Part shown: positions 1 to 64,000 of the stretch, piece after piece
How the letters are laid out: every line of letters begins with the position of its first letter
Numbering within the stretch: the first letter of the stretch is position 1
Assembly (NCBI GenBank): GCA_030035585.1
Contig: CM057464.1
Coordinates: 75,004,919-75,068,918, forward strand
Direction of reading: 5' to 3'
DNA length: 64,000 nt
Source: Dugong dugon
Lineage: Eukaryota > Chordata > Mammalia > Sirenia > Dugongidae
Program-made: the position numbers and the translations under genes
Notes under the pieces: generated by a model
Told to the model about the DNA's origin: nothing
The model's input: the letters and a program-made list of their open reading frames with translations, nothing else
The model's database searches: none

Positions 1-249
1 AGAGGTCTCTTAAGTTTGAAACATGTCTCTTAGATGCAGCATTTGAGGAGACACTTAGAACCTTTGTCAGAGAAGTTTCAGAGGAGTAGGACTGCGGAAA
101 CCAGCTTACAGTGATTACCACAGCAAAGAGGAGAGGGAGAAGGTGGAGGCAGGATGTAGAGACATACTTTCAGACACCTTCATTGGGGAAAAAAAAAGAT
201 ACGGTAGTAAGTATAGAGGAGAAATGGTAAAAGGAGAATTTTTCTTTTT

Positions 250-702
250 TAGTAGTATTTTATTGTGTTTTCAGTGAAGGTTTACACAGCAGTTGAGGTT
301 CCCATTCAACAATTTCTACACAAGATGTTCAGTGACATTGGATACATTCTTCATAATACATGAACATTCTCATTATTTCCGTTCTGGTTGTTCTGTTTCC
401 ATTAATCTAGTTACCCTGCACCCTTACATTCTCATCTTTGTTTTAAAGTTAATTGTTGACTATTAGGTCTCATATTGGTGATTTTTTAAAGGAGTGCAGT
501 ACTTCTGGGTGATATTCATTATTTTTTTGAGTCAATTTTTTATTAGCTACAAGATGACCATAGGGGTTAGTTTCAGTTCAAGGTTTGAAGAGTGTCTAAG
601 GGCAATAGTCTCAGGGAGTACTCCAGTCTCAACCAGTCCAGTAGGTCTTTTTTTTTTTTTTTTAGGAAGTTGAAGTTCTGTTCCACATTTTTCTCCCATT
701 CT
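250..702 (-). mobile_element. L1 3' UTR end, afrotherian L1 lineage (3' part)
   Basis: The reverse complement of the left edge reads as the 3' terminus seen in other L1s of this window (ctgtgtaaacc..cact.aaaacacaataaaa), and the right edge carries the 'gagaaaaatgtggaac' block found in the plus-strand copy near 18175. The neighbouring 703-897 piece lies upstream of this one in the L1 but points the other way, so this is one insertion with an inverted 5' part. No clear target duplication was found. Confidence 0.7.
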
Positions 703-897
703 ATCAGGATTAGGACCATAGTCTCCTGAGACATCTCCATCAGTTGGAAAAATATAGTTCGTAAAGTTATGTTCTATGACCTAGTTTGGTGAGTAGTGTC
801 TAGGGTCTTAAAAGCTTGCTAGAGGCCTTCTTAGCTATCAGTATTGGTCTCTACTCATCTAGGGCAAAAGAGAAAGAAGGAAACCAAAGACTCCAAG
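703..897 (+). mobile_element. Inverted 5' part of the same L1 3' UTR
   Basis: This plus-strand piece matches 12870-13050 and 17850-18030, including 'cctagtttggtgagtagtgtct' style text, 'ggtcttaaaagcttg' and 'ggaaaccaaagact'. It joins 250-702 head to head, with roughly 100 bases or more of UTR missing at the joint. This is the arrangement expected from twin priming during L1 integration. Confidence 0.7.
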
Positions 898-1724
898 ATT
901 TTTTTTTTTTTTAATGACAGAAATGTGAAAATCCTTAGAAACAGAGGGGAGTAAACCAGCAGAAAGGGATAATTTCAACCTAACAAGAGAATGAGAGGAG
1001 GCCTCATTCTTCAACTATGGATAGAACAAGGTACCTCATTCTTCATGTGTAATGGGGGAAATCAAGGATGAGTGGATACATAGACAATTTTCTTAGAGAT
1101 AGACAATTTTCTTAGAGATAGAGAACAAGTTGAGATGGTTTACACCTTATGGCCTCAATTTTCTCATTAAGTGACGAGGCATGAATATTTGATGTTAAGC
1201 GTTGAAGTAGGATAGGGGTCTTAAGGAGATTTTGAATGGTTACAGAAGAAAAAAAGCTGGGACTTCTAGAAATACTCTGAAACTAGTCTAAGAAGTAGGA
1301 GGATGCATAAGCTAGACTTTTGATCATTAAAAGACCCATAGAAAGGTGTTTGAGGTGTCCACTAGCAGAAATAAAGAATCAAAGATAGATAAGATATAGA
1401 TGAGCATAGATAATACATAAGTAGGTTAAGCAAGACAATGCATTCCCGTCAGTCATCTGCTTTCTCTCCAACCCATCCTCCTGCCCAGAAATTTATATTC
1501 ATAAAAGTTAAAAACTTTAAGATGAGAGGAGGGGTGTGGTGGCAGAAACAGTGGTCCTGTATCCTCAAGTACCCAGATATGTTCATGTTATATTGTGTGT
1601 GACTTTGATTAAAATAAAATAAACTGGAAGTTAGAAGAACGATAAACCTTGTATGCCGTTTGAACTTTAGAAACATAAACACGCACACACACGCAGTGGT
1701 AACATACTGCATCTTACTTTTTTA
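898..1724. other. Unassigned, apparently single-copy
   Basis: There is a T-run at 900-914, a short local duplication of 'cttagagatagacaatttt' type text near 1087-1120, and otherwise AT-rich sequence. I see no recognised repeat and no plausible exon. Confidence 0.4.
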
Positions 1725-2395
1725 ATATATCTCAATGAACTTTCTCATTCTTTTATAAAGCTATGTAATATTCCATGGCCTTAATGCACCACTATTCCTT
1801 TAACCAAAGAATTATTAATGGGCATTTAGGTTATTATCAGAACTTTTCCCTTGTAAACAATGATGCAATGAATAACATTGTACATAGGTCATTTTGCAAA
1901 TACATCTATGGGATAAATTCCTGGAAGTGTAATTGCTGGGTGAAAGGGTCAGTGATTTTGTATTTGATGTTGTATCATTTTATACTCCCATGAGCAAAGT
2001 ATGAGAGTGCTTACTTTCTCTTGCCCTCTTCAGCATAGTATTTTACCCAACTTTTTGATCTTCAACAATAAAAAAAAGGTATGTTGATGTAATTTTAGTT
2101 TGCATTCTTCGTATTATGAGGGAGATTGAGAACCTTCTCATATTTTTAAGAGTACTATATGTTTCCTTTTCTAAGAATGGCCTATTCATTGCCTTTACTC
2201 ATTTTTCTAAAAGGCAATTGGTCTTTTTCTTACTGATTTTTATAAATTCTTTATATATTTTGGAAACTTGCCCTTTGTGATATTAGTTGCAATTATTTTG
2301 TTTAGTTTGTTATTTGTCTTATTTGTTGGCAAGAATATGTATTTTTATTTTTATGTAGTCACGGTTATAATTTTATATTTACTATAGGCCTCTGG
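1725..2395 (-). mobile_element. Old L1M ORF2 3' region/3' UTR fragment
   Basis: The plus strand reads like the reverse complement of the mammalian L1M 3' part: 'ggcatttaggttattatcag', 'ggaagtgtaattgctgggtg', 'cccatgagcaaagtatgaga', 'ttataaattctttatatatt'. It is strongly diverged, so it is an ancient fossil. Confidence 0.75.
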
Positions 2396-3336
2396 TTACT
2401 GTGGTTTAGTTAGAAAACGAAAGAAATGAATGAGTAGAATGAACGCCTAAATCCAGGTATTACCCACCATCTGGTGTGTGGACCTCTGCCCAAGCAGAAA
2501 CAAACTTTCTCTCAGTCCATTCAAATAAAACCCACTTGGTAGAGAGAAAAAAAGAGATTACGTGACTGCTACTTCAAAGGAAGAGCAATTAGACTCCAAG
2601 GGTACTATTTCATTTTATTCATGAAATATTTATTTGGGGATGGGATGAGCTCATGGACTTTGACTCAGTTACAAAGAAATGCATGAAAAACTTTCCCTTC
2701 TATTTCTACAAAATTTGCAGTAGGAATATTGTTACATTTTTGTTGTCACATCAAACTTCACCCGACGTAAGCTACAAAAGTCGCTTTGGGTAATCATAAT
2801 GAAATTTCCCTTTAATCAGTTTTGACTACGATCATCCTCAAAAGAATGAAGACCCATCTTCAGTGAAGTGAGCAGTATTTTGTCAGCTATCAGTTAATAT
2901 AGTCCACAAGTTGCGTTTTAATGAAGCTGAAAGTGACAAACTGACTCCACATCGGAAGTCACACTTTCAGCACCTTAGCTAGTCAAATATAGGGTGATGA
3001 TTGGTTTTCAGACTCTGATAGTAACACCCTTACAAAAAGGCACCATGCAAAAGCTTCCCCTTGCCCACAGACCTCTTCACCATTAATGTCACTTCAACAA
3101 CAGATATGAATCTGTGACCTACATGCAAATTATTCCTGATGACATGGATACTGAACCATGAAAGGAAAACTAACAAAAGCATTCCATTTGACAAGCATTC
3201 AATTTTACCACTGCTACAGCAGTAAGCAGGTCACACCTGTCAGAGCTGGTGAGCTTTATTATGTATAATCTGCACAGTAGTACTCAATTTTCAGAATATT
3301 GGTGATTAGTCATACATTTTTTAATTTCCTATTAGT
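2396..3336. other. Repeat-poor, probably single-copy stretch
   Basis: I recognise no interspersed repeat here. It contains an octamer-like ATGCAAAT at 3123-3130. No open frame looks coding. Conservation across mammals cannot be judged from the sequence alone. Confidence 0.4.
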
Positions 3337-3530
3337 TCGTTACTGTCAAGTCAATTGCAACTCATAGAGACCCTATAAACAGAGTAGAACTGCCCCATAG
3401 GGTTTGCAAGGCTGTAATCTTTACGGAAGCAGACTGCCACATCTTTCTACCATGGAGCAGCTGATGGGTTCACACCACTGACCTTTCAGTTAGCAGCCAA
3501 GCACTTAACCCACTGCACCACTGGATTTTA
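3337..3530 (-). mobile_element. AfroSINE, long form
   Basis: The reverse complement gives the tRNA-derived head (cactgggttaagtgcttggctgc) and the tail that reads back as 'tactgtcaagtcaattgcaa' on plus. It carries the extra segment 'ctgtaatctttacggaagca' that marks the long class. Target duplications are not obvious. Confidence 0.9.
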
Positions 3531-4825
3531 GTACCCTGAATTGCATTTGGAATGCTTAGGTCCTCCTTTATAGCTCACCATTGGCTATTCCAAAATACTT
3601 ATCTTACATATGATACAAAAGCACTGTATCACCTCCACATTCCCATAATTATAGTAGAAAAACCAAGTAGATTTGTTTTTGTTGCTGTTACTGTTTTTAA
3701 AGAGAACAGCCTTACGATGAAGTGGGTTTCACCAGGCGTGAAGTTTGGAAATAGGTTTTCTGCTCCTCACACCCTTGTTGTCTCTCTGCCTCTCCTTAGC
3801 TCAAGGGTGCTGGTGCTTGCACCATGTTGGTTCTGAACAGCTTACTGTACAGCACACATTTCTGTCCTTCCATCCCCACCATAGTCCTAACCTTTTCTGG
3901 AAACTTCTCCTTCCCCCTCAATCAATCAATACCTCTCCCTTCTGACCATGGTTCTCTTGGAGCACTGTTCTCTTAGGTGACTGAATAATCTGATGAATTA
4001 CTTCAGGCTACAATGTCAATGTCTTATAATGATTCGATGTGTTATGTGCATTTCCCTCCAATTTCCTAACACTGCCGAGTGAATACAGGTAGCTAGTAGC
4101 AGAGTAGGTATCCTGAAACATACCATAGGTTTTGAAAAGTACAGAACAAGACTGACAACACTGGGCTTATTCTGGAGATGGGCAGAGGAAGGGGACAAAA
4201 GAAACACCCCTCAAAGCATTAACATCCGTGAAAAACTATCTCCTTCACAATTTTGTCCGAGGCTGTTGGGAAATGGCCCATGTCCTTTGGCTTCCTATTT
4301 AATAGCCCTTCCATCATGCACTTTTGCCTCCTTCAGTGCCTTTTAAAATAATTTTTTTTAAGTTAAAATGTGATAATTTCAGACACTGAAGGAAGTTGGT
4401 AGAAAAAATATTTGAAGGCAAGTGGATCTTTCAGACCACCCCCTCACATTATGTATGTGTATCTTGATGCTTTTGTTCCATTTATTCATATTCTTAGTCC
4501 ACAAATTCAACAATGCAAGAAATAGCCATTGAAATGTTTTTCCTTAAATTAAATACAACTTCTAGTCACTTGACTCCTAATTTGCGGGACATCTGCCCCT
4601 CCAAAAGCCCTTCTCACCATACAGTCACAACAGAATCTAAGAAGGTAGGCCATGTGTGGAAATTGGGGGAGACCCTTAATCACCAATCTCTTGTGGCTTT
4701 CCTGACATCCTCATTATCCAAGCCCAGTATGCTTCCTTGAATGAGCATTTCTTTGCTTCTGTGCCATGAGTGAGGTACAGGGTCTAAGGTAAAAATGCGC
4801 ACTTCTCTCTCCTCCAGTTCCTTTT
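3531..4825. other. Unassigned, apparently single-copy
   Basis: No repeat is recognised. Short open frames at 3552-3945 and 4513-4740 have no familiar domain and overlap each other in different frames, so I do not call them genes. Confidence 0.4.
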
Positions 4826-5015
4826 GCCGTCAAGTCAACTCCAAGTCATGATGGCTCCATGTGTACCAGAGGAAAACTGTGCTCCATAGGGTTTCCAATG
4901 GCTGTTTTTTGTAAGTAGATCACCAGGTCTTTCTTTCGAGGCACCTCTGGGTGGACTTGAACCTCCACCTTTCAGTTAGAAGCCAAGTGTGTCAACCATT
5001 TGCATAACATTCCTT
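4826..5015 (-). mobile_element. AfroSINE, long diverged form
   Basis: It contains 'gccgtcaagtcaactccaag', 'gctccatagggtttccaatg', 'tagatcaccaggtctttctt' and 'ctctgggtggacttgaacct' in minus orientation. Divergence from the short copies is visible throughout, suggesting an older subfamily. Confidence 0.85.
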
Positions 5016-5424
5016 GGGCCTTGACCATGGAATCAGCCACGGGTTTTCCTTCCCTCCCACCAAACGAAAACACGTGTACATCTTGGATGTTTTATTTTGG
5101 TCTAAGGAAAATTCTTCTCTTCTCTGGTTGTCTTTAAAAAGACCTTAGGATAAACTTGTCAAAGCAGAGGTTTTAGGAAAACAAAGCTGGGAAGAGAAAT
5201 ATCTTAGCAACAACTTCTGCTTCTGGCCCAATAACAGAAACTTCCTTTAATTTCGAAGAACACCAAAGGGCTTGGTTACCCCTGTGGAACTGGGAAAAGA
5301 AAAATACAAAAAGAAAAGATAATATTTTCTTAAATTATCCTGTTCCACAAACAACAGGCCCTCAAGACATATCTATTACAATTACATGGAAAATTTTTCC
5401 TAGCTGAATATTATTAAGCAGTTG

Positions 5425-5508
5425 GTAAGGTCACCGGGCTGAGAAGAAGACTCATTCCCAGCTCTGATTCTAATTCCTTATAAGTCACTCATCCTCTCTG
5501 GAAGTTAA
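5425..5508 (+). mobile_element. MIR fragment
   Basis: It reads like a MIR 5'/core piece ('cccagctctgattctaattc ... aagtcactcatcctctctgg', the counterpart of 'ctggctctgccacttac..gtgaccttgggcaa'). Confidence 0.5.
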
Positions 5509-5509
5509 T

Positions 5510-5720
5510 TTTTTCCTTTCATTCACCCAACACACTTTTATGAGGCACTCCTCTTTTAGGGATTTGGGAGGAGTGCAGTACAAGTCCTTGAATATCAAAG
5601 ATATGCCTTGTCTCAAGGAGCACACACTAAGCATATTAACCAGATGATGCAATTGCAAGGACAGAAACATGTCCAAGATGCTATGGCAGCACCAAAGAAG
5701 GAAGCTTAGCATGGCCTGGA
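5510..5720 (-). mobile_element. L2 fragment
   Basis: The plus strand resembles the reverse complement of an L2 3' end: 'ttcattcacccaacacactt', 'aggcactcctcttttaggga' and 'cttgtctcaaggagcacaca'. Confidence 0.55.
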
Positions 5721-6179
5721 GAGGAAGCAGTCAGGGATGAGTGTTACAGGAGGAGACGGTAACCAGGCCAAGGGCGAGGGAAGGGCAGGACTGGAAGGGA
5801 CAGCACTAGCAATAGGAATGTCGTACAAGGCTCCTAGTGAAGTTGTCAGGGACCAAATCTCACGAGGCTTATATTCCAAGGCGAGGAGCTCGTTTTGTCT
5901 CCTAATATCAACAGAGTGTCTTGAAACAGTTTTGCGGAAGAGGGAGGCTTATATGGTAAAATTTGCTCTCTAAATAACTGAAGTCATATGAAAGATAGAT
6001 TTAAGAGGAATTAAAAGAAGATTGGAAAACCAGTTTTCCAGATTAAAGCTGATGAAGCTCTGAATAAGCAGGGGAAGTAGGGGAAGAGAAGAAAAAAATT
6101 GGAGAAATACTAACAAAATAAAATTGTCAGAATTTGGGGACAAACTGGGGGTTGAAAGAAAGGGACAAGTCAAAGCCTC
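5721..6179. other. Unassigned, apparently single-copy
   Basis: The sequence is A/G-rich and I recognise no repeat. The short open frames at 5737-5973 and 5970-6173 look random. Confidence 0.35.
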
Positions 6180-6265
6180 CTCACCCCCATCTTCATATGT
6201 AAAATGGAAGGGTTGGGCCAGATGATCTAGAATTGCTTCCTATTTCTAACATTCTTAGAGTGACT
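6180..6265 (+). mobile_element. MIR-type 3' fragment (MIR3-like)
   Basis: The text 'tgtaaaatggaagggttggg ccagatgatct' and 'ttcctatttctaacattctt' resembles the 3' part of MIR3-type SINEs. It is short and diverged. Confidence 0.45.
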
Positions 6266-6369
6266 TTGCCTTGCAAATATCAAAGTTTTGTCAGATGGAA
6301 TTAACTCAAGACTCCTTAAAATTAATGTTGCATGCATACATTAGCTGCTTCTAAGGGTATATCATAGAC

Positions 6370-6594
6370 TGCCAAAAGAACAAAGAAATCAGTCTTAGAA
6401 AAAATACAGCCAGAATGCTCCTTTGAAGCAAGACTTCCCTTTGCTTACTTTGGACATGTTATCAGGAAAGACCAATCACTAGAAAACGACATTATGTTTG
6501 GTAAAGCCAAGTGTCAGTGAAAAAGAGGGAAGCCCTTAATGGGATGAACTGACACAATAGCCACAACAGTGGACTCAAACATACAAATGATCAT
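6370..6594 (+). mobile_element. RTE (BovB-like) LINE 3' fragment, left piece
   Basis: The translation around 6448-6590 gives YFGHVIRKDQSLENDIMFGK, a recognisable version of the C-terminal end of RTE/BovB ORF2 proteins (YFGH..RR..LE....GK..G.R.RG). The element is broken by in-frame stops and interrupted at 6595 by an LTR; it resumes at 7114. It shows that the RTE family was present in this genome. RTE is commonly proposed as the driver of AfroSINEs, but nothing here proves it. Confidence 0.75.
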
Positions 6595-7113
6595 TGTCTT
6601 AGTTATCTAGGGCTGCTATAACAGAAATACCACAATTAGGTGGCTTTAACAAACAGAAATTTATTATCTCACAGTCTAGGAGGCTAAAAGTCCAAATTCA
6701 AGGTGTCAACTCCTGGGGAAGTCTTTTTCTGTCTGATAGTTCTGGGGGAGGTCCTTGTCATCAATCTTCCCCTGGTCTAGGAGCTTCTCAGCACAGGGAC
6801 CCCAGGTCCAAAGGATGCACTCTGCTCTCAGCGCTTCTTTCTTGGTGATAGGTGGTGCCTCTCCTCTGCTCGCTTCTCTCTTTCATATATCAAAAGATAT
6901 TGACTCAAAATACAACATAATCCTGTAGATTGAGTCCTGCCTCATTAACATAACTTCCTCTAATCCTGCCTCAGTAAAATCATAGAGGTTAGGATTCACA
7001 ACACATAGGAAAATTACATCAGATCACAAAATGGAGGACAACCACATAATACTTTGAATAATGGCCTAGCCAGTTGACATATATTTTGGGGGGACACAAT
7101 TCAGTCTGTAACA
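6595..7113 (-). mobile_element. Solo LTR, MaLR-type, afrotherian subfamily
   Basis: This solo LTR begins tgtcttagtt and ends ctgtaaca on plus, so it lies in minus orientation. It is flanked by a perfect 5-bp duplication ATCAT (6590-6594 and 7114-7118), the size expected for this class. It inserted into the RTE fragment. The same LTR family occurs at 16185, 40868, 44127 and 56959. Confidence 0.85.
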
Positions 7114-7163
7114 ATCATGTAAATGGTACAGAACTGGACAACTCTTGTTTGTGTCCATAGAGC
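7114..7163 (+). mobile_element. RTE LINE 3' fragment, right piece
   Basis: After the ATCAT duplication the text 'aatggtacagaactggacaa..gtttgtgtccatag' resumes the RTE 3' region that stops at 6594. It gives way to the GC-rich L1 5' UTR shortly afterwards. Confidence 0.6.
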
Positions 7164-7519
7164 AGGGAGGGAGCCAGGAACCAGAGACAGGACTACTCAC
7201 CAGCGGTGGTCTGTGACCATTAGGGTGGGTGGCACACACAGAGTAATAGATTCATACAGTGTTAGCAGGAGTTCCCCCACCTGACCAGACTCCAGGCAGC
7301 CCCCCCCACCCGCACACTTGGTTGGGGCCAGATCCCAATTGCTGGCTGCAGCCAACAGGTAGTATTCAGGTACCCATGCCCAGTGACCAGAGGAGCACAG
7401 CCCTTCTCCCCCCAACCCTCCTGGTGATTAGTGGCTTGAACCACCCCACCCCTGCACAAGACCTCAATATGAGCCCCTTTTGCTCCCAAACCAGCCCTGT
7501 CTGCCACACCCTCCACTCT

Positions 7520-7850
7520 ACCCACCAGGTGAGCAGCAGATAGTGCTCCTGAGCCCCTGGTTGCCCGCCACACTCTCTGCCTGCCTCCCCAACCACCTGG
7601 TGAGTGGCAGAGAGCTCCCATGCTCCTAGATGCCCACCATATGCCTCTGCTCACTGCCTCACCCACCCAGCGAGCAGCAGAGAGCTCCCACACCTCCAGT
7701 TATTGACCATATCCCCCTCACCTGCCATCCCACTCACACAGCAAACAACATCACATGCTCCCATGCCACTGGTTTGATGACAGGTGGCAGCCTGTGCCCA
7801 CTCAGCCTGTCTCCAGTCACCCAGCATGCCTGGTGAACAGCAACACATGC
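7520..7850 (+). repeat. Tandem monomers in the L1 5' UTR (~70 bp period)
   Basis: Related blocks begin near 7522, 7593, 7663 and 7731, each built on 'ccacc.ggtgagcagcagagag' followed by 'ctccc.ccc'; a more diverged fifth block lies near 7818. The first spacings are about 71, 70 and 68 bp. Such monomers act as promoters in rodent L1s; a promoter role here is inference. The open frames on both strands in this stretch are by-products of the repeat. Confidence 0.65.
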
Positions 7851-8083
7851 TCTCCCTGCCTGCAGCTGCTCCGCCCAATGGCGACAGGTGGAGAGCACTC
7901 CTGTGCTGCCAGACCAGGGATCAGGAGAGCACACCTGTCCTGGCTGCACTGATATATCAAAACAAAACAAAACAAAAAATCAAGACAAAACAAACCAACA
8001 TACAATAAACCAATAAATAAAATAAAACCTTAATGCTTTGGAGACAGCAGACAATAACAAATCATATGAAAAAATAGGATAAG

Positions 8084-9008
8084 ATGGCTCAAACAAGTGA
8101 GCAAAATAAAGGGAAAGAAAACATTCCAGAGGAAGAAACAATAATAGAACTGCATGAGAAGGAATTCAAAAGACTTATATTTAGGATCCTCAAAGACATC
8201 AAGGAAAATACAGGAGGAAAAAAAAAAAAACAGAAAATTTCAGGAAAACCATACAAGAGCAAAATGATAGACTCAATAGACAAGTGGAAACCATACAAAA
8301 ACAACAACTAGAAATTCAGGCAATTAACAATAAAATATCAGAAATAGATAACTCAATGGAAGGACACAGTAATAAAATTGAATCAATAGAAGAAAGAATC
8401 GGCAAAATAAAAGACAAATCCCTTGGTACTATCCCTTGAGGAACAATCAGAAAAAAGAATGAAGAAAGCCTAAGAGTTACATGGGATACCATCAAGAGGA
8501 ATAATTTATGAGTAATAGTATTTCCAGTAGAAGAGGCGTAAAAAGTACAGAAAGAATTTTAGAAGATATATATGGGTGAAAACTTAATAAATATCATAAA
8601 AGATGAGAAGGTTACCATCCAAGAAGCTCAGTGAACCCCATACAGGATAGACACCACCCAAAAAATTCACCAAGACATACCATAATCAAACTTTCCAAAA
8701 CTGAAGACAAAGGAAGAATTCTGAAAGCAGCTTGTGAAAAATGAAATGTCACTTACAAAGTGACATCAATAGGACTAAATGCTGATTTCTCATCAGAAAC
8801 CATGCAGGCAAGAAGGCAACGGAATGACATATATAAAATCCTGAAGGGAAAGAATTGCCAACCAAGAATCATATATACAATAAAACTGTCTTTCAAAAAC
8901 TATGGCAAAATTAAGATATTTCCAGATAACCACAAACTAAGAGAATTTGTAAAAAACCAGACCAGCCTTATAAGAAATATTAAAGGAAGTGCTTCAGATA
9001 GCGAATGA
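8084..9008 (+). pseudogene. L1 ORF1p remnant (RNA-binding chaperone)
   Basis: ORF1p is the trimeric RNA-binding protein that packages L1 RNA. The N-terminal frame (8084-8311) is lysine/glutamate rich and would lead into the coiled coil. The C-terminal domain is readable at 8760-9008, with ADFSSETMQARR, KNCQPRIIYTIKLSF and a terminal KLREFVKNQ segment, closely parallel to the known L1 ORF1p C-terminal domain (ADLSAETLQARR, QPRISYPAKLSF). The middle is interrupted by stops and frame changes. The start at 8084 is the first ATG after the 5' UTR and fits the family. Confidence 0.85.
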
Positions 9009-9439
9009 ATGACATCAGACAGCAACCTGAGTTAAAAAGCCACGACAACATCACCCAGATACCACAGGTAAAGACGTTACAAAAGCAAAAGAAGGCTTAA
9101 AATGACTACAGGGAACCAGAGCAGTTAAGCTGTAAACAGTGACAACTTCACAACAAAAAGAGGGAATAAAAGATGTAGTTATAGAACTTCCATATAGGGA
9201 GGAAGTCGAAGCAATTTCAAGATATAACAGACTGTTTTAATTTTAAGAGGATTAAGGTAAACATCAGGGTAACCACAAAGAAAAGTAATAAATCTATTCA
9301 CCAAAATAAAGCAAAAGAAAGCCAAAAAGCTCAGTAAACACAAAAACAACAAAGGACTGATAGGAAAAGAAAATCCATATACCAAAAGAATTCAGCACAG
9401 AAAATTAAGAGGAACCAAGATACCATTAATACCGCAAAA

Positions 9440-10113
9440 ATGTATATCAAAATGATGACAATGTATCCATACCTATCATTAATCATAATGAATGTAAATG
9501 GAGTAAATGCACCAGTCCAGAGACAGAGAGTGGCAGAATGGATTTAAAAAAAAACAGGTCCATCAATATGTTGCCTACAAGAGACAAACCTTAGACACAA
9601 AGACATAAACAAGTTAAAAATCAAAGGATTGAAAAACATATCAAGAAAATAGTATTCAAAAAAAAGCAGGAGTAGAAGTAATAATTTCAGATAAAATAGA
9701 CTTTAAGTCAAGTCCATTATAAGAGACAAAGAAGGACATTATATAATGATTGAAGGGTCAATCCACTAAGAAGATGTAACAATAATAAATATTTATGCAC
9801 CCAATCACAGAACTCCAAAATACATAAAACAAAATCTAACAGACTTGAAAAGAGAAATAGACAGTTCTACAATAATAGTAGGAGACTAACACCCACTTTT
9901 GACAAAGGACAGAACAACTAGAAAGAAAATAAAGATAGAAAAGATCTAAATAACACAATCAACCAACTTGACCTGATAGACATATACAGAACACACCACC
10001 CAGCAGCAGCCCAGTACACATTCTTCTCCGATGTACATGGCTCATTCTCCAGAATAGACCATACTCTAGGCCGCAAAGTATGTCTCCATAAAATCAAAAA
10101 CATCGACATAGCA
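9440..10113 (+). pseudogene. L1 ORF2p endonuclease-domain remnant
   Basis: This is the APE-like endonuclease that nicks target DNA. The region opens with 'atgaatgtaaatggagtaaa' (the MNVNG-type ORF2 start), followed by the counterpart of 'CLQETNLRHKDINKLKIKG', then 'INIYAPNHRTPKYIKQNL', and 'DLIDIYRTHHPAAAQYTFFS' near 9970-10030. The frame is broken several times. The domain ends abruptly near 10113, where the sequence jumps to a much later part of ORF2. Confidence 0.85.
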
Positions 10114-11517
10114 CCAACTTTATATGGGAAGGAAAGAGGCCCCGGATGAGCAAAGATAATTGAAGAAAAAGAACAAAGTAGGAGTCCTCACACTACCTGA
10201 TCTTAGAACCTACTAAACAGCCACAGTGGTCAAAACAGCCTGGTAGAGATACAATGACAGACACATAGACCAAAGGAACAGAATCAAGAACCCAGACATA
10301 AATCCATCCACTTTTGGTCAGCTGATCTTTGATAAAGGATCAGAGTCCATTAAATGGTGAAAAGACAGCCTTTTTAACAAATGGTGCTGGTGCTGGCAGA
10401 AGTGGATGTCCATCTGTAAAAAAATAAATCAGGACCCATACCTCACATTATACATAAAAACTAACTCAAAATGGATCAAAGACCTAAATGTAAAACCTAA
10501 CATGATAAAGATATTGGAAGCAAAAATAGGGACAATGCTAGGGGCCCTAATATATAGCATAAATAGAATACAAACCATAATTAACAATGTACAAACACCA
10601 GAAGATAAACTGGATAACTGGGAGCTCCTAAAAATTAAACATTTATGCTCAGCCAGACTTCACCAAAAGAGTAAAAAGAGAACCTACAGACGAGGAAAAA
10701 TTTTTTGGCTATGACATATCCAACAAGGGTCTAATCTCTGAAATCTATAGAATACTTCCATGCCTCAATTTAAAAAAAGGCAAACAATCCAATTAAAAAA
10801 TGGGCAAAGGATATGAACAGACACTTCACCAAAGAAGACATACAGGCAGCTAACAGACACATGAGGAAATGCTTGTGAACATTAGCCATTAGAAAAATGC
10901 AAATCAAAATTACAATAAGATACCATCTCAGCCAGACATTACTGGCACTAATCAGAAAAATAGAATAGAATAGACGCTGGAGAGGTTGCAGGAAGATTGA
11001 AACTCTTATGCACTGCTGGTGGGAATGTAAAATGTTACAACCATTATGGAAAACGTTATGACACCTCCTTAAAAAGCTAGAAATAGAAATACCGTAAGAT
11101 TGAGCAATCCCGCTTCTAGAGATATACCCCACAGAAATAAGAGCTATTGCACAAATAGACACATGCCCACCCATGCTCACTGCAGCATTATTCATAATAG
11201 CAAAAAGATGGAAACAACCTAGATGCCAATCAACAGATAAATGAATAAACAAATTATGGTACATACACATGATGGAATACTATGCAACAATAGAGAACAA
11301 TGATGAATCCAAGAAACATCTCACAACATGGATGAATCTGGAGGACATTATGCTGAGTGAAATAAATCAATCAAAAAAAGGACAAATATTGTATGAAACC
11401 ACTATTATAAAAACCCAAGAAAAGGTTTACACACAGAAAACAACAATCTTTGATGGTTATGAGGGAGGGGAGGGATGGGAAGGAGAAATCACTAACCAGA
11501 TAGTAGACAAGTGTTAA
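10114..11517 (+). pseudogene. L1 ORF2p C-terminal region remnant
   Basis: It starts at the equivalent of 'ygkergpr.akiieekeqsr' and runs through 'SICKKINQDPYLTLYIKTNS' (10406 on) and 'EYYATIENNDESKKHLTTWM' (11275 on) to the usual L1 ORF2 end. These are the segments downstream of reverse transcriptase, including the cysteine-rich end region. The reverse-transcriptase palm itself is absent. Stops and frame changes are frequent. Confidence 0.85.
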
Positions 11518-12329
11518 CTTTTGTGAAGGGAAAGACAACACACAATATAAGGGAAGTCAGTACAACTTGACCAAGACAAAGTCATAGAAGCTTCCTAGAC
11601 ATCCAAACACCTTTTGGGACAAAGTTACTGGGGCTAAAGGCTGGGGACCATGGTCAACTGGCATAACATAGTTCATAAATAAAATGTTATACATCCTACT
11701 TGGGTGAGTTAGCATCAGGGGGTCTTAAAAACTTGCAAGAAGCCATCTAAGATACATCTATTTGTCCTATCACGTTCAGAGCAAAGAAGAAGGAAGAAAA
11801 CTGAAGACAAAAGAAAAAGATTAGTCCAAAAGACTAATGAACCACAAGTACGACAGCCTCCACCAGACTGAGTCCAGAACGACTAGATGGTGCCCACTTA
11901 CCACTACTGACTGCTCAGACAGGGATCACAATAGAGGGTCCCGGACAGAGCTGGAGATAAATGTAGAACAAAATTCTAACTCATAAAAAAAGACCAGACT
12001 TACTGTATGGCCCCTGGACACCCTTTGAACTCAGTACTGAAGTCACTCCTGAAGTTAACCCTTCAGTCAAAGATTAGACAGGCCCATAAAACAAAATGAG
12101 ACTAAATCCTGGGGCAAGGATGAGAAGGCAGGAGGGGACAGAAAAGCTGAACAAATGGAAATGGGGAACCCAAGGTCGAGAAGGGAAGAGTGTTGACACG
12201 TTGTGAGGTTGGCAACCAATGTCACAAAACAATAGGTGTATTAATTGTTTAATGAGAAACTAATTTGTTCTGTAAACCTCCAGCTAAAGCACAATAAAAA
12301 AAAAAAAAAGAAATTGATTTATATATAAT

Positions 12330-13640
12330 GAAAAAAAAATCAAAAATAGGTTTACACAAAGAAAGCAACATTCTTTGATGGTCACCAGGGACGGAAGGGG
12401 GAGTAATAGGTAGGGATAAATAGCAGCCGAGCTCTTAACTCCTGTGCCGCCAGGGCTCCCTAGATAGTATACACGTGTTAATTCTGGTGAAGGGAAAGAC
12501 AACACATAATATGAGAGAAGTCAGCACAACATGACCAAGGCAAATGAATGAAGACACTGAGAGGTATGCAAGAATAAAGGACAACTACAGTAAATGCTAT
12601 AGTATGTACAATTCTGCAACAACAGTAATAACAACAAAAAATTTGTGAGCAGTTACATAGGTAGATATGTATGCTATATAAGTGAGGGAGGGTGTATGGG
12701 AGCACATGTGCATGCATATACAGGTATAGTTGTGGGTATTGGTATACACATATTTATATGTAGCGCATATATATTCTTATATATAATAGAGTGTGTAGAG
12801 GGCACATTAAAGGAAACTTTTTAGACATATCCAAACATCTCACAGGACTGAGTTATTGAGGCTGAAGACTAAGGTTCATAGTCTCAGGGGACATCTAAGT
12901 CAATTGACATAACACAATTCATAAAGGTAATGTTCTACAACCTAGTTTGGTGAGTAGCGTCTGGGGTCTTAAAAGCTTGTGAGTGGCCATCTAAGATACA
13001 GTTATTGGTCTCTTCCCATCTGAAGCGAAGGAAAGTGAAGGAAACCAAAGACTTTAGGAAGCAATTAGTCCACAGGACTAATGGCCCTCATGAACCACAG
13101 CCTCCTTTAGCCTGAGATCAGAAGAACCAAATGGTTCCAGCTACCACTACCAACCACTCTGACCAGGGTCGAAACAGAAGGTCCCTTTCAGAAGGGGAGA
13201 AAAATGTAGAACAAAACTCAAATTCATGAAAAAGGCCAGACTTACTGGACTGATAAGAGACTGGAGGAACCCCCGAGACTAAGACACCCTTTAAATATGG
13301 AACTAAAGCCACTTCCTGAGGTCACCTTTCAGTCAAATAATAGATTGGCCTATAAAGTAAATAATAATATCCCTGAGGAATGTGCTCCTTAGAGCAATCA
13401 ACTATACAAGACCAAACGGGCAACATTTGCCTAAAAGCAAAGATGAGAAGGCAAGGAGGGTCAGGGGAACCGGAGGGATGGAAAGGGGTAAGGCAGGGTG
13501 GAAATGGGGAGAGTGCTGACACATTGTGGGCATAGCAACAAATGTTACCGAATGATTTTCGTATAAATTGTTGAATGGGAAACTAACTTGCTTTGTAAAC
13601 TTTCACCTAAAACACAATAAAATGTTCCAAAAAAATGTAT
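12330..13640 (+). mobile_element. L1 3' UTR end, 5'-truncated
   Basis: It begins in the equivalent of 'ataggtttacacaaagaaag' just past the ORF2 end and shows the same UTR landmarks as the preceding L1: a 'ggtcttaaaagcttgtgagt' block, a 'gagaaaaatgtagaacaaaa' block, and the terminal 'cacctaaaacacaataaaat'. It lies head to tail with the preceding L1. A 39-bp AfroSINE piece interrupts it at 12422. Confidence 0.8.
12422..12460 (-). mobile_element. AfroSINE head fragment inside L1 UTR
   Basis: The text 'cagccgagctcttaactcct gtgccgccagggctcc' equals the tRNA-derived 5' head in minus orientation. Only about 39 bp remain. Confidence 0.75.
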
Positions 13641-14385
13641 AAAGTACATTTAAGTGATATGATCCCAACAGTCAAGAACTGTTCCTACCTGAAAAATAAA
13701 AAGTGATATTTTGTCCCATGTGTTAATGCTAAATAAATACAGTTTGATAGTGCTATGGTGACACATGAGATTATGTGAAAAATTCAGCCATTCATTGTAA
13801 AACTAATACCTTTTCTGAAAGATGGATGATTCCTTTGGTTTTATTATCATTCGGTCACTAAGGTAGCAAAAGAATTGAAGGATTTTGCCCTTCATAAACT
13901 ATACTAAAACATCTTTCATTTTCTCAAGTGCTTTTTTCCCATTCATTCATAATTGTTCATCATTTCTTCTTCTCAGCTTAGTCATCTTCGAGGCACACAT
14001 TCCATTCAACCATTAAATTACCATCATACCAAGTAATTTATATCCTCTCAGGTTTTTAATTAGTAAGATAAAAATGTACATTTTTTTCTGGAACTCAACT
14101 CGATCATGAAATCATTTCCACAGAGGGTTGATAGGGAGGCCATGATAAAAAATTAAATGTTGAACTATGAGGTTCACAAGGAAAGGAATTAGAGAAAAGT
14201 CTTCTTCCCCTGACCTTGTTTTCCCCAGCTGGAACTTGTTTACCCTAATGGGCCCTCCTCATGTAGAAGCCTTCCTTAGTTCCTGAACCAATCCTATGGG
14301 GCAAACTAACTTCAGTAACTTCTGACCCTTCCTTTCTTCCCAGCCCACTAATTCCTCTTCCCAGGATACTAGGAAATTATAAAAT
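13641..14385. other. Unassigned, AT-rich
   Basis: No repeat is recognised with confidence and no coding-like frame is present. Confidence 0.35.
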
Positions 14386-15250
14386 GTCCTTCTTTGTCTC
14401 TAGTAATATTTTTTCTCTTAAAGTCTATTTGGTACTCCAATTCTCTTATGGTTGCTGTTTCATGGTGTATCTTTTTCTATCCTTTTATTTTAAACTTATT
14501 TCTATCTTTGAATCTAAAATTTGTCTCTTGTAGGCAGCATATAGTTGGATCTTGTTTTTTATTGAGTCTAACAATTTCTGCCATTTGATTGGATTGTTTA
14601 ATTCCTTCACATTTGATGTTATTGTTTATATACTTGTATTTACGTCCCATTTCACTTTTGTTTTCTATGTGTTTCAAGCCCTTTTTGCTCTGTTCTTATA
14701 CCCTTACTGCCTTCTTTTGTAGTAAATGGACATTTTCTAATGTACAATTTTAATTCCTTAAAGAGTTTTTAAATTATATTTTTTGAGTTATTTTATTAGT
14801 GTTTGCTCTAGGGATTACAATACATGTTTTAAATTATTAGACTCTACTTCAGATTTATACTAACTTAATTCCTGTGAGATATAGAAACTCTGCTCCACTA
14901 TAGCTCCATTCCCATTTTTGTGCTGTTATTGTAATATATTAAAGTTACATATGTTACAAACTCAGCAATAAAGTGTTACAGTTATTGTTTTATGTAATCT
15001 TAAATGTATTAAAGAAGCTCAGAAAATAGAAAATATGTGTTCATAGAGCTTTTTATATTAACTTTCTTAGCTACCATTACTACTTCCCTTCTTTTCTTCC
15101 TGTGGATTTGAGTTGCCATCTGACGTCATTTCTTTACTCCAATATAGTTTTACTGTCCCTCTTCCTTTGTACTGTTATTGTCAAATATATTCCATTTCTA
15201 TATGCTACAGGCAAAAATAATAATAATTTCTAGATATTGCCTTACGCATT
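14386..15250 (-). mobile_element. Old L1M fragment: ORF2 start and ORF1-ORF2 spacer
   Basis: The minus frame at 14477-14677 contains QDPTICCLQETNFRFKDRNK, the conserved start of the L1 endonuclease. The sequence to its right reads as the spacer and upstream region of an L1M element. It is heavily diverged. Confidence 0.75.
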
Positions 15251-15378
15251 TTTTTAAATAAGAGAAGAAAGGAGAAGGAATGTGTAATTATACTTTCTTT
15301 TATAATTACCTACATAATTTCTTTTACTGACTCTCTTCTTTCTTTTTTCGTGTAGTTTAAATTAATATTAGCCATAAG

Positions 15379-15592
15379 AAACCCTGGATGGTGCAAACAG
15401 TTAAGTGCTCGACCACTAGCTGAAAGTTTGGCAGTTAGAACCCATTCAGAGGCGCCTTGGAAAACAGGCCTGGTGATCTGCTTCTAAAAGATTACAGTCT
15501 TGAAAACCCTATAGAGCAGTCCTACTCTGCATACATGGGGCCACCATGAGTTGGAATCGAGTTGACGGCAACTAACAACAACAACATGTTAT
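15379..15592 (+). mobile_element. AfroSINE, long form
   Basis: The tRNA-derived head (gaaaccctggatggtgcaaa) is followed by 'ggcctggtgatctgcttcta', 'accctatagagcagtcctac' and the tail 'ttgacggcaactaacaacaa'. The copy is complete but diverged. Confidence 0.9.
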
Positions 15593-15739
15593 TCCAATAA
15601 GGTTTTAAGTTATTTCTGAAATTTAATTTGGTACAAAAAAAATTTATGAAGCCTATAGTATTGCATACTCTTACATAGACAAATAATAAAAGGCCCCTGT
15701 CCTCAGTGACCCAAGCAACAAGAAGTTGAGCATACTGAC

Positions 15740-15935
15740 TCAAACATGGGCTATGGAATCAGGCAGCCCTGGGTCTATTATTAGCTCTTATTAATAATTC
15801 TTACTAATGTGAAACCTTCAACTGGTTATTTAACCTCTTCAATCCTCAGATTCTTTGTCTATACAATGAAGAAAATAATAGCATCTACCTCACTGGATTC
15901 TGTGAGAATTAAATAGTATAATTTAAAAAGGCAAA
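15740..15935 (+). mobile_element. MIR
   Basis: The landmarks are 'ctatggaatcaggcagccct', 'gttatttaacctcttcaatc', 'ctttgtctatacaatgaaga' and 'tctgtgagaattaaatagta', in MIR order. Confidence 0.75.
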
Positions 15936-16184
15936 AATATGGCTATCGTCCAAACCTACAGTGAACGTAAGACAAAGAGATATTTAGCTTTTTAAGGAGG
16001 AAACCAGGAGAATGGCAAAGCTGGCTGAAGGAGTATGGGAGAGACTGGTCCATCTAGGCAATGAAAGAAAGTGCTGGAATAAGATTGCTAAATTATTCAC
16101 AAATCTGGTTACTATCCCAAAGGATAATAAAAATTGACATTCAGGGTTATCATTTCTATAGAAATGATTTACCTCTTTACCATC

Positions 16185-16695
16185 TGTCTTGGTCATCTAG
16201 TGCTGCTATAACAGAAATACCATATGTGGATGGCTTTAACAAAGGGAGATGTATTCTCTCACAGTCTAGTAGGCCACAAGTCCAAATTCAGGGCATCAGC
16301 TCCAGCGGAAAGCTTGCTTTCTCTCAGCCGGCTCTGAAGGAAGTTTCTTGTCATCAGTCTTCCCTTGGTCTCGGAGCATCTCAGCGCAGGAACCTCAGGT
16401 CCAAAGGACGCGCTCTGCTCCCAGCACTGCTTTCATGGTGGTATGAGGTCCCTGTGTATCTCTGCTTGCTTCTCTCTTTTATATCTCAGATGATTAGCTT
16501 AAGACACTATCTAGTTTTGTAGACCTCATCAGTATAACTGCCACTAATCCATCTTATTACATCACAGTGATAGAGTTTACAACACATAAGGAAATCCTAT
16601 CAGATTACAAAATGGTACACAATCATACCATACTGGGAATCATGACCCAGCCGAGTTGACAGATATTTTTGGGAGACACAGTTCAGTCTACTGCA
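16185..16695 (-). mobile_element. Solo LTR, MaLR-type, afrotherian subfamily
   Basis: It has the same family text as 6595-7113 (tgtcttggtcatctagtgctgc ... agacacagttcagtc). It is flanked by a perfect 5-bp duplication CCATC (16180-16184 and 16696-16700). It is a solo LTR of moderate age. Confidence 0.85.
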
Positions 16696-16904
16696 CCATC
16701 CAAAGACTATTTGAAGTATCAATCTGCTACAATTTAGAATCTTATTTCATAGAACCTGGGCCCAAATCAATAGTAAATATAAAGTAAAAAAAAGATACAT
16801 TCTTAGAGAATTAGATAATCCTTGGGTGGACATGTTACACAAGGCTCCAGCATGAAAAGACACGCAGTTATCATTCTGTCTTATTTCTAAGGTTTGGAAA
16901 ATTT

Positions 16905-16975
16905 TTCTTAACACACATAAAGTGTTCAGAACAGAGCATGGCACATAATGTGTGCTCAAAATATGGTAGCATATT
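16905..16975 (+). mobile_element. MIR or L2 3' end fragment
   Basis: 'gttcagaacagagcatggca cataatgtgtgctcaaaata' resembles the shared '..acagtgcctggcacatagtaggtgctcaata' end. Confidence 0.5.
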
Positions 16976-16987
16976 CGTTATTTCTAT

Positions 16988-17158
16988 TTTTATGACCCTG
17001 CTCTGCCACATATTAACTGGGTGATCTTAAGCAGTGTACTCTCTGTGCCTTAGTTTACTCATCTGTAAAATGGGGATAATGGTGGTTTCTACCTCACAGG
17101 GCTATCATGAGGATCAAGTGAGGATTTAATGTATGTAAAGAACAGTGTTTGATGCACA
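16988..17158 (+). mobile_element. MIR, left part (split by L1)
   Basis: The order 'ctctgccacatattaactgg gtgatctta', 'ctcatctgtaaaatggggat', 'ctcacagggctatcatgagg', 'aagaacagtgtttgatgcac' is MIR. The expected 3' end reappears at 18945 after the L1 and its AT tail. Confidence 0.8.
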
Positions 17159-18757
17159 CTTATGTCATTGCAGCATCATTCACAATAGCAAAAAGATGGA
17201 AACAATCTAAGCGCCCATCAATGGATGAATGGATAAGCAAAATGTGGTACATACATACAATGAAATTATGCAGCTACAAAGAATAATGATGAGTTCTCAA
17301 ACCATCTTATATCATAGGTGAATCTGGAGGACATTATGCTGAGTGAAATAAGTCAATCACAAAAGGACAAACGTTGTATGATCTCACTTTTATAAAAAGA
17401 CAAGAATAGGTATACATACAGAAATCAGCATTAATTTGTGGCTACCAGGAATGGGAGGGGAAGGGAGGAAGAATCACCCTCTAGACAGCATACACTTGTT
17501 ATTTTTGGTGATGAGAAAGACAATACCAAACGTGGGTGAAGTGTGCACATTTTGATCAAGGTAAGTGGTGACACTAAGAAATGCAAAAGAATAAGGCATG
17601 TTTTTGGTAAATGCACATACAGTTTTGCAATAACAATCAAAAATTATGTGTGTGGTTGCATAGGTAGATATGTATGTATATATGTGTATAGGAAGGTATA
17701 TGTGTGTATAGGTGTATCTATAGGCATATACACAGGTACATGCTACATATATATTCATATATATAATAAAGCACATAGGGGGCACAATTACAGATACTTC
17801 CTAGACATAACCAAACACCTTGTGAGATTGGTTTACTGGTTTGAAGGTTTAGGACCATAGTCTTATGGGACAACTCAGTCAATCAGCATGACATATTCCA
17901 TAAAGTTTATGTTTCACATCCTAGTTTGGTGAGTAATGTCTGGGGTCTTAAAAGCTCACGAGTGGCCATCTAAGATACAACTATTGGTCTCTACTCATCT
18001 GGAGCAAAAGAGAAAGAAGGAAACCAAAGACTCAGAATAAAATAGTCCACAGGACTAACTGCTTACATAAACCATGGCCGCATCTCTCCTGAGACCAGAA
18101 GGACTAGCTGGTGCATGGCAACCACTACTGACCATTCTGACCAGGGACACAATAGATGGTCCTGGATAGAATGAGAGAAAAATGTAGAAAAAACACTCAA
18201 ATTCTGAAAAAAGGCCAAACTTACCAGACCGGTAGAGACTAGAAGAATTCCTGAGACTACCACCCTGAGATATCCTTTAAACTTTGTACTGAAACCACTC
18301 TCAGAGGTCACCCTCCAGCTAAATAACAGATTGGCTCATCAAATAAACAATATCACCCGTGCATACAGTGCTTCTTCAAAAAATCATCTATATGAGACCA
18401 AACGGTCAACATTTACCCTAAAGCAAAGATGAGAAGGTAAGGGGGTGGGCAGGTAAGCTAGATTAAGCAAATGGAACAACCAGAAGGGAAATAATGAGAA
18501 TGTTGACACATTGTGAAACACGTAATCAATGTCACTGAACGATATGTATAACCAAAAACCAAACTCATTGCCATCGAGTCGATTCTGACTCACAGCTACC
18601 CTATAGGACAGAGTAGAGCTGCCCCATAGTATTTCCAGTGAATTCGAACTGCCAACCTTTTGGTTAGCAGCCAAGCTCTTAACCACTATGCACAATGTGT
18701 GTAGAAATTGTTAAATGGGAACCTAATTTTCTGTGTAAATCTTCACCAAAAACACAA
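17159..18757 (+). mobile_element. 5'-truncated L1 inserted in a MIR
   Basis: It starts in the last part of ORF2 ('cattgcagcatcattcacaa', 'tgaatctggaggacattatg') and continues through the full 3' UTR to 'cttcaccaaaaacacaattt'. The MIR text on both sides (acagtgtttgatgcaca / acagtgtatggatggcaca) suggests a diverged target duplication of about 17 bp. The UTR contains a degenerate TG/TATG-rich patch at 17645-17760. Confidence 0.8.
18551..18694 (-). mobile_element. AfroSINE, short form, inside L1 3' UTR
   Basis: It has 'ccaaactcattgccatcgag', 'ctataggacagagtagagct' and 'ggttagcagccaagctctta'. It separates the L1 UTR at 'gatatgta' from 'tgtgtagaaattgtta'. Confidence 0.9.
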
Positions 18758-18860
18758 TTTTATATATATATATAAAATATATATATATATATAAATTTTT
18801 ATATATTTTATATATTTATATATATTTATATATATTATATATATATATAAATTTTTATAT

Positions 18861-18944
<84 letters not shown>
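18758..18944. repeat. AT microsatellite grown from an L1 tail
   Basis: About 187 bp of almost pure (AT)n with TTTATATA variants lies immediately after the L1 3' end, where the A-tail should be. A 75-residue YI-repeat open frame here is a by-product. Confidence 0.95.
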
Positions 18945-19000
18945 CACAGTGTATGGATGGCACATAACAATCACTAAATAAAGAAAGCTGATGTTATCAT
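18945..19000 (+). mobile_element. MIR, right part (continuation of 16988-17158)
   Basis: 'cacagtgtatggatggcaca taacaatcactaaataaag' is the MIR 3' end ('cagtgcctggcacatagtaagcgctcaataaa'). Confidence 0.65.
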
Positions 19001-19576
19001 TCTCCAGAGCATTTAAGGTCACACCATACTCAACATTTTCACTCTATCAGGAAAAGAAAGGGAGGAAGATAAACATTGTCATGATGGTAAAAGGGTGGGC
19101 ACAGCTCATCAGAGGAGGCCTGAAGGCTTTTTACAGCTTGAACTCAGACTGAAGAAAAAGCTATTTATAGCTGGGCTGGGAAACTAGCTCAGCGTTGCCT
19201 CAAACATTATTAAAATGGACATATTCCAGAGTTGTGAAAGCAAAGATAAATTTTATACTCTTGTTTTTCTGCTTTTTGTCATCATCCTGACAGAGTAATA
19301 ATATGCAACACACTTTCACAGGTTACTACACAGATTGCCAATGTTACCAGGCCAAATCTAGGCCGATTCTGTCTATGACAAAATTCCTGGAGATGAAAAT
19401 GTTAAGTATCTTTCACTAAAAACAGCTTCCCCAGCATGCTGGACTGCCTTATTTGATGTGGAAATAGAAACCAAATGTCACCACCAACCAACCAGTCTCC
19501 ATAACCACACCACAAACAGCCAAGAAGCTACAGATACTTTCATAATATCATTCCCCTTAATATGCAAGGAGCATGT
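19001..19576. other. Unassigned, apparently single-copy
   Basis: No repeat is recognised. It holds a perfect MEF2-type motif (see 19161-19170). Confidence 0.4.
19161..19170. promoter_or_regulatory. MEF2-type motif CTATTTATAG
   Basis: This palindrome matches the MEF2 consensus YTAWWWWTAR exactly. It sits in a repeat-free stretch. A single motif of this kind also occurs by chance, so function is only a possibility. Confidence 0.25.
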
Positions 19577-19587
19577 GAAATGCATGT

Positions 19588-19715
19588 CAAACCCATTGTC
19601 ATAGAGTTGATTCCAACTCACAGCGACCCTATAAGACAGAGTAGGACTGCCCCATAGGGTTTCTAAGGCTGTAAATCTTTTTACAGAAGCAGACTGCCCC
19701 AATCTTTCTCCCTCA
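19588..19715 (-). mobile_element. AfroSINE, 5'-truncated, with target duplication
   Basis: The tail and middle ('aacccattgtcatagagttg', 'ctataagacagagtaggact', 'gtaaatctttttacagaagc') are present, but the tRNA head is missing. It is flanked by gaaatgcatgt (from 19577 and from 19716), so the truncation occurred at insertion. Confidence 0.9.
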
Positions 19716-19726
19716 GAAATGCATGT

Positions 19727-20489
19727 AGAGAAGGCTAATTATTACTTTTCCAGCAAACTTCTCCTGGCATCAGTGCATTGGGTAAAGCTTTTGAGGCCAG
19801 TGGTCAGGTTATGCTGGCATAAATAAAACATCCTTCTGAGCTTTGTGGTCTTCTCTTTCCCATGTTTCGTTTTATGAAAGACAAATAATAGGACTACAAA
19901 TATCCAGAAACCAGAGACAGCCAAGTAGATTTTTCAAAGCACAACTATTATTGATGAAAATAGGTTTGAGGGCTGTTCTGATGAATACAAGTGACTGGGT
20001 AGCCATCTGGAGTTGTGAGTCACTCTTCCCAGGTCCTGTTTTCTAACCTGACAATGCAGCATCTGTGAAGCCAGGGAGCTCAGCACACTGTATTTTCACA
20101 GAAGGAGTGTGTTTTCTTTAATAGGATATTTCAAGAATGGAATGAGCTATAACGTGTCACAGTGGAAATATGTGATTAGTGTTCGAAGATTTTTACTACT
20201 TTCTCAGAAATGATTCATCCTTCCCTATTTATTAAACCATTCATATATTTATTTCCTATCTAATGATAAAGGTAATAGACATATCACCAATTGCAGGTAA
20301 TCAGTATATCAAAAAGGAATAACCAAAACTATCCATAGTTCCACTCCCCAAATACAGCCCTATCAACATGTTTTTATTTTACATCTTTCTAGTGTGTTTT
20401 TTTTTTTCATGATAGAGCGATAAAGATAAAATAATAGACTGAGAGAGAGACAGATATACGTATAGTTTGTAACCTGCCTGGCAGGTAAG
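19727..20489. other. Unassigned, apparently single-copy
   Basis: No repeat is recognised. A short T-run lies at 20398-20407. The open frames at 19742-20046 look random. Confidence 0.35.
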
Positions 20490-20935
20490 GTTTTGTCCTT
20501 TGTCTAAGTCTGCCTAACAAATCACCCCAGAACTTAGTGGCTTAAAAAACAGTAACAACATTTATTTTGCTCACAAATCTACAATTTGGGCAGAGTCTGG
20601 TCTTTGCTCCACTCAGCATCAGCCGGATGGCTCAAAGGCTGGGGCTGGCATTATCTGAAGATTCTTTTATTCACCTGCCTGTTTCCTAGGATGGGAAGAC
20701 TCACACAGGTGGGGGCTGCAACACTGGGGTTTCTCAGACATCTCTTTCTATAGGGTCTCTCCTTATGATCTCGCCAGGATGTCAGCTTTGGGTGAGCCAG
20801 ACTTCTTACATGTCAATTTAGGGTTACCAAGGTATGACTGAGAGAGAGACCAGCGGAAGCTGTATCACCTTTTATGACTGAGCCTTGGAAGGCACACAGT
20901 ATCGCTTGCACCACAGTCTATCCATAAGAAGTGAG
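20490..20935 (-). mobile_element. Ancient LTR-like repeat, family not named
   Basis: Text such as 'aacttagtggcttaaaaaac', 'ggctcaaaggctggggctgg' and 'gaccagcggaagctgtatca' matches a common old mammalian repeat as I recall it, read in reverse. I believe it is an LTR, but I cannot name the family. It is very diverged. Confidence 0.5.
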
Positions 20936-21360
20936 TCACTAGAGCCAGCCCGTATTCATGCAGAGGGAACTAGAATCCATCTTGTTGGTTAGAGCATCAA
21001 AGAATTTACAAGCTTGTCTTAAAACCACCAGGGAATTTAGCAACAAAACGAAAAGCTGAATAAACAGAGAAGGATGAATCTCTTCTGAGAAAGGTTGTGA
21101 AAATCTTTTAACACTAATCATCACCTCTTTCCACTATGACACATTATAGCCCATCCCATTCTTGAAATATACCTATTAAAGAAAAAGCACACTTTCTGTG
21201 GCAATAAATATTTGTTGACTGAACGACTTTTGCAGGTCGTGAATATTTTCCTATGTCAATTAATATTTTTACAGCACATATTTTAAGGATTGCATTGTGG
21301 ATATATTATCATTTATTTAACCAGTTTCTAATTTCTCATTATTAGATATTTAGATTGCAA
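20936..21360. other. Unassigned, AT-rich
   Basis: The part at 21170-21360 resembles old L1 UTR text ('ttaaccagtttctaatttct') but too weakly to call. Confidence 0.3.
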
Positions 21361-21520
21361 TCCTATAGGACAGAGTAGAACTGCCCCATAAGGTTTCCAA
21401 GGCTGTAAATCTTTACGGAAGCAGACACCACATCTTTCTCTTGCGGAGCAGCCGGCAGGTTCAAACCACTGACCTTTTGGTTAGCAGCTGAGCACTTAAC
21501 CATTGTGCCACCAAGACTCC
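21361..21520 (-). mobile_element. AfroSINE, long form, tail missing
   Basis: It has 'cctataggacagagtagaac', 'ctgtaaatctttacggaagc' and the head 'cattgtgccaccaagactcc'. The tail upstream of the CTATAGG block is absent. Confidence 0.9.
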
Positions 21521-21710
21521 TAATTAACATTCTAGAATAGAAGTTTCTATTTTCTTTCAATAAATTCATGGGCATAGATTTTCTGGTGAAAGATATGTAT
21601 GTTTTTAAGGTTTTGAACAGCTACTGACAAAATGACCCAGATTTTTGTGTGTCCTTGTTGCCTACTGCAAATAACATTGCCATATAGCAAGTTAAGCCAA
21701 GATATAAATA

Positions 21711-21822
21711 CAGGGTGGCCACCAAGTCTGGAAGCAAATACATGATACATGGTTATTAATGTTATATTACATTACATGATAAAATACTATTATCTACGTT
21801 TTCAGATTTTATGGCCACCCTG
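21711..21822. mobile_element. Mariner-like MITE (112 bp)
   Basis: The left end is cagggtggccaccaagtctg and the right end, reverse-complemented, is cagggtggccataaaatctg: about 20-bp terminal inverted repeats with few mismatches. A TA precedes the left end (aata|cagg), as expected for Tc1/mariner, but the right side reads TT. There is no coding capacity, so it would need an autonomous mariner. This TIR style is known from mammalian mariners; I do not assign a family name. Confidence 0.7.
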
Positions 21823-22105
21823 TTTCATTAAGGGAAGGATAAAAAAAAGGAACAAGGAATGAAGTTTATTTAAAAACAAGAAAGCCATGGAATCCTATTT
21901 TCTTGTTAGTGATAGGCCACCAAATTAGCTCAGTGCTTTCCAGGGTATCAACTAAAGGAGAGAAAAACAAGTAATAACAGAATTGCAATACACTTAACAT
22001 AAAAGTAAACTAGTTGCTCAGCAACAGAATGGCTGTTCCTGCTCCTAAAACCAGAGAGAAACTTCTCCCAAGTATCTGAGAGCAGACACTGAAAAGTAAT
22101 GGAGG

Positions 22106-22250
22106 GAGTCATTATTGGCTCTTAACTGCTTGTGCCTCATCTGTAAATCTGGGAGTAATAACTGCTTCCACTCCACAGGATTTTGGGGCAGATTAAATGA
22201 TTTAATATACGGAAGGCAGTTAGGACAGTGCCTGGTACATAAATAATCTA
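22106..22250 (+). mobile_element. MIR 3' half
   Basis: 'cctcatctgtaaatctggga gtaataactg', 'gcagattaaatgatttaata' and 'acagtgcctggtacataaat' follow in MIR order. Confidence 0.75.
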
Positions 22251-22597
22251 TATGTGTGTCTTGGTTTCTTTGCTACGGCTGCATAACAAAATACTACAAA
22301 GTAAGTGGCTTTAAAGAACAGAAATGTATTTGTTCACAGTTCTGAAGCCTAGAAGTTTGAATTCAGGGAGTCAGTGGGGGTATGCTCTCTTTGTTGTCTC
22401 CAGAGAAAGATCCTTCCTTGTCTCTTTCATTCTCTGGTAGCCCCAGGGGTTTTTTGGCTTGTATGTAGGTGGATCTTCATATGCTATCTTCCTCCTGTGT
22501 GTGTGACTCTGTTTCCATGTCTGTCCCTCTCTTTCATAAAATGCCACTCAGAAGGGGTGGAGTGGCATTTTATAATAGGACCCACTCTACTCTGGTA

Positions 22598-22753
22598 AAA
22601 CAAACAAACCGATTCCATCCAGTCTGACTGACAGCGACCCTATAGAACAGAGTAGCACCGTTCCATAGGGTTTCCAATGAGCGGCTGGTGGATTCGAACT
22701 GCTGACCGTTTGGTTAGCAGCCATAGCTCTTAACCACTACACCACCAGGGCCC
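22598..22753 (-). mobile_element. AfroSINE, short form, 13-bp target duplication
   Basis: A complete copy flanked by ctctactctggta (22585-22597 and 22754-22766). The target lies within the MaLR LTR. Confidence 0.95.
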
Positions 22754-22834
22754 CTCTACTCTGGTATGACTTCATTAATCTGCAAAGAAAAACCCTATTT
22801 CCCCAAACAAGGTCTCATTGACCAATGCAAGGGT

Positions 22835-22874
22835 TAAAACCCATTGCCGTCAAGTCCGTTCCAACTGATAGTTT
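22835..22874 (-). mobile_element. AfroSINE tail fragment
   Basis: 'aacccattgccgtcaagtcc gttccaactga' is the 3' tail only. It is a second hit in the same LTR. Confidence 0.75.
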
Positions 22875-22921
22875 TTTGGGGAAACAATTCAATCCGTAAC
22901 AATATGTTAGCTATTGCTTCA

Positions 22922-22990
22922 AGAGACAGCAGAGCACTGGTTAAGAGACCAGCTCTAGGGTCAGACTGACTAGGTTCAAATCCTACATCC
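22922..22990 (+). mobile_element. MIR 5' part
   Basis: 'agagcactggttaagagacc agctctagggtcagac' and 'aggttcaaatcctacatcc' are the MIR tRNA-like head, including a B-box-like ggttcaaatcc. Confidence 0.75.
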
Positions 22991-23187
22991 ACCTGTGTCC
23001 CATTTTAATGCAAATAATGTGCACACTGAGTCCTCCAGCAGGAGTCAGTTGGCGTAGTGGCGACCTCAAAAATATCTTGGGGGGGAGGCCGTGGCTGGCA
23101 AACAAACGTAGAAGGCACACGTTATTTGCACAAAAATACACTACTAACCAGTCGTTTGTGCTCATTAAACGTTAACTATAATGATTA

Positions 23188-23385
23188 CTGGAGTCCCTGG
23201 AGTGGTGCAAACAGTTAATGCACTTAGCTGCTAGTAAAAAAAGTTAGGTGTTTGACTCCACCCAGAGGCGCCTCAGAAGAAAGGCCGTTGATCTGCTTTC
23301 AAAAGACCATACATTGTGAACCCTGTGGAGCACAGTTCTACTCTGACACACAAGGGTCAGAATCAGCTCCATGGCAACTGGTTGT
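23188..23385 (+). mobile_element. AfroSINE, long form
   Basis: The head 'ggagtccctggagtggtgca' is followed by 'ttgatctgctttcaaaagac' and 'aatcagctccatggcaactg'. Complete but diverged. Confidence 0.9.
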
Positions 23386-24020
23386 AATGGTTATTAAAAG
23401 TCCTATAGTAAACACATTGACAGGTTACCCTAAGGCCACCTTACAACAGATATCTAATGTAATCGGATCTCACCAAGTCTGAATTTGTTAAAATCAGTTA
23501 TGCAGAAGACACAACTGTGGGGCTTAAGTACAGAGCTCTCTGACAGTTCGTCATAAAGGATCTAGAGGTGAACTGTGGCAAGAATTTCCCATATATTATT
23601 TTTTCAACCCTGCATAAAACTGAAACCCTCACCAAAATTGTTTATGATCCTAGTGCTATTTTTTAACTGTCAAAAAAGACAAATTTAACCATTGAGTGAC
23701 CTCTATCATAGAACCCAAAACATACTACCATATTTCAAAATAGAGATTCTGCCTCTGTTTCTATATATGCTGTTTTGACTGGATGAGTTAAATTCCTCAT
23801 CAGTTTTTTGATTTGATTCCCCAAATGCCAACACACAGTATGCCTTTTCTTGAATAATGTTAATTTTAGTAGCTTCAGCATACCTCCTAATGCCAAAAAA
23901 AGGGTGGGGGACTATAATTCGCATATGTTAGAAAATATTAGACATATTTTACATATTTATAAATTTAATATAATGTATAGAATTCTATAAAACATTAAAT
24001 ACGTACATAATTAAATATAT
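23386..24020. other. Unassigned, AT-rich
   Basis: No repeat is recognised. The right part (23935-24015) is nearly pure A/T with ATTTA-type text. Confidence 0.35.
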
Positions 24021-24223
24021 GAACCAGTTGCTGTTGAGTCATTTCTGACCCATGGTGACCCCATGTCAAAGTAGAACTGTGCTCCATAGTGTTTTCAATG
24101 GCTGATTTTTCAGAAGTAGATCACCAGGCCTTTCTTTTGAGGTGGCTCTGGGTAAGCAGCTGAGCATATTAATCATTTGGTTAGCAGCTGAGCATATCAA
24201 TCGTTTTCGCCACCCAGGAACTC
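24021..24223 (-). mobile_element. AfroSINE, long diverged form with local duplication
   Basis: 'gttgctgttgagtcatttct', 'gctccatagtgttttcaatg' and 'tagatcaccaggcctttctt' mark it. Near the head, 'agcagctgagcatat.aatc' occurs twice (about 24153 and 24183), a small internal duplication. Confidence 0.85.
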
Positions 24224-25254
24224 CATTAAACATATAGAATATGCTAAAACATAGAATCTACAATGAAGTCCGTGACTCCACACATCTAACAGGAGTAATT
24301 CTGTCTACATGGTTTCAATTCCTCATCTAGGGAGTCATGAACATTTTTATATTCACTTATATTTGCTTGGATCATGATTCCAAACTGCCATGAAATGTAA
24401 AGACTGCTGAAAATGTTGTTAAAAAATAGCTTAGAAGCACAGGGCCATGTCAAAATGGTGTTTGTTCTGATAATACTTCATAACAGGGTGCTTCTCAATC
24501 TAGCATTAGCTAATCCCTTTCATATTAACTGTTTTGCTGCTAATAATTTTAGAAAGTTCTCTTACTTATATCTGAATGATGTCAAATATGTAGGATTTTA
24601 TCCTGTCTCTTAATCTGTTCCCAGTCTTTGGAATGAATGCCTGTCTATTGCTCTATTTCTGATTTCATTTAAAATTATGGCCCATTCTTAATATGCAGTG
24701 TAAATGGCTTTTTGTTGGAACTGGAAATTGTGCTTCACAAGCCCAGCTTTCCTCTAGCTCTGCTTTTAATTATAGTTCAATTTCACCCTGTTGTTGGCCA
24801 TATTATGAGATATATAAAATCGAATTTGCATATACTGAAACATTAGAAGCACACCAGAGGTGCTTTTTAGTTATTTAATCCTAAAGTTATTCCCTTATCC
24901 CACATCTGGTGGAATCATGTAATACTCACTTTTTCTTATCCTACAAAATTCCCCTGTGAGCTGTTAGCATTAGATGAAATCATCCTCAAAGGCTCTGAAA
25001 AGAATGTTATCAAACAATTGTACTTCTAACATACTTCTTTGTTTTATTTGCTTATGAAAAGTACAAATTCACATAAACAATTTAGCTTTACTTATTTCTA
25101 AAAGTACAATAGCATTATATGTATACTTACCAAAATAAGCAGGATTAATGATTTTTTCAGAATACACACATACTCTGTCTCTCATACACACATACACACA
25201 CACATACACACACACATACCCAAGGTCTTGTATATACTCTACATTGCTTATGAT
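24224..25254. other. Unassigned, AT-rich, one CA microsatellite
   Basis: No repeat other than the CA/TACA run at 25165-25220 is recognised. There is no coding-like frame. Confidence 0.35.
25165..25220. repeat. Imperfect (CA)n / (TACACA)n microsatellite
   Basis: Alternating acacaca and acatac blocks over about 55 bp, interrupted by ctctgtctctc. Confidence 0.85.
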
Positions 25255-25787
25255 CTCTGTGATTTCATGTAGCAGAAACCCGACTCAAACTATTTTAAAC
25301 AAGAGAGAATTTATTGGGTCATGTAACCAAAAGGTCAAAGGGTAGATTTTCAGGCACCGATGAAACCAAGGGCTCTAGTAACATCATCAGGCCTCAGTCT
25401 CTTCTCTCTCTGTCCCTTCCTTCTTACACAGGAATTTGCCTACATGGGCCAGGATAGCACCTTTGGCCTTACAGTCTACCAGGTCAGTGACCATAGTGAA
25501 AAAGATCACTTCATCCCAGAGGGTCACAACGAAAGCCCTGGACTGTGCTACATCAGCCTGGTTTAGACCAGGTGCTCATCTCTGAACCAACAACCATGGC
25601 CAGGGGTTGAAACCTGCTCACTGAACAGGCCAGGTCACGTGCATCCCCAGATCCAGGGCTAGGGTCAGGCCCATTCTGAACACCTAGACAGAGAATAGAG
25701 GAGGGGCAGTTCCTAATGGAAAAAATCAAACCTATTGCCAAAAATGGTGAGGTATCCTGAGCAGACAAATATAATAAATGTCCACTA
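25255..25787 (-). mobile_element. Ancient ERV-type LTR, family not named
   Basis: The plus strand reads back as an LTR: 'gcagaaacccgactcaaact', 'gagaatttattgggtcatgt', 'accatggccaggggttgaaa' and the end 'aaatgtccactaca', which gives a tgtagtgg... start in minus orientation. The AATAAA-type signal lies in 'gaatttatt' read in reverse. I recall it as a common eutherian ERVL-like LTR. Confidence 0.6.
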
Positions 25788-26879
25788 CACTTTCTGGATA
25801 GTTTAGGGAATCAAGTCTTTCTCTAACTCAGACGTGACACTTGGCCTTCTCACTCAATCACTATGCTTAATAAGCCAGTTGATTCAGTCAGCAAAGCAGG
25901 TCAGTGAAAAACATGTGAAAACTGGCACTCTGTGAAAACACAGAGATTCCAAGTTTTTCCTTTTTCAGACAATTGTGCTGTCATCACACACACAGTCCTG
26001 ACGAGTAATGCTCACTGCAGTCATCACAGAGACAAGGAGTTCAGCACCAGTGAAAAAGAACGGTTAATAATTCCAGTTAAATTAACACATTTATCTCGTC
26101 AACCTTCAAAATCCCACTAAAATGACAGTAAGAAAAAAAAATTAAGCATAAACCCAGTAGCACAAAGAGAATCGTAGAAGAGATGACAGCAAAATGATTT
26201 TGGAAGCTGGGAGGCAGATGGACAAGATCTGTGAAAGCTGAAAGCTAAGCCAGCAGTGGTGAGGGTGGGGGAAGCAAGCCAAGCAAACCAGAAAGGCCCA
26301 GGAGTTAAGGGCATCAGATGAAGTTCAGGTGAAGCTGAAAAGAGACGAACCACATAAAAGTTAGGAGGAGGAACACGTGGATTTTTGTTCTGCCTCTCTA
26401 TCCAGAGCAGCCTGGGGACTTACAACACTCAGGCAGAAGACCAAAGGGTTGGTCTCTGGACAGATGGCACTATGGGGGCTCTGACAGGGGACACAGGGAA
26501 TGGCTGCATGTAGGGATGCAGTTCTGAAAACACCTGGGCCTTAATAGAGGTCTGTACTGTGAGGTGAATCCCCCAAAGACACTCCTCTCCCTCACCCACC
26601 CAGGAGTCCAAGAATTCTAAATTTGAACCTGCTTCCCAAGTTATTATAAAGTTATCATTGTCAAGGTAGGAGGCTAGAACATACTGTATTTAACAGTTTA
26701 TTAGCTTCACTGATAACTTTTTTAAGTATTTAGACATGTAGTATGTGGATTTCTATTTCTACTCTTGAGCTCAGCAGACACAGTTCAAAACAAACAGCAA
26801 AAAGGAGCGAGCCCTGAGGAACACAGATAGTGTATAAATAAGTCTTTGAGAAGTGGTAACTTTACTGGTGGGGGGTGGG
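25788..26879. other. Unassigned, apparently single-copy
   Basis: Moderately GC-balanced sequence without recognised repeats. No frame shows a familiar domain. Confidence 0.35.
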
Positions 26880-27020
26880 GATGACCAGGGACCCCTGTGA
26901 GAATCTGATACAAATTAAGATCTCTCTACCAAAAAAAATGAACTCAAAAATTCAGAGTGTTCCACAGATTTCCTGGTCCTCTGGACATCCATATACCACA
27001 ATTTAAGAACGCTTGTTTTA
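26880..27020. mobile_element. Probable hAT-type MER DNA transposon fragment
   Basis: 'agggacccctgtgagaatct gatacaaatt', 'agatctctctaccaaaaaaa' and 'tgtggtatatggatg' on the other strand resemble a hAT-Charlie MITE that I cannot name. Confidence 0.4.
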
Positions 27021-28694
27021 GGGAATTTAATAAATAGGCAGACAATGCCATTGCCTTGGAATGAGCTCCATAAAAATGGTTGCTTTACCCACCTGAGTGG
27101 CATTCATAAAATTGGCTGTGATTACATGGCAAAGGGTAAACCAATACATCTTTTAAAACAAGTCTACTGTTCTAAGTAGATCTCAGATAAAGTCAAACTT
27201 TTAGCCACTGAAATTATTTCCTGCTTTCAGTGGTTTAAGACCAGAGGGCAGTGTTTCACTCATGTATTAAACAGATCTTTCTGTGTCAAAAGGAAGGCTT
27301 ATGTCGGAGATTTAACTGCAATGGATCGTCACACATTTTCTCTCCATTAGCAACGCTATGCTTAGTTAGAAAGTGTAGGTACACAGTTTCCTCTTCTGGA
27401 CCCAATTTGGCCATAAAAGATTAAAGAAACCAAAAACAGATTCTTTTCACATTAAGAATGATGATTGCCCAATGGAATTTGGTCTATGAGTGTTTGTAGT
27501 TAGAGTAGAAAGTCATCAAAACATGACTGAGGCAAACCAGAATTGGCCAGGAAAGCATATTTTCCAGATTTTGAGTCACTTGCGGGGGTCTGTTTGGGGT
27601 TTTAAGACAAATTATAGAAGACACGCACAGAGAAAACCTTATTACAAAGTGTTCGGTAAAGTACTAGTTTGGAGTGATTTTGAACCAGTGAGTTTTCACA
27701 GTTATACAATGACTATCTGTTGAGTAAGACTTTACACCAATCATTCCTCTCAGTAATCTGTAATTCACACACAGCCCGCTGCCAGATTAAAAGGATGCCA
27801 GATAACATTAGTTACAAAGTGCAGAAAGAAAATTTGAGTCTCTCTTTTTACATGTTGGCAGGTTTTCCTACCTGAACGAAAGAAATTAAGATTTTGCCAG
27901 ACACCCACACAAAAGAAAAGAGACTTCATGTATTTTTTAGCCTTTTGAGAATTAGTCAATTGCAAAGCTACCCCCAGCTCCCAATTTTCTTTTTTTTTAA
28001 TATATAAAGCTACCTCAGAAAATACTAATTTTCCGTATTTGGGCTTGTATTCAATTGAGTTTCACCACAGCCCTCTCAGCTCCTCTGCTCCTTCCACAAA
28101 AGGTCCTTGTGAACCGGAATATTAAATGAAATTATTCTTCATTATCAACTAAGAGGCTTCCCTTGTATGTTTTCCCACAAGGAATAAAACAAAACAAAGA
28201 GTCCTACAGGAATTAAAAAGTAAGAATTAAGAATAAAATCTGAAAATTATATGTTAATCACATACAATGAATTGTAGGGACATAATAAAACCTATGCCTA
28301 ATAGTTCAACACTTGAAAGATGACTCCATTAACAGCAGTTCTGAGACAGAAGGTCTTAATCATTTCCCATAACCTGTAAGCACCATGACCTTCAGAATCA
28401 CGGGTCATCACCCACTTAGCCCTTCCATCTCTCCAGTGAATTAGAGGTCAATCTGTGCTAGAAGTTCGTTTTCAAATTCTGTCAGTCACTTTTCAACTGA
28501 TCTACCACAATACAGAACATGGTTATTTGCAAGTAGGTATTTGACAATATTTTTTAAATAATGGGAAATGGAGACAGGAAAAATAGATGAATTCTTCCAG
28601 TAACTTAGAAATTCTATCTGCACAAATGATATTAGTGTTCCCTACCACCAAAGCTTTTCCTTTATTTGTTGGTTTGTTAACTGTAAGATGGATT
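27021..28694. other. Long repeat-poor stretch
   Basis: No repeat is recognised over about 1.7 kb. A 77-codon frame (27490-27723) has no familiar motif and no convincing splice or initiation context. Confidence 0.4.
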
Positions 28695-28888
28695 AAAAAA
28701 ACAACTCTGGTTCATAGCGACCCCACGTGTGTCAGAGTAAAACTGTGGCCACAGGGTCTTTGGTGGCTGGTTTTTTTTGGAAATAGGTCACCAGGTTATT
28801 TTTCCTAGGTGCCTCTGGGTGGACTCAAACACCTAGCCTTTTGGTTAGTAGCCAAGTGTTAGCCATTTGCACCACCCAAGAACTCCAG
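28695..28888 (-). mobile_element. AfroSINE, long diverged form, tail missing
   Basis: 'ctctggttcatagcgacccc', 'aataggtcaccaggttattt', 'gcctctgggtggactcaaac' and 'caccacccaagaactcc' identify it. Confidence 0.85.
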
Positions 28889-31021
28889 CAAGATGGATAG
28901 GGGCAATCAAAGACTTTAGAGTTAGGACTCTCTCCTGGATGACATGACCCAAAAAAACAAATAATACATATGTGTATCCCCAGTACTTTAGTATTTTATT
29001 CAGTTTCCTTTTTCTTCAAATATTCAAGAGTCTGCTTTGTGCCTTGTGGACTCAGAAACATACACTCAGAACAAGTCAAGAAACCAGTTTACCTTTCTTG
29101 CCTTCCCAAAGGCTTCCCTTGATTGCCCTCAGAGGGTGCATCGGAAGCTCTTGGTTATGTACACTAAAGCCATTGCTCTTACTGTCCCCAGTGTTATCTG
29201 GGTAACCTACTTCCTTCAAAAAGCCCCATGCTTCACCAACCTACCATGACAATCCTATCCCCTTTGCTACTGGTTGGTTTAGAAATAGCGATTTGATGCA
29301 GTTTTGGCCAATCACTTACCAAGAGAGGTCTGCTGGGGATACACAAGAAAGACATCCCTGCCCTTGAAAAAGCATGCAACAACAACAACGACAAGACCTA
29401 TACTTTCTCTGGGGACGTTGTCACATCTGGAGATGATGCGTGGGATTGCTGCAGCCCCCTGACAATGGAACCGATGCACAGAGGATGGCAGGACCAAGGG
29501 ATTGCAGAAAAGCAAAAATAGAGCCCAGCAAATTGTGCTTGGAACCTGCACAACCTCAGCACTTCTTATAATGTAAAATTATGAATCCTCTTATTGGGTT
29601 TGGGTTTTCTGATCCTTTCAGCAGACAGCCTAATATATTCTGAGGGTGAATAATTTCTAGGATATTCAGCCAGAGGATGTTCATCTTTGGTCTCTTCTCT
29701 GTTCTTTGTTAATATTCTTACAATTTCTACCCCCAGTGTGCTTACAAGCAGTCACGTGAAATAAAGGGGAAAAAGACCCAGAAGCCAGAACACTCACATT
29801 TCCCTTAGTTTCATGCAGAATGGGCTAAATTTCCTGAAAAACCTCAAGATATATCTTTGGAAAAATCCTGGAAACTTTGTTATAATAATTACTAATGCAG
29901 TAGAGTAGCACCCCTACAGAGTGAGTCTGTAGGCAATAATGACTTGATCAATTATTTCCAACATTTTTGGGATTTAAAGGAAAAAAGTGACCATTAATTC
30001 TTTAAAGTGATACAAAAAAAAAACTATCCAGAAGTTATGTAATAGGATAAAGTAGAGAGCTATAAATTTTTAAAAAGCAAATATAGCACAAAGCTATAGA
30101 TCTCCCCAGCCAAGGAACCTCAACAGAGTTTGCTTGAGAGATTTCAGTTCTAAAATAAATCATATTTTAAAATCATTCATGAATAAGGGCAATAAACAAC
30201 TTTATCATCAGTTGTATACTGTCAGCATTAAAATCTACAATTGATACACCTTTAAGTGGGCTACTGGACATTGCTAGGGTGTCTACAAATAGGTAGATCT
30301 CCTCAAGTCACATTGATAACAAGATTTTTTAAATGAACTAATCATGTGGTAGTGGCCTAGCAGTCCAAGAGAGTGCCAGGCTGTCGTGGGTTGTAGCTAG
30401 TTGCTGGAGTAACTCTCAACACACCACACTAGGAATAGGGCACAAAGATCCAACTAGCTTCCTGCGCTTCCCTGAAACATCTGGGTGGATGTTATTCTGC
30501 TTTCTTTCAAACAGACAAAATTAACTCTTCAGATGGAATTGATAGAAAGTGAAATACTAAAGTCTAATGTGGTAGGAAGCTGTTAAAAGATTAGTATTGG
30601 CTTTTGGTGGAAAAACTATGTTGAATTATAAACACATCTGCCTCACACTCAGCAAACTATCAGAGAAGCCAGATTTTCCTCACATTTTACTTCCTGGACC
30701 CTTTTCAGTTTTCAAATAGGATACAGTGCTCTAGTAACTGATTACATGCGCGTTCTTTAAATAAATTCAGAACAAAACTTAGAAGGCCTGCTATTGTTTC
30801 CTATATAACCTTTTAAATTTTTACCACTTACCCAGCAAGAAATAAAAGCAACACCTCCATTTCTGCAGTGCTTTACAATTTTCAAAATTCCTTTATGGGC
30901 ATTCCTTTGCTAAGCAACATTTACTAATTCATTTGATGAAGAACAGCAGACTTAAAAAGCTTCTTATAGCTCTTCTTAGAGCAATTCTGCAATGAAAGGA
31001 GGGTGTGCACCCTTTTCTGCT
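28889..31021. other. Long repeat-poor stretch
   Basis: About 2.1 kb with no recognised repeat. The overlapping short frames at 28972-29249 and the minus frame at 29312-29551 look random. Confidence 0.4.
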
Positions 31022-31180
31022 GTTTCATTTATTTATTCATTCAACAGATATTTTTGCCTACTATGTGCCTGGAACTATTCTAAACTCTGGGAATACAGCA
31101 GTGGAAAAAAGAAATGGACAAATTTCTGTCATCATGGCGCTTACATCCTAAGTATGGAAAGAGGTTTAAAATTTTACTTG
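31022..31180 (-). mobile_element. L2 3' end
   Basis: 'tatttattcattcaacagat', 'cctactatgtgcctggaact', 'ctgggaatacagcagtggaa' and 'atcatggcgcttacatccta' are the reverse complement of the L2 3' end. Confidence 0.8.
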
Positions 31181-31478
31181 AAGGAGTAAGGCCCAAAATA
31201 TAATAAAATGAGATACATTACTGCTTAATAGTCTGGAAAAAGGTTATTAATTCATGATTTAAAAAAAAAAAAATCACACTCCTTTAAATATTTCTTATGT
31301 AAGAGAGTGGATTTTCCATTCACCATAAATCCAGCAAAGAACATCTAACATCACAGTACTTCTTATACACATTTATCACATGCAGATTAATTCTGTGCAG
31401 GGCATGTTGCATTTATTTTCACTTGAATGCTCACATCAACTTTCAGATGTTAGTAGAATTATCCAAATTTTCCAGATT

Positions 31479-31505
31479 CTCTCTCTCTCTCTCACACACA
31501 CACAT
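31479..31505. repeat. (CT)n(CA)n microsatellite
   Basis: A short ctctctct run passes directly into cacacaca. A possible weak MIR trace lies just to its left (31405-31470). Confidence 0.85.
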
Positions 31506-31693
31506 ATGCACATGAAACCTGGAGAGCAAAACTAATGAGTCTAGTGTCACAGATTTTTGGCCTTCTTGGCCCCAAACCCAGGTTTTCAGCTCTGTCTTAC
31601 TATCTCTGAGGACCATGACTCGTGAATTTACACTTCTCATTATGATGAAATAACCAGGACTAAGAAGAAATAAAAAGGACTAATTCCTTTTCC

Positions 31694-31857
31694 AGAAACC
31701 CTGGTAACATAGTGGTTAAGAGCTACTGCTTGCTGCTAACCTAAAGGTCGGCAGTTCACATCCTCCAGGCACCCTTGGAAGCCCTATGGCACAGTTCTAC
31801 TCTGTCCTATAGGGTCGCTATGAGTCGAAATCGACTAGATGGCAGTGGGTTTGGTTT
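31694..31857 (+). mobile_element. AfroSINE, short form, 13-bp target duplication
   Basis: A complete copy with A-box-like 'catagtggttaag' and B-box-like 'ggcagttcacatcc', and the tail 'ggcagtgggtttggtt'. It is flanked by taattccttttcc (31681-31693 and 31858-31870). Confidence 0.95.
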
Positions 31858-32189
31858 TAATTCCTTTTCCACTGAACTTCCAAAACACGTTTGCTGTGTA
31901 TCACCTCAATCTTGTGTTAGGGTTATCTGTGTCCTTGTCTTACACCCTCCCCTGGGCTGGAAGGACTCATCCTGGTGTGCGTCTCAAGACTTAGACCAAG
32001 CCTAGCACATTACAGTCATCCAGCCTTGTTTGTTGAATGAACATGTGACTGGGTTTATTTGTTTATTAGAGTACTGAATCCTGTTCCCCCACCAAAGGGG
32101 AGCTGAAGCAACAGAAGATGATCATAGCAGAAACTTCAGTAATAAAAACATTGATCTTATTATTATAAGACTATTAATAATAATAAGAA

Positions 32190-32262
32190 TAGTATTATTG
32201 AGCACCTACTGCATATGAGGCACAGTTCTAGGTGTTTTATATGTATTACATGGTGAAGATCA
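32190..32262 (-). mobile_element. Outer MIR, left part
   Basis: 'attgagcacctactgcatat gaggcacagttctaggtg' is the MIR 3' end in reverse. It continues at 32495 beyond the inner MIR. Confidence 0.7.
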
Positions 32263-32264
32263 GT

Positions 32265-32490
32265 GTACAGTTGTCAAGGGTATGAGCTCTGGAACTATAT
32301 TGCCTTGGTTTGATAACCAGCTCTGCCACCTGCCAGCTGGATGACCTTGAACAAGGATTTAACCTTTATGTGCCTCAGTTCCCTTATTTCAGAAGTTTAT
32401 TGTGAAGTTGTATTAAGTTAATAGATATGACAGGATTTCAACAGTGCCTGGCAAGCATTAAGCATTCAATAAACATTATTCATTGCTGTT
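32265..32490 (+). mobile_element. Inner MIR, nearly full length
   Basis: 'ggtatgagctctggaactat', 'cagctctgccacctgccagc', 'gatgaccttgaacaaggatt', 'acagtgcctggcaagcatta' and 'aataaacattattc' follow the whole MIR. It sits inside an inverted MIR. Confidence 0.8.
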
Positions 32491-32494
32491 ATTT

Positions 32495-32575
32495 CACCAA
32501 AATTAAAGATGGAGAACTGAGATATGCAGAAGTACCTTGCTCAAGCTTACAAAGCTGGTAAGTGCCTCCCTCCTC
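32495..32575 (-). mobile_element. Outer MIR, right part
   Basis: 'gatggagaactgagatatgc agaagtacct' and 'tacaaagctggtaagtg' match the reversed MIR core that should follow 32262. Confidence 0.65.
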
Positions 32576-33610
32576 AGAGAGATTGAAAACAGACATGAGG
32601 CCTGATCTCTTCCCTCTAGGGGTTTATCATGTCCAGTCCACCCTGCAAATCATGGAATTAGCCACCACTAAAACACTGTCTCTATATCATGTTAAAAATA
32701 CACTTAATTGGGAAACACAAACTGAGTGGGTGGTCTAGCACTCACTCATTTCTAAGACTGTCCACTTGCTAATTTGGAAATGAGAAAATACGGTTCTGAA
32801 AATATTGGACATAGGATGCTCCCTTTATGGGGGAAGGGACAAGGTCGCAGTGACGCACAGGCCTGGGTGGGGTGAAATTTCATTCCCCGTGGCAACCAGA
32901 ACAAAGGTAAGGGAACCGGGGACTAGGAAACACCAAAGACAAATATGTCTACTTTGGCATTTGCCAAGGGTATTCACTCTTCATTAACTTACCAGATATA
33001 CTTCCTGGGTGACAGAGAGGAGAGACAGCCAGAGTGCCTTGATTGAGGCAAGAACAAGCTTGGGAGAAAACCTTGCTGTTATGTAATTCCTGATGGTTCT
33101 GTCCTCTTCTTGTGCACAGTTAAACTTATATGTAGAATCTGCACGTGGAAGGGTCTGTGGTGCTGGGGCAGAGTTTGGGCAGAGAGAGAAAGGAAGAGAA
33201 ACAAGTCCTCTCTTTTAGAGAAAAACCTGTCCCTATCTATGTCAATTCAATTAGTAATTTTGAAAAAAGAATTTGTTTTAGCACTCTCCTCACCCTTAGT
33301 CTGCCTCCACGGTGCAAAACTTTTGTCAAAATTACTGATATTCTAAGGTTTGTTTTTTCCACAGTTTGCTTTAATTACTAACATATTTACTCAGTGTAAC
33401 AGGATCTTGGTTTGGGAGCACTAAGGCCTTTGCTTCTGTAGAATGACTCTACTAGGTGATATGAGGAAACCTTTTTTGATATATTTTTGTTTAAAGGCAT
33501 CTATCTCTTTTGAGGCTCAATAATAAGGTTTTTATAGAATGCCCTGAGAGCAGTGCGTGTTTACATTTGCAGAAGCCTCCAAGCTACAATCATTCCCCTC
33601 CAGAAGGCCT
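32576..33610. other. Repeat-poor stretch
   Basis: No repeat is recognised. A donor-like aaag|gtaagg at about 32905 follows a slightly GC-rich patch, but there is no recognisable exon. Confidence 0.35.
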
Positions 33611-33615
33611 CTTCC

Positions 33616-33766
33616 CCTGTTGCTGTCAAGTCGATTCCGACTCATAGTGACCTATAGGAGAGATTAGGACTGCCCTATAGAGTTTCCAAGGAGCGGCTTG
33701 TGGATTTGAACTGCCAACCTTCTGGTTAGCAGATGAGTTCTTACCCACTGAGTCACCAGGGCTCCA
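33616..33766 (-). mobile_element. AfroSINE, short form
   Basis: 'tgctgtcaagtcgattccga', 'tttccaaggagcggcttgtg' and 'gagtcaccagggctcc' identify it. Flanking aaggcct (33604-33610, 33768-33774) is a plausible short target duplication. Confidence 0.9.
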
Positions 33767-33774
33767 TAAGGCCT

Positions 33775-34673
33775 GTTAGGAGAGTGCTTTTCCTGGTTCG
33801 TGGCTGGCTCTGGCGGTTACAGATCAAAATGATCATAAGCTGGGCAGAGTCCTGCTGCCTCCTCTGGGTCTGTCAGAACCCCTTCACACTGGAGGGGCCT
33901 TTGGAGCATCCTCATCAGAGTCCTGAAGGCTGTGGCCCTATCCTACATCTCTGGCCTGTAGGCTCTTTTCAATTTCCCGATAGCTGGAATGCTAGATAAG
34001 CTCTGGCTTATTTACAAAACCCATGGGATTGTAGAAAGCCAAGTATGTATGCTGAGCTGCTCTGACCTGCAGTATTCATCAAGGACACAGTTGCAACTAC
34101 AGTCCTTACAGTTTTAGAAAGGAACCCCCGTAATGTCCCAGAAAGAATCATCTCTTGTCACATGAGATCCATATATCGGTATAAAAGGTTAATGGTAAGA
34201 CAAAATTGGTAAGTTAAGTCAATTCTTAGTCTGCTATTTTAAAAAGCATATACAAAAGTTTAAGAGAATGTGTTGCCCTCTGTAAGCCCATCCACAAGCC
34301 CAAGAAGGCCTTTGATCTCTTGAGAGGACTGTGACTGGTTAATAATACTTTGGGGGTATGAGGTGATGGATGAACCGAACCCTTCTCAAGAACAATCTCC
34401 CCCAACAACCAAGAGTCAGGGAATAACAGATCTGTGAGAGGCACCCTTGGCAAAGACAGAGAAGCCACGCAGGACACGGAGTTCAAGAGAAGGTCAAGAG
34501 CTGTACAGCACACAGTACCCAATTATAGCCTATTTGTGGAAAGCATGATGTGTGTTTTCATTGAAGGACAACCATATGCTGAAGGGAAATAAGCTGGCAG
34601 CCTGATATTTAAAGGATCTGTATAATAAACAAAGTAAGTGCAAGAGGAAAATTTACAAATAATTGCCTGAAAG
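33775..34673. other. Unassigned, apparently single-copy
   Basis: No repeat is recognised with confidence. The frames at 33733-33999 and minus 34226-34522 have no familiar domain. Confidence 0.35.
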
Positions 34674-35440
34674 GGAGTTTGCTAAGATGACAGCTCTATG
34701 TAGCATTTAGTTAGGTTAAAATGCCCAAGATGACAGAAAAGTCACACAGCTTTCTAAAATGGACAAGCCCTGAAAAAGGAACCCTGTTTGAACAGTTCAT
34801 TTACCTTCCAGCCAACGACAAACTTACCCAGTAAGGCATGTAATTGTGTCTGGAGGCAAATTGCGGCCAAGCCCAAGAAGAAAATTCATCACTTTCTGGA
34901 GTGGCTTTAAAAATTAAAATTAGGAAAGATGCTCCATGAAAAACTAGCTACTTCATTGGACAACAAGTTTAAGCAGACTAAGAAAATATCACTGTTTAAC
35001 TTTTTATTTATAGGACAGGAGTCTTTAACAACTGAAATGTTGATTATCTTAAAGGATCTCCAGAAAGAAATTAGTTAAGAGAACTTTTTCCCCAATGTTT
35101 TTTGATTGTGGCTTTTTGCAATGGGGGCTGGGTAAATGACTAAAGCATTGTGAGGTTGTGTTTCTGTGTCCTCCAGATAAGAATTATTAATATAGCCAAT
35201 CATAGTATTATCCCTGCTTTCTGACAGCATCTAATCTGAAGCAAAACTCTGCTTCCTTGAACCCTCCTCAAAGTCACCTAAGACAAGCCCAAATCCTGTG
35301 ATAAATCCTTCCTAACACTCTCTTTACTAAGACACCCCACAGTTCCCCATGAGGTGGCGTTGCCCTTCTACAAGTCAATAAACTCAGACTTTCTTCAACT
35401 ACAGGTGTATTCCTGGTGGTCTCTGGTTAGAGGGCATTGA
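34674..35440 (+). mobile_element. Possible ERV LTR
   Basis: The text has the feel of an ERV LTR: 'ggttaaaatgcccaagatga' and 'aagccctgaaaaaggaaccc' early, then 'gtcaataaactcagactttc', a polyadenylation-type signal, followed by 'ttcctggtggtctctgg'. I cannot name a family and the edges are approximate. Confidence 0.35.
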
Positions 35441-35641
35441 CAATGTAATAATAGATAAAAGTGCTAGCACATTGTTATCGTTCACCTCCCTTGGGCTGTG
35501 TACACACATATCCCCCCAAAAGCTGCTTGATGGGGAAAATTCAGACCAATTTCCTTCTTCTAAGATTCACTCCTAATCATTCTTTAAAACGGGAAAAAAT
35601 CATTCATCGATGTATATTTGTCTGTCTCTAAGGAGAATTCT

Positions 35642-36013
35642 GGGTTCCTGGTGGCGCAAATGCTTTGCTCTAGGCTACTAATCTAAAGGTTCCAGTTTGA
35701 ACGACCCAGTGTCACTGCAGGAGAAAGGCCTGACGATCTGCTTCTGCAAAGATTGCTGTTGTCCTCAGGTGCCGTCAAGTCGATGTTTGACTAATAAAGA
35801 CCTGAAGTGACAGAACTGCCTCATAGGATTTTCTTGGCTGTAATCTTTATGGAAGCCAATTGTCAGGTCTTTTTCCTGTGGAGCCACTAGGTGGTTCGAA
35901 CCACCAAGCTTTCAGTTAGCAGTCTTGAAAACCCTATGGAGCAATTCTACTCTGTAACACATGGGGTTGCCATTCATCACAATTGACTCAATGGCAATAG
36001 GTTTGGTTTTGGT
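35642..36013 (+). mobile_element. AfroSINE, long form, split by an inverted AfroSINE
   Basis: The head 'tgggttcctggtggcgcaaa' to 'ttctgcaaagatt' and, after the inner copy, 'cttgaaaaccctatggagca' to 'caataggtttggttttgg'. The whole is flanked by taaggaga(a/g)ttct (35629-35641, 36014-36026), 13 bp with one mismatch. Confidence 0.9.
35755..35920 (-). mobile_element. AfroSINE, long form, nested
   Basis: 'ctcaggtgccgtcaagtcga', 'ctgtaatctttatggaagcc' and 'accaccaagctttcagttag' lie in the opposite orientation inside the outer copy. The head beyond 'gttagca' is missing. Confidence 0.85.
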
Positions 36014-36194
36014 TAAGGAGAGTTCTAGGCCATTCTCTTCTCCCCTGGGGACCCCTTTACCCCACATAGGGAACGGGAGAACCAAAAATAACTGAAAAAT
36101 ACTTGAAAGACAAAACCGGTCTACATAATAAATAGTTGAGCTGGAGCAGATAGGGGAAGAAAGGGAAAGAGAGAGTCTACATAAATTGGGTTTA

Positions 36195-36422
36195 TAGTTG
36201 TTAGGTGCTGCTGAGTCGATTTCAACTCATTCTGGCCCCATATGACAGAGTAGAACACCCCCGTAGGGTTTCCAAGGCTGTAATCTTTACTGGAGCAGAT
36301 CTCCAACTTTTTCTCCTTAAAAGAAATTCAAATCTTTCCCATCATTTTCTGGGTGGGTTCGAACCATCAACCTTTCAGTTAGCATCTTAACACTTTAACC
36401 ACTGCACCACCAGGGCTTCTTC
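36195..36422 (-). mobile_element. AfroSINE, long form, first of a chain of three
   Basis: 'gctgctgagtcgatttcaac', 'ctgtaatctttactggagca' and 'ctgcaccaccagggcttctt'. It is flanked by aaattgggttta (36183-36194) and aaactgggttta (36423-36434). Confidence 0.9.
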
Positions 36423-36434
36423 AAACTGGGTTTA

Positions 36435-36592
36435 AACCAAAACCAAAAAACCAAACCTGTTGCCGACACATAGCGACCCTATAGGACAGAGTAGAACTGC
36501 CCCATAGGGTTTCCAAGGAGTGGCTTGTGGATTTGAACTGCTGATCTTTTGGTTAGCAGCCGAGTTCTTAACCACTGCACCACCAGGTCTCC
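36435..36592 (-). mobile_element. AfroSINE, short form, second of the chain
   Basis: 'ccaaacctgttgccgacaca', 'ttccaaggagtggcttgtgg' and 'accaccaggtctcc'. It is flanked by aaactgggttta (36423-36434) and aaattgggttta (36593-36604). Confidence 0.95.
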
Positions 36593-36604
36593 AAATTGGG
36601 TTTA

Positions 36605-36668
36605 CCAAAAAAAACCCAACCCGTTGCCTTCCAGTAGATTCCAACTCATAGCAACCCTTAACCACTGG
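36605..36668 (-). mobile_element. AfroSINE, internally deleted, third of the chain
   Basis: The tail 'cccaacccgttgccttccag' to 'tcatagcaaccct' passes straight into head text 'taaccactgggta'; the middle of about 90 bp is absent. Confidence 0.8.
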
Positions 36669-36974
36669 GTAGAAGGGGCCAATTTTGGAGTCAGGAAAAA
36701 GAGAGACTTTGGGGAGCTGCAGTATGTGGAGAAATTGGATGTGAAAAAGATGGGGAAAATAATTTTTAGAAGGTCTTCCTATCAGCCTTCCCTTTCCTGT
36801 TCTTAAAACAAAAACAATTTGATCTTTTTGGGAAAGATTTCTATTTCTTTTAATTATTTTTATCATTGTTGGTCTATTTCTTTAAATGTTGCTCCCCTAG
36901 TGATTGTGCCATGTGACAGATGAGCATTGTACAAGTTACATTTAAAAGTTGGCTCAGAGGTCCCTAGTTTATTG

Positions 36975-37135
36975 CTTAGTGTGTACTGAGTTTCTGTGAA
37001 GGGTGATGGAAAAATTAAGAAATGGATAAGGGTGATTGTGGCACAAAATGATGAATGTAATCAATGTCAATGAATGTAATCAACTGTATAAATAAAAATG
37101 GTTCAAATGGTAAATGTTTAGTTAACTAGTATGTT
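36975..37135 (+). mobile_element. L1M 3' end
   Basis: 'tgaagggtgatggaaaaatt', 'gcacaaaatgatgaatgtaa', 'ggttcaaatggtaaatgttt' and 'tatgtttcactacaatacat' follow the 3' end of old L1M elements, then a T/A-run. Confidence 0.7.
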
Positions 37136-37309
37136 TCACTACAATACATTTTTTTTTTTAAAAAGGATGCCTGGTTTTTGTCCCTGTCCTAGCCTCTCTC
37201 CTCACCTCACCCCTGCTTTCTCATGCTTATATCCACCATGGCATTTAAAGTGGGAGAGGAGAGATAGAATGTTGTACAACATTAAACTGCTGTGATATTT
37301 TTGTTATCA

Positions 37310-37445
37310 CATCTGTCTCCCTACTAAAATGTTATTTTCTCAAGGGTGGGGACTAGATCCTATTTATTTTATCCCCTTTATCCTGCACAGTGCCTAGCAT
37401 GAGGTAGACAGTCAACATACTTTCTTTAATCAAATAAGTGTCATC
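37310..37445 (+). mobile_element. L2 3' end
   Basis: 'tctccctactaaaatgttat', 'tcaagggtggggactagatc' and 'cacagtgcctagcatgaggt' are the L2 3' end in forward orientation. Confidence 0.8.
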
Positions 37446-37638
37446 TGGTCTCTTGCTCCAGCCATCACCAACTGCTCTGTCACTAACAAAGTATTGTTAA
37501 GGTACCCACATCCTGTCAACCAGAAAATACTGGTAATTCCCTCTCCTGACTATTTCCGGCATTTCTCTTTTTCTTTTATTTCCCAATTCAGGCCCTCTTG
37601 TTAGAGTAATAATTATTAATTCCATTCATAGGCACTCC

Positions 37639-37846
37639 AAGGAGCCCTGGTGGTACAATAGTTAAATGCTTGGCTAGTACCTGAAAGGTTGGTGGTTTGA
37701 ACCCACCCAGCAGCTCCACAGGAGAAAAGACCTGGTCATCTGCTTTCATAAAGATTATAGCCAAGAAAACCCTATGGAGCAGTTCTACTCTGTCGCGTGG
37801 GGTCACTATGTGTCAGAATCAACTCAACAACACCCATCAACAACAT
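37639..37846 (+). mobile_element. AfroSINE, long form
   Basis: 'ggagccctggtggtacaata', 'tggtcatctgctttcataaa', 'agttctactctgtcgcgtgg' and the tail 'aatcaactcaacaacaccc'. Complete. Confidence 0.95.
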
Positions 37847-38047
37847 AGACACTTCACTAAGCCCTTATTTATAGTCATTATTTTTACTATCCCTCACAAT
37901 GATTCTGAGAGGTAAGCATCATTTTGCCCATTTTAAGGTTAGAAAACTGAGACTTGGAGATGTTTTGTGAATTGCCTAAAACATACCTAGTAAGTAATGA
38001 GACTGGGACCTAAACCCCAGCTCCCACTGGGTCTGACTTTTCACTGT
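37847..38047 (-). mobile_element. MIR
   Basis: 'tgattctgagaggtaagcat', 'aggttagaaaactgagactt' and 'gacctaaaccccagctccca' are reversed MIR text. Confidence 0.75.
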
Positions 38048-38094
38048 TTACTGTGAAGAACAAAGTGAATCTCATTCAAAATCCTTCAGTCAGG

Positions 38095-38445
38095 TCCTAA
38101 TTTGTGTTATCAGACTTACTTTCCATCATCTTCCTAAAACTCCAGCTAATGAGACCACTCAGTATTCTCTTAATGAGAGAGAACTTCGCTCCTACTGTTG
38201 CCTCCCCCTGCTGCTCAGCCCCCTCACACTGCATCCTGTTCCACCCAAACATCTTTGATGGTCCAACTCAAATGCTTACTCTGTCACAAGGTCATCTCTG
38301 CTTTTCCCACCCCTCCGTTGGCAGTGATCTTGCTTCTTTCTCACATTTCATTTGGACCTCTTTCATAACGCATGTTACATTCTGCCTCATATGAGAGTTA
38401 TTCTGATGCACATCTTTTACTTTATCTATCTGTACCTTTCAGCTG
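38095..38445 (+). mobile_element. L2 fragment
   Basis: 'tttgatggtccaactcaaat gcttac', 'cacaaggtcatctctgcttt' and 'ttttactttatctatctgta' resemble the L2 region upstream of its 3' end. Diverged. Confidence 0.55.
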
Positions 38446-38454
38446 GGCATAATA

Positions 38455-38700
38455 ATAGCAAACACATAAGACACTTACTAGGTACCTGGGAATATTCTAA
38501 GCACTTAGCATATATTAAGTAAGTGAATTCATATAATTATTCCATAAGGTATGTACTGTGTTACTCTTCCTCTCTGTTTTGCAGATGAGGAAACTGAGGT
38601 GCAGAGAGGTCAGTAAATTTGCCTGGGGTCACACCAATGAGTAGCTGTGACAGGGCTTGCACTCAGGTGATCCAGCACCTCTGTCCATGCCATGAACCAT
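38455..38700 (-). mobile_element. MIR, nearly full length
   Basis: 'cacttactaggtacctggga', 'cagatgaggaaactgaggtg' and 'ggtcacaccaatgagtagct' are reversed MIR text in order. Confidence 0.85.
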
Positions 38701-38963
38701 TAGCAAGATCTCAAATATGTGTTTGCTGAGTCAAAGAAAGAATGTGCACACAACTAAATGAGTGCATTGTAAAATTCACTAAACCGATTACACTGTTTGG
38801 TTTACTTGACATCCAATTGTCCCAAACTCATGACATTAGGAAGAATTTTTATGTATTCATCATTCACTTTTTTAACTGATTCAACAACTCTCTTCTGGAG
38901 ACTATATGCCAGGCCCAAGGCTAGAAGCTACATGAGTTTGTGCCCTCAAGAGTTCACAGCCAT

Positions 38964-40791
38964 AAATAAATGGGGCCTCATACAAGTTAAAAACTTGTGT
39001 TCATCAAAAGACTTTATAGAGAAATTGAAAAGACCTGCTACCAACTGGGAGAATATCTTCAGAAACCACATATCCAGTAAGAATCTAATAACAAAAATAT
39101 ATATAAAACGTCAACAACTTAACAACAAAAAGACAAATAACCCAATCATAAAATGGGCAAAGGACTTAAATAGACATTTCACCAAAGAGGACTTTCAAAT
39201 GGCCATCAAACATGAAAAGATACTCAAACTCATTAGCCATTAGAGAGATGCAAGTCAAAACCACAATGAGAGACCATTTCACTCCCTCTAAGATGGCTAA
39301 GATTTAAAAAAGAAAAACAGAAAATAACAAAAATTGGTGAGGAAGTGGGGAAATTTGAACCTTGTCCATTGCTGGTAGAAATGCCAAATGGAACAAACCT
39401 TATGGAAAACAGCATGGCAGTTCCTCAAAAAAACTAAAAATAGAACTACCATATGACCCAGCAATTCCACTCATAGATATATACCTAAAAGACTTGAAGG
39501 CAGAGACTCAAAAAGAGACACCTACACCAACATTCATTGCAGCACTATTTACAACAGCCAAAATGTGGAAACAACCTACATGTCCATCAGCACATGAATG
39601 GATAAACAAAATGTGGTACATACATACAATGGAATACTACTCAGCCTGTTGGAGAAATGAAGTCTTGATACATACTACAATATGGGTGGAGCTTGAAGAC
39701 ACTATGCTGAGCGAAACGAGCCAATTACAAAAGGACAAATTTGGTATGATCTCACTTATATAAAAAAGACAAGAAAAGGCAAATGTATGGAGAGCAAAGT
39801 TTATTGGTGGTTACCAAAGGCAGGAGGGAGGGGAAAAGGAGGGATTAATGGTGATGGAAAAATCACATTGATTAAGGGCAGGGTTGCACAGCCAATTATT
39901 ATAATTGCTGCCAGTAAGTAGTATACCTGTAAAAAGTTGAACTGGCAAAAGTTGTGTGATAGATATATTTACAACAACAATAAAAAAGAGTAGCTACTGA
40001 GGCTGCTTACGTACAACTAAAAACCTAATGGGATTTGGTTCCTTGGTTTGGAAGTTTTGGGTCATGGTTTCATGGGACATCCCAGTTAATCGGCCTACTA
40101 ATGTGTTTCTGTTCTACTTCCTAGTTTGTTGCATAGTGCCTGGAGTCTTAAAAAGCTTGCAAGCAGCCATCCAAGGCAGGACAATTGGTCTGTATTTGCC
40201 TGGAGCAACAGAGGAAGAAGACTCAGGAATAGAAGGAGGATATGGAATGTGTGGCTAATTGCCTCGATGAACAACTGTCTCCTTTGCCATGTCACCAAAA
40301 GAACAAGATTGATCAGAGATTCTACAGAAGAATCCTGTTCAAAGGGGGAAAAATGTGGAGCAGAATTTTAAATTCTCATGGACTCCAGACTTTCTGGAGC
40401 CATGGGGGCTGAATAAACACCTGAAACTATTGCCCTGAGATAATCTTCAAAACGTAAACAAAAAAGATCCCCTGAAGTCTTCTTAAAACCAAACAAAAGT
40501 TTAGCTTAAGTAATTAAAATGTCTGCCTTGAGCATTATGCTCTTTCAAGAACTATCTATATGAGATCAAAGTGACAAGAGCAACTTGAAAGATTAGATAG
40601 GAGCCTTAGATATCAGTGAGTATGTGTTAATGGAGGAGGAACAAGTCAGAAAAGGAGAGTGAGAATGGTGGCACAACTCAAAGAATGTGATCGACGTCAC
40701 TGAATTGTACATGTAGAAACAGTTAAATTGGTGTATGTTTTGCTGTGTATATTCTCAATAGCAACATCAAATTAAAAAAATAAATAAAATT
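38964..40791 (+). mobile_element. 5'-truncated L1 with 14-bp target duplication
   Basis: ORF2 C-terminal part (about 38985-39765), a 3' UTR with 'gagtcttaaaaagcttgcaa', 'ggggaaaaatgtggagcaga' and 'cactgaattgtacatgtaga', and an A-rich end (aaaaaaataaataaaat). It is flanked by gagttcacagccat (38950-38963) and gagtttacagccat (40792-40805). It belongs to a different 3'-end subfamily from the 12-kb copies. Confidence 0.9.
38985..39765 (+). pseudogene. L1 ORF2p C-terminal remnant
   Basis: Two frames (to 39243 and from 39362) carry the L1 C-terminal text: [40 protein letters not shown], then LPYDPAIPLIDIYLKDLKAE and EYYSACWRNEVLIHTTIWVE. The protein is 5'-truncated with a frame break between the two parts, and ends at the usual position before the UTR. 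Confidence 0.85.
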
Positions 40792-40867
40792 GAGTTTACA
40801 GCCATGCAGTGAGAGGAGCTTGCAGGCATCTGCCATTTGCGTTGGGGTTGGTTGTGCAGAAACACAG

Positions 40868-41536
40868 TCTCTTAGTTATCTAGTGCTGCTGTAACAGATA
40901 TACCACAAGTAGATGGCTTTAACAAACTTATTCTCTCACAGTCTAGGAGGCTAGAAGTCGGAATTCAGGGCACCCACTCCAGGGGAAGATTTTCTCTCTC
41001 AGTCTGCTCTGTGGGAAGGTTCTTGTCTTCAGTCTTTCCCTGGGTCTAGGAGTTTCTCAGTACAGGGACGGCAGGTCCAAAGGACACACTATGCTCCTGA
41101 CTCTTCTTTCTTGGTGGTATGTCCTCTCTGCTCGATTCTTTTAGATCTCAAAAGATATTGACTCAAAATACAACATAATCCTGTAGATTGTGTCCTGCCT
41201 TATTAGCATAACTGCCTCTAATCCTGCCTCATTAACATCATAGGGGTTAAAATTTACAACAAAAACCGTTGCCATTGAGTCTATTCTAGCTCATAGTGAC
41301 CCTTAGGACAGAGTAGAACTGCTCCATGGGGTTTCTAAGGAGCAGCTGGTGGATCAAACTGCCGGCGTTTTGGTTAGCAGCCGAGCTGTTAACCACTGTG
41401 CCGCCAGGGCTCCAGGATTTACAACACATAGGATAATTACATCAAATCACAAAATGGAGAACAACCACACATACTGTGAATCATAGCCTAGCCAAGTTGA
41501 CATACATTTTGGGGGAACACAATTCAATCCATAACA
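40868..41536 (-). mobile_element. LTR, MaLR-type, afrotherian subfamily, split by AfroSINE
   Basis: The family text runs from 'cttagttatctagtgctgct' to 'ggaacacaattcaatccata'. An AfroSINE at 41261 interrupts it. I could not confirm the 5-bp duplication. The interior matches the copy at 6595 closely. Confidence 0.85.
41261..41416 (-). mobile_element. AfroSINE, short form, inside the LTR
   Basis: A complete copy flanked by atttacaac (41252-41260 and 41417-41425). Confidence 0.95.
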
Positions 41537-41563
41537 CATGGTATCTGGGACTTCATAACTATA

Positions 41564-41622
41564 AAACCAAAACCAAACCCATTGCCTCAAGTTGATTCCA
41601 CCACGCTACCAGGGCTCCTTTT
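41564..41622 (-). mobile_element. Miniature AfroSINE (59 bp) with target duplication
   Basis: The tail 'ccaaacccattgcctcaagt tgattcca' joins directly to the head 'ccacgctaccagggctcc'. It is flanked by ataactata (41555-41563 and 41623-41631). Confidence 0.9.
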
Positions 41623-41667
41623 ATAACTATACTTGGTTTATTTCTGGTGTGAACTATGGACAAAAGC

Positions 41668-41892
41668 AGTGGTTCTTAACCTGTGGTGATCTCCTCCCCT
41701 ATCTGGGAACATTTGGCACTGTCTGGAGACATTTTTGGTGTCACAACTGAGAGTCTGGATGCTACTGACATCAGGTGGGTGGAAGCCAGGGATGTTGCTA
41801 AACATCCTGCAATGCACAGGCTGGCCCCCATAGCAAATAGTTATATGGCCCAAAATGTCAATAGTGCCAAGGCTGAGACACCCTATACTAGT
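41668..41892 (+). mobile_element. MER20 (hAT-Charlie DNA transposon)
   Basis: 'gcagtggttcttaacctgtg', 'ggaacatttggcactgtctg', 'ctaaacatcctgcaatgcac' and 'aatgtcaatagtgccaaggc' match MER20 as I recall it, at about its full 219 bp. Confidence 0.85.
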
Positions 41893-42602
41893 AAGATATC
41901 CCTTGGCCAAAGACAACTAAAAAGTCCCCAATAATAGGTAACCTCTCAGACTCTTCAAAGAAAAGGCCCGTGTAAAATTACCAAAAAAAAAAAAAAAAAA
42001 AACCTAAACCACAGCAAGGATAAGAAACACAGCACACACTCCAAAATAAAATCAAGTTTGAAATACTCCTTGAATCTGCAGTAGCATTTAGCAAATTAAT
42101 CTAATTACCAGGAGTTTTGTAAATGCTGTCAGTGGCACTGCTGTTCTGAAAGGAAGAAAATTTGATTTCCAGCCTCCTCCAGAAATTCACTTAGGAAAAT
42201 CTATTTTCTCTTTAGATATCATTGCGTGCTACAGGGCTGAGGTTGGAGAATGAGAAACTGCTTAATCTAAGATAAAATAGGACTTTTAATCTTGAGGTGC
42301 ACAGGGTTCCTGTCTTAGGAATACCCACTTCATTTTAGAGTTTCAATAAGAACTCAATGACCAGTTCCTGTAGACCAGGGCTCCAGTGAGAGGGACAAGA
42401 TGGCAGGCCAACCCTCTTCCTGGCTGCACAGGGCCCCAGCGTGGCCTGCCTTGGGCTCTTCAGGACCCTAAAAGGGGTTCCTAAAAGATCCTGGGGTGGG
42501 AGATGAATTGCCCCACTCTCCTTCTTTTTCCAAAATACCCCTAAATCATGATGGGAAAGAAAGCCCTCAGTCTCCTGGGGGACAAAAGGAAGCACCAGAA
42601 TG
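41893..42602. other. Unassigned; one A-run
   Basis: A 20-base A-run lies at 41983-42002. No other repeat is recognised. The minus frame 42335-42613 has no familiar domain. Confidence 0.35.
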
Positions 42603-42767
42603 ATTGTGTTCAAATTCCAGTTATACTATTTATTAGCTATGTGTCCTTGGACAAGTTACTCAGCCTTTCTCTACCTTAATTTTGTCATCTGTAAAATGGG
42701 GGACAATAACCACCTCATCAGGTTCTTGTGGGTATTAAATAAATTAATATAGGTGAATCACTTAGAA
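42603..42767 (+). mobile_element. MIR, split by AfroSINE (continues 43036-43090)
   Basis: 'gctatgtgtccttggacaag', 'gtcatctgtaaaatggggga' and 'gggtattaaataaattaata', then after the SINE 'gcacttagaagagttccttg', complete a MIR. Confidence 0.8.
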
Positions 42768-43035
42768 AGGAGTCCTGGTGCCACAATGGTTGAGAGCTTG
42801 GCTGCTAACCTTAAGACCGGTGGTTTGAACCCACCAGCTGCTTCGAAGGAGAAAAGGCCTGGCAATCTGCTCCCATAAAGATGCCAAACCAAAACCAAAT
42901 CCGTTGCCGTCAAGTTCATTCTGACTCATAGTGACCCTATAAAGATTATAGCCTAGGAAACCCTATGGGCAGTTCTACTCTGTCCTATGGGGTCTCTATG
43001 AGTTAGAATTGACTGGACAGCACACAATAACAAAG
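42768..43035 (+). mobile_element. AfroSINE, long form, carrying a nested AfroSINE
   Basis: 'ggagtcctggtgccacaatg' to 'gaattgactggacagcacac', interrupted at 42883. It is flanked by cacttagaa (42759-42767 and 43036-43044), a target inside a MIR. Confidence 0.9.
42883..42938 (-). mobile_element. 5'-truncated AfroSINE nested in an AfroSINE
   Basis: Only the tail part 'aaatccgttgccgtcaagtt' to 'catagtgaccct' is present, flanked by ataaagat (42875-42882 and 42939-42946). Confidence 0.9.
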
Positions 43036-43149
43036 CACTTAGAAGAGTTCCTTGCACACAGGAAGGGCTGTGTTAATCTTAGTTATTATCAACAAGGTGT
43101 TAGTCTATTGAAGGAAGAGGCCACATCTCATTCCTGTGGATTTCCCTGA

Positions 43150-43182
43150 GTCGGAATTGACTCGATGGTAATGGGTTTGGTA
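43150..43182 (+). mobile_element. AfroSINE tail fragment
   Basis: 'tgagtcggaattgactcgat ggtaatgggtttgg' is the 3' tail only. Confidence 0.85.
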
Positions 43183-43193
43183 GTACTGGTTTA

Positions 43194-43333
43194 CCCTTTG
43201 CCATCGAGTTGATTCTGACTCATAGCGATCCTATAGAACAGAGTAGAAGTGCCCCATAGGATTTCCAAGGAGCGGCTGGTGTATTTGAACTGCCAACCTT
43301 TTGGTTAGCAGCCAAGCTCTCAACTACTGTGCC
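43194..43333 (-). mobile_element. AfroSINE, short form, head end incomplete
   Basis: 'tttgccatcgagttgattct', 'ttccaaggagcggctggtgt' and 'ggttagcagccaagctctca'. It lies tail to tail with 43150-43182, about 11 bp apart. Confidence 0.9.
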
Positions 43334-43554
43334 TAGTACAATGCCTGTGTTACTCTCAGAATATGTTACAATGATTAAACTCCCAAATGATTTTGCTTTG
43401 ATTTGATGTTGAAATTTACTCAAGGAGCTGTCTATTGAAAGTTGATATTATCTTGAATTTTTGCCTAGTCTGATTAAAGAAACTTAGAAAATCCACACTG
43501 ATAGAGATTCCTGAAAAAACATTTACAGAAGGAAAGATGCAGTGTATGTTTTTC

Positions 43555-43660
43555 CAACACAAGTAAAAACAGACCTTGGTTCAAGCATAGGTCTGCCTCT
43601 TACAAGGTCTATGACTTAAGTATGATCCGTAAACACTCTAAGCTTCAGCATTCACTTTAA
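43555..43660 (+). mobile_element. MIR fragment
   Basis: 'gaccttggttcaagcatagg tctgcctcttacaaggtcta tgact' resembles the MIR head and core. Short and diverged. Confidence 0.5.
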
Positions 43661-44088
43661 AAAAAGAAAAAAAAAAATTAGAACACTGAAGCCAAAATAA
43701 ACGCTAGCTATTAATATTATTGTGAATTACAGACATGTCAACCAAAGACCAGGAGGTTACAATATAACCAGCTTCAAGAATACTTCCCCTCCACCTTAGC
43801 CACTATGTACATCTGTCACTAGATAGTCTGAGAATTTTTTTCAAATATATTTAGTGTTAAAATCAAAAGAAAACCTCACAGAAACTTAGATTTAATACTT
43901 AAAAAAATGTTTTAAATTGTTTTGGTTAGTATGGAGAAAAGGAACTGATAAGTGTCCTTATAAGGTTGGGGTGTGGGAATGGGAGAGTGGGATGGGAGAA
44001 AAAATATCAAAGTATTTTCTAGTATTCATCGTGATTTCTTTTTTGACCCATGTGCTAATATTTATTTTTATTTCCTTTTATTGAGCTG
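43661..44088. other. Unassigned, AT-rich
   Basis: No repeat is recognised other than short A-runs at 43662-43678. Confidence 0.3.
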
Positions 44089-44126
44089 TTGTTGGGTGCT
44101 GTTCAGTCATTCTGACTCATAACAAC

Positions 44127-44652
44127 TGTTATGGATAGTATTGTGTTCCCCCAAAAAATGTGTAGCAACTTGGCTAGGCCTTGATTCACAGTATTGTGTG
44201 GTTGTCCACTATTTTGTGATCTGATGTGATTATCCTATGTGTTGTAAATCCTAACCTCTATGATGTTAACGAGGCAGGATTAGAGGAAGTTATGTTAATG
44301 AGGCAGGACACAATCTACAGAACTAGGTTATATCTTGAGTCAATCTCTTTTGAGATATGAAAAAGAGAAAGAAGCAGAGAGGAGGGTAAACCCATACCAC
44401 CAAGAAAGAAGAGCCAAGAGAAGAGCGCATCCATTGGACCTGGGGTCCCTGGCCCAAGAAACTCCTAGATCCAGGGGAAGATTGATGACAAAGACCTTTC
44501 CCTAAAGCCAACAGACAGAGAAAGCCTTCCCCTGGAGCTACCACCCTGAATTCAGATTTTTAGCCTCCTAGATTGTGAGAGAATTAATTTCTGTTTGTTA
44601 ACGCCATCCATCTGTGGTATTTCTGTTACAGCAGCACTAGATAACTAAGACA
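44127..44652 (+). mobile_element. Solo LTR, MaLR-type, afrotherian subfamily, full length
   Basis: It runs from tgttatggatag to taactaagaca, 526 bp, with a perfect 5-bp duplication ACAAC (44122-44126 and 44653-44657). It appears to be a complete LTR with a TATA-like 'gatatgaaaaag' about two-fifths along. Confidence 0.9.
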
Positions 44653-44697
44653 ACAACTCCATGTGACAAAGCAGAACTGCGCCATACGGTTTTCTAG

Positions 44698-44858
44698 GCT
44701 GGTGGTGCAGTGGTTAAGAGCTTAGCTGCTAGCCAAAAGACTGGCAGTTCAAATCCACCAGCCACTCCTTCGAAACCCTATGGGGCAGTTCTACTCTGTC
44801 CTTTACGGTCACTCTGAGTTGGAATTGACTCAGCGGCAGTAGGTTTGGGTTTTTTTGG
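44698..44858 (+). mobile_element. AfroSINE, short form, nested
   Basis: 'ggtggtgcagtggttaagag', B-box-like 'ggcagttcaaatcc', and the tail 'cagcggcagtaggtttgggt' followed by a T/G-run. It sits inside the outer minus-strand AfroSINE. Confidence 0.95.
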
Positions 44859-44984
44859 GGGGGGTGGGGAGAGGCAATCTCTACAGGAGTAGGTCACCCA
44901 CTGAGTGGCTGAGTTGGTTAGAACTGCCAATCTTTCCATTAGCAGCCAAACATTTAACCACTGTGCCACTAAGGCCCCTTTTTT

Positions 44985-45880
44985 TATTGGGTAAAATGTC
45001 CTAAGTGTATAGCCAGAACTGTACATATGCATAAAATGCATATAACCCACAGATAACAATATGAAACAAATATTTTCAGCACCACTGAAGGATCCCTATG
45101 CCCTTCCTAGTCCACATTCCCCCTAGAAGTAACCACCATCACTATCAATTAGTTTTGTGAGTTCTTGAACTTTGTATAAATAATGGTATTTTTCTTTTTT
45201 AGTTTTCTGGTTTACCTTTCATGCCTAAGTCTAGCTATGATCCGTTTCAAATTAATGTTTGTGAATGTTGTGAAGCAAGGGTCAAGATTAATTTTTTCTG
45301 TACATATATTCATTCATGCTTCATTAATATTTATTGAAAATACTGTCATTTCCCTACTGAGTTGTAAAGGTGTCTTTGCTGTAAATCAAGTGACCCCTCT
45401 ATGTGAGAATCTGTTTCTAGATTCTCTATTGCGTTATCTTGGTATATTTGATTTTCCTGTATCACAACCATAGTGACTCAATTACTGTAGTTTATAGAAA
45501 GTTTTGAAATTTGGTAGTGTATCTAAGTCCTCCAATTCTATTGTTTTTTCAAATCGTCTTGAGATTCTAGGTCTCTTTGCATTTCCGTATAAATTTTATA
45601 TTTAGCTGGTACATTTTTACCCCCCCCCCAAAAAAAAATCTCTACTGGGCTTTTAATTAAGATTGCATTGAATGTATAGATCAGTTGGGGAAAATTGGCA
45701 TCTTAACCCATAGTGAGCCTTCGGTGCATGAACATAGTACAACGCTTCATTTATATACAACTTTCTTTAATTTTTCTCAGCAATGTTTGGTAGATTTGGT
45801 GTAGAGATATTGCAAGTCTTTCATTAGACTTAGTTCTAAGTATTTTTTTAATACTATCTTAAATGGAGTTATAGAGTCAC
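44985..45880 (-). mobile_element. Old L1M ORF2/3' end fragments
   Basis: The clear part is 45225-45870, the reverse complement of L1 ORF2: 'attactgtagtttatagaaa', 'cctccaattctattg', 'gattgcattgaatgtataga' and 'ttagacttagttctaagtat'. The part at 44985-45200 looks like an L1M 3' end and is less certain. Confidence 0.75.
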
Positions 45881-46014
45881 ATACGTGATCTTTTCGGATA
45901 ATCCATACCCTGGGGCATCTCTAACATGAGAGTAACTGAAACCTGGCTATCTTTGTATTTTGAAACATCAATCTGGGACCAAGCTTTCTTAAAATCAGGA
46001 CTAACAGTAGGTAC

Positions 46015-46210
46015 ATTATTTATTTATTTATTCAATAAACATTTGTTGAACACCTACTATGTGTCAAGCCCTATGCTAAGTTTCTTGGAATAAATTATTA
46101 AATAAGATAATCAAAATCGTGACAGAAGTCAGTGAGAGAGTCTGAGAAGAAAAGTGATGAAGCCAGTACAAGCTGAAAGTGTCATGATCCAGAATAAGCA
46201 AGATACACAG
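46015..46210 (-). mobile_element. L2 3' end
   Basis: 'tattcaataaacatttgttg aacacctactatgtg' and 'caagccctatgctaagttt', then diverged L2 text. Confidence 0.7.
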
Positions 46211-46509
46211 CTGGCAAGAGTGGGATGCACAAGAGATGGCCAGATGATAGTAGGATGGTGGTGGAGAAGATGAGGTGGAGATGGAGAATGTGTATGGAGA
46301 TGAGGAATTTGGGAGCATTCATAATGAGGCAAGTGATTTTCTAGGAACTAGGAGCATGGAGATATCAGTACTTTCAATGAACACAGTTCCTGGTGGAACG
46401 GAGTCTGTGTAAGGCAGATGAGCATCCCATAAAGAGAACTGTACAAGCAAAGATTTTCAGGGCTGCTAAAGAGGGAATTCCCATAGTGCTACTGGTATTC
46501 ATAATTATG

Positions 46510-46760
46510 TATTATAAGTACCTATTAATTATGATAACAGCTGCACCATTTGTTGCTCTATGTCAGATATTACACTGAGGACTATGCAGGCTGTCTCACC
46601 CTCAGTCAACCTAATGGAGTGGCCACATTTTATCCATTTTATAGATTGGACCACTAAACCTTGGAGAGGTTAATTTGCTAAAGTTCACAGAACTAATAAA
46701 TTATGGAGCCAGGGTATTAACCTGGGTGTGACAGACAGCAGAACCATTGTGCTTAGTAGA
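46510..46760 (-). mobile_element. MIR
   Basis: 'cattttatagattggaccac', 'ttggagaggttaatttgcta' and 'gtattaacctgggtgtgaca' are reversed MIR text. Confidence 0.7.
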
Positions 46761-47863
46761 GGTCGGAGTATGTGACTGAGTATCCAGAATTATTGAACAA
46801 GTATTTATCTACTACTTACCATGGCCCAAGAGGTGCACTAAAACTTCAGAATGGAGAGGACCTTAAACACTTTCTAGCCAAATCCGTTCACTTTAGATGT
46901 GAGAAAACTGAGGCCCACAAAATGAATCTGAGAGAAAATGATAGATTATGGATTTTTATTGTAAAACAGTTACACAATCAAGTTTGTACGTAAACGTTCT
47001 TTCGAAGTTACCTCTCCTTTGTTCATGTATCACTCTGAATGAATGTGAATTAAAGGAAACTTTAAAGCTAGGGAAAAAAATGACATTAACTTTTTTCTCC
47101 CAAAATGCTTTCAGGGTAATGTTTGTGGCTTGTATGGCTTTGTGTCTCTGTATTTTTCGCAGCATGCTATTAGGTACCCTTCTTGGAATTATTCCTTAAA
47201 GCATTCTTTCATAGCCTGTTTGGAGACTGGTCTAATCAAAAATGGCAACTGGAAGAAGCAGGACCCCTCCAACAAAGGATACCCGGCTTTTAACTGGAGT
47301 CAGAAAGACTTTAACCATTCCCCACAGTGGCCCACCAAAAACTTGGAATTTGCAATTGCAATGGGATCACATGGGACACATCCATTGAATTAACATTTGG
47401 GTATGGTTATCAGCTTTTCATCTGGAATATTCAGTTTTAAAGTTTGGCCAGTGCTTCGCATCTTATTTTGCAGAAGGTATATAAGATTCCAAATACATTA
47501 AGCAAGGTGTGGCAGGCATCAGCTTGGCTCAATTCTTGGAAAGCACCTACAACAGAAAAACTTCTATGAGCTAAGTCGCACCAAAAGAATTTCAGCAAAT
47601 TGCAGTGAGGAGGGAAATCGGGTTGATTTTAGCCAGGGCTTTCACTATGTAAACCACAAAGGTGAACTTTGGTCCAGTTCTAGGGATTTTCAGAGATTTC
47701 CATTTAATGTAGTCTGTAATAAGCATGATTTATGTCAGGGCTGTGACCATGATGATTCTTGTCTTTGCCCAGTCAGAAATCAATGATCCAGACCAGCCAT
47801 TCCTGAAGTATGTTCTGCAGAAGGCTAATAGGAAATTAATGTGGAAAAAACAATTTAAGAGGG
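46761..47863. other. Mostly unassigned; one MIR trace
   Basis: A short reversed MIR piece ('tgagaaaactgaggcccaca') lies near 46895. The rest has no recognised repeat. The overlapping frames 46948-47393 have no familiar domain. Confidence 0.35.
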
Positions 47864-47874
47864 TCCTTTAGGCA

Positions 47875-48053
47875 AAAACAAAAAAAACAAAACAAAACAA
47901 AACCCATTGCGGTCAAGTCGATTCTGACTCATAGCTACCCTATAGGACAGAGTAGAACTGCCCCATAGAGTTTCCAAGGAGCGCCTGGTGGATTCAAACT
48001 GCCGAACTTTTTGGTTAGCAGCCATAGCTCTTCACCACTACGCCACCAGGGTT
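47875..48053 (-). mobile_element. AfroSINE, short form, 11-bp target duplication
   Basis: A long (caaaa)n tail, then 'ttgcggtcaagtcgattctg' to 'ctacgccaccagggt', flanked by tcctttaggca (47864-47874 and 48054-48064). Confidence 0.95.
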
Positions 48054-48229
48054 TCCTTTAGGCATACAGGTTTGGCAAACACCAGGTGAAATATAAGGTA
48101 AATGAGATTTTCAACTGACAATGGTTTAGAGTGTTCAATGGTCTACTGTGTATTGTGCCTCTCCAAACATATTTGAAGATGGAGCCTGTTTATTTTTTTC
48201 CCCAAAGCATCTCACCTTTATCTTTTCCT

Positions 48230-48360
48230 TGTTGTGTGCCCTAGTGTCCTAGACCCAGTCCCTAACCTCTCTGACATTCAGCTTTCTCATTTTAAAAATG
48301 GAAATAACACTTCACAGCATGGGGTAATGAGAGGATTAAGTTAAAGTTTATATGCGTATA
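48230..48360 (+). mobile_element. MIR 3' half
   Basis: 'cctaacctctctgacattca gctttctcat' and 'aatgagaggattaagttaaa' follow MIR order. Confidence 0.65.
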
Positions 48361-48826
48361 CAAATGTTGGTGTTTTCAGGCATAGACAATACCCTGGTGG
48401 TGTCTCTTCATACCTTTTGATATTTGGATATGTAGACTATCCGTTTGTGCTTAAAAGTATGAAAACCTTGTCTTTCTTGATCAACCTCATCTCTGATTAC
48501 ATTATTTTGACTTCCGTTTGGTACAGTTCTACAGGTGGCCTCATTATTGCATCTGCCCTTCTAGTTGCTAATACATATACATGCACAGCATTTTCCAAAG
48601 CATGAAATTCTGGGGAAACACAGGATTAAACAACATTCAACAGATGTCACATGTTTAATTTCAGCAGGACATCTCAGAGCTTTAGTTATTCTAATTCCAT
48701 AACATTATGAGTTTCTAAGAGGGAAATATAACTTGCAGCATATTTTCCAAATCCATTTTACAATGGAATTTCTCTTTTCCTAGAGTATCTATGGAAACCA
48801 ATGATCTGCTGAATACACATTTGTAA
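48361..48826. other. Unassigned, apparently single-copy
   Basis: No repeat and no coding-like frame recognised. Confidence 0.35.
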
Positions 48827-48836
48827 ATGCTACTGT

Positions 48837-48991
48837 ATAAATCTGTTGCCATGGAGTCGAGTCCAATTCCTAGCAACCCTACGGGACAGAGTAGAACTGT
48901 CCCATATGGTTTCTGAGTAGTGGCTGTTGGATTCTAACTGCGACTTTTTGGTTGGCAGCCAAGTTCTTAACCACTGTGCTACCAGGACTCC
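48837..48991 (-). mobile_element. AfroSINE, short form, 10-bp target duplication
   Basis: 'ctgttgccatggagtcgagt' to 'gtgctaccaggactcc', flanked by atgctactgt (48827-48836 and 48992-49001). Confidence 0.95.
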
Positions 48992-49231
48992 ATGCTACTG
49001 TCTAGGCTTGGTAAAAATCAAACTGCTTCACTGTTAATGATAAGAAGCAGCTGAGAGACTGAAGTCCCACTAATCTCACATTGTCTTTTTATATTCGTCT
49101 ATAGTTTAAGTATGGCACTTTTGAAATTATCGAAGCTAAATATGCCAACTGCACTCTGTTTAATTATTATCATAAAGAATGTTTTGACAATGTTACAACT
49201 AAACAATTTCACAGACAATAAAACCATCTTC

Positions 49232-49416
49232 TTGTTGTTGGGTGCCCTGGAGTCCCTTCTGACTCATAGCGATTACATGTGACAGAGTAAAACTGCTCCA
49301 TAGGGTTTTCGGGAGCAGACCATCAGGTCTTTCTCCAACAGAGCCACTGGGTGGGTCAAACCACCAAGCTTTCAGTTAGCAGCCAAGCTCTTAACCATTG
49401 GGCCACCAGGGCTCCT
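49232..49416 (-). mobile_element. AfroSINE, long form
   Basis: 'gttgttgggtgccctggagt', 'accatcaggtctttctccaa' and 'attgggccaccagggctcct'. Confidence 0.9.
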
Positions 49417-49543
49417 TAACCTTTGGTGGGGCCAACTCTGACTCATGGCCGTCCCATGTGTGTCCGAGTACAACTGTGTTCCATATGGGGTTTTCCGTGG
49501 CTGATATTTCACAAGTAGATCCCAGGCCTTTCTTGTGGTTCCC
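49417..49543 (-). mobile_element. AfroSINE, long diverged form, head missing
   Basis: 'aactctgactcatggccgtc', 'gttccatatggggttttccg' and 'aagtagatcccaggcctttc'. It abuts the preceding copy directly. Confidence 0.85.
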
Positions 49544-49955
49544 ATTTTGGACCCAAGAAAATGGAGGCCAAGGGCGGCAAAGGCCTTGCTCAAGGTCATG
49601 GCCTGCAAGGAGCATGGATTGCTCCTCGGTGCTTAGGGGAGGGTGCAAGGTCAGGAGATCCTGAGACATCCCATTCTCTCACAAAGGGGACAGGGGTGCC
49701 CTGGCTGGTGCGGGAAATGGAGGGGGATAGGACCAGTGCAGGGGACGGGGTTCGGAAGGGCCTGGACCAGCGGTGGCAGCAGACGAAGGCCCCCAATCTC
49801 AGGGAGGATGCGGTGGAACAGCGACTATGGTGTGGCTGCCCTCACCTGGGGCCTGGCAGTGCTGGGGCGTCCCTTGGTCATGTCACTGCTGCCCAGATTG
49901 GGGCCATCTATTTGGGGTCCAATCGCAGAAAGAGCATGGAGCAGGGAGATAAAAT
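49544..49955. other. GC-rich island with overlapping open frames
   Basis: This is the most GC-rich non-repeat stretch in the window. Two overlapping plus frames (49561-49983 and 49643-49960) and minus frames at 49372-49796 are open. None shows a domain I recognise. It could be an old retrocopy or a lost exon cluster; I cannot tell. Confidence 0.4.
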
Positions 49956-50639
49956 CTTGAATAACCTAAATTTTGAGTTTTGAATAACCTATATATTGAG
50001 TTTTCTGGTTAATTCAGGTAAAGTTTTAGGCTGGAAACATTTCAAAATCTATAGGTATACTATTTAGAATTTGTCAATTCAATAAGTAAACATAATTGAA
50101 GCAGGTTTTGATAATTTAGGATCCTTATTTTAGTCACTGATTATTATATAGTCCTGTAGACTAGAGGATTCTGGAGTTTGGCTTGAATTTGTCCTCATCT
50201 CCAACATATCCTGGAAGCTTTTTAAAAATTTTAATCAACAAATGCTTGTTTTCTGGGTATTTATGTCACATTTTAGGGTTTCAGGAATGATAATAATCAT
50301 CTTCCCACTTGCATCCAATTACTAATGAACCTGCAACATCAATAGTCCTCGGACAGAGCAACCCTCTGCACCACATCACGCTCCTCCTCCCCCAGGCCAC
50401 TCCAAAACCCCAGCCACAGATGACTGGCCAGGCTAGACAGCTGACCTGAGCTAATTGACCGATCAGATTCCTTCTCCTTGGAATATGGAACTGGAAACTG
50501 AAAGACTGAGTCATTTGGAAAATGAATGATGGGTCCCTGCACTTAAAAAGGTAGTAACTGATTTGGAGGTTGAAGCTACATAAGCCAATGAGAGCAAATG
50601 ATTCATCTATTAGGATACAGATTCAACCACTGCATTAAA
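49956..50639. other. Unassigned, apparently single-copy
   Basis: A short local duplication of 'ttgaataacctaaattttga gttt' type text lies at 49955-50000. No repeat is recognised. Confidence 0.35.
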
Positions 50640-51070
50640 GAAAGACAAAAATTAAAAATGGCTTAAACAAGATAGGATAGATTTTCTCTTCCAGGTAATA
50701 GAACATAAATAGTCCAGACATTGTTAGTGGCCCAGGCCCCTTCCATCTTATGGTTTATCCATCCTTAGGGTTGTATATTCCGAAATAGCTCACTACCACA
50801 TTCATGTTCCAGGTAGGAGAATGGAGAAAGAAGCAGGAGACTGTGTTCCTTCCCATGATCTCAAAGTTGCATACGACACTTCTACATATAATCAGAACAT
50901 GGGCCTGTAGCCACACCTAGCTGCAAGGGAATCTAGTAAATGTAATCTTTAGCAGGGAAGTCACACGTCCAGCTAAAGTCTACGGTTCTATTGTTAAAGG
51001 CAGAAAGAGAGAATGGATACTGGAGAAATAGCATTCTCTGCCTCAGCCTGTGAGTAAGCTGAGAAAGGGG
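50640..51070 (-). mobile_element. Ancient LTR-like repeat, family not named
   Basis: 'ggcttaaacaagataggata', 'ggcccaggccccttccatct', 'cctgtagccacacctagctg caagg' and 'aaatgtaatctttagcaggg' match a common old eutherian repeat as I recall it. Very diverged. Confidence 0.5.
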
Positions 51071-51344
51071 TTGCTCAGAGAGAATCAGTGGAAAGGAGGA
51101 GACATGCAATAAGAAGCAGAAATGACAGGTAGACATCCAGCCTCAGCTAGAGACAAACACAGAATCAGAAAATCAGGGAGTAATTGTCTGTGACTTTTCA
51201 GTTCCTAGACATTCATTTGTCCTTACTGTGATAGAAATTATGTTCTTTGAAATTCTTCTGTATCCTTTCAATGAGCACCATCATTTCTTGAGCTAAACTG
51301 AATCCGTTTACGTTTCTTGCAGCTGAAATAATGCAGATCAGATT

Positions 51345-51570
51345 TGTTGCATTTACTGAGCATTTACTATGGGCCAAGCATTGTGCCAAGTGCTTTATGT
51401 GGATTGTCTCGTCTAAACTTCATAGCAATCCAGTGAGGTAGTTACTGATATTTCCCACTTTTTACAGTTGAGGAAAATGAGGCTTGGGAAGATCTCACAG
51501 TTAGCAGGTAGCAGAGCATAACTGGAACCTGAGCCAAAAGCCTTGCTCCACATTAATGCTTTTACAGTGC
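51345..51570 (-). mobile_element. MIR, nearly full length
   Basis: 'tgagcatttactatgggcca', 'atccagtgaggtagttactg', 'ttgaggaaaatgaggcttgg' and 'aactggaacctgagccaaaa'. Confidence 0.85.
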
Positions 51571-51589
51571 AATGAATCACTTTTATATT

Positions 51590-52540
51590 GCCTTTCTAGC
51601 CATGGTCTTATAACTCACACAGAATGATTGGCTGGGCCACAATCTTGCAAGGCATTGATTGATTTATTATGTAAATAAACCCCGTTAAAACCAAACCCAT
51701 CGCCACTGAGTGGATTCTGACTCATAGCGACCCTACAGGACAGAGAACTGCCCCATAGGTTTCCAAGGAGCAGCTGGTGGATTCAAACTGCTGACATTTT
51801 GGTTGGCAGCCATAGCTCTTAAGCACTGCACCACAGGACTCCATTATGTAAATAGTGGCTTAAAAATCCACCCAATAGGATTGAGCCCTTGTGTCTAGCA
51901 AGGGGAATTGATTGGTTTTGCCATCCACGTAGGCTTATATAAGGGCCAATCCCACAAAGGTTGGGGGACCTCACTACCATCAAGAAGGGTCTGGAGTAGA
52001 GCTTGTCCTTTGGACCCAGGGTCTCTGCTCTGAGAACCTCCTAGATCCAGAAGAGAGAGCTGTAACACTGAAGGTGGAGAGACAGTGGCGGTATGCTGGT
52101 CAGCCTGTGGAGAATGAGAGAGCTGGGTGCTTCCGTGCAGGAGGTTTGCCTGCTGCTAAAGAGCTGTAACACTTGCCCATGCAGGGCAGAGGCCTGAATG
52201 TGCCCCGTGCAACATGCTCCCCACCTCCCTGGGCAGTGCGGCAGGAGTCATGTAGGCCCTCTGGCAGCACAGACCCAGTAGCGTGGCAGCCAGAGAGAGT
52301 TACTTGGACCTGGGTAGTGTGGCAGGAGCCGGTGGCAGAGGCTCAGGAGATCCTGTGTAGAGGCCCATTAGCAGAGAAGAAGCTTCTTGGCAAGCCCCCT
52401 CCCCTCAGAACCCACCCCCCACCAAGACAGCAGTGACATGAAGACAGCTTCTGACCTGAATCATGACCTGCCTGCCCAGGGACATAAAAATAGACATGGC
52501 TAAGGGTAAGTGTTTCCCCTTTAAGAATTTGTTGTCATTG
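51590..52540 (+). mobile_element. Probable LTR / ERVL-type fossil, split by AfroSINE
   Basis: TATA-like 'ggcttatataagggccaatc' is followed by 'tcctttggacccagggtctc tgctctgagaacctcctaga', text shared with the MaLR LTRs in this window, and then GC-rich sequence. Edges and family are uncertain. Confidence 0.45.
51678..51842 (-). mobile_element. AfroSINE, short form, 12-bp target duplication
   Basis: 'ccaaacccatcgccactgag' to 'actgcaccacaggactcc', flanked by attatgtaaata (51666-51677 and 51843-51854). Confidence 0.95.
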
Positions 52541-54175
52541 TTTACTGTTTACTTTCTATACATAGTAATAATGACTTTAACTTTGCCAACACTGTGTAAG
52601 TGTCTTGTGTGTCCGGCCTGATCACAGATGTATGTAGCACCCATGGAATTGTTGATGTCAGTGGGTATATGTTTCTCATTCCTAGTAGTCTTATGGCTGC
52701 CCAGAAGTTGGAGGCACAGCCTGTCTGCATGTGCAATGTGGACAGATAGATGATTCACATTTCACCCACCACCAAAACCATGTGTGAGCATATGTACCCC
52801 CAGCAGGGTGAGGCCAGGTGGGGCAGGCTGGGGCCAGGGCCAGGCTAACTCAATGAAATAAGGCAGATACTGAGGAGCCATACACAGCGATGTTTCCAAG
52901 AAGCTCAGCTGGAGGGAGAAACTCAATGTCTGAGGCACATAGGTAAGCAGTTGAGTATGCCTAACCCGAAGTGTTGGGGATGCCCATTAGGCACTGCAAT
53001 AGTGGATTCAGGAGTAAGCAGGAGGGCCATGAGGTAGACAGTAGGGTATAAGCTTATCAACCTATATCCTTAACACTGATGAGGTCAGGGCACTGAAATG
53101 GTCTGACAAGGGCATGGCAGAGACTGTGGGAGCAAGGCATGGTGAGACGATCCTTCCAGGGAAGGAAGTTCAAGGGTTTCAGTTGTAGCAGGTTAATTGC
53201 ATCTTAACTAACTGCAGTTTTTGCTCAACCACGTTGACCCCTAACTCCTGGGAGATGTCTAGCCTGATTATTTGTTACCTAAAGTCTTGTCTATCAGACA
53301 CTGTCTGTCCTTCTATGACCCAACAGGCATGAACCAGTCCTGTTGTTGGGACTTAAAGCAAGGAGAACTTCCACAAAGCAGCTCATGTGACCGAAGAATG
53401 GAGGCTGTTAGAGAAAGGTCTTCCTATTACTTCTTACCAGTGAGCAGATCAACACACACCCTAATTAATATACAGGGGGAAAAAAGTGTTTAATGTGCTT
53501 AACTCTTCATAGTAGAATAAATGAGTGACTTACAGTAACATCTTGCATTTACAAAATGAGAATTCTACCAGCCATAGATTCCAGAGGCGATACACAGTAA
53601 GAGTGATCATATGAATTGACTCAAGAGCAAAGGGTTCTAAATTTTCCAAAGAGAGATGAATCAACTTAGTTTCTAAGTGTTCAGTTTACCAATCTCTCTC
53701 TAGCATTATTTCTTCCCATGTTGTATGTAGACTCAGAAGTCTGAAGCCTTTCTTTCCAGTGGCATATGTATCTTTAACATAGTACATGCCAGCTAGGATA
53801 TCTTTATAAATACATAACTTTTAGTAAAATTCCAGAATTCTAAAAATTGGGCTTCAAAGCTTTTTCAACAAGTCTTGAACCTAGTACTTACCAGTGTGTA
53901 TTCCTGCTTGGGAAAGTGTGCAAGGATGGGTTAGGGAAGATATTTTCTTCTAACTTGTTCCTGAAAGGCTAGAGAGGTATAAAAGTAAAAAGAGGCACAT
54001 TTTTTTACAGCTGGAATTAGGAAAGAGGAGTTGCTATTAGATCAGAGAGTGTACCTGGGATGCAAAAGATAATTAACAGGATAAAACCTCAGAGAGCTAA
54101 CTATGGTAACTCCCCTAGAGAGAAGGAGTTAACAATGAGATTAATTAATAAGATTAATTTATTGTTTCAAAAATT
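52541..54175. other. Unassigned
   Basis: No repeat is recognised with confidence; parts (52800-53200) might be the interior of an old LTR element. No frame has a familiar domain. Confidence 0.3.
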
Positions 54176-54337
54176 TTGGTCCATAGTCTCAATCCTGGCT
54201 GTACATTAGAAGCCCAATGCCCAGGCTACACTCTGGGCCAATTAAATAAAAATCTCTGGAGGTAGGACCCAGACATCAGTATTTTTTTAAAGCTCCTCAG
54301 CTGATTCCAATGTGCAGCCAAAGTTGAGAACCACTGA
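54176..54337. mobile_element. hAT-Charlie MITE (MER5-like)
   Basis: 'ctggctgtacattagaagcc', 'aaatctctggaggtaggacc' and the end 'aaagttgagaaccactg' with the typical inverted repeat cagtggttctcaa in reverse. Confidence 0.65.
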
Positions 54338-55689
54338 TTTAGGCAGATTTGAGAAAGAAAGATCGAGAAGATTATTTCAAGCATTATTAGGTGAGCTTCA
54401 GAGTGCAAGAGTTGGTGAGGGTAGAAGTACTGATTCTCTACAAGGGAACGTGTCCCGGAAATGTCATCTTGGGGAAGATACAGGTGAGATCCACCAGAGG
54501 AGAAAGAACAGGATAACAAATGATCTAGTCCTGACAAGCAGAAACCCCTCCGGTCCACAGTTTGTGGATGCGTTCCTGGACTTCATCTCTCCCCACTATG
54601 GTTCCCACACAATGCAGAATCTGGAGGAATGTGACACATGGAAAGAAAAGAGAGAGTTAAGTAGTGAAGCTACTTGGATTCAGCAATGTCTCTACATCTA
54701 GTAGAAAAGGACAGCAACTAATCTTAGAAACAGAAGATTATAAACATTCAATTGAAAGGAATAGGGGGAGAATAGGGCAAAATGAAACATTAAGGGTATA
54801 TTCCACTACCACAGAGAAAGATGTGGCCCCCAAAAATGTTTCTGTTGCCTCTGAAGCTGGCAAATTATTCAAAGCCTGGAAAAGTCAAAAGCTAAGGATG
54901 AGCAAAGTTGGGGGCACAAGTTTTAGTCCTCCCTGGGCCTCTTGGGGGTTTAGAATTTAATGGCTACATCCACAATGGCTTCATTCCAAGTGTCTGTGGC
55001 TCCCATGTGTCTCCGGATGAGACAAATGTGAGATTAAAGGGAAAGCGTTCCTAGGAGACAGGATGCAAAGGCCTAAGAATTTAGAAGCAGGAGGCAATGG
55101 AGCAAGGACTACACAAGCCTCAGCTTCTTGCTGAGAATGGAGAAATAAAGAGGATTGGGGACTGGAGCTGTACTTGGAGAACTGCAAGTCACCTCTGGAG
55201 GGAACCACAGTCCCAGGAGTGGGGAGTGAAATCTTGTTGCCAACAGAGGAGCGAGGAATACAGGGTTCAAAGGGGAAAGAGTATAAAGAGGCTTTAAATA
55301 CTGGGTGAGATACAAAGAGGAAGAATTCTGGAGTGTCTCAAATGCCACTCTTTGCAAGGGGAGTCAGCGTGCTTATGGGTCTCTCCCCAACCCCCACCAT
55401 CATATGGAAATACTGTGTCTCACCATCTTGACAGAGAAGCTCTCTCTATGGAGATTAAGTTTACAAACTGTGCACTCACTCTAGGCTCCTCCAGCTCAGC
55501 TTGAGAGGCATCCTGGAAGGCACGAAACCAAGGAAATCATCTCTTATCTTCTGAGTTTTCCTCTCCTTCTTACCCCAGGCAATGTTAACTCTCTATGTGG
55601 GTCTATGGCTGGCAAAGTAACATGGGTCTAGAGTGAGAATATTATACTTTCCCCAGAAAATTGCTCTAGGGTAGCACACGTTCTTGTTG
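54338..55689. other. Unassigned, apparently single-copy
   Basis: Frames at 54312-54701 (129 codons) and 54664-54960 are the longest here, but they carry no recognised motif. No repeat is recognised. Confidence 0.35.
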
Positions 55690-55748
55690 GATACATTTCA
55701 GTTGCAGTACTGCCAGGTCAAAGGATGCGTGCATTTAAAGCTCTGATA
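55690..55748 (-). mobile_element. Old L1M, left piece of host element
   Basis: 'tactgccaggtcaaaggatg cgtgcattta' is reversed L1M 3' text and continues at 58320 ('gataatgccaaattgtctcc') after the inserted block. Confidence 0.7.
55736..55748 (+). repeat. 13-bp target duplication, left copy
   Basis: taaagctctgata, identical to 58307-58319. The old L1M reads correctly across the join when one copy and the block between are left out. Confidence 0.85.
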
Positions 55749-56020
55749 CAGGAGACCTCATATCACCAAGAAAGAAGCACCAGGAGCAGAGCACGTCCTT
55801 TGAACCCAAGGTTCCTGGGCAGAGAAGCTTCTAGCCCGGGGAAAGATCGATGACAACGAGGACCTTCCTCCAGAGCCGAAAGACAGAGAAAGCCTCCCCC
55901 TGGAGGTGACGCCCTGAATCTGGACTTCTAGCTTACTAGACTGTGAGAAAATAAATTTCTCTTTGTGAAAGCCATCCACTCGTGCTATTTCTGTTAGAGC
56001 AGCACTAGATGGCTAAGACA
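55749..56020 (+). mobile_element. MaLR 5' LTR, downstream part
   Basis: 'gacctcatatcaccaagaaa' to 'actagatggctaagaca' matches the last half of the 3' LTR at 57210-57478. The promoter-bearing upstream part is not present here. Confidence 0.85.
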
Positions 56021-56958
56021 GAATTTGGTACCGAGAGAGTGGGATGCCGCTCTAACAGATACCTAAAATGTGGAAGCGGTTTTGAAACTGTGAATGGATA
56101 GAGGAGCAGCAGTGACAGAGGACCAGCAGCAGCAGAGAAACAAGTGGCAGAGAAGCAACAGCAGGAGAACCAGGAGACCAGTGCGAGACGGCGCTGGAGA
56201 TGACCCACGGAGCGAGACAGCTGAGTGCCTGTGCACAGGAGGCTTTCTGGCAGAGTGGGGTGCCTCAGGGTACTTACTGGTGGAGCTACCCAGCTTTGGG
56301 AACACTTTCCCCAGCAGGGCAGATGCAGGCTTGAGGCCCGAGGGCTGAGAGGCCATAGGAAGCAGAAGCTGAAGAGACAAAGAACACAAGAAGCAGAGCT
56401 GCCTCACTCTCAAAAGGTACGGCCATGACCTCAGGGCTTCCAAAGGGTGGAGCCATGGCCTCTGGTGTTTCTAACGGTGGAGTTTTCACTCCCGATGGAC
56501 TAGGAGAATGGTGCTCCTAAAGCTGAGGGAGCAGAGTTGCTGTCCCAGTGGGCCTGGAAGGTGGAGCTGAAGCCCAGGGACAAGGGGCCTCCACTCAGAA
56601 TCTAAAGAGTGTGGCCAATACCTAGAGTCTGGAGGGCAGGGCCATTGTGTAAATTCTCTCAGAGAACAGAAGATTATTTTCAAAGCCTTGAGGGCTAATG
56701 TAATGTGTTCTGCTGACTTGCTTAGTGCTTGTTGTCCTTTCTTTTCCTCCAGTTTCTCCCATTTGTAATGGGAATGTCTAGCTTGTGCCTGTTCTGTCAT
56801 TGTACCTTTGGAAGCAGATAGCTTGTATTCTAGATTTCACAGATGAAGAGGAATTTTTGGATTTTGGACTTGGAGTTAAGACTTTTGCTATGATATGATG
56901 AGATGAATATGTTTCGCAGGTTGCAAGGATGTGATTTTTGGGGGGCCAAATGGTAGAA
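56021..56958 (+). mobile_element. MaLR internal region
   Basis: It opens with 'gaatttggtaccgagagagt gggatgccgct', the typical start of MaLR interiors, then 'cctaaaatgtggaagcggtt'. MaLR interiors are non-autonomous. The short open frames within it are not genes. Confidence 0.8.
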
Positions 56959-57478
56959 TGTCATGGTTTGAATTATATCCTCCAAAAACTGTGTATCAAT
57001 TTGGTTGGGCCATGATTACCAGAATTGTGTGGTTGACCTCCATTTTGTGATTGTAATTTTATGTTAAAGAGGATTACGGTGGGATTGTAACACTACCCTT
57101 ACCCAGGTCACATCCCTGATCCAATATAAACGGAGTTGCCCTAGGGTATGGCCTGCACCAACTTTTACCTTACAAGAGATAAAAGGAAAGGGAAGCAAGC
57201 AGAGAATTGAGGACCTCATACCACCAAGAAAGAAGCACCAGGAAGACAGTGTGTCCTTTGGACCCAAGGTTCCTGCACAGAGAAGGTCCTAGTCTGGGGG
57301 AAGACTGATGAGGACAAGGACTTTCCTCCGGAGCCGAAAGAGAAAGAAAGCCTTCCCCTGGAGCTGATGCCCTGAATTTGGACTTCTAGCTTACTAGACT
57401 GTGAGAAAATAAATTTCTCTTTGTGAAAGCCATCCACTTGTGATATTTCTGTTACAGCAGCACTAGATGACTAAGACA
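56959..57478 (+). mobile_element. MaLR 3' LTR, full length
   Basis: 520 bp from tgtcatggtttgaa to gatgactaagaca. TATA-like gataaaagg at 57178-57186; polyadenylation-type aataaa at 57409. Same family as the solo LTRs at 6595, 16185, 40868 and 44127. Confidence 0.9.
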
Positions 57479-57868
57479 GGTATATACATACAATGGAATA
57501 TTACTCAGCCATAAAGAGAAATGAAATCCTGATACATGCCACAACATGTATGAACCTTGAAAACATGCTGAGCAAAATAAGTTAGTCACAAAATGACAAA
57601 TACTATATGACCTCACTTATATAAAGTAAGCAAATATATAGAAACCAAAGACTCCTACGAAGGGGGAAAGCAGGAGAGTTTTTGCTTAGGGGGCACTGAG
57701 TTTATGTTAATGGTGGTGGAATAATTCAGAAAAGAATAGTGATAATGATTACATAACATGAAGAATGTAATCAATGTCACTGAATTATACATGTAGAAAT
57801 TCTTGAATCAGTGAATGTTTTGTTGCATATATTTTCACCACACACACACACACACACAAACACACAAA
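57479..57868 (+). mobile_element. L1 3' end (first of three)
   Basis: It starts at the last part of ORF2 ('acaatggaatattactcagc', 'ctgagcaaaataagttagtc') and ends 'cactgaattatacatgtaga .. tattttcacca', then a CA-run at 57838-57868. Same 3'-end type as 38964-40791. Confidence 0.8.
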
Positions 57869-57874
57869 AACATT

Positions 57875-58160
57875 GTTAAGGCCCCCAGACACCCTTTTAG
57901 CTCAATGGTGAAGTCACTCCCGAGGTTCACTGTTCACCTGGGGATTGGACAGCCCCATAAAACAAAACGGGACTAATGAGGCACAGCAGTCCAGGGACAA
58001 GGACTAGAAGGCAGAAGGGGACAGGAAAGCTGGTGATAGGGAACCCAAGGTTGAGTAAGGACAGTGTTGACATGTAGTGGGGTTCTCAACCATTGTCATA
58101 GGGCAATATGTGTACTGTTTAATGAGAAACTATTTTGTTCTGTAAACCTTCATCTAAAGT
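57875..58160 (+). mobile_element. L1 3' end (second of three)
   Basis: 'acacccttttagctcaatgg', 'cataaaacaaaacgggacta' and 'ttctgtaaaccttcatctaa' match the UTR type of the 12-kb L1 (12015-12290). Confidence 0.8.
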
Positions 58161-58306
58161 GAGAATAGCAGCACAACTGGAAGAACGTAATCGACGTCAC
58201 TGCACTGTACATGCACAAATTTTTGAAATGGTGTATCTTTGGCTATGTATATTTTCACCAAAAAATAACAAATAAAAAAGCCCTCCAAAAAAAATAAAAT
58301 AAAAAA
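58161..58306 (+). mobile_element. L1 3' end (third of three) with A-rich tail
   Basis: 'gagaatagcagcacaactgg aagaacgtaatcgacgtcac' to 'tatgtatattttcaccaaaa', then A-rich sequence up to the 13-bp repeat. It resembles 40665-40790. Confidence 0.8.
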
Positions 58307-58319
58307 TAAAGCTCTGATA
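58307..58319 (+). repeat. 13-bp target duplication, right copy
   Basis: taaagctctgata, identical to 55736-55748. Confidence 0.85.
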
Positions 58320-58603
58320 GATAATGCCAAATTGTCTCCTAAAGAAGCCACTTCTGCTTGCACTTGAGACAATAGTGTTCTAGGGCCTGCTTCCCCACAT
58401 TCTGTACAGTCAGACTTTCCTATGTTTGCCAAACTTCTGTGGGAGAAATGTGCTCTCATAACTCTTAAAGTTGAGTAAGGCTGAGTGTACTTTGTGTTTA
58501 TAAGCCATTCATTGTCTTCTACTTTGAATTGTTTTTTTCAAGTCCATTAAGAAAACTTTGTCCTTTGCCATTACACTGCAAGTACTTTCCCAGTTTGTCT
58601 TTT
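58320..58603 (-). mobile_element. Old L1M, middle piece of host element
   Basis: 'gataatgccaaattgtctcc', 'ttattgtcttctactttgaa'-like text and 'cccagtttgtcttttgactt' are reversed L1M 3' text. Confidence 0.7.
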
Positions 58604-58625
58604 GACTTTGTTGTATTTTTTTAAT

Positions 58626-59229
58626 TTAAATTTTTGTGAACATATACACAGTAAAGGATACACTGTTTCAACAAATTCTACATGTGCAATTCAGTGACTT
58701 TGTTTACATTCTTCAAGTTGTGTAATTGTTCTATCCTTTCCCAAATTATTTCATCACCATTGATATAAAGACACTGCTCCCTAAGCTTCTCATCTAACCT
58801 TTTGAGATACTGTTGTCAGTTTGATCCTACATAGATAAATCTTTGAGAGAGCACAATGCTCAAGGTGGACATACTTTACTAATTTGGCTAAAATGTTTGG
58901 TTCAAAGTAGACTTCCAGGAAAAGTTTTGGTTTAAGTAATTTGTCAACAAAGTAAAGAAACAACCTACAGAATGGGTGAAAAATTATATAACTGAGATCA
59001 TAATTTTCTCCCATTCTGTAGGTTGTCTGTTTACTTTGTTGACAAAGTACTTCGATGTACAAAAGTTTTTCATTTTGATGAAATCCCATTTATCTATTTT
59101 GTCTTCTGTTGCTCGTGCCTTTGGTGTCATATCTAAGACTGTTGTTGAGGAGTAGGTCTTGAAGCAGTTTCCCAACATTATTTTCAAAAAATAAAAATTA
59201 GTTAGTCTTTTTATAGAGTGCAAGATACG
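58626..59229 (-). mobile_element. Rearranged L1 inserted in the old L1M
   Basis: A minus-strand 3' UTR (58626-58935, 'gtgaacatatacacagtaaa'), a plus-strand ORF2 snippet (58936-58990) and a minus-strand ORF2 part (59001-59229; reverse translation includes [20 protein letters not shown]). It is flanked by near-identical 22-bp copies at 58604-58625 and 59230-59251 (two mismatches). Confidence 0.75.
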
Positions 59230-59390
59230 GACTTTGTGGTATTTTTTTGATGGGCAGACATGTATCAATCATTCCTTCATGGTTCCTGGATTTTGAGTCT
59301 TGCTTTGAAAAGTTTTCCTCACTCCAAGAATATATTTTTAAAAACTCTTTCTCATATTGTCATACCTTTTCAGTTTTAGTCTGAATGGGA
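59230..59390 (-). mobile_element. Old L1M, right piece of host element
   Basis: 'atgtatcaatcattccttca tggttcctggattttgagtc' and 'cctcactccaagaatatatt' continue the reversed L1M. Confidence 0.75.
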
Positions 59391-60677
59391 AACATTAACA
59401 GAATCTCACTGTGTTGAGTAAAAGCAGGTTTCCACCAGTTAAAATAATGAAGACACTTCATAAAACCCTATGTTTCTTACGCATTGGTACCCCCATAGAC
59501 ATCATGGCTTTGGTCTCTGCCTCTCTGGGGGCATTTCTAAGTATTTCTCATGATTGTAAACTAAAAATATATCTATAGAAATACTGCTACCACCAAGTGC
59601 ACACACTGCTGATGTTTCATGCCTGGGAAGCCTGTATTCTGTCTGGCACCCATAGAGAAACTGTATGTACCAACTTAACAGTCTCCAGTAAACAGATCAT
59701 ACTCCCTGGGAAAACCAAATCTGAAAGGGGCCTCAGGTAAACTTTCATTATTTTCCAGTTATCAGCACAGAGCCATTTCTTAAGGATTTCGTGTGACAGG
59801 TCATTAATACCGCGTGCTATGAGAATATCCATTTAAGGAAGCATTCTCCTAAGTTGTTTTATTTGGAAAGATTAAGAAATGTTTCCAAACCATTCCAAAC
59901 AATGGTTTCATCAATTCCAAATAGGGCCAACTTTTAACTTCTGTGATTTGGAAGGTCCGCCAGAAGTTATTTATTCTAATTTCCACCTCTAGGAAAAATA
60001 CCCCTTTTGGGGTATCCGCTTTCTATTTTGGAAACAGAAAATGTACAGGACATGCTGCATCTTGGTGCTAAAAATTCCAGAATTCCTGGTAGGAACACAC
60101 ATCTCATACAGATATGTTTCTACCAATCTACTCCACCAACACAGTTCAAGAAATCTTAATAAGGAGCAAAATGTTGTTCCCACTGTCCCTGGAACCTACC
60201 AGAAGCTGGTGAGAAGTGAGATAATCCCGTCAAAGGAGCAAGAAATGATAAAGGAAGTGGAAAATAGACCATAAAAAAGCCACTGTTCCTCAAAGTCATA
60301 ACTGCAGAGTCATTCACCCCACCCCACCCCCAATCACTTAGTCCAGCTTCGGCTCAAAGGAGACACCTGTGAAGATTATGAAATCTGGACCTCATTCCCC
60401 TACAACCCCAACTCCACTGCTTCTGACTCTCAGATCTTCATGCCACATCTCCATGTGACCATTAGTGTTTTGATAACCAGGACCTGGAAACACAATCTTT
60501 CCCAAGTAGGGTGCGAGATTTAGCAAATAATGACTCTTAAGGCAGCCATATTAGAATAGCTGTAATGAATAAAGTCTTCTTTCTTATACTGAGATAAAAA
60601 TTTGTCTTCTACCTATTGGTGGTCCTTCCTATGTTTAAAGAAAGCTATTGAGGCCTTAAGAGTCACATTTGGGTTTA
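59391..60677. other. Repeat-poor stretch
   Basis: About 1.3 kb with no recognised repeat. The frame 60041-60274 (77 codons) has no recognised domain. Confidence 0.4.
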
Positions 60678-60800
60678 GTTCTGTTATTATGTGACCCTTG
60701 GACAGTTTATTTAGACTCTTTTTTCATCTCTGAAATGGGATGTTAATACCCGCCTTACAGGTAAACGTTATTGTTACAAGAATTATAAGCCCCAAATAAT
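60678..60800 (+). mobile_element. MIR core fragment
   Basis: 'ttatgtgacccttggacagt', 'catctctgaaatgggatgtt' and 'cttacaggtaaacgttattg' in MIR order. Confidence 0.6.
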
Positions 60801-62080
60801 TGCATTCAGTCTAGTTAAAATGGTAGTTGTAATCAACTGCAATTCTGAATAGCACTGATGGAAATCTAGTAGCAAACACCGAGGCAGTCATTATCCCTTT
60901 CTTGGGGATGGAGGGGAATATAATGGTTAGAGAATGTTTACATGCTAATTACCATGGAATTTAACTCTACACATATTTTGTATCTGGTCATCGGGTAGTC
61001 ATGTTCCTCAGTATATTGTTTAAAAAAGCACGAGAAGCATGCCTATAATACTCAGAGGTCTTCCGAGTTATCTCACAGCTGTAGTAACCATAACCTTGAG
61101 ACTATGTTTGTTTGTTATAAAAAAAAGTTAACTGTAAAAAAATTTTGCTAGTCCACTTAAAGTTTAAGTGAATTTTCGAAACAAAGTTGTGATAATTAAC
61201 CTTGGGTTTCACTCATCTGTGTTATAATTAAGGTAGGCAGTATATAAACTTTGTAGAGTCACTTGCAAAAATTGAATTGCAGATGTTTATTTTAAACATA
61301 ACATAAAATCTTACTCTTCTACATTATGCTCATTTCCAATATGGTTCTTTCCTTGGACCTTACCTGTAGAAGACCACCAGTTGCCTGTACCTTATAATGA
61401 AATACTTTCTTATTCTCCCTTGTGCCGGGCACTGTATTTCTATTACTGCAGCTCAAGATGATTTAACAGCCACATCGCCAACTGACTTCCACTGGGCTGT
61501 CAACTGCAACCATTTTTCTGCCTTATATAGGCTGTGGATAAATTTATCTTCCATCCCGCATTTGGTTTCCCCACTAGCAAATGTATAAAATATGTTAAAT
61601 TGTAGCTTTTGCATGTTTGTTGTCAATCTGGCATATCCAGATCATTTTTGTAGTGTAAATCATCTATCATGTGTCTTTAAAATACTTCTTATTTGATGTA
61701 GGAATGCAAGCTGTAGGACAGGGTGACTAAGGAATCTTAAGTTTAAGAACAAAGAGTCCCCCACACCAGTCTGCGGTGTTATATCCCGGGGGTTTGTACC
61801 CAGCAATTGTTTGGCAACCATCACTCAGATTAATTAACCAAAAACATAGCCTTAATCTCTCAGCTAGTGACCATCTGGTAATCTCTAGTGTATCTATCTC
61901 AGAGCTAGGCCATAGAGGGGAGGTCATTTATGATAGCAAGTCTTCGAAGTAATCTGAGCTCAGCAGAACAGGTGAGATTTATTTTACATTTTCAAACATA
62001 TGTTCTAGAATACGTACCAAAATCCAGTGATTATTCTTCCCCAATATATTTCCACAAATCTATTCATAGGTACAGGTTCC
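60801..62080. other. Repeat-free AT-rich stretch, candidate conserved non-coding
   Basis: About 1.3 kb without any repeat I recognise, with several homeodomain-like TAATTA texts (for example 'gctaattacc' near 60945, 'gataattaac' near 61191) and a perfect inverted CACTTAA pair. Conservation was not tested. Confidence 0.4.
61154..61170. promoter_or_regulatory. Inverted NKX2-type motif pair
   Basis: cacttaa-agt-ttaagtg is a perfect 7-bp inverted repeat with a 3-bp spacer; each arm fits the NKX2-type CACTTNA core. It is a candidate site only. Confidence 0.25.
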
Positions 62081-62255
62081 TGCATGGTGCAAAAGATTTG
62101 TGCTTGTCTACTAACCTAAAGGTTGGCAGTTTGAACCCACCATAGAAGAAAGGCCTGGCCATCTGCTTCCGTGAAGATTATAACAAAGAAAACCCCATGG
62201 AACAGTTCTGCTCTTTGATGCTTAGGGGCCTGCCATGAATCGACTTGATGGCATT
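62081..62255 (+). mobile_element. AfroSINE, long form
   Basis: 'aggttcctgcatggtgcaaa', 'gcctggccatctgcttccgt' and 'catgaatcgacttgatggca', followed by a T-run to 62269. Confidence 0.9.
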
Positions 62256-62765
62256 TTTTTTTTTTTTCTTAATCATAGGTGCACATCACATATTGTAGCT
62301 CTGACATTTATAATCATAAATCTAGGTTTGGAACAGTTTTCCACCTGGCAGTGGGGGAAGAAAAGGGCACTTCACTTCAAAAGCCATCTTTGATCTTAGA
62401 GAGACCAAAGCACCACATATCAAAGAGATAGGAGGCAGCCATAAGCCCAGATCACTGATTCCTGGCACAGAGGATGGATTCCTCCACCCAACTGGAACCA
62501 TAATTCAGTCTAATTGCAAACAGTGTTCACACGTTATCTTCTAAAACCAAGGATTTCCGTACAAAGCTGAACACAAGTCAGTTGTGCATTCTGAATGTTG
62601 CTTACGAGTTGACAGTTGAAATTCTGCCTTTCCCTGTGTTATCTCTCCCCACATTTAGCTCTCAGGTAAGTAATGTTTGCATAAACTAGGTGAGTTCTAC
62701 TTTTTAAAAATATGTGCTTTATTTTATTTTTGGTGGGATAAGGAGAATGGGGAAGAATACATTTT
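62256..62765. other. Unassigned, apparently single-copy
   Basis: No repeat beyond the T-run is recognised and no coding-like frame is present. Confidence 0.35.
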
Positions 62766-62778
62766 TTAGGTTTCTAAA

Positions 62779-62944
62779 ACAAAACAAAAAAACCCATTGC
62801 CATTGAGCCAATTCTGACTCATAATGACCGTTCAGGTCAGAGTAGAACTGCCCCATAGGGTTTCCAAGGAGCAGCTGGTGGATTTGAACTGCCATCCTTT
62901 TGGTTAGCAGCCAAATGTTTAACCACTGTGCCACCAGGGCCCCG
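62779..62944 (-). mobile_element. AfroSINE, short form
   Basis: A (caaaa)n tail, 'cccattgccattgagccaat' to 'ctgtgccaccagggcccc', flanked by ttagg(t/c)ttctaaa (62766-62778 and 62945-62957), 13 bp with one mismatch. Confidence 0.95.
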
Positions 62945-63059
62945 TTAGGCTTCTAAAGCACTCTTAATGTAGGAAAAAATAAACAAGAAACTGATCAATA
63001 AGATGTGAGGCAGATCATTAAAAAAAAAAAAAATCTCAAAAATAGATGTTCAAAAAATA

Positions 63060-63260
63060 GTGTGGTACAGTAGCAAGACCATAACGTTTGGGTTCAGCCA
63101 GAACTGGGCTGTGAAACAAGGACTCTTCTACTTATTAACTGGTAACTTGAGCAAGTAACTCTCACAGCCTCAGTTTCATCAAATTCCTCACAAGCACCAA
63201 ATTCCTATCTCAAAGGGGTGGATGAGGATTAAAACATGGTTTGTAGTGCAGGCACACCTG
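63060..63260 (+). mobile_element. MIR
   Basis: 'ggtacagtagcaagaccata', 'gggttcagccagaactgggc', 'cctcagtttcatcaaattcc' and 'ggatgaggattaaaacatgg' follow MIR order. Confidence 0.65.
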
Positions 63261-64000
63261 CAAGAATCCTGATTCCTTTCACAACGTGTGAAAAGCCAGA
63301 CTCTTCAAAATGGCTCCAGTATTCTTTTGGTTTTTCTCTAGAACTAATAAAAACTGGAAAACAGCTGTATCCTCTGAGAGCTGATGTATGTATGATATGA
63401 AAAACATCATCTCAATTGTTTATAGATTGTTAAAACAATAATTTATAGGCAAGCTGGCTCAAGGCTGCTGCAAAAACTGTTAGTTTTGCTTCATTATATA
63501 TAAAATCTCTTGGATAAACTTTAGCTCAAAGTCCATAGAACAGTGCTCTGCTCTGTTCTGAGGTATTTTGTGTACTTTGATTTTTCTAGAGAACACTATG
63601 AAGTAGTTCCTCTGACTATGAAAGTGACCTCACTGGCACAAACCAAATGTCAAGCCATGTTGGAACATTCGTACAAGGAGGGAGAGGCCACGGGGCATGT
63701 TTTATCTGTTGCCAGACTTTTTCCCCCTTCTTCACATGAGTGCATGGATCATTAAAAATGCATCTGCCACAAATGTGGGATTCCTTGGAAGAAAATTTGA
63801 TGCTGACCAGCTAGTTAATGCTTGGGAGCTCCAGTCCAGCAGATGAGCATTTAGATGCCAATGACAGCAACCACATCTTTCCAACCATGAGAATTAAGTG
63901 TCCCCCAGTGAACAGAATTTAATGTCTTGGTGAAACAGCAATATAGAGCCTCCAGGGTTACAAAGGAAAGTGAGTTAAGAGGAGAATGAGGGATGGCAAC
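63261..64000. other. Unassigned, apparently single-copy
   Basis: The frame 63543-63755 follows an acceptor-like tttttctag at about 63582-63590, but the peptide has no recognised domain. No repeat is seen. Confidence 0.35.

Follow-up and report, generated by a model that had tools for sequence, protein, structure and literature searches.

A 2,558-bp insert in the dugong genome as a probable L1-type retrocopy of a read-through MaLR transcript

A block of 2,558 bp on C6 of the dugong genome is very probably an L1-type retrocopy of one unspliced, polyadenylated read-through RNA from a MaLR element located on C3 (locus L010). The block occupies positions 55749-58306 of the window, i.e. the whole stretch of 64,000 nucleotides analysed (C6:75004919-75068918). 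A first-pass annotation, made from the letters alone, had proposed that an RNA started in a MaLR LTR read through and was pasted back by L1 machinery. What it observed is confirmed with the exception of one detail, the number of L1s, and the proposed origin is supported by a source locus, by the agreeing starts of twelve other retrocopies and by an A-rich tail placed at the end of source homology. The name MaLR is taken from that annotation and is consistent with the TG..CA ends of the LTRs, the short interior and the 5-bp duplication.

Results

The insert and its target site

The block is bounded at both ends by a perfect 13-bp duplication, as annotated initially, and finishes in an A-rich tail (Table 1). 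The repeated word, TAAAGCTCTGATA, has exactly two exact copies in the window, at the two positions of the table, and 3 matches when up to one mismatch is allowed, against 0.16 expected from shuffles. Genome-wide (3.16 Gb searched), 133 copies were counted (64 + 69; 21 for the reversed control), or about 1 per 24 Mb, so that two same-strand copies bounding one block of homology by chance are very unlikely. In the swapped-flank control, 1 of 870 pairs attained the duplication score of the insert. On the shuffles, the genome count and the swapped-flank control, a chance repeat was rejected as the source of the duplication.

The two flanks joined by a single 13-mer were then used as a query, which returned 5 matches: both own flanks and 3 other places. 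All 3 non-self matches cross the flank join (query 75-135, 50-125 and 65-124, at 78-84% identity, the join being at 97-109). The flanks are thus one old repeat split by the block, which bears out the earlier reading that an old repeat runs across the join once the block is removed. The target site reads TTT/AAAG (or T/TAAAG), one base off TT/AAAA.

Table 1. Features of the insert and of its flanks (window positions)
Feature	Position	Strand	Remark
Left flank	55640..55735	+	Inner end in old repeat (L1M in the first-pass reading)
Target-site duplication, 5' copy, TAAAGCTCTGATA	55736..55748	+	Exact repeat of 58307-58319; boundary 12 bp (TTT/AAAG) or 13 bp
Truncated 5' LTR, R-U5 only	55749..56020	+	From alignment with other LTRs; start agrees with 8 R-to-R and 4 R-only retrocopies
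MaLR interior	56021..56958	+	95.6% identical to source, 937 sites
Complete 3' LTR (U3-R-U5)	56959..57478	+	TATA-like 57179-57184; own AATAAA 57408-57413 read through
GGTAT, 3' copy of the original 5-bp duplication of the MaLR	57479..57483	+	Carried from source, which has both
3' remainder of the old L1 hosting the MaLR at source	57479..57871	+	Ends in (CA)n tail
ATTGTTAAG, 5' copy of the younger L1's duplication at source	57872..57880	+	Second copy past RNA end, absent from insert
Younger 5'-truncated L1 3' UTR	57881..58286	+	Two modules, one family; stops before last module; AATAAA 58271-58276
A-rich tail	58287..58306	+	Absent from source bar its first two A's
Target-site duplication, 3' copy	58307..58319	+	Exact repeat of 55736-55748
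Right flank	58320..58460	+	Inner end continues the old repeat of the left flank

The start inside the 5' LTR

On its 5' side the insert lacks U3 entirely. It opens with CA, two bases without match to the LTR, followed by GGAGACC, the counterpart of the RNA start GGGGACC of this LTR group, and thus begins inside the LTR, 27-29 bp past the TATA-like TAAAA. The distance from the TATA-like T to GGGGACC was collected by a regular expression on L010-L038: it is 28-30 in 23 of 24 LTRs and 25 in the remaining one, in agreement with the value of about 28-30 bp that had been given for the start. Moreover, the insert starts within 2 bases of the starts of 8 of the 28 other family loci (R-to-R copies, see below) and of 4 of 19 places selected by a poly(A) pattern (R-only copies). 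Sequence comparison therefore supports this position as the probable RNA start of the LTR group, mapped independently by twelve other retrocopies, which stem from the same LTRs or related ones. The leading CA may correspond to an RNA start two bases upstream or to added nucleotides; section 7 of PMC2912911 puts the nucleotides found in front of full-length L1 mostly down to RNA starts slightly upstream.

The same position bears on a first alternative, in which a longer RNA, from the host L1 or from an upstream gene, contained the MaLR and was copied by L1 with a chance 5' truncation inside the 5' LTR. 5' truncation is common among L1 products, and the MaLR at the source does sit in an L1. The truncation would however have had to stop within 2 bases of 12 other retrocopy starts, 27-29 bp past the TATA-like box, and a window of that size represents only a few of the 2,558 positions; we regard this origin as improbable.

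The interior, the full 3' LTR, the L1 sequence and the A-rich tail follow in the order described at first. The AATAAA of the 3' LTR is intact, at a short distance from the position corresponding to 57432, near which R-to-R copies of the family mostly end.

The source locus

The block was searched against the genome and 40 of 38,646 candidates were scored, so that a relative closer than L010 is formally possible. Among these 40, only L010 (C3:67789666-67792097, minus strand, 94% over query 87-2540) shares with the insert the junction of LTR and L1 sequence, and a separate U3 match lies directly upstream of its main match. Read by eye, the locus is an L1-like sequence interrupted by the MaLR, with L1 up to the 5' LTR and again past the 3' LTR. 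The MaLR has GGTAT on both sides and a 5' LTR with U3; judged from its sequence, it is an ordinary integration with the 5-bp duplication expected for such elements. The whole-LTR pair and 5-bp duplication of an ordinary MaLR integration are thus present at L010, bar a deletion in R, and absent in the insert, which has no upstream GGTAT and kept only the 3' one. Downstream of the MaLR, L010 continues with the rest of the host L1 and then a younger 5'-truncated L1. Element and flank are therefore contiguous at one source locus, and the search suggested by the first-pass annotation led to a place where the MaLR, flanked by GGTAT on either side, has both the L1 sequence and the upstream LTR half that the insert lacks.

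From 55835 to 58288, the alignment of the insert with L010 is one continuous match with ten small gaps, hence nothing suggests splicing. The 5' LTR of L010 now lacks about 83 bp of R just past the start, which leaves the first 86 bases of the insert uncomparable. We read this gap as a later loss at L010 because the insert still has those bases. The left edge of the loss falls almost at the RNA start site, though the insert has the bases.

These comparisons also bear on the possibility that a whole MaLR integrated at C6 and lost its U3 later, or that the block is a DNA-level segmental copy of L010. LTR losses by deletion occur, and L010 itself lost about 83 bp of R. Against both versions, the truncated LTR directly adjoins the 13-bp duplication, the A-tail is absent from the source, the insert has no counterpart of the upstream GGTAT, and its homology goes no farther than the RNA-like end on either side, which makes either version very improbable.

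The L1 sequence and the 3' end

Homology with the source ends at gccctcc (gtcctcc in the source) plus at most two A's. Past this point L010 goes on with ggccaagaagggagtgtgttgac... and the insert with its A-rich tail, which thus starts no more than 2 bases from the end of source homology and 10 bases after the AATAAA of the younger L1. A G/T-rich stretch was seen by eye in L010 beyond the homology end. Hence the insert passes the intact poly(A) signal of its own element and ends at a downstream one. ATTGTTAAG has two exact copies at L010, one before the younger L1 and one after its A-tail, and one copy in the insert; it is read as the target duplication of the younger L1.

In a search with the L1 block, 40 of 14,945 candidates were scored. 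In 38 of these 40 places the match is a single unit that begins near 57877 and stops somewhere in 58265-58288. Three L1 3' ends had been annotated initially; we count two L1s instead, the "second" and the "third" end (57881-58286) forming one 3'-UTR family. The normal 3' UTR runs on for roughly another 125 bases in six aligned copies. The RNA had also been said to end at a downstream L1 signal: it does end after an AATAAA in L1, but this signal is internal to the 3' UTR of the younger L1. The loci L071-L076 belong to an L1 3' UTR family with alternating repeated modules, in which an internal A-rich run can act as an early poly(A) signal.

One could also suppose that the MaLR RNA was inserted first and that the L1 parts were nested later in its tail, since L1 could plausibly target an A-rich tail and, at L010, the younger L1 is flanked by a duplication of its own. 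The order LTR-L1-L1 is however also that of L010, the L1 blocks being 96.4% identical over 801 sites, and the whole L1 block is matched only by the insert and L010 among the 40 scored places; later nesting thus seems scarcely credible. On the source, the A-tail and the agreeing starts, we rejected later U3 deletion, DNA duplication, nested L1 insertions and random 5' truncation.

Direction of copying and proposed mechanism

The four LTR parts of the insert and of L010 share 171 ungapped R-U5 columns, 8 of which split two against two. In 7 of these 8 columns, the 5' and 3' LTRs of the insert carry the LTR-specific states of L010's own 5' and 3' LTRs, and 1 groups the LTRs of the insert against those of L010. 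This indicates that the insert was made from L010 itself, after its LTRs had diverged. K2P distances are 0.126 between the two LTRs of L010 (436 sites), 0.047 between the insert and L010 (2,422 sites) and 0.148 between the 5' LTR part and the 3' LTR of the insert (272 sites). From these values, an LTR-LTR divergence of about 0.08 (some 8%) accrued at L010 before copying. Purely as an illustration, a generic mammalian rate of 2.2e-9 per site and year would date the integration to about 29 million years ago and the copying to about 11 million years ago, the lineage's own rate being possibly different. The U3-less start and the A-tail at the homology end make both ends RNA-like and give the order C3 to C6.

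The insert very probably arose as follows. On C3, the full MaLR lies within an old L1 and is closely followed by a younger one. Transcription would have begun at the RNA start of the 5' LTR of L010 and proceeded through the interior and the 3' LTR, past the LTR's own AATAAA. The RNA would have continued through the rest of the old L1 and been cleaved about 10 bases after the AATAAA within the 3' UTR of the younger L1. Finally, L1-type target-primed reverse transcription into C6 at TTT/AAAG would have generated the 13-bp duplication. The sequence itself shows where the source lies and that copying went from there to C6, and it shows the insert to have RNA-like ends, an A-tail and a target duplication. 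The structure of the product points to L1 as the enzyme, and the RNA was presumably capped and made in the germ line.

Related retrocopies in the genome

Thirty of the 40 scored places were taken as loci for a reading of their junctions, namely the insert (L009), the source and 28 others (L011-L038); these being the best-scoring places, the sample is biased. U3 is found directly before R in 7 of the 28 (L011, L012, L016, L020, L026, L028 and L030). Eight others (L013, L014, L018, L019, L021, L022, L024 and L027) extend from R to R: their first R is not preceded by a family U3, and an A-rich tail sets in about 15-20 bases past the AATAAA of their 3' LTR (L019 and L027 have a one-base variant of this signal). 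Apart from L017, the remaining 12 are broken or truncated on the 5' side.

The duplication scores of 7 of the 8 R-to-R copies range from 12 to 26, when 99% of the 870 swapped-flank control pairs lie at 9.3 or below and their maximum is 15. The eighth, L014, has a score of 7 and failed the one-mismatch test; it was counted as R-to-R because of its start, its tail and a 15-bp repeat that is imperfect. All 8 open with a GGGGACC-like sequence after the duplication, 6 of them with five or more G; the start of L021 is CAGGGGGACC and that of the insert CAGGAGACC. Their target sites consist of a variable dinucleotide followed by AAAA-, AAAT- or AAGA-like sequence. L013, with a 26-bp duplication, is located inside another LTR, just in front of the R start of that LTR.

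A wider sample was drawn with the pattern AATAAATTTCTNTTTGTNAAA followed by up to 20 bases and A12. The + strand yielded 57 matches and the - strand 480 rows (several ends per place), and the reversed control gave 0 on either strand. Nineteen distinct places were taken among the matches listed and 420 bases were read upstream of each. Four of them (L039, L051, L056 and L081) are R-only copies, organised as duplication, GGGGACC (preceded by AG in L051), about 190-205 bases of R, poly(A) and duplication; the other 15 are unassignable from the 420 bases upstream. Duplication scores are 15, 13, 12 and 13, respectively; of 342 swapped control pairs, a score of 13 was attained by 1 and a score of 12 by 3. 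The R-only copies imply that a single LTR also fed short RNAs, copied like a SINE.

Finally, L017 (C19:20977957-20982657) starts at the same base as the insert, without U3, and has a complete 3' LTR. A further 1.3 kb is carried, which ends after an AATAAA in LTR-like sequence and closes with an A-rich tail. The target is an antisense MaLR, split by L017 into two pieces that overlap by 12 bases. Its flanks have no exact common word of at least 9 bases, so its duplication is imperfect; this duplication rests on the 12-base target overlap and on a reading by eye with one mismatch, and scored 5 in the swapped-flank test, which assumed an end at the LTR. The non-LTR sequence flanking its MaLR matches only itself, one 33-base stretch and two places on C6 at 91%. 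Both C6 places lack this MaLR in the approximately 550-570 bases fetched upstream and look like relatives of the empty site, so that the source of L017 was not found among them. One of the two has an unrelated-looking LTR piece farther off. By its structure, L017 is a probable second read-through retrocopy.

We consider it likely that a MaLR lineage of this genome was a routine passenger of L1, with capped and polyadenylated LTR RNAs of R-to-R, R-only (about 200 nt, SINE-like) and read-through type and at least about 100 retrocopies, this order of a hundred or more being extrapolated from the 57 pattern places, on one strand and with few checked.

Discussion

The closest known products are the HERV-W processed pseudogenes, endogenous retrovirus RNAs of primates mobilised by L1, for which PMC5016936 and PMC5537654 describe R-U5 and U3-R ends, poly(A), TT/AAAA and duplications of 5-15 bp. 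The insert is similar in its 5' LTR, which begins at R without U3, in its A-rich tail and in its 13-bp duplication, longer than 5 bp and within the 5-15 bp range; its target resembles TT/AAAA but is one base off. In contrast to HERV-W copies, in which the 3' LTR ends at R and is followed by poly(A), it has a complete 3' LTR and 808 bp more (57479-58286) before the A-tail, its RNA having run into downstream L1s; the element is moreover read as a MaLR and the genome is another one. These 808 bp make it a read-through variant and not a standard HERV-W-type member. Also, no single source locus is identifiable for the HERV-W pseudogenes according to PMC5016936, whereas L010 was identified here. PMC5537654 presents HERV-W as the sole HERV group so mobilised by L1, with limiting determinants still to be clarified. 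Among titles and abstract beginnings of open-licence papers, no earlier report of a MaLR lineage so mobilised was found, which is weak evidence of novelty. It is thus well supported that the insert is a read-through variant of known processed ERV copies, in an LTR group without earlier report found.

In 3' transduction by L1 or SVA, the transcript misses its own poly(A) site and takes downstream DNA along. Like these transductions, which are mentioned in PMC6500023 (where an artificial L1/MaLR chimera is used), the insert carries DNA from beyond its own poly(A) site, but its RNA would be a retrovirus-like LTR transcript with its end in an L1 3' UTR. L1 can also be mobilised from co-opted promoters, with 5' transduction (PMC13174262). 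There too a foreign promoter gives an RNA with L1 sequence; in the insert, by contrast, the promoter is an LTR inside L1, the carried L1 sequence is limited to 3' remnants, and there is no sign of splicing. Retro-DNAs arise when L1 copies transcripts of DNA transposons, and parent loci have been located for a part of them (PMC11195612). The insert is similarly a transposon of another class, apparently copied by target-primed reverse transcription, but retro-DNA RNAs are thought, in the same paper, to come from host gene transcripts, while that of the insert would come from the element's own LTR start.

The insert preserves one RNA molecule as a genomic fossil, with a readable start, end and parent. 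It indicates that the LTR of an old MaLR still drove transcription a long time after the element had integrated. If the lineage is indeed a routine passenger, L1 mobilisation of LTR RNAs is not peculiar to HERV-W, and at least one copy with LTRs some 8% apart still fed RNA to L1. A second LTR lineage with such copies, R-only ones included, would make the HERV-W determinants testable by comparison, and offers a simple means of locating the start and poly(A) sites of LTRs with DNA as the only data.

Additional observations in the window

No match to Rfam was obtained in 54000-60000, and viral contigs scanned with an LTR pattern gave 0 places. One LTR of the window comprises a stretch that we take to be AfroSINE-like. 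A different LTR-like sequence, at 51936-51990, exhibits TATATAAG and, about 28 bases downstream, the same GGGGACCTC start (by eye). About 300 bp downstream of the insertion, an antisense L1-like stretch (58614-58937) matches 40452-40782 at 71%, and a 119-bp stretch (58934-59052), also downstream of the insert, matches its own reverse complement at 86%.
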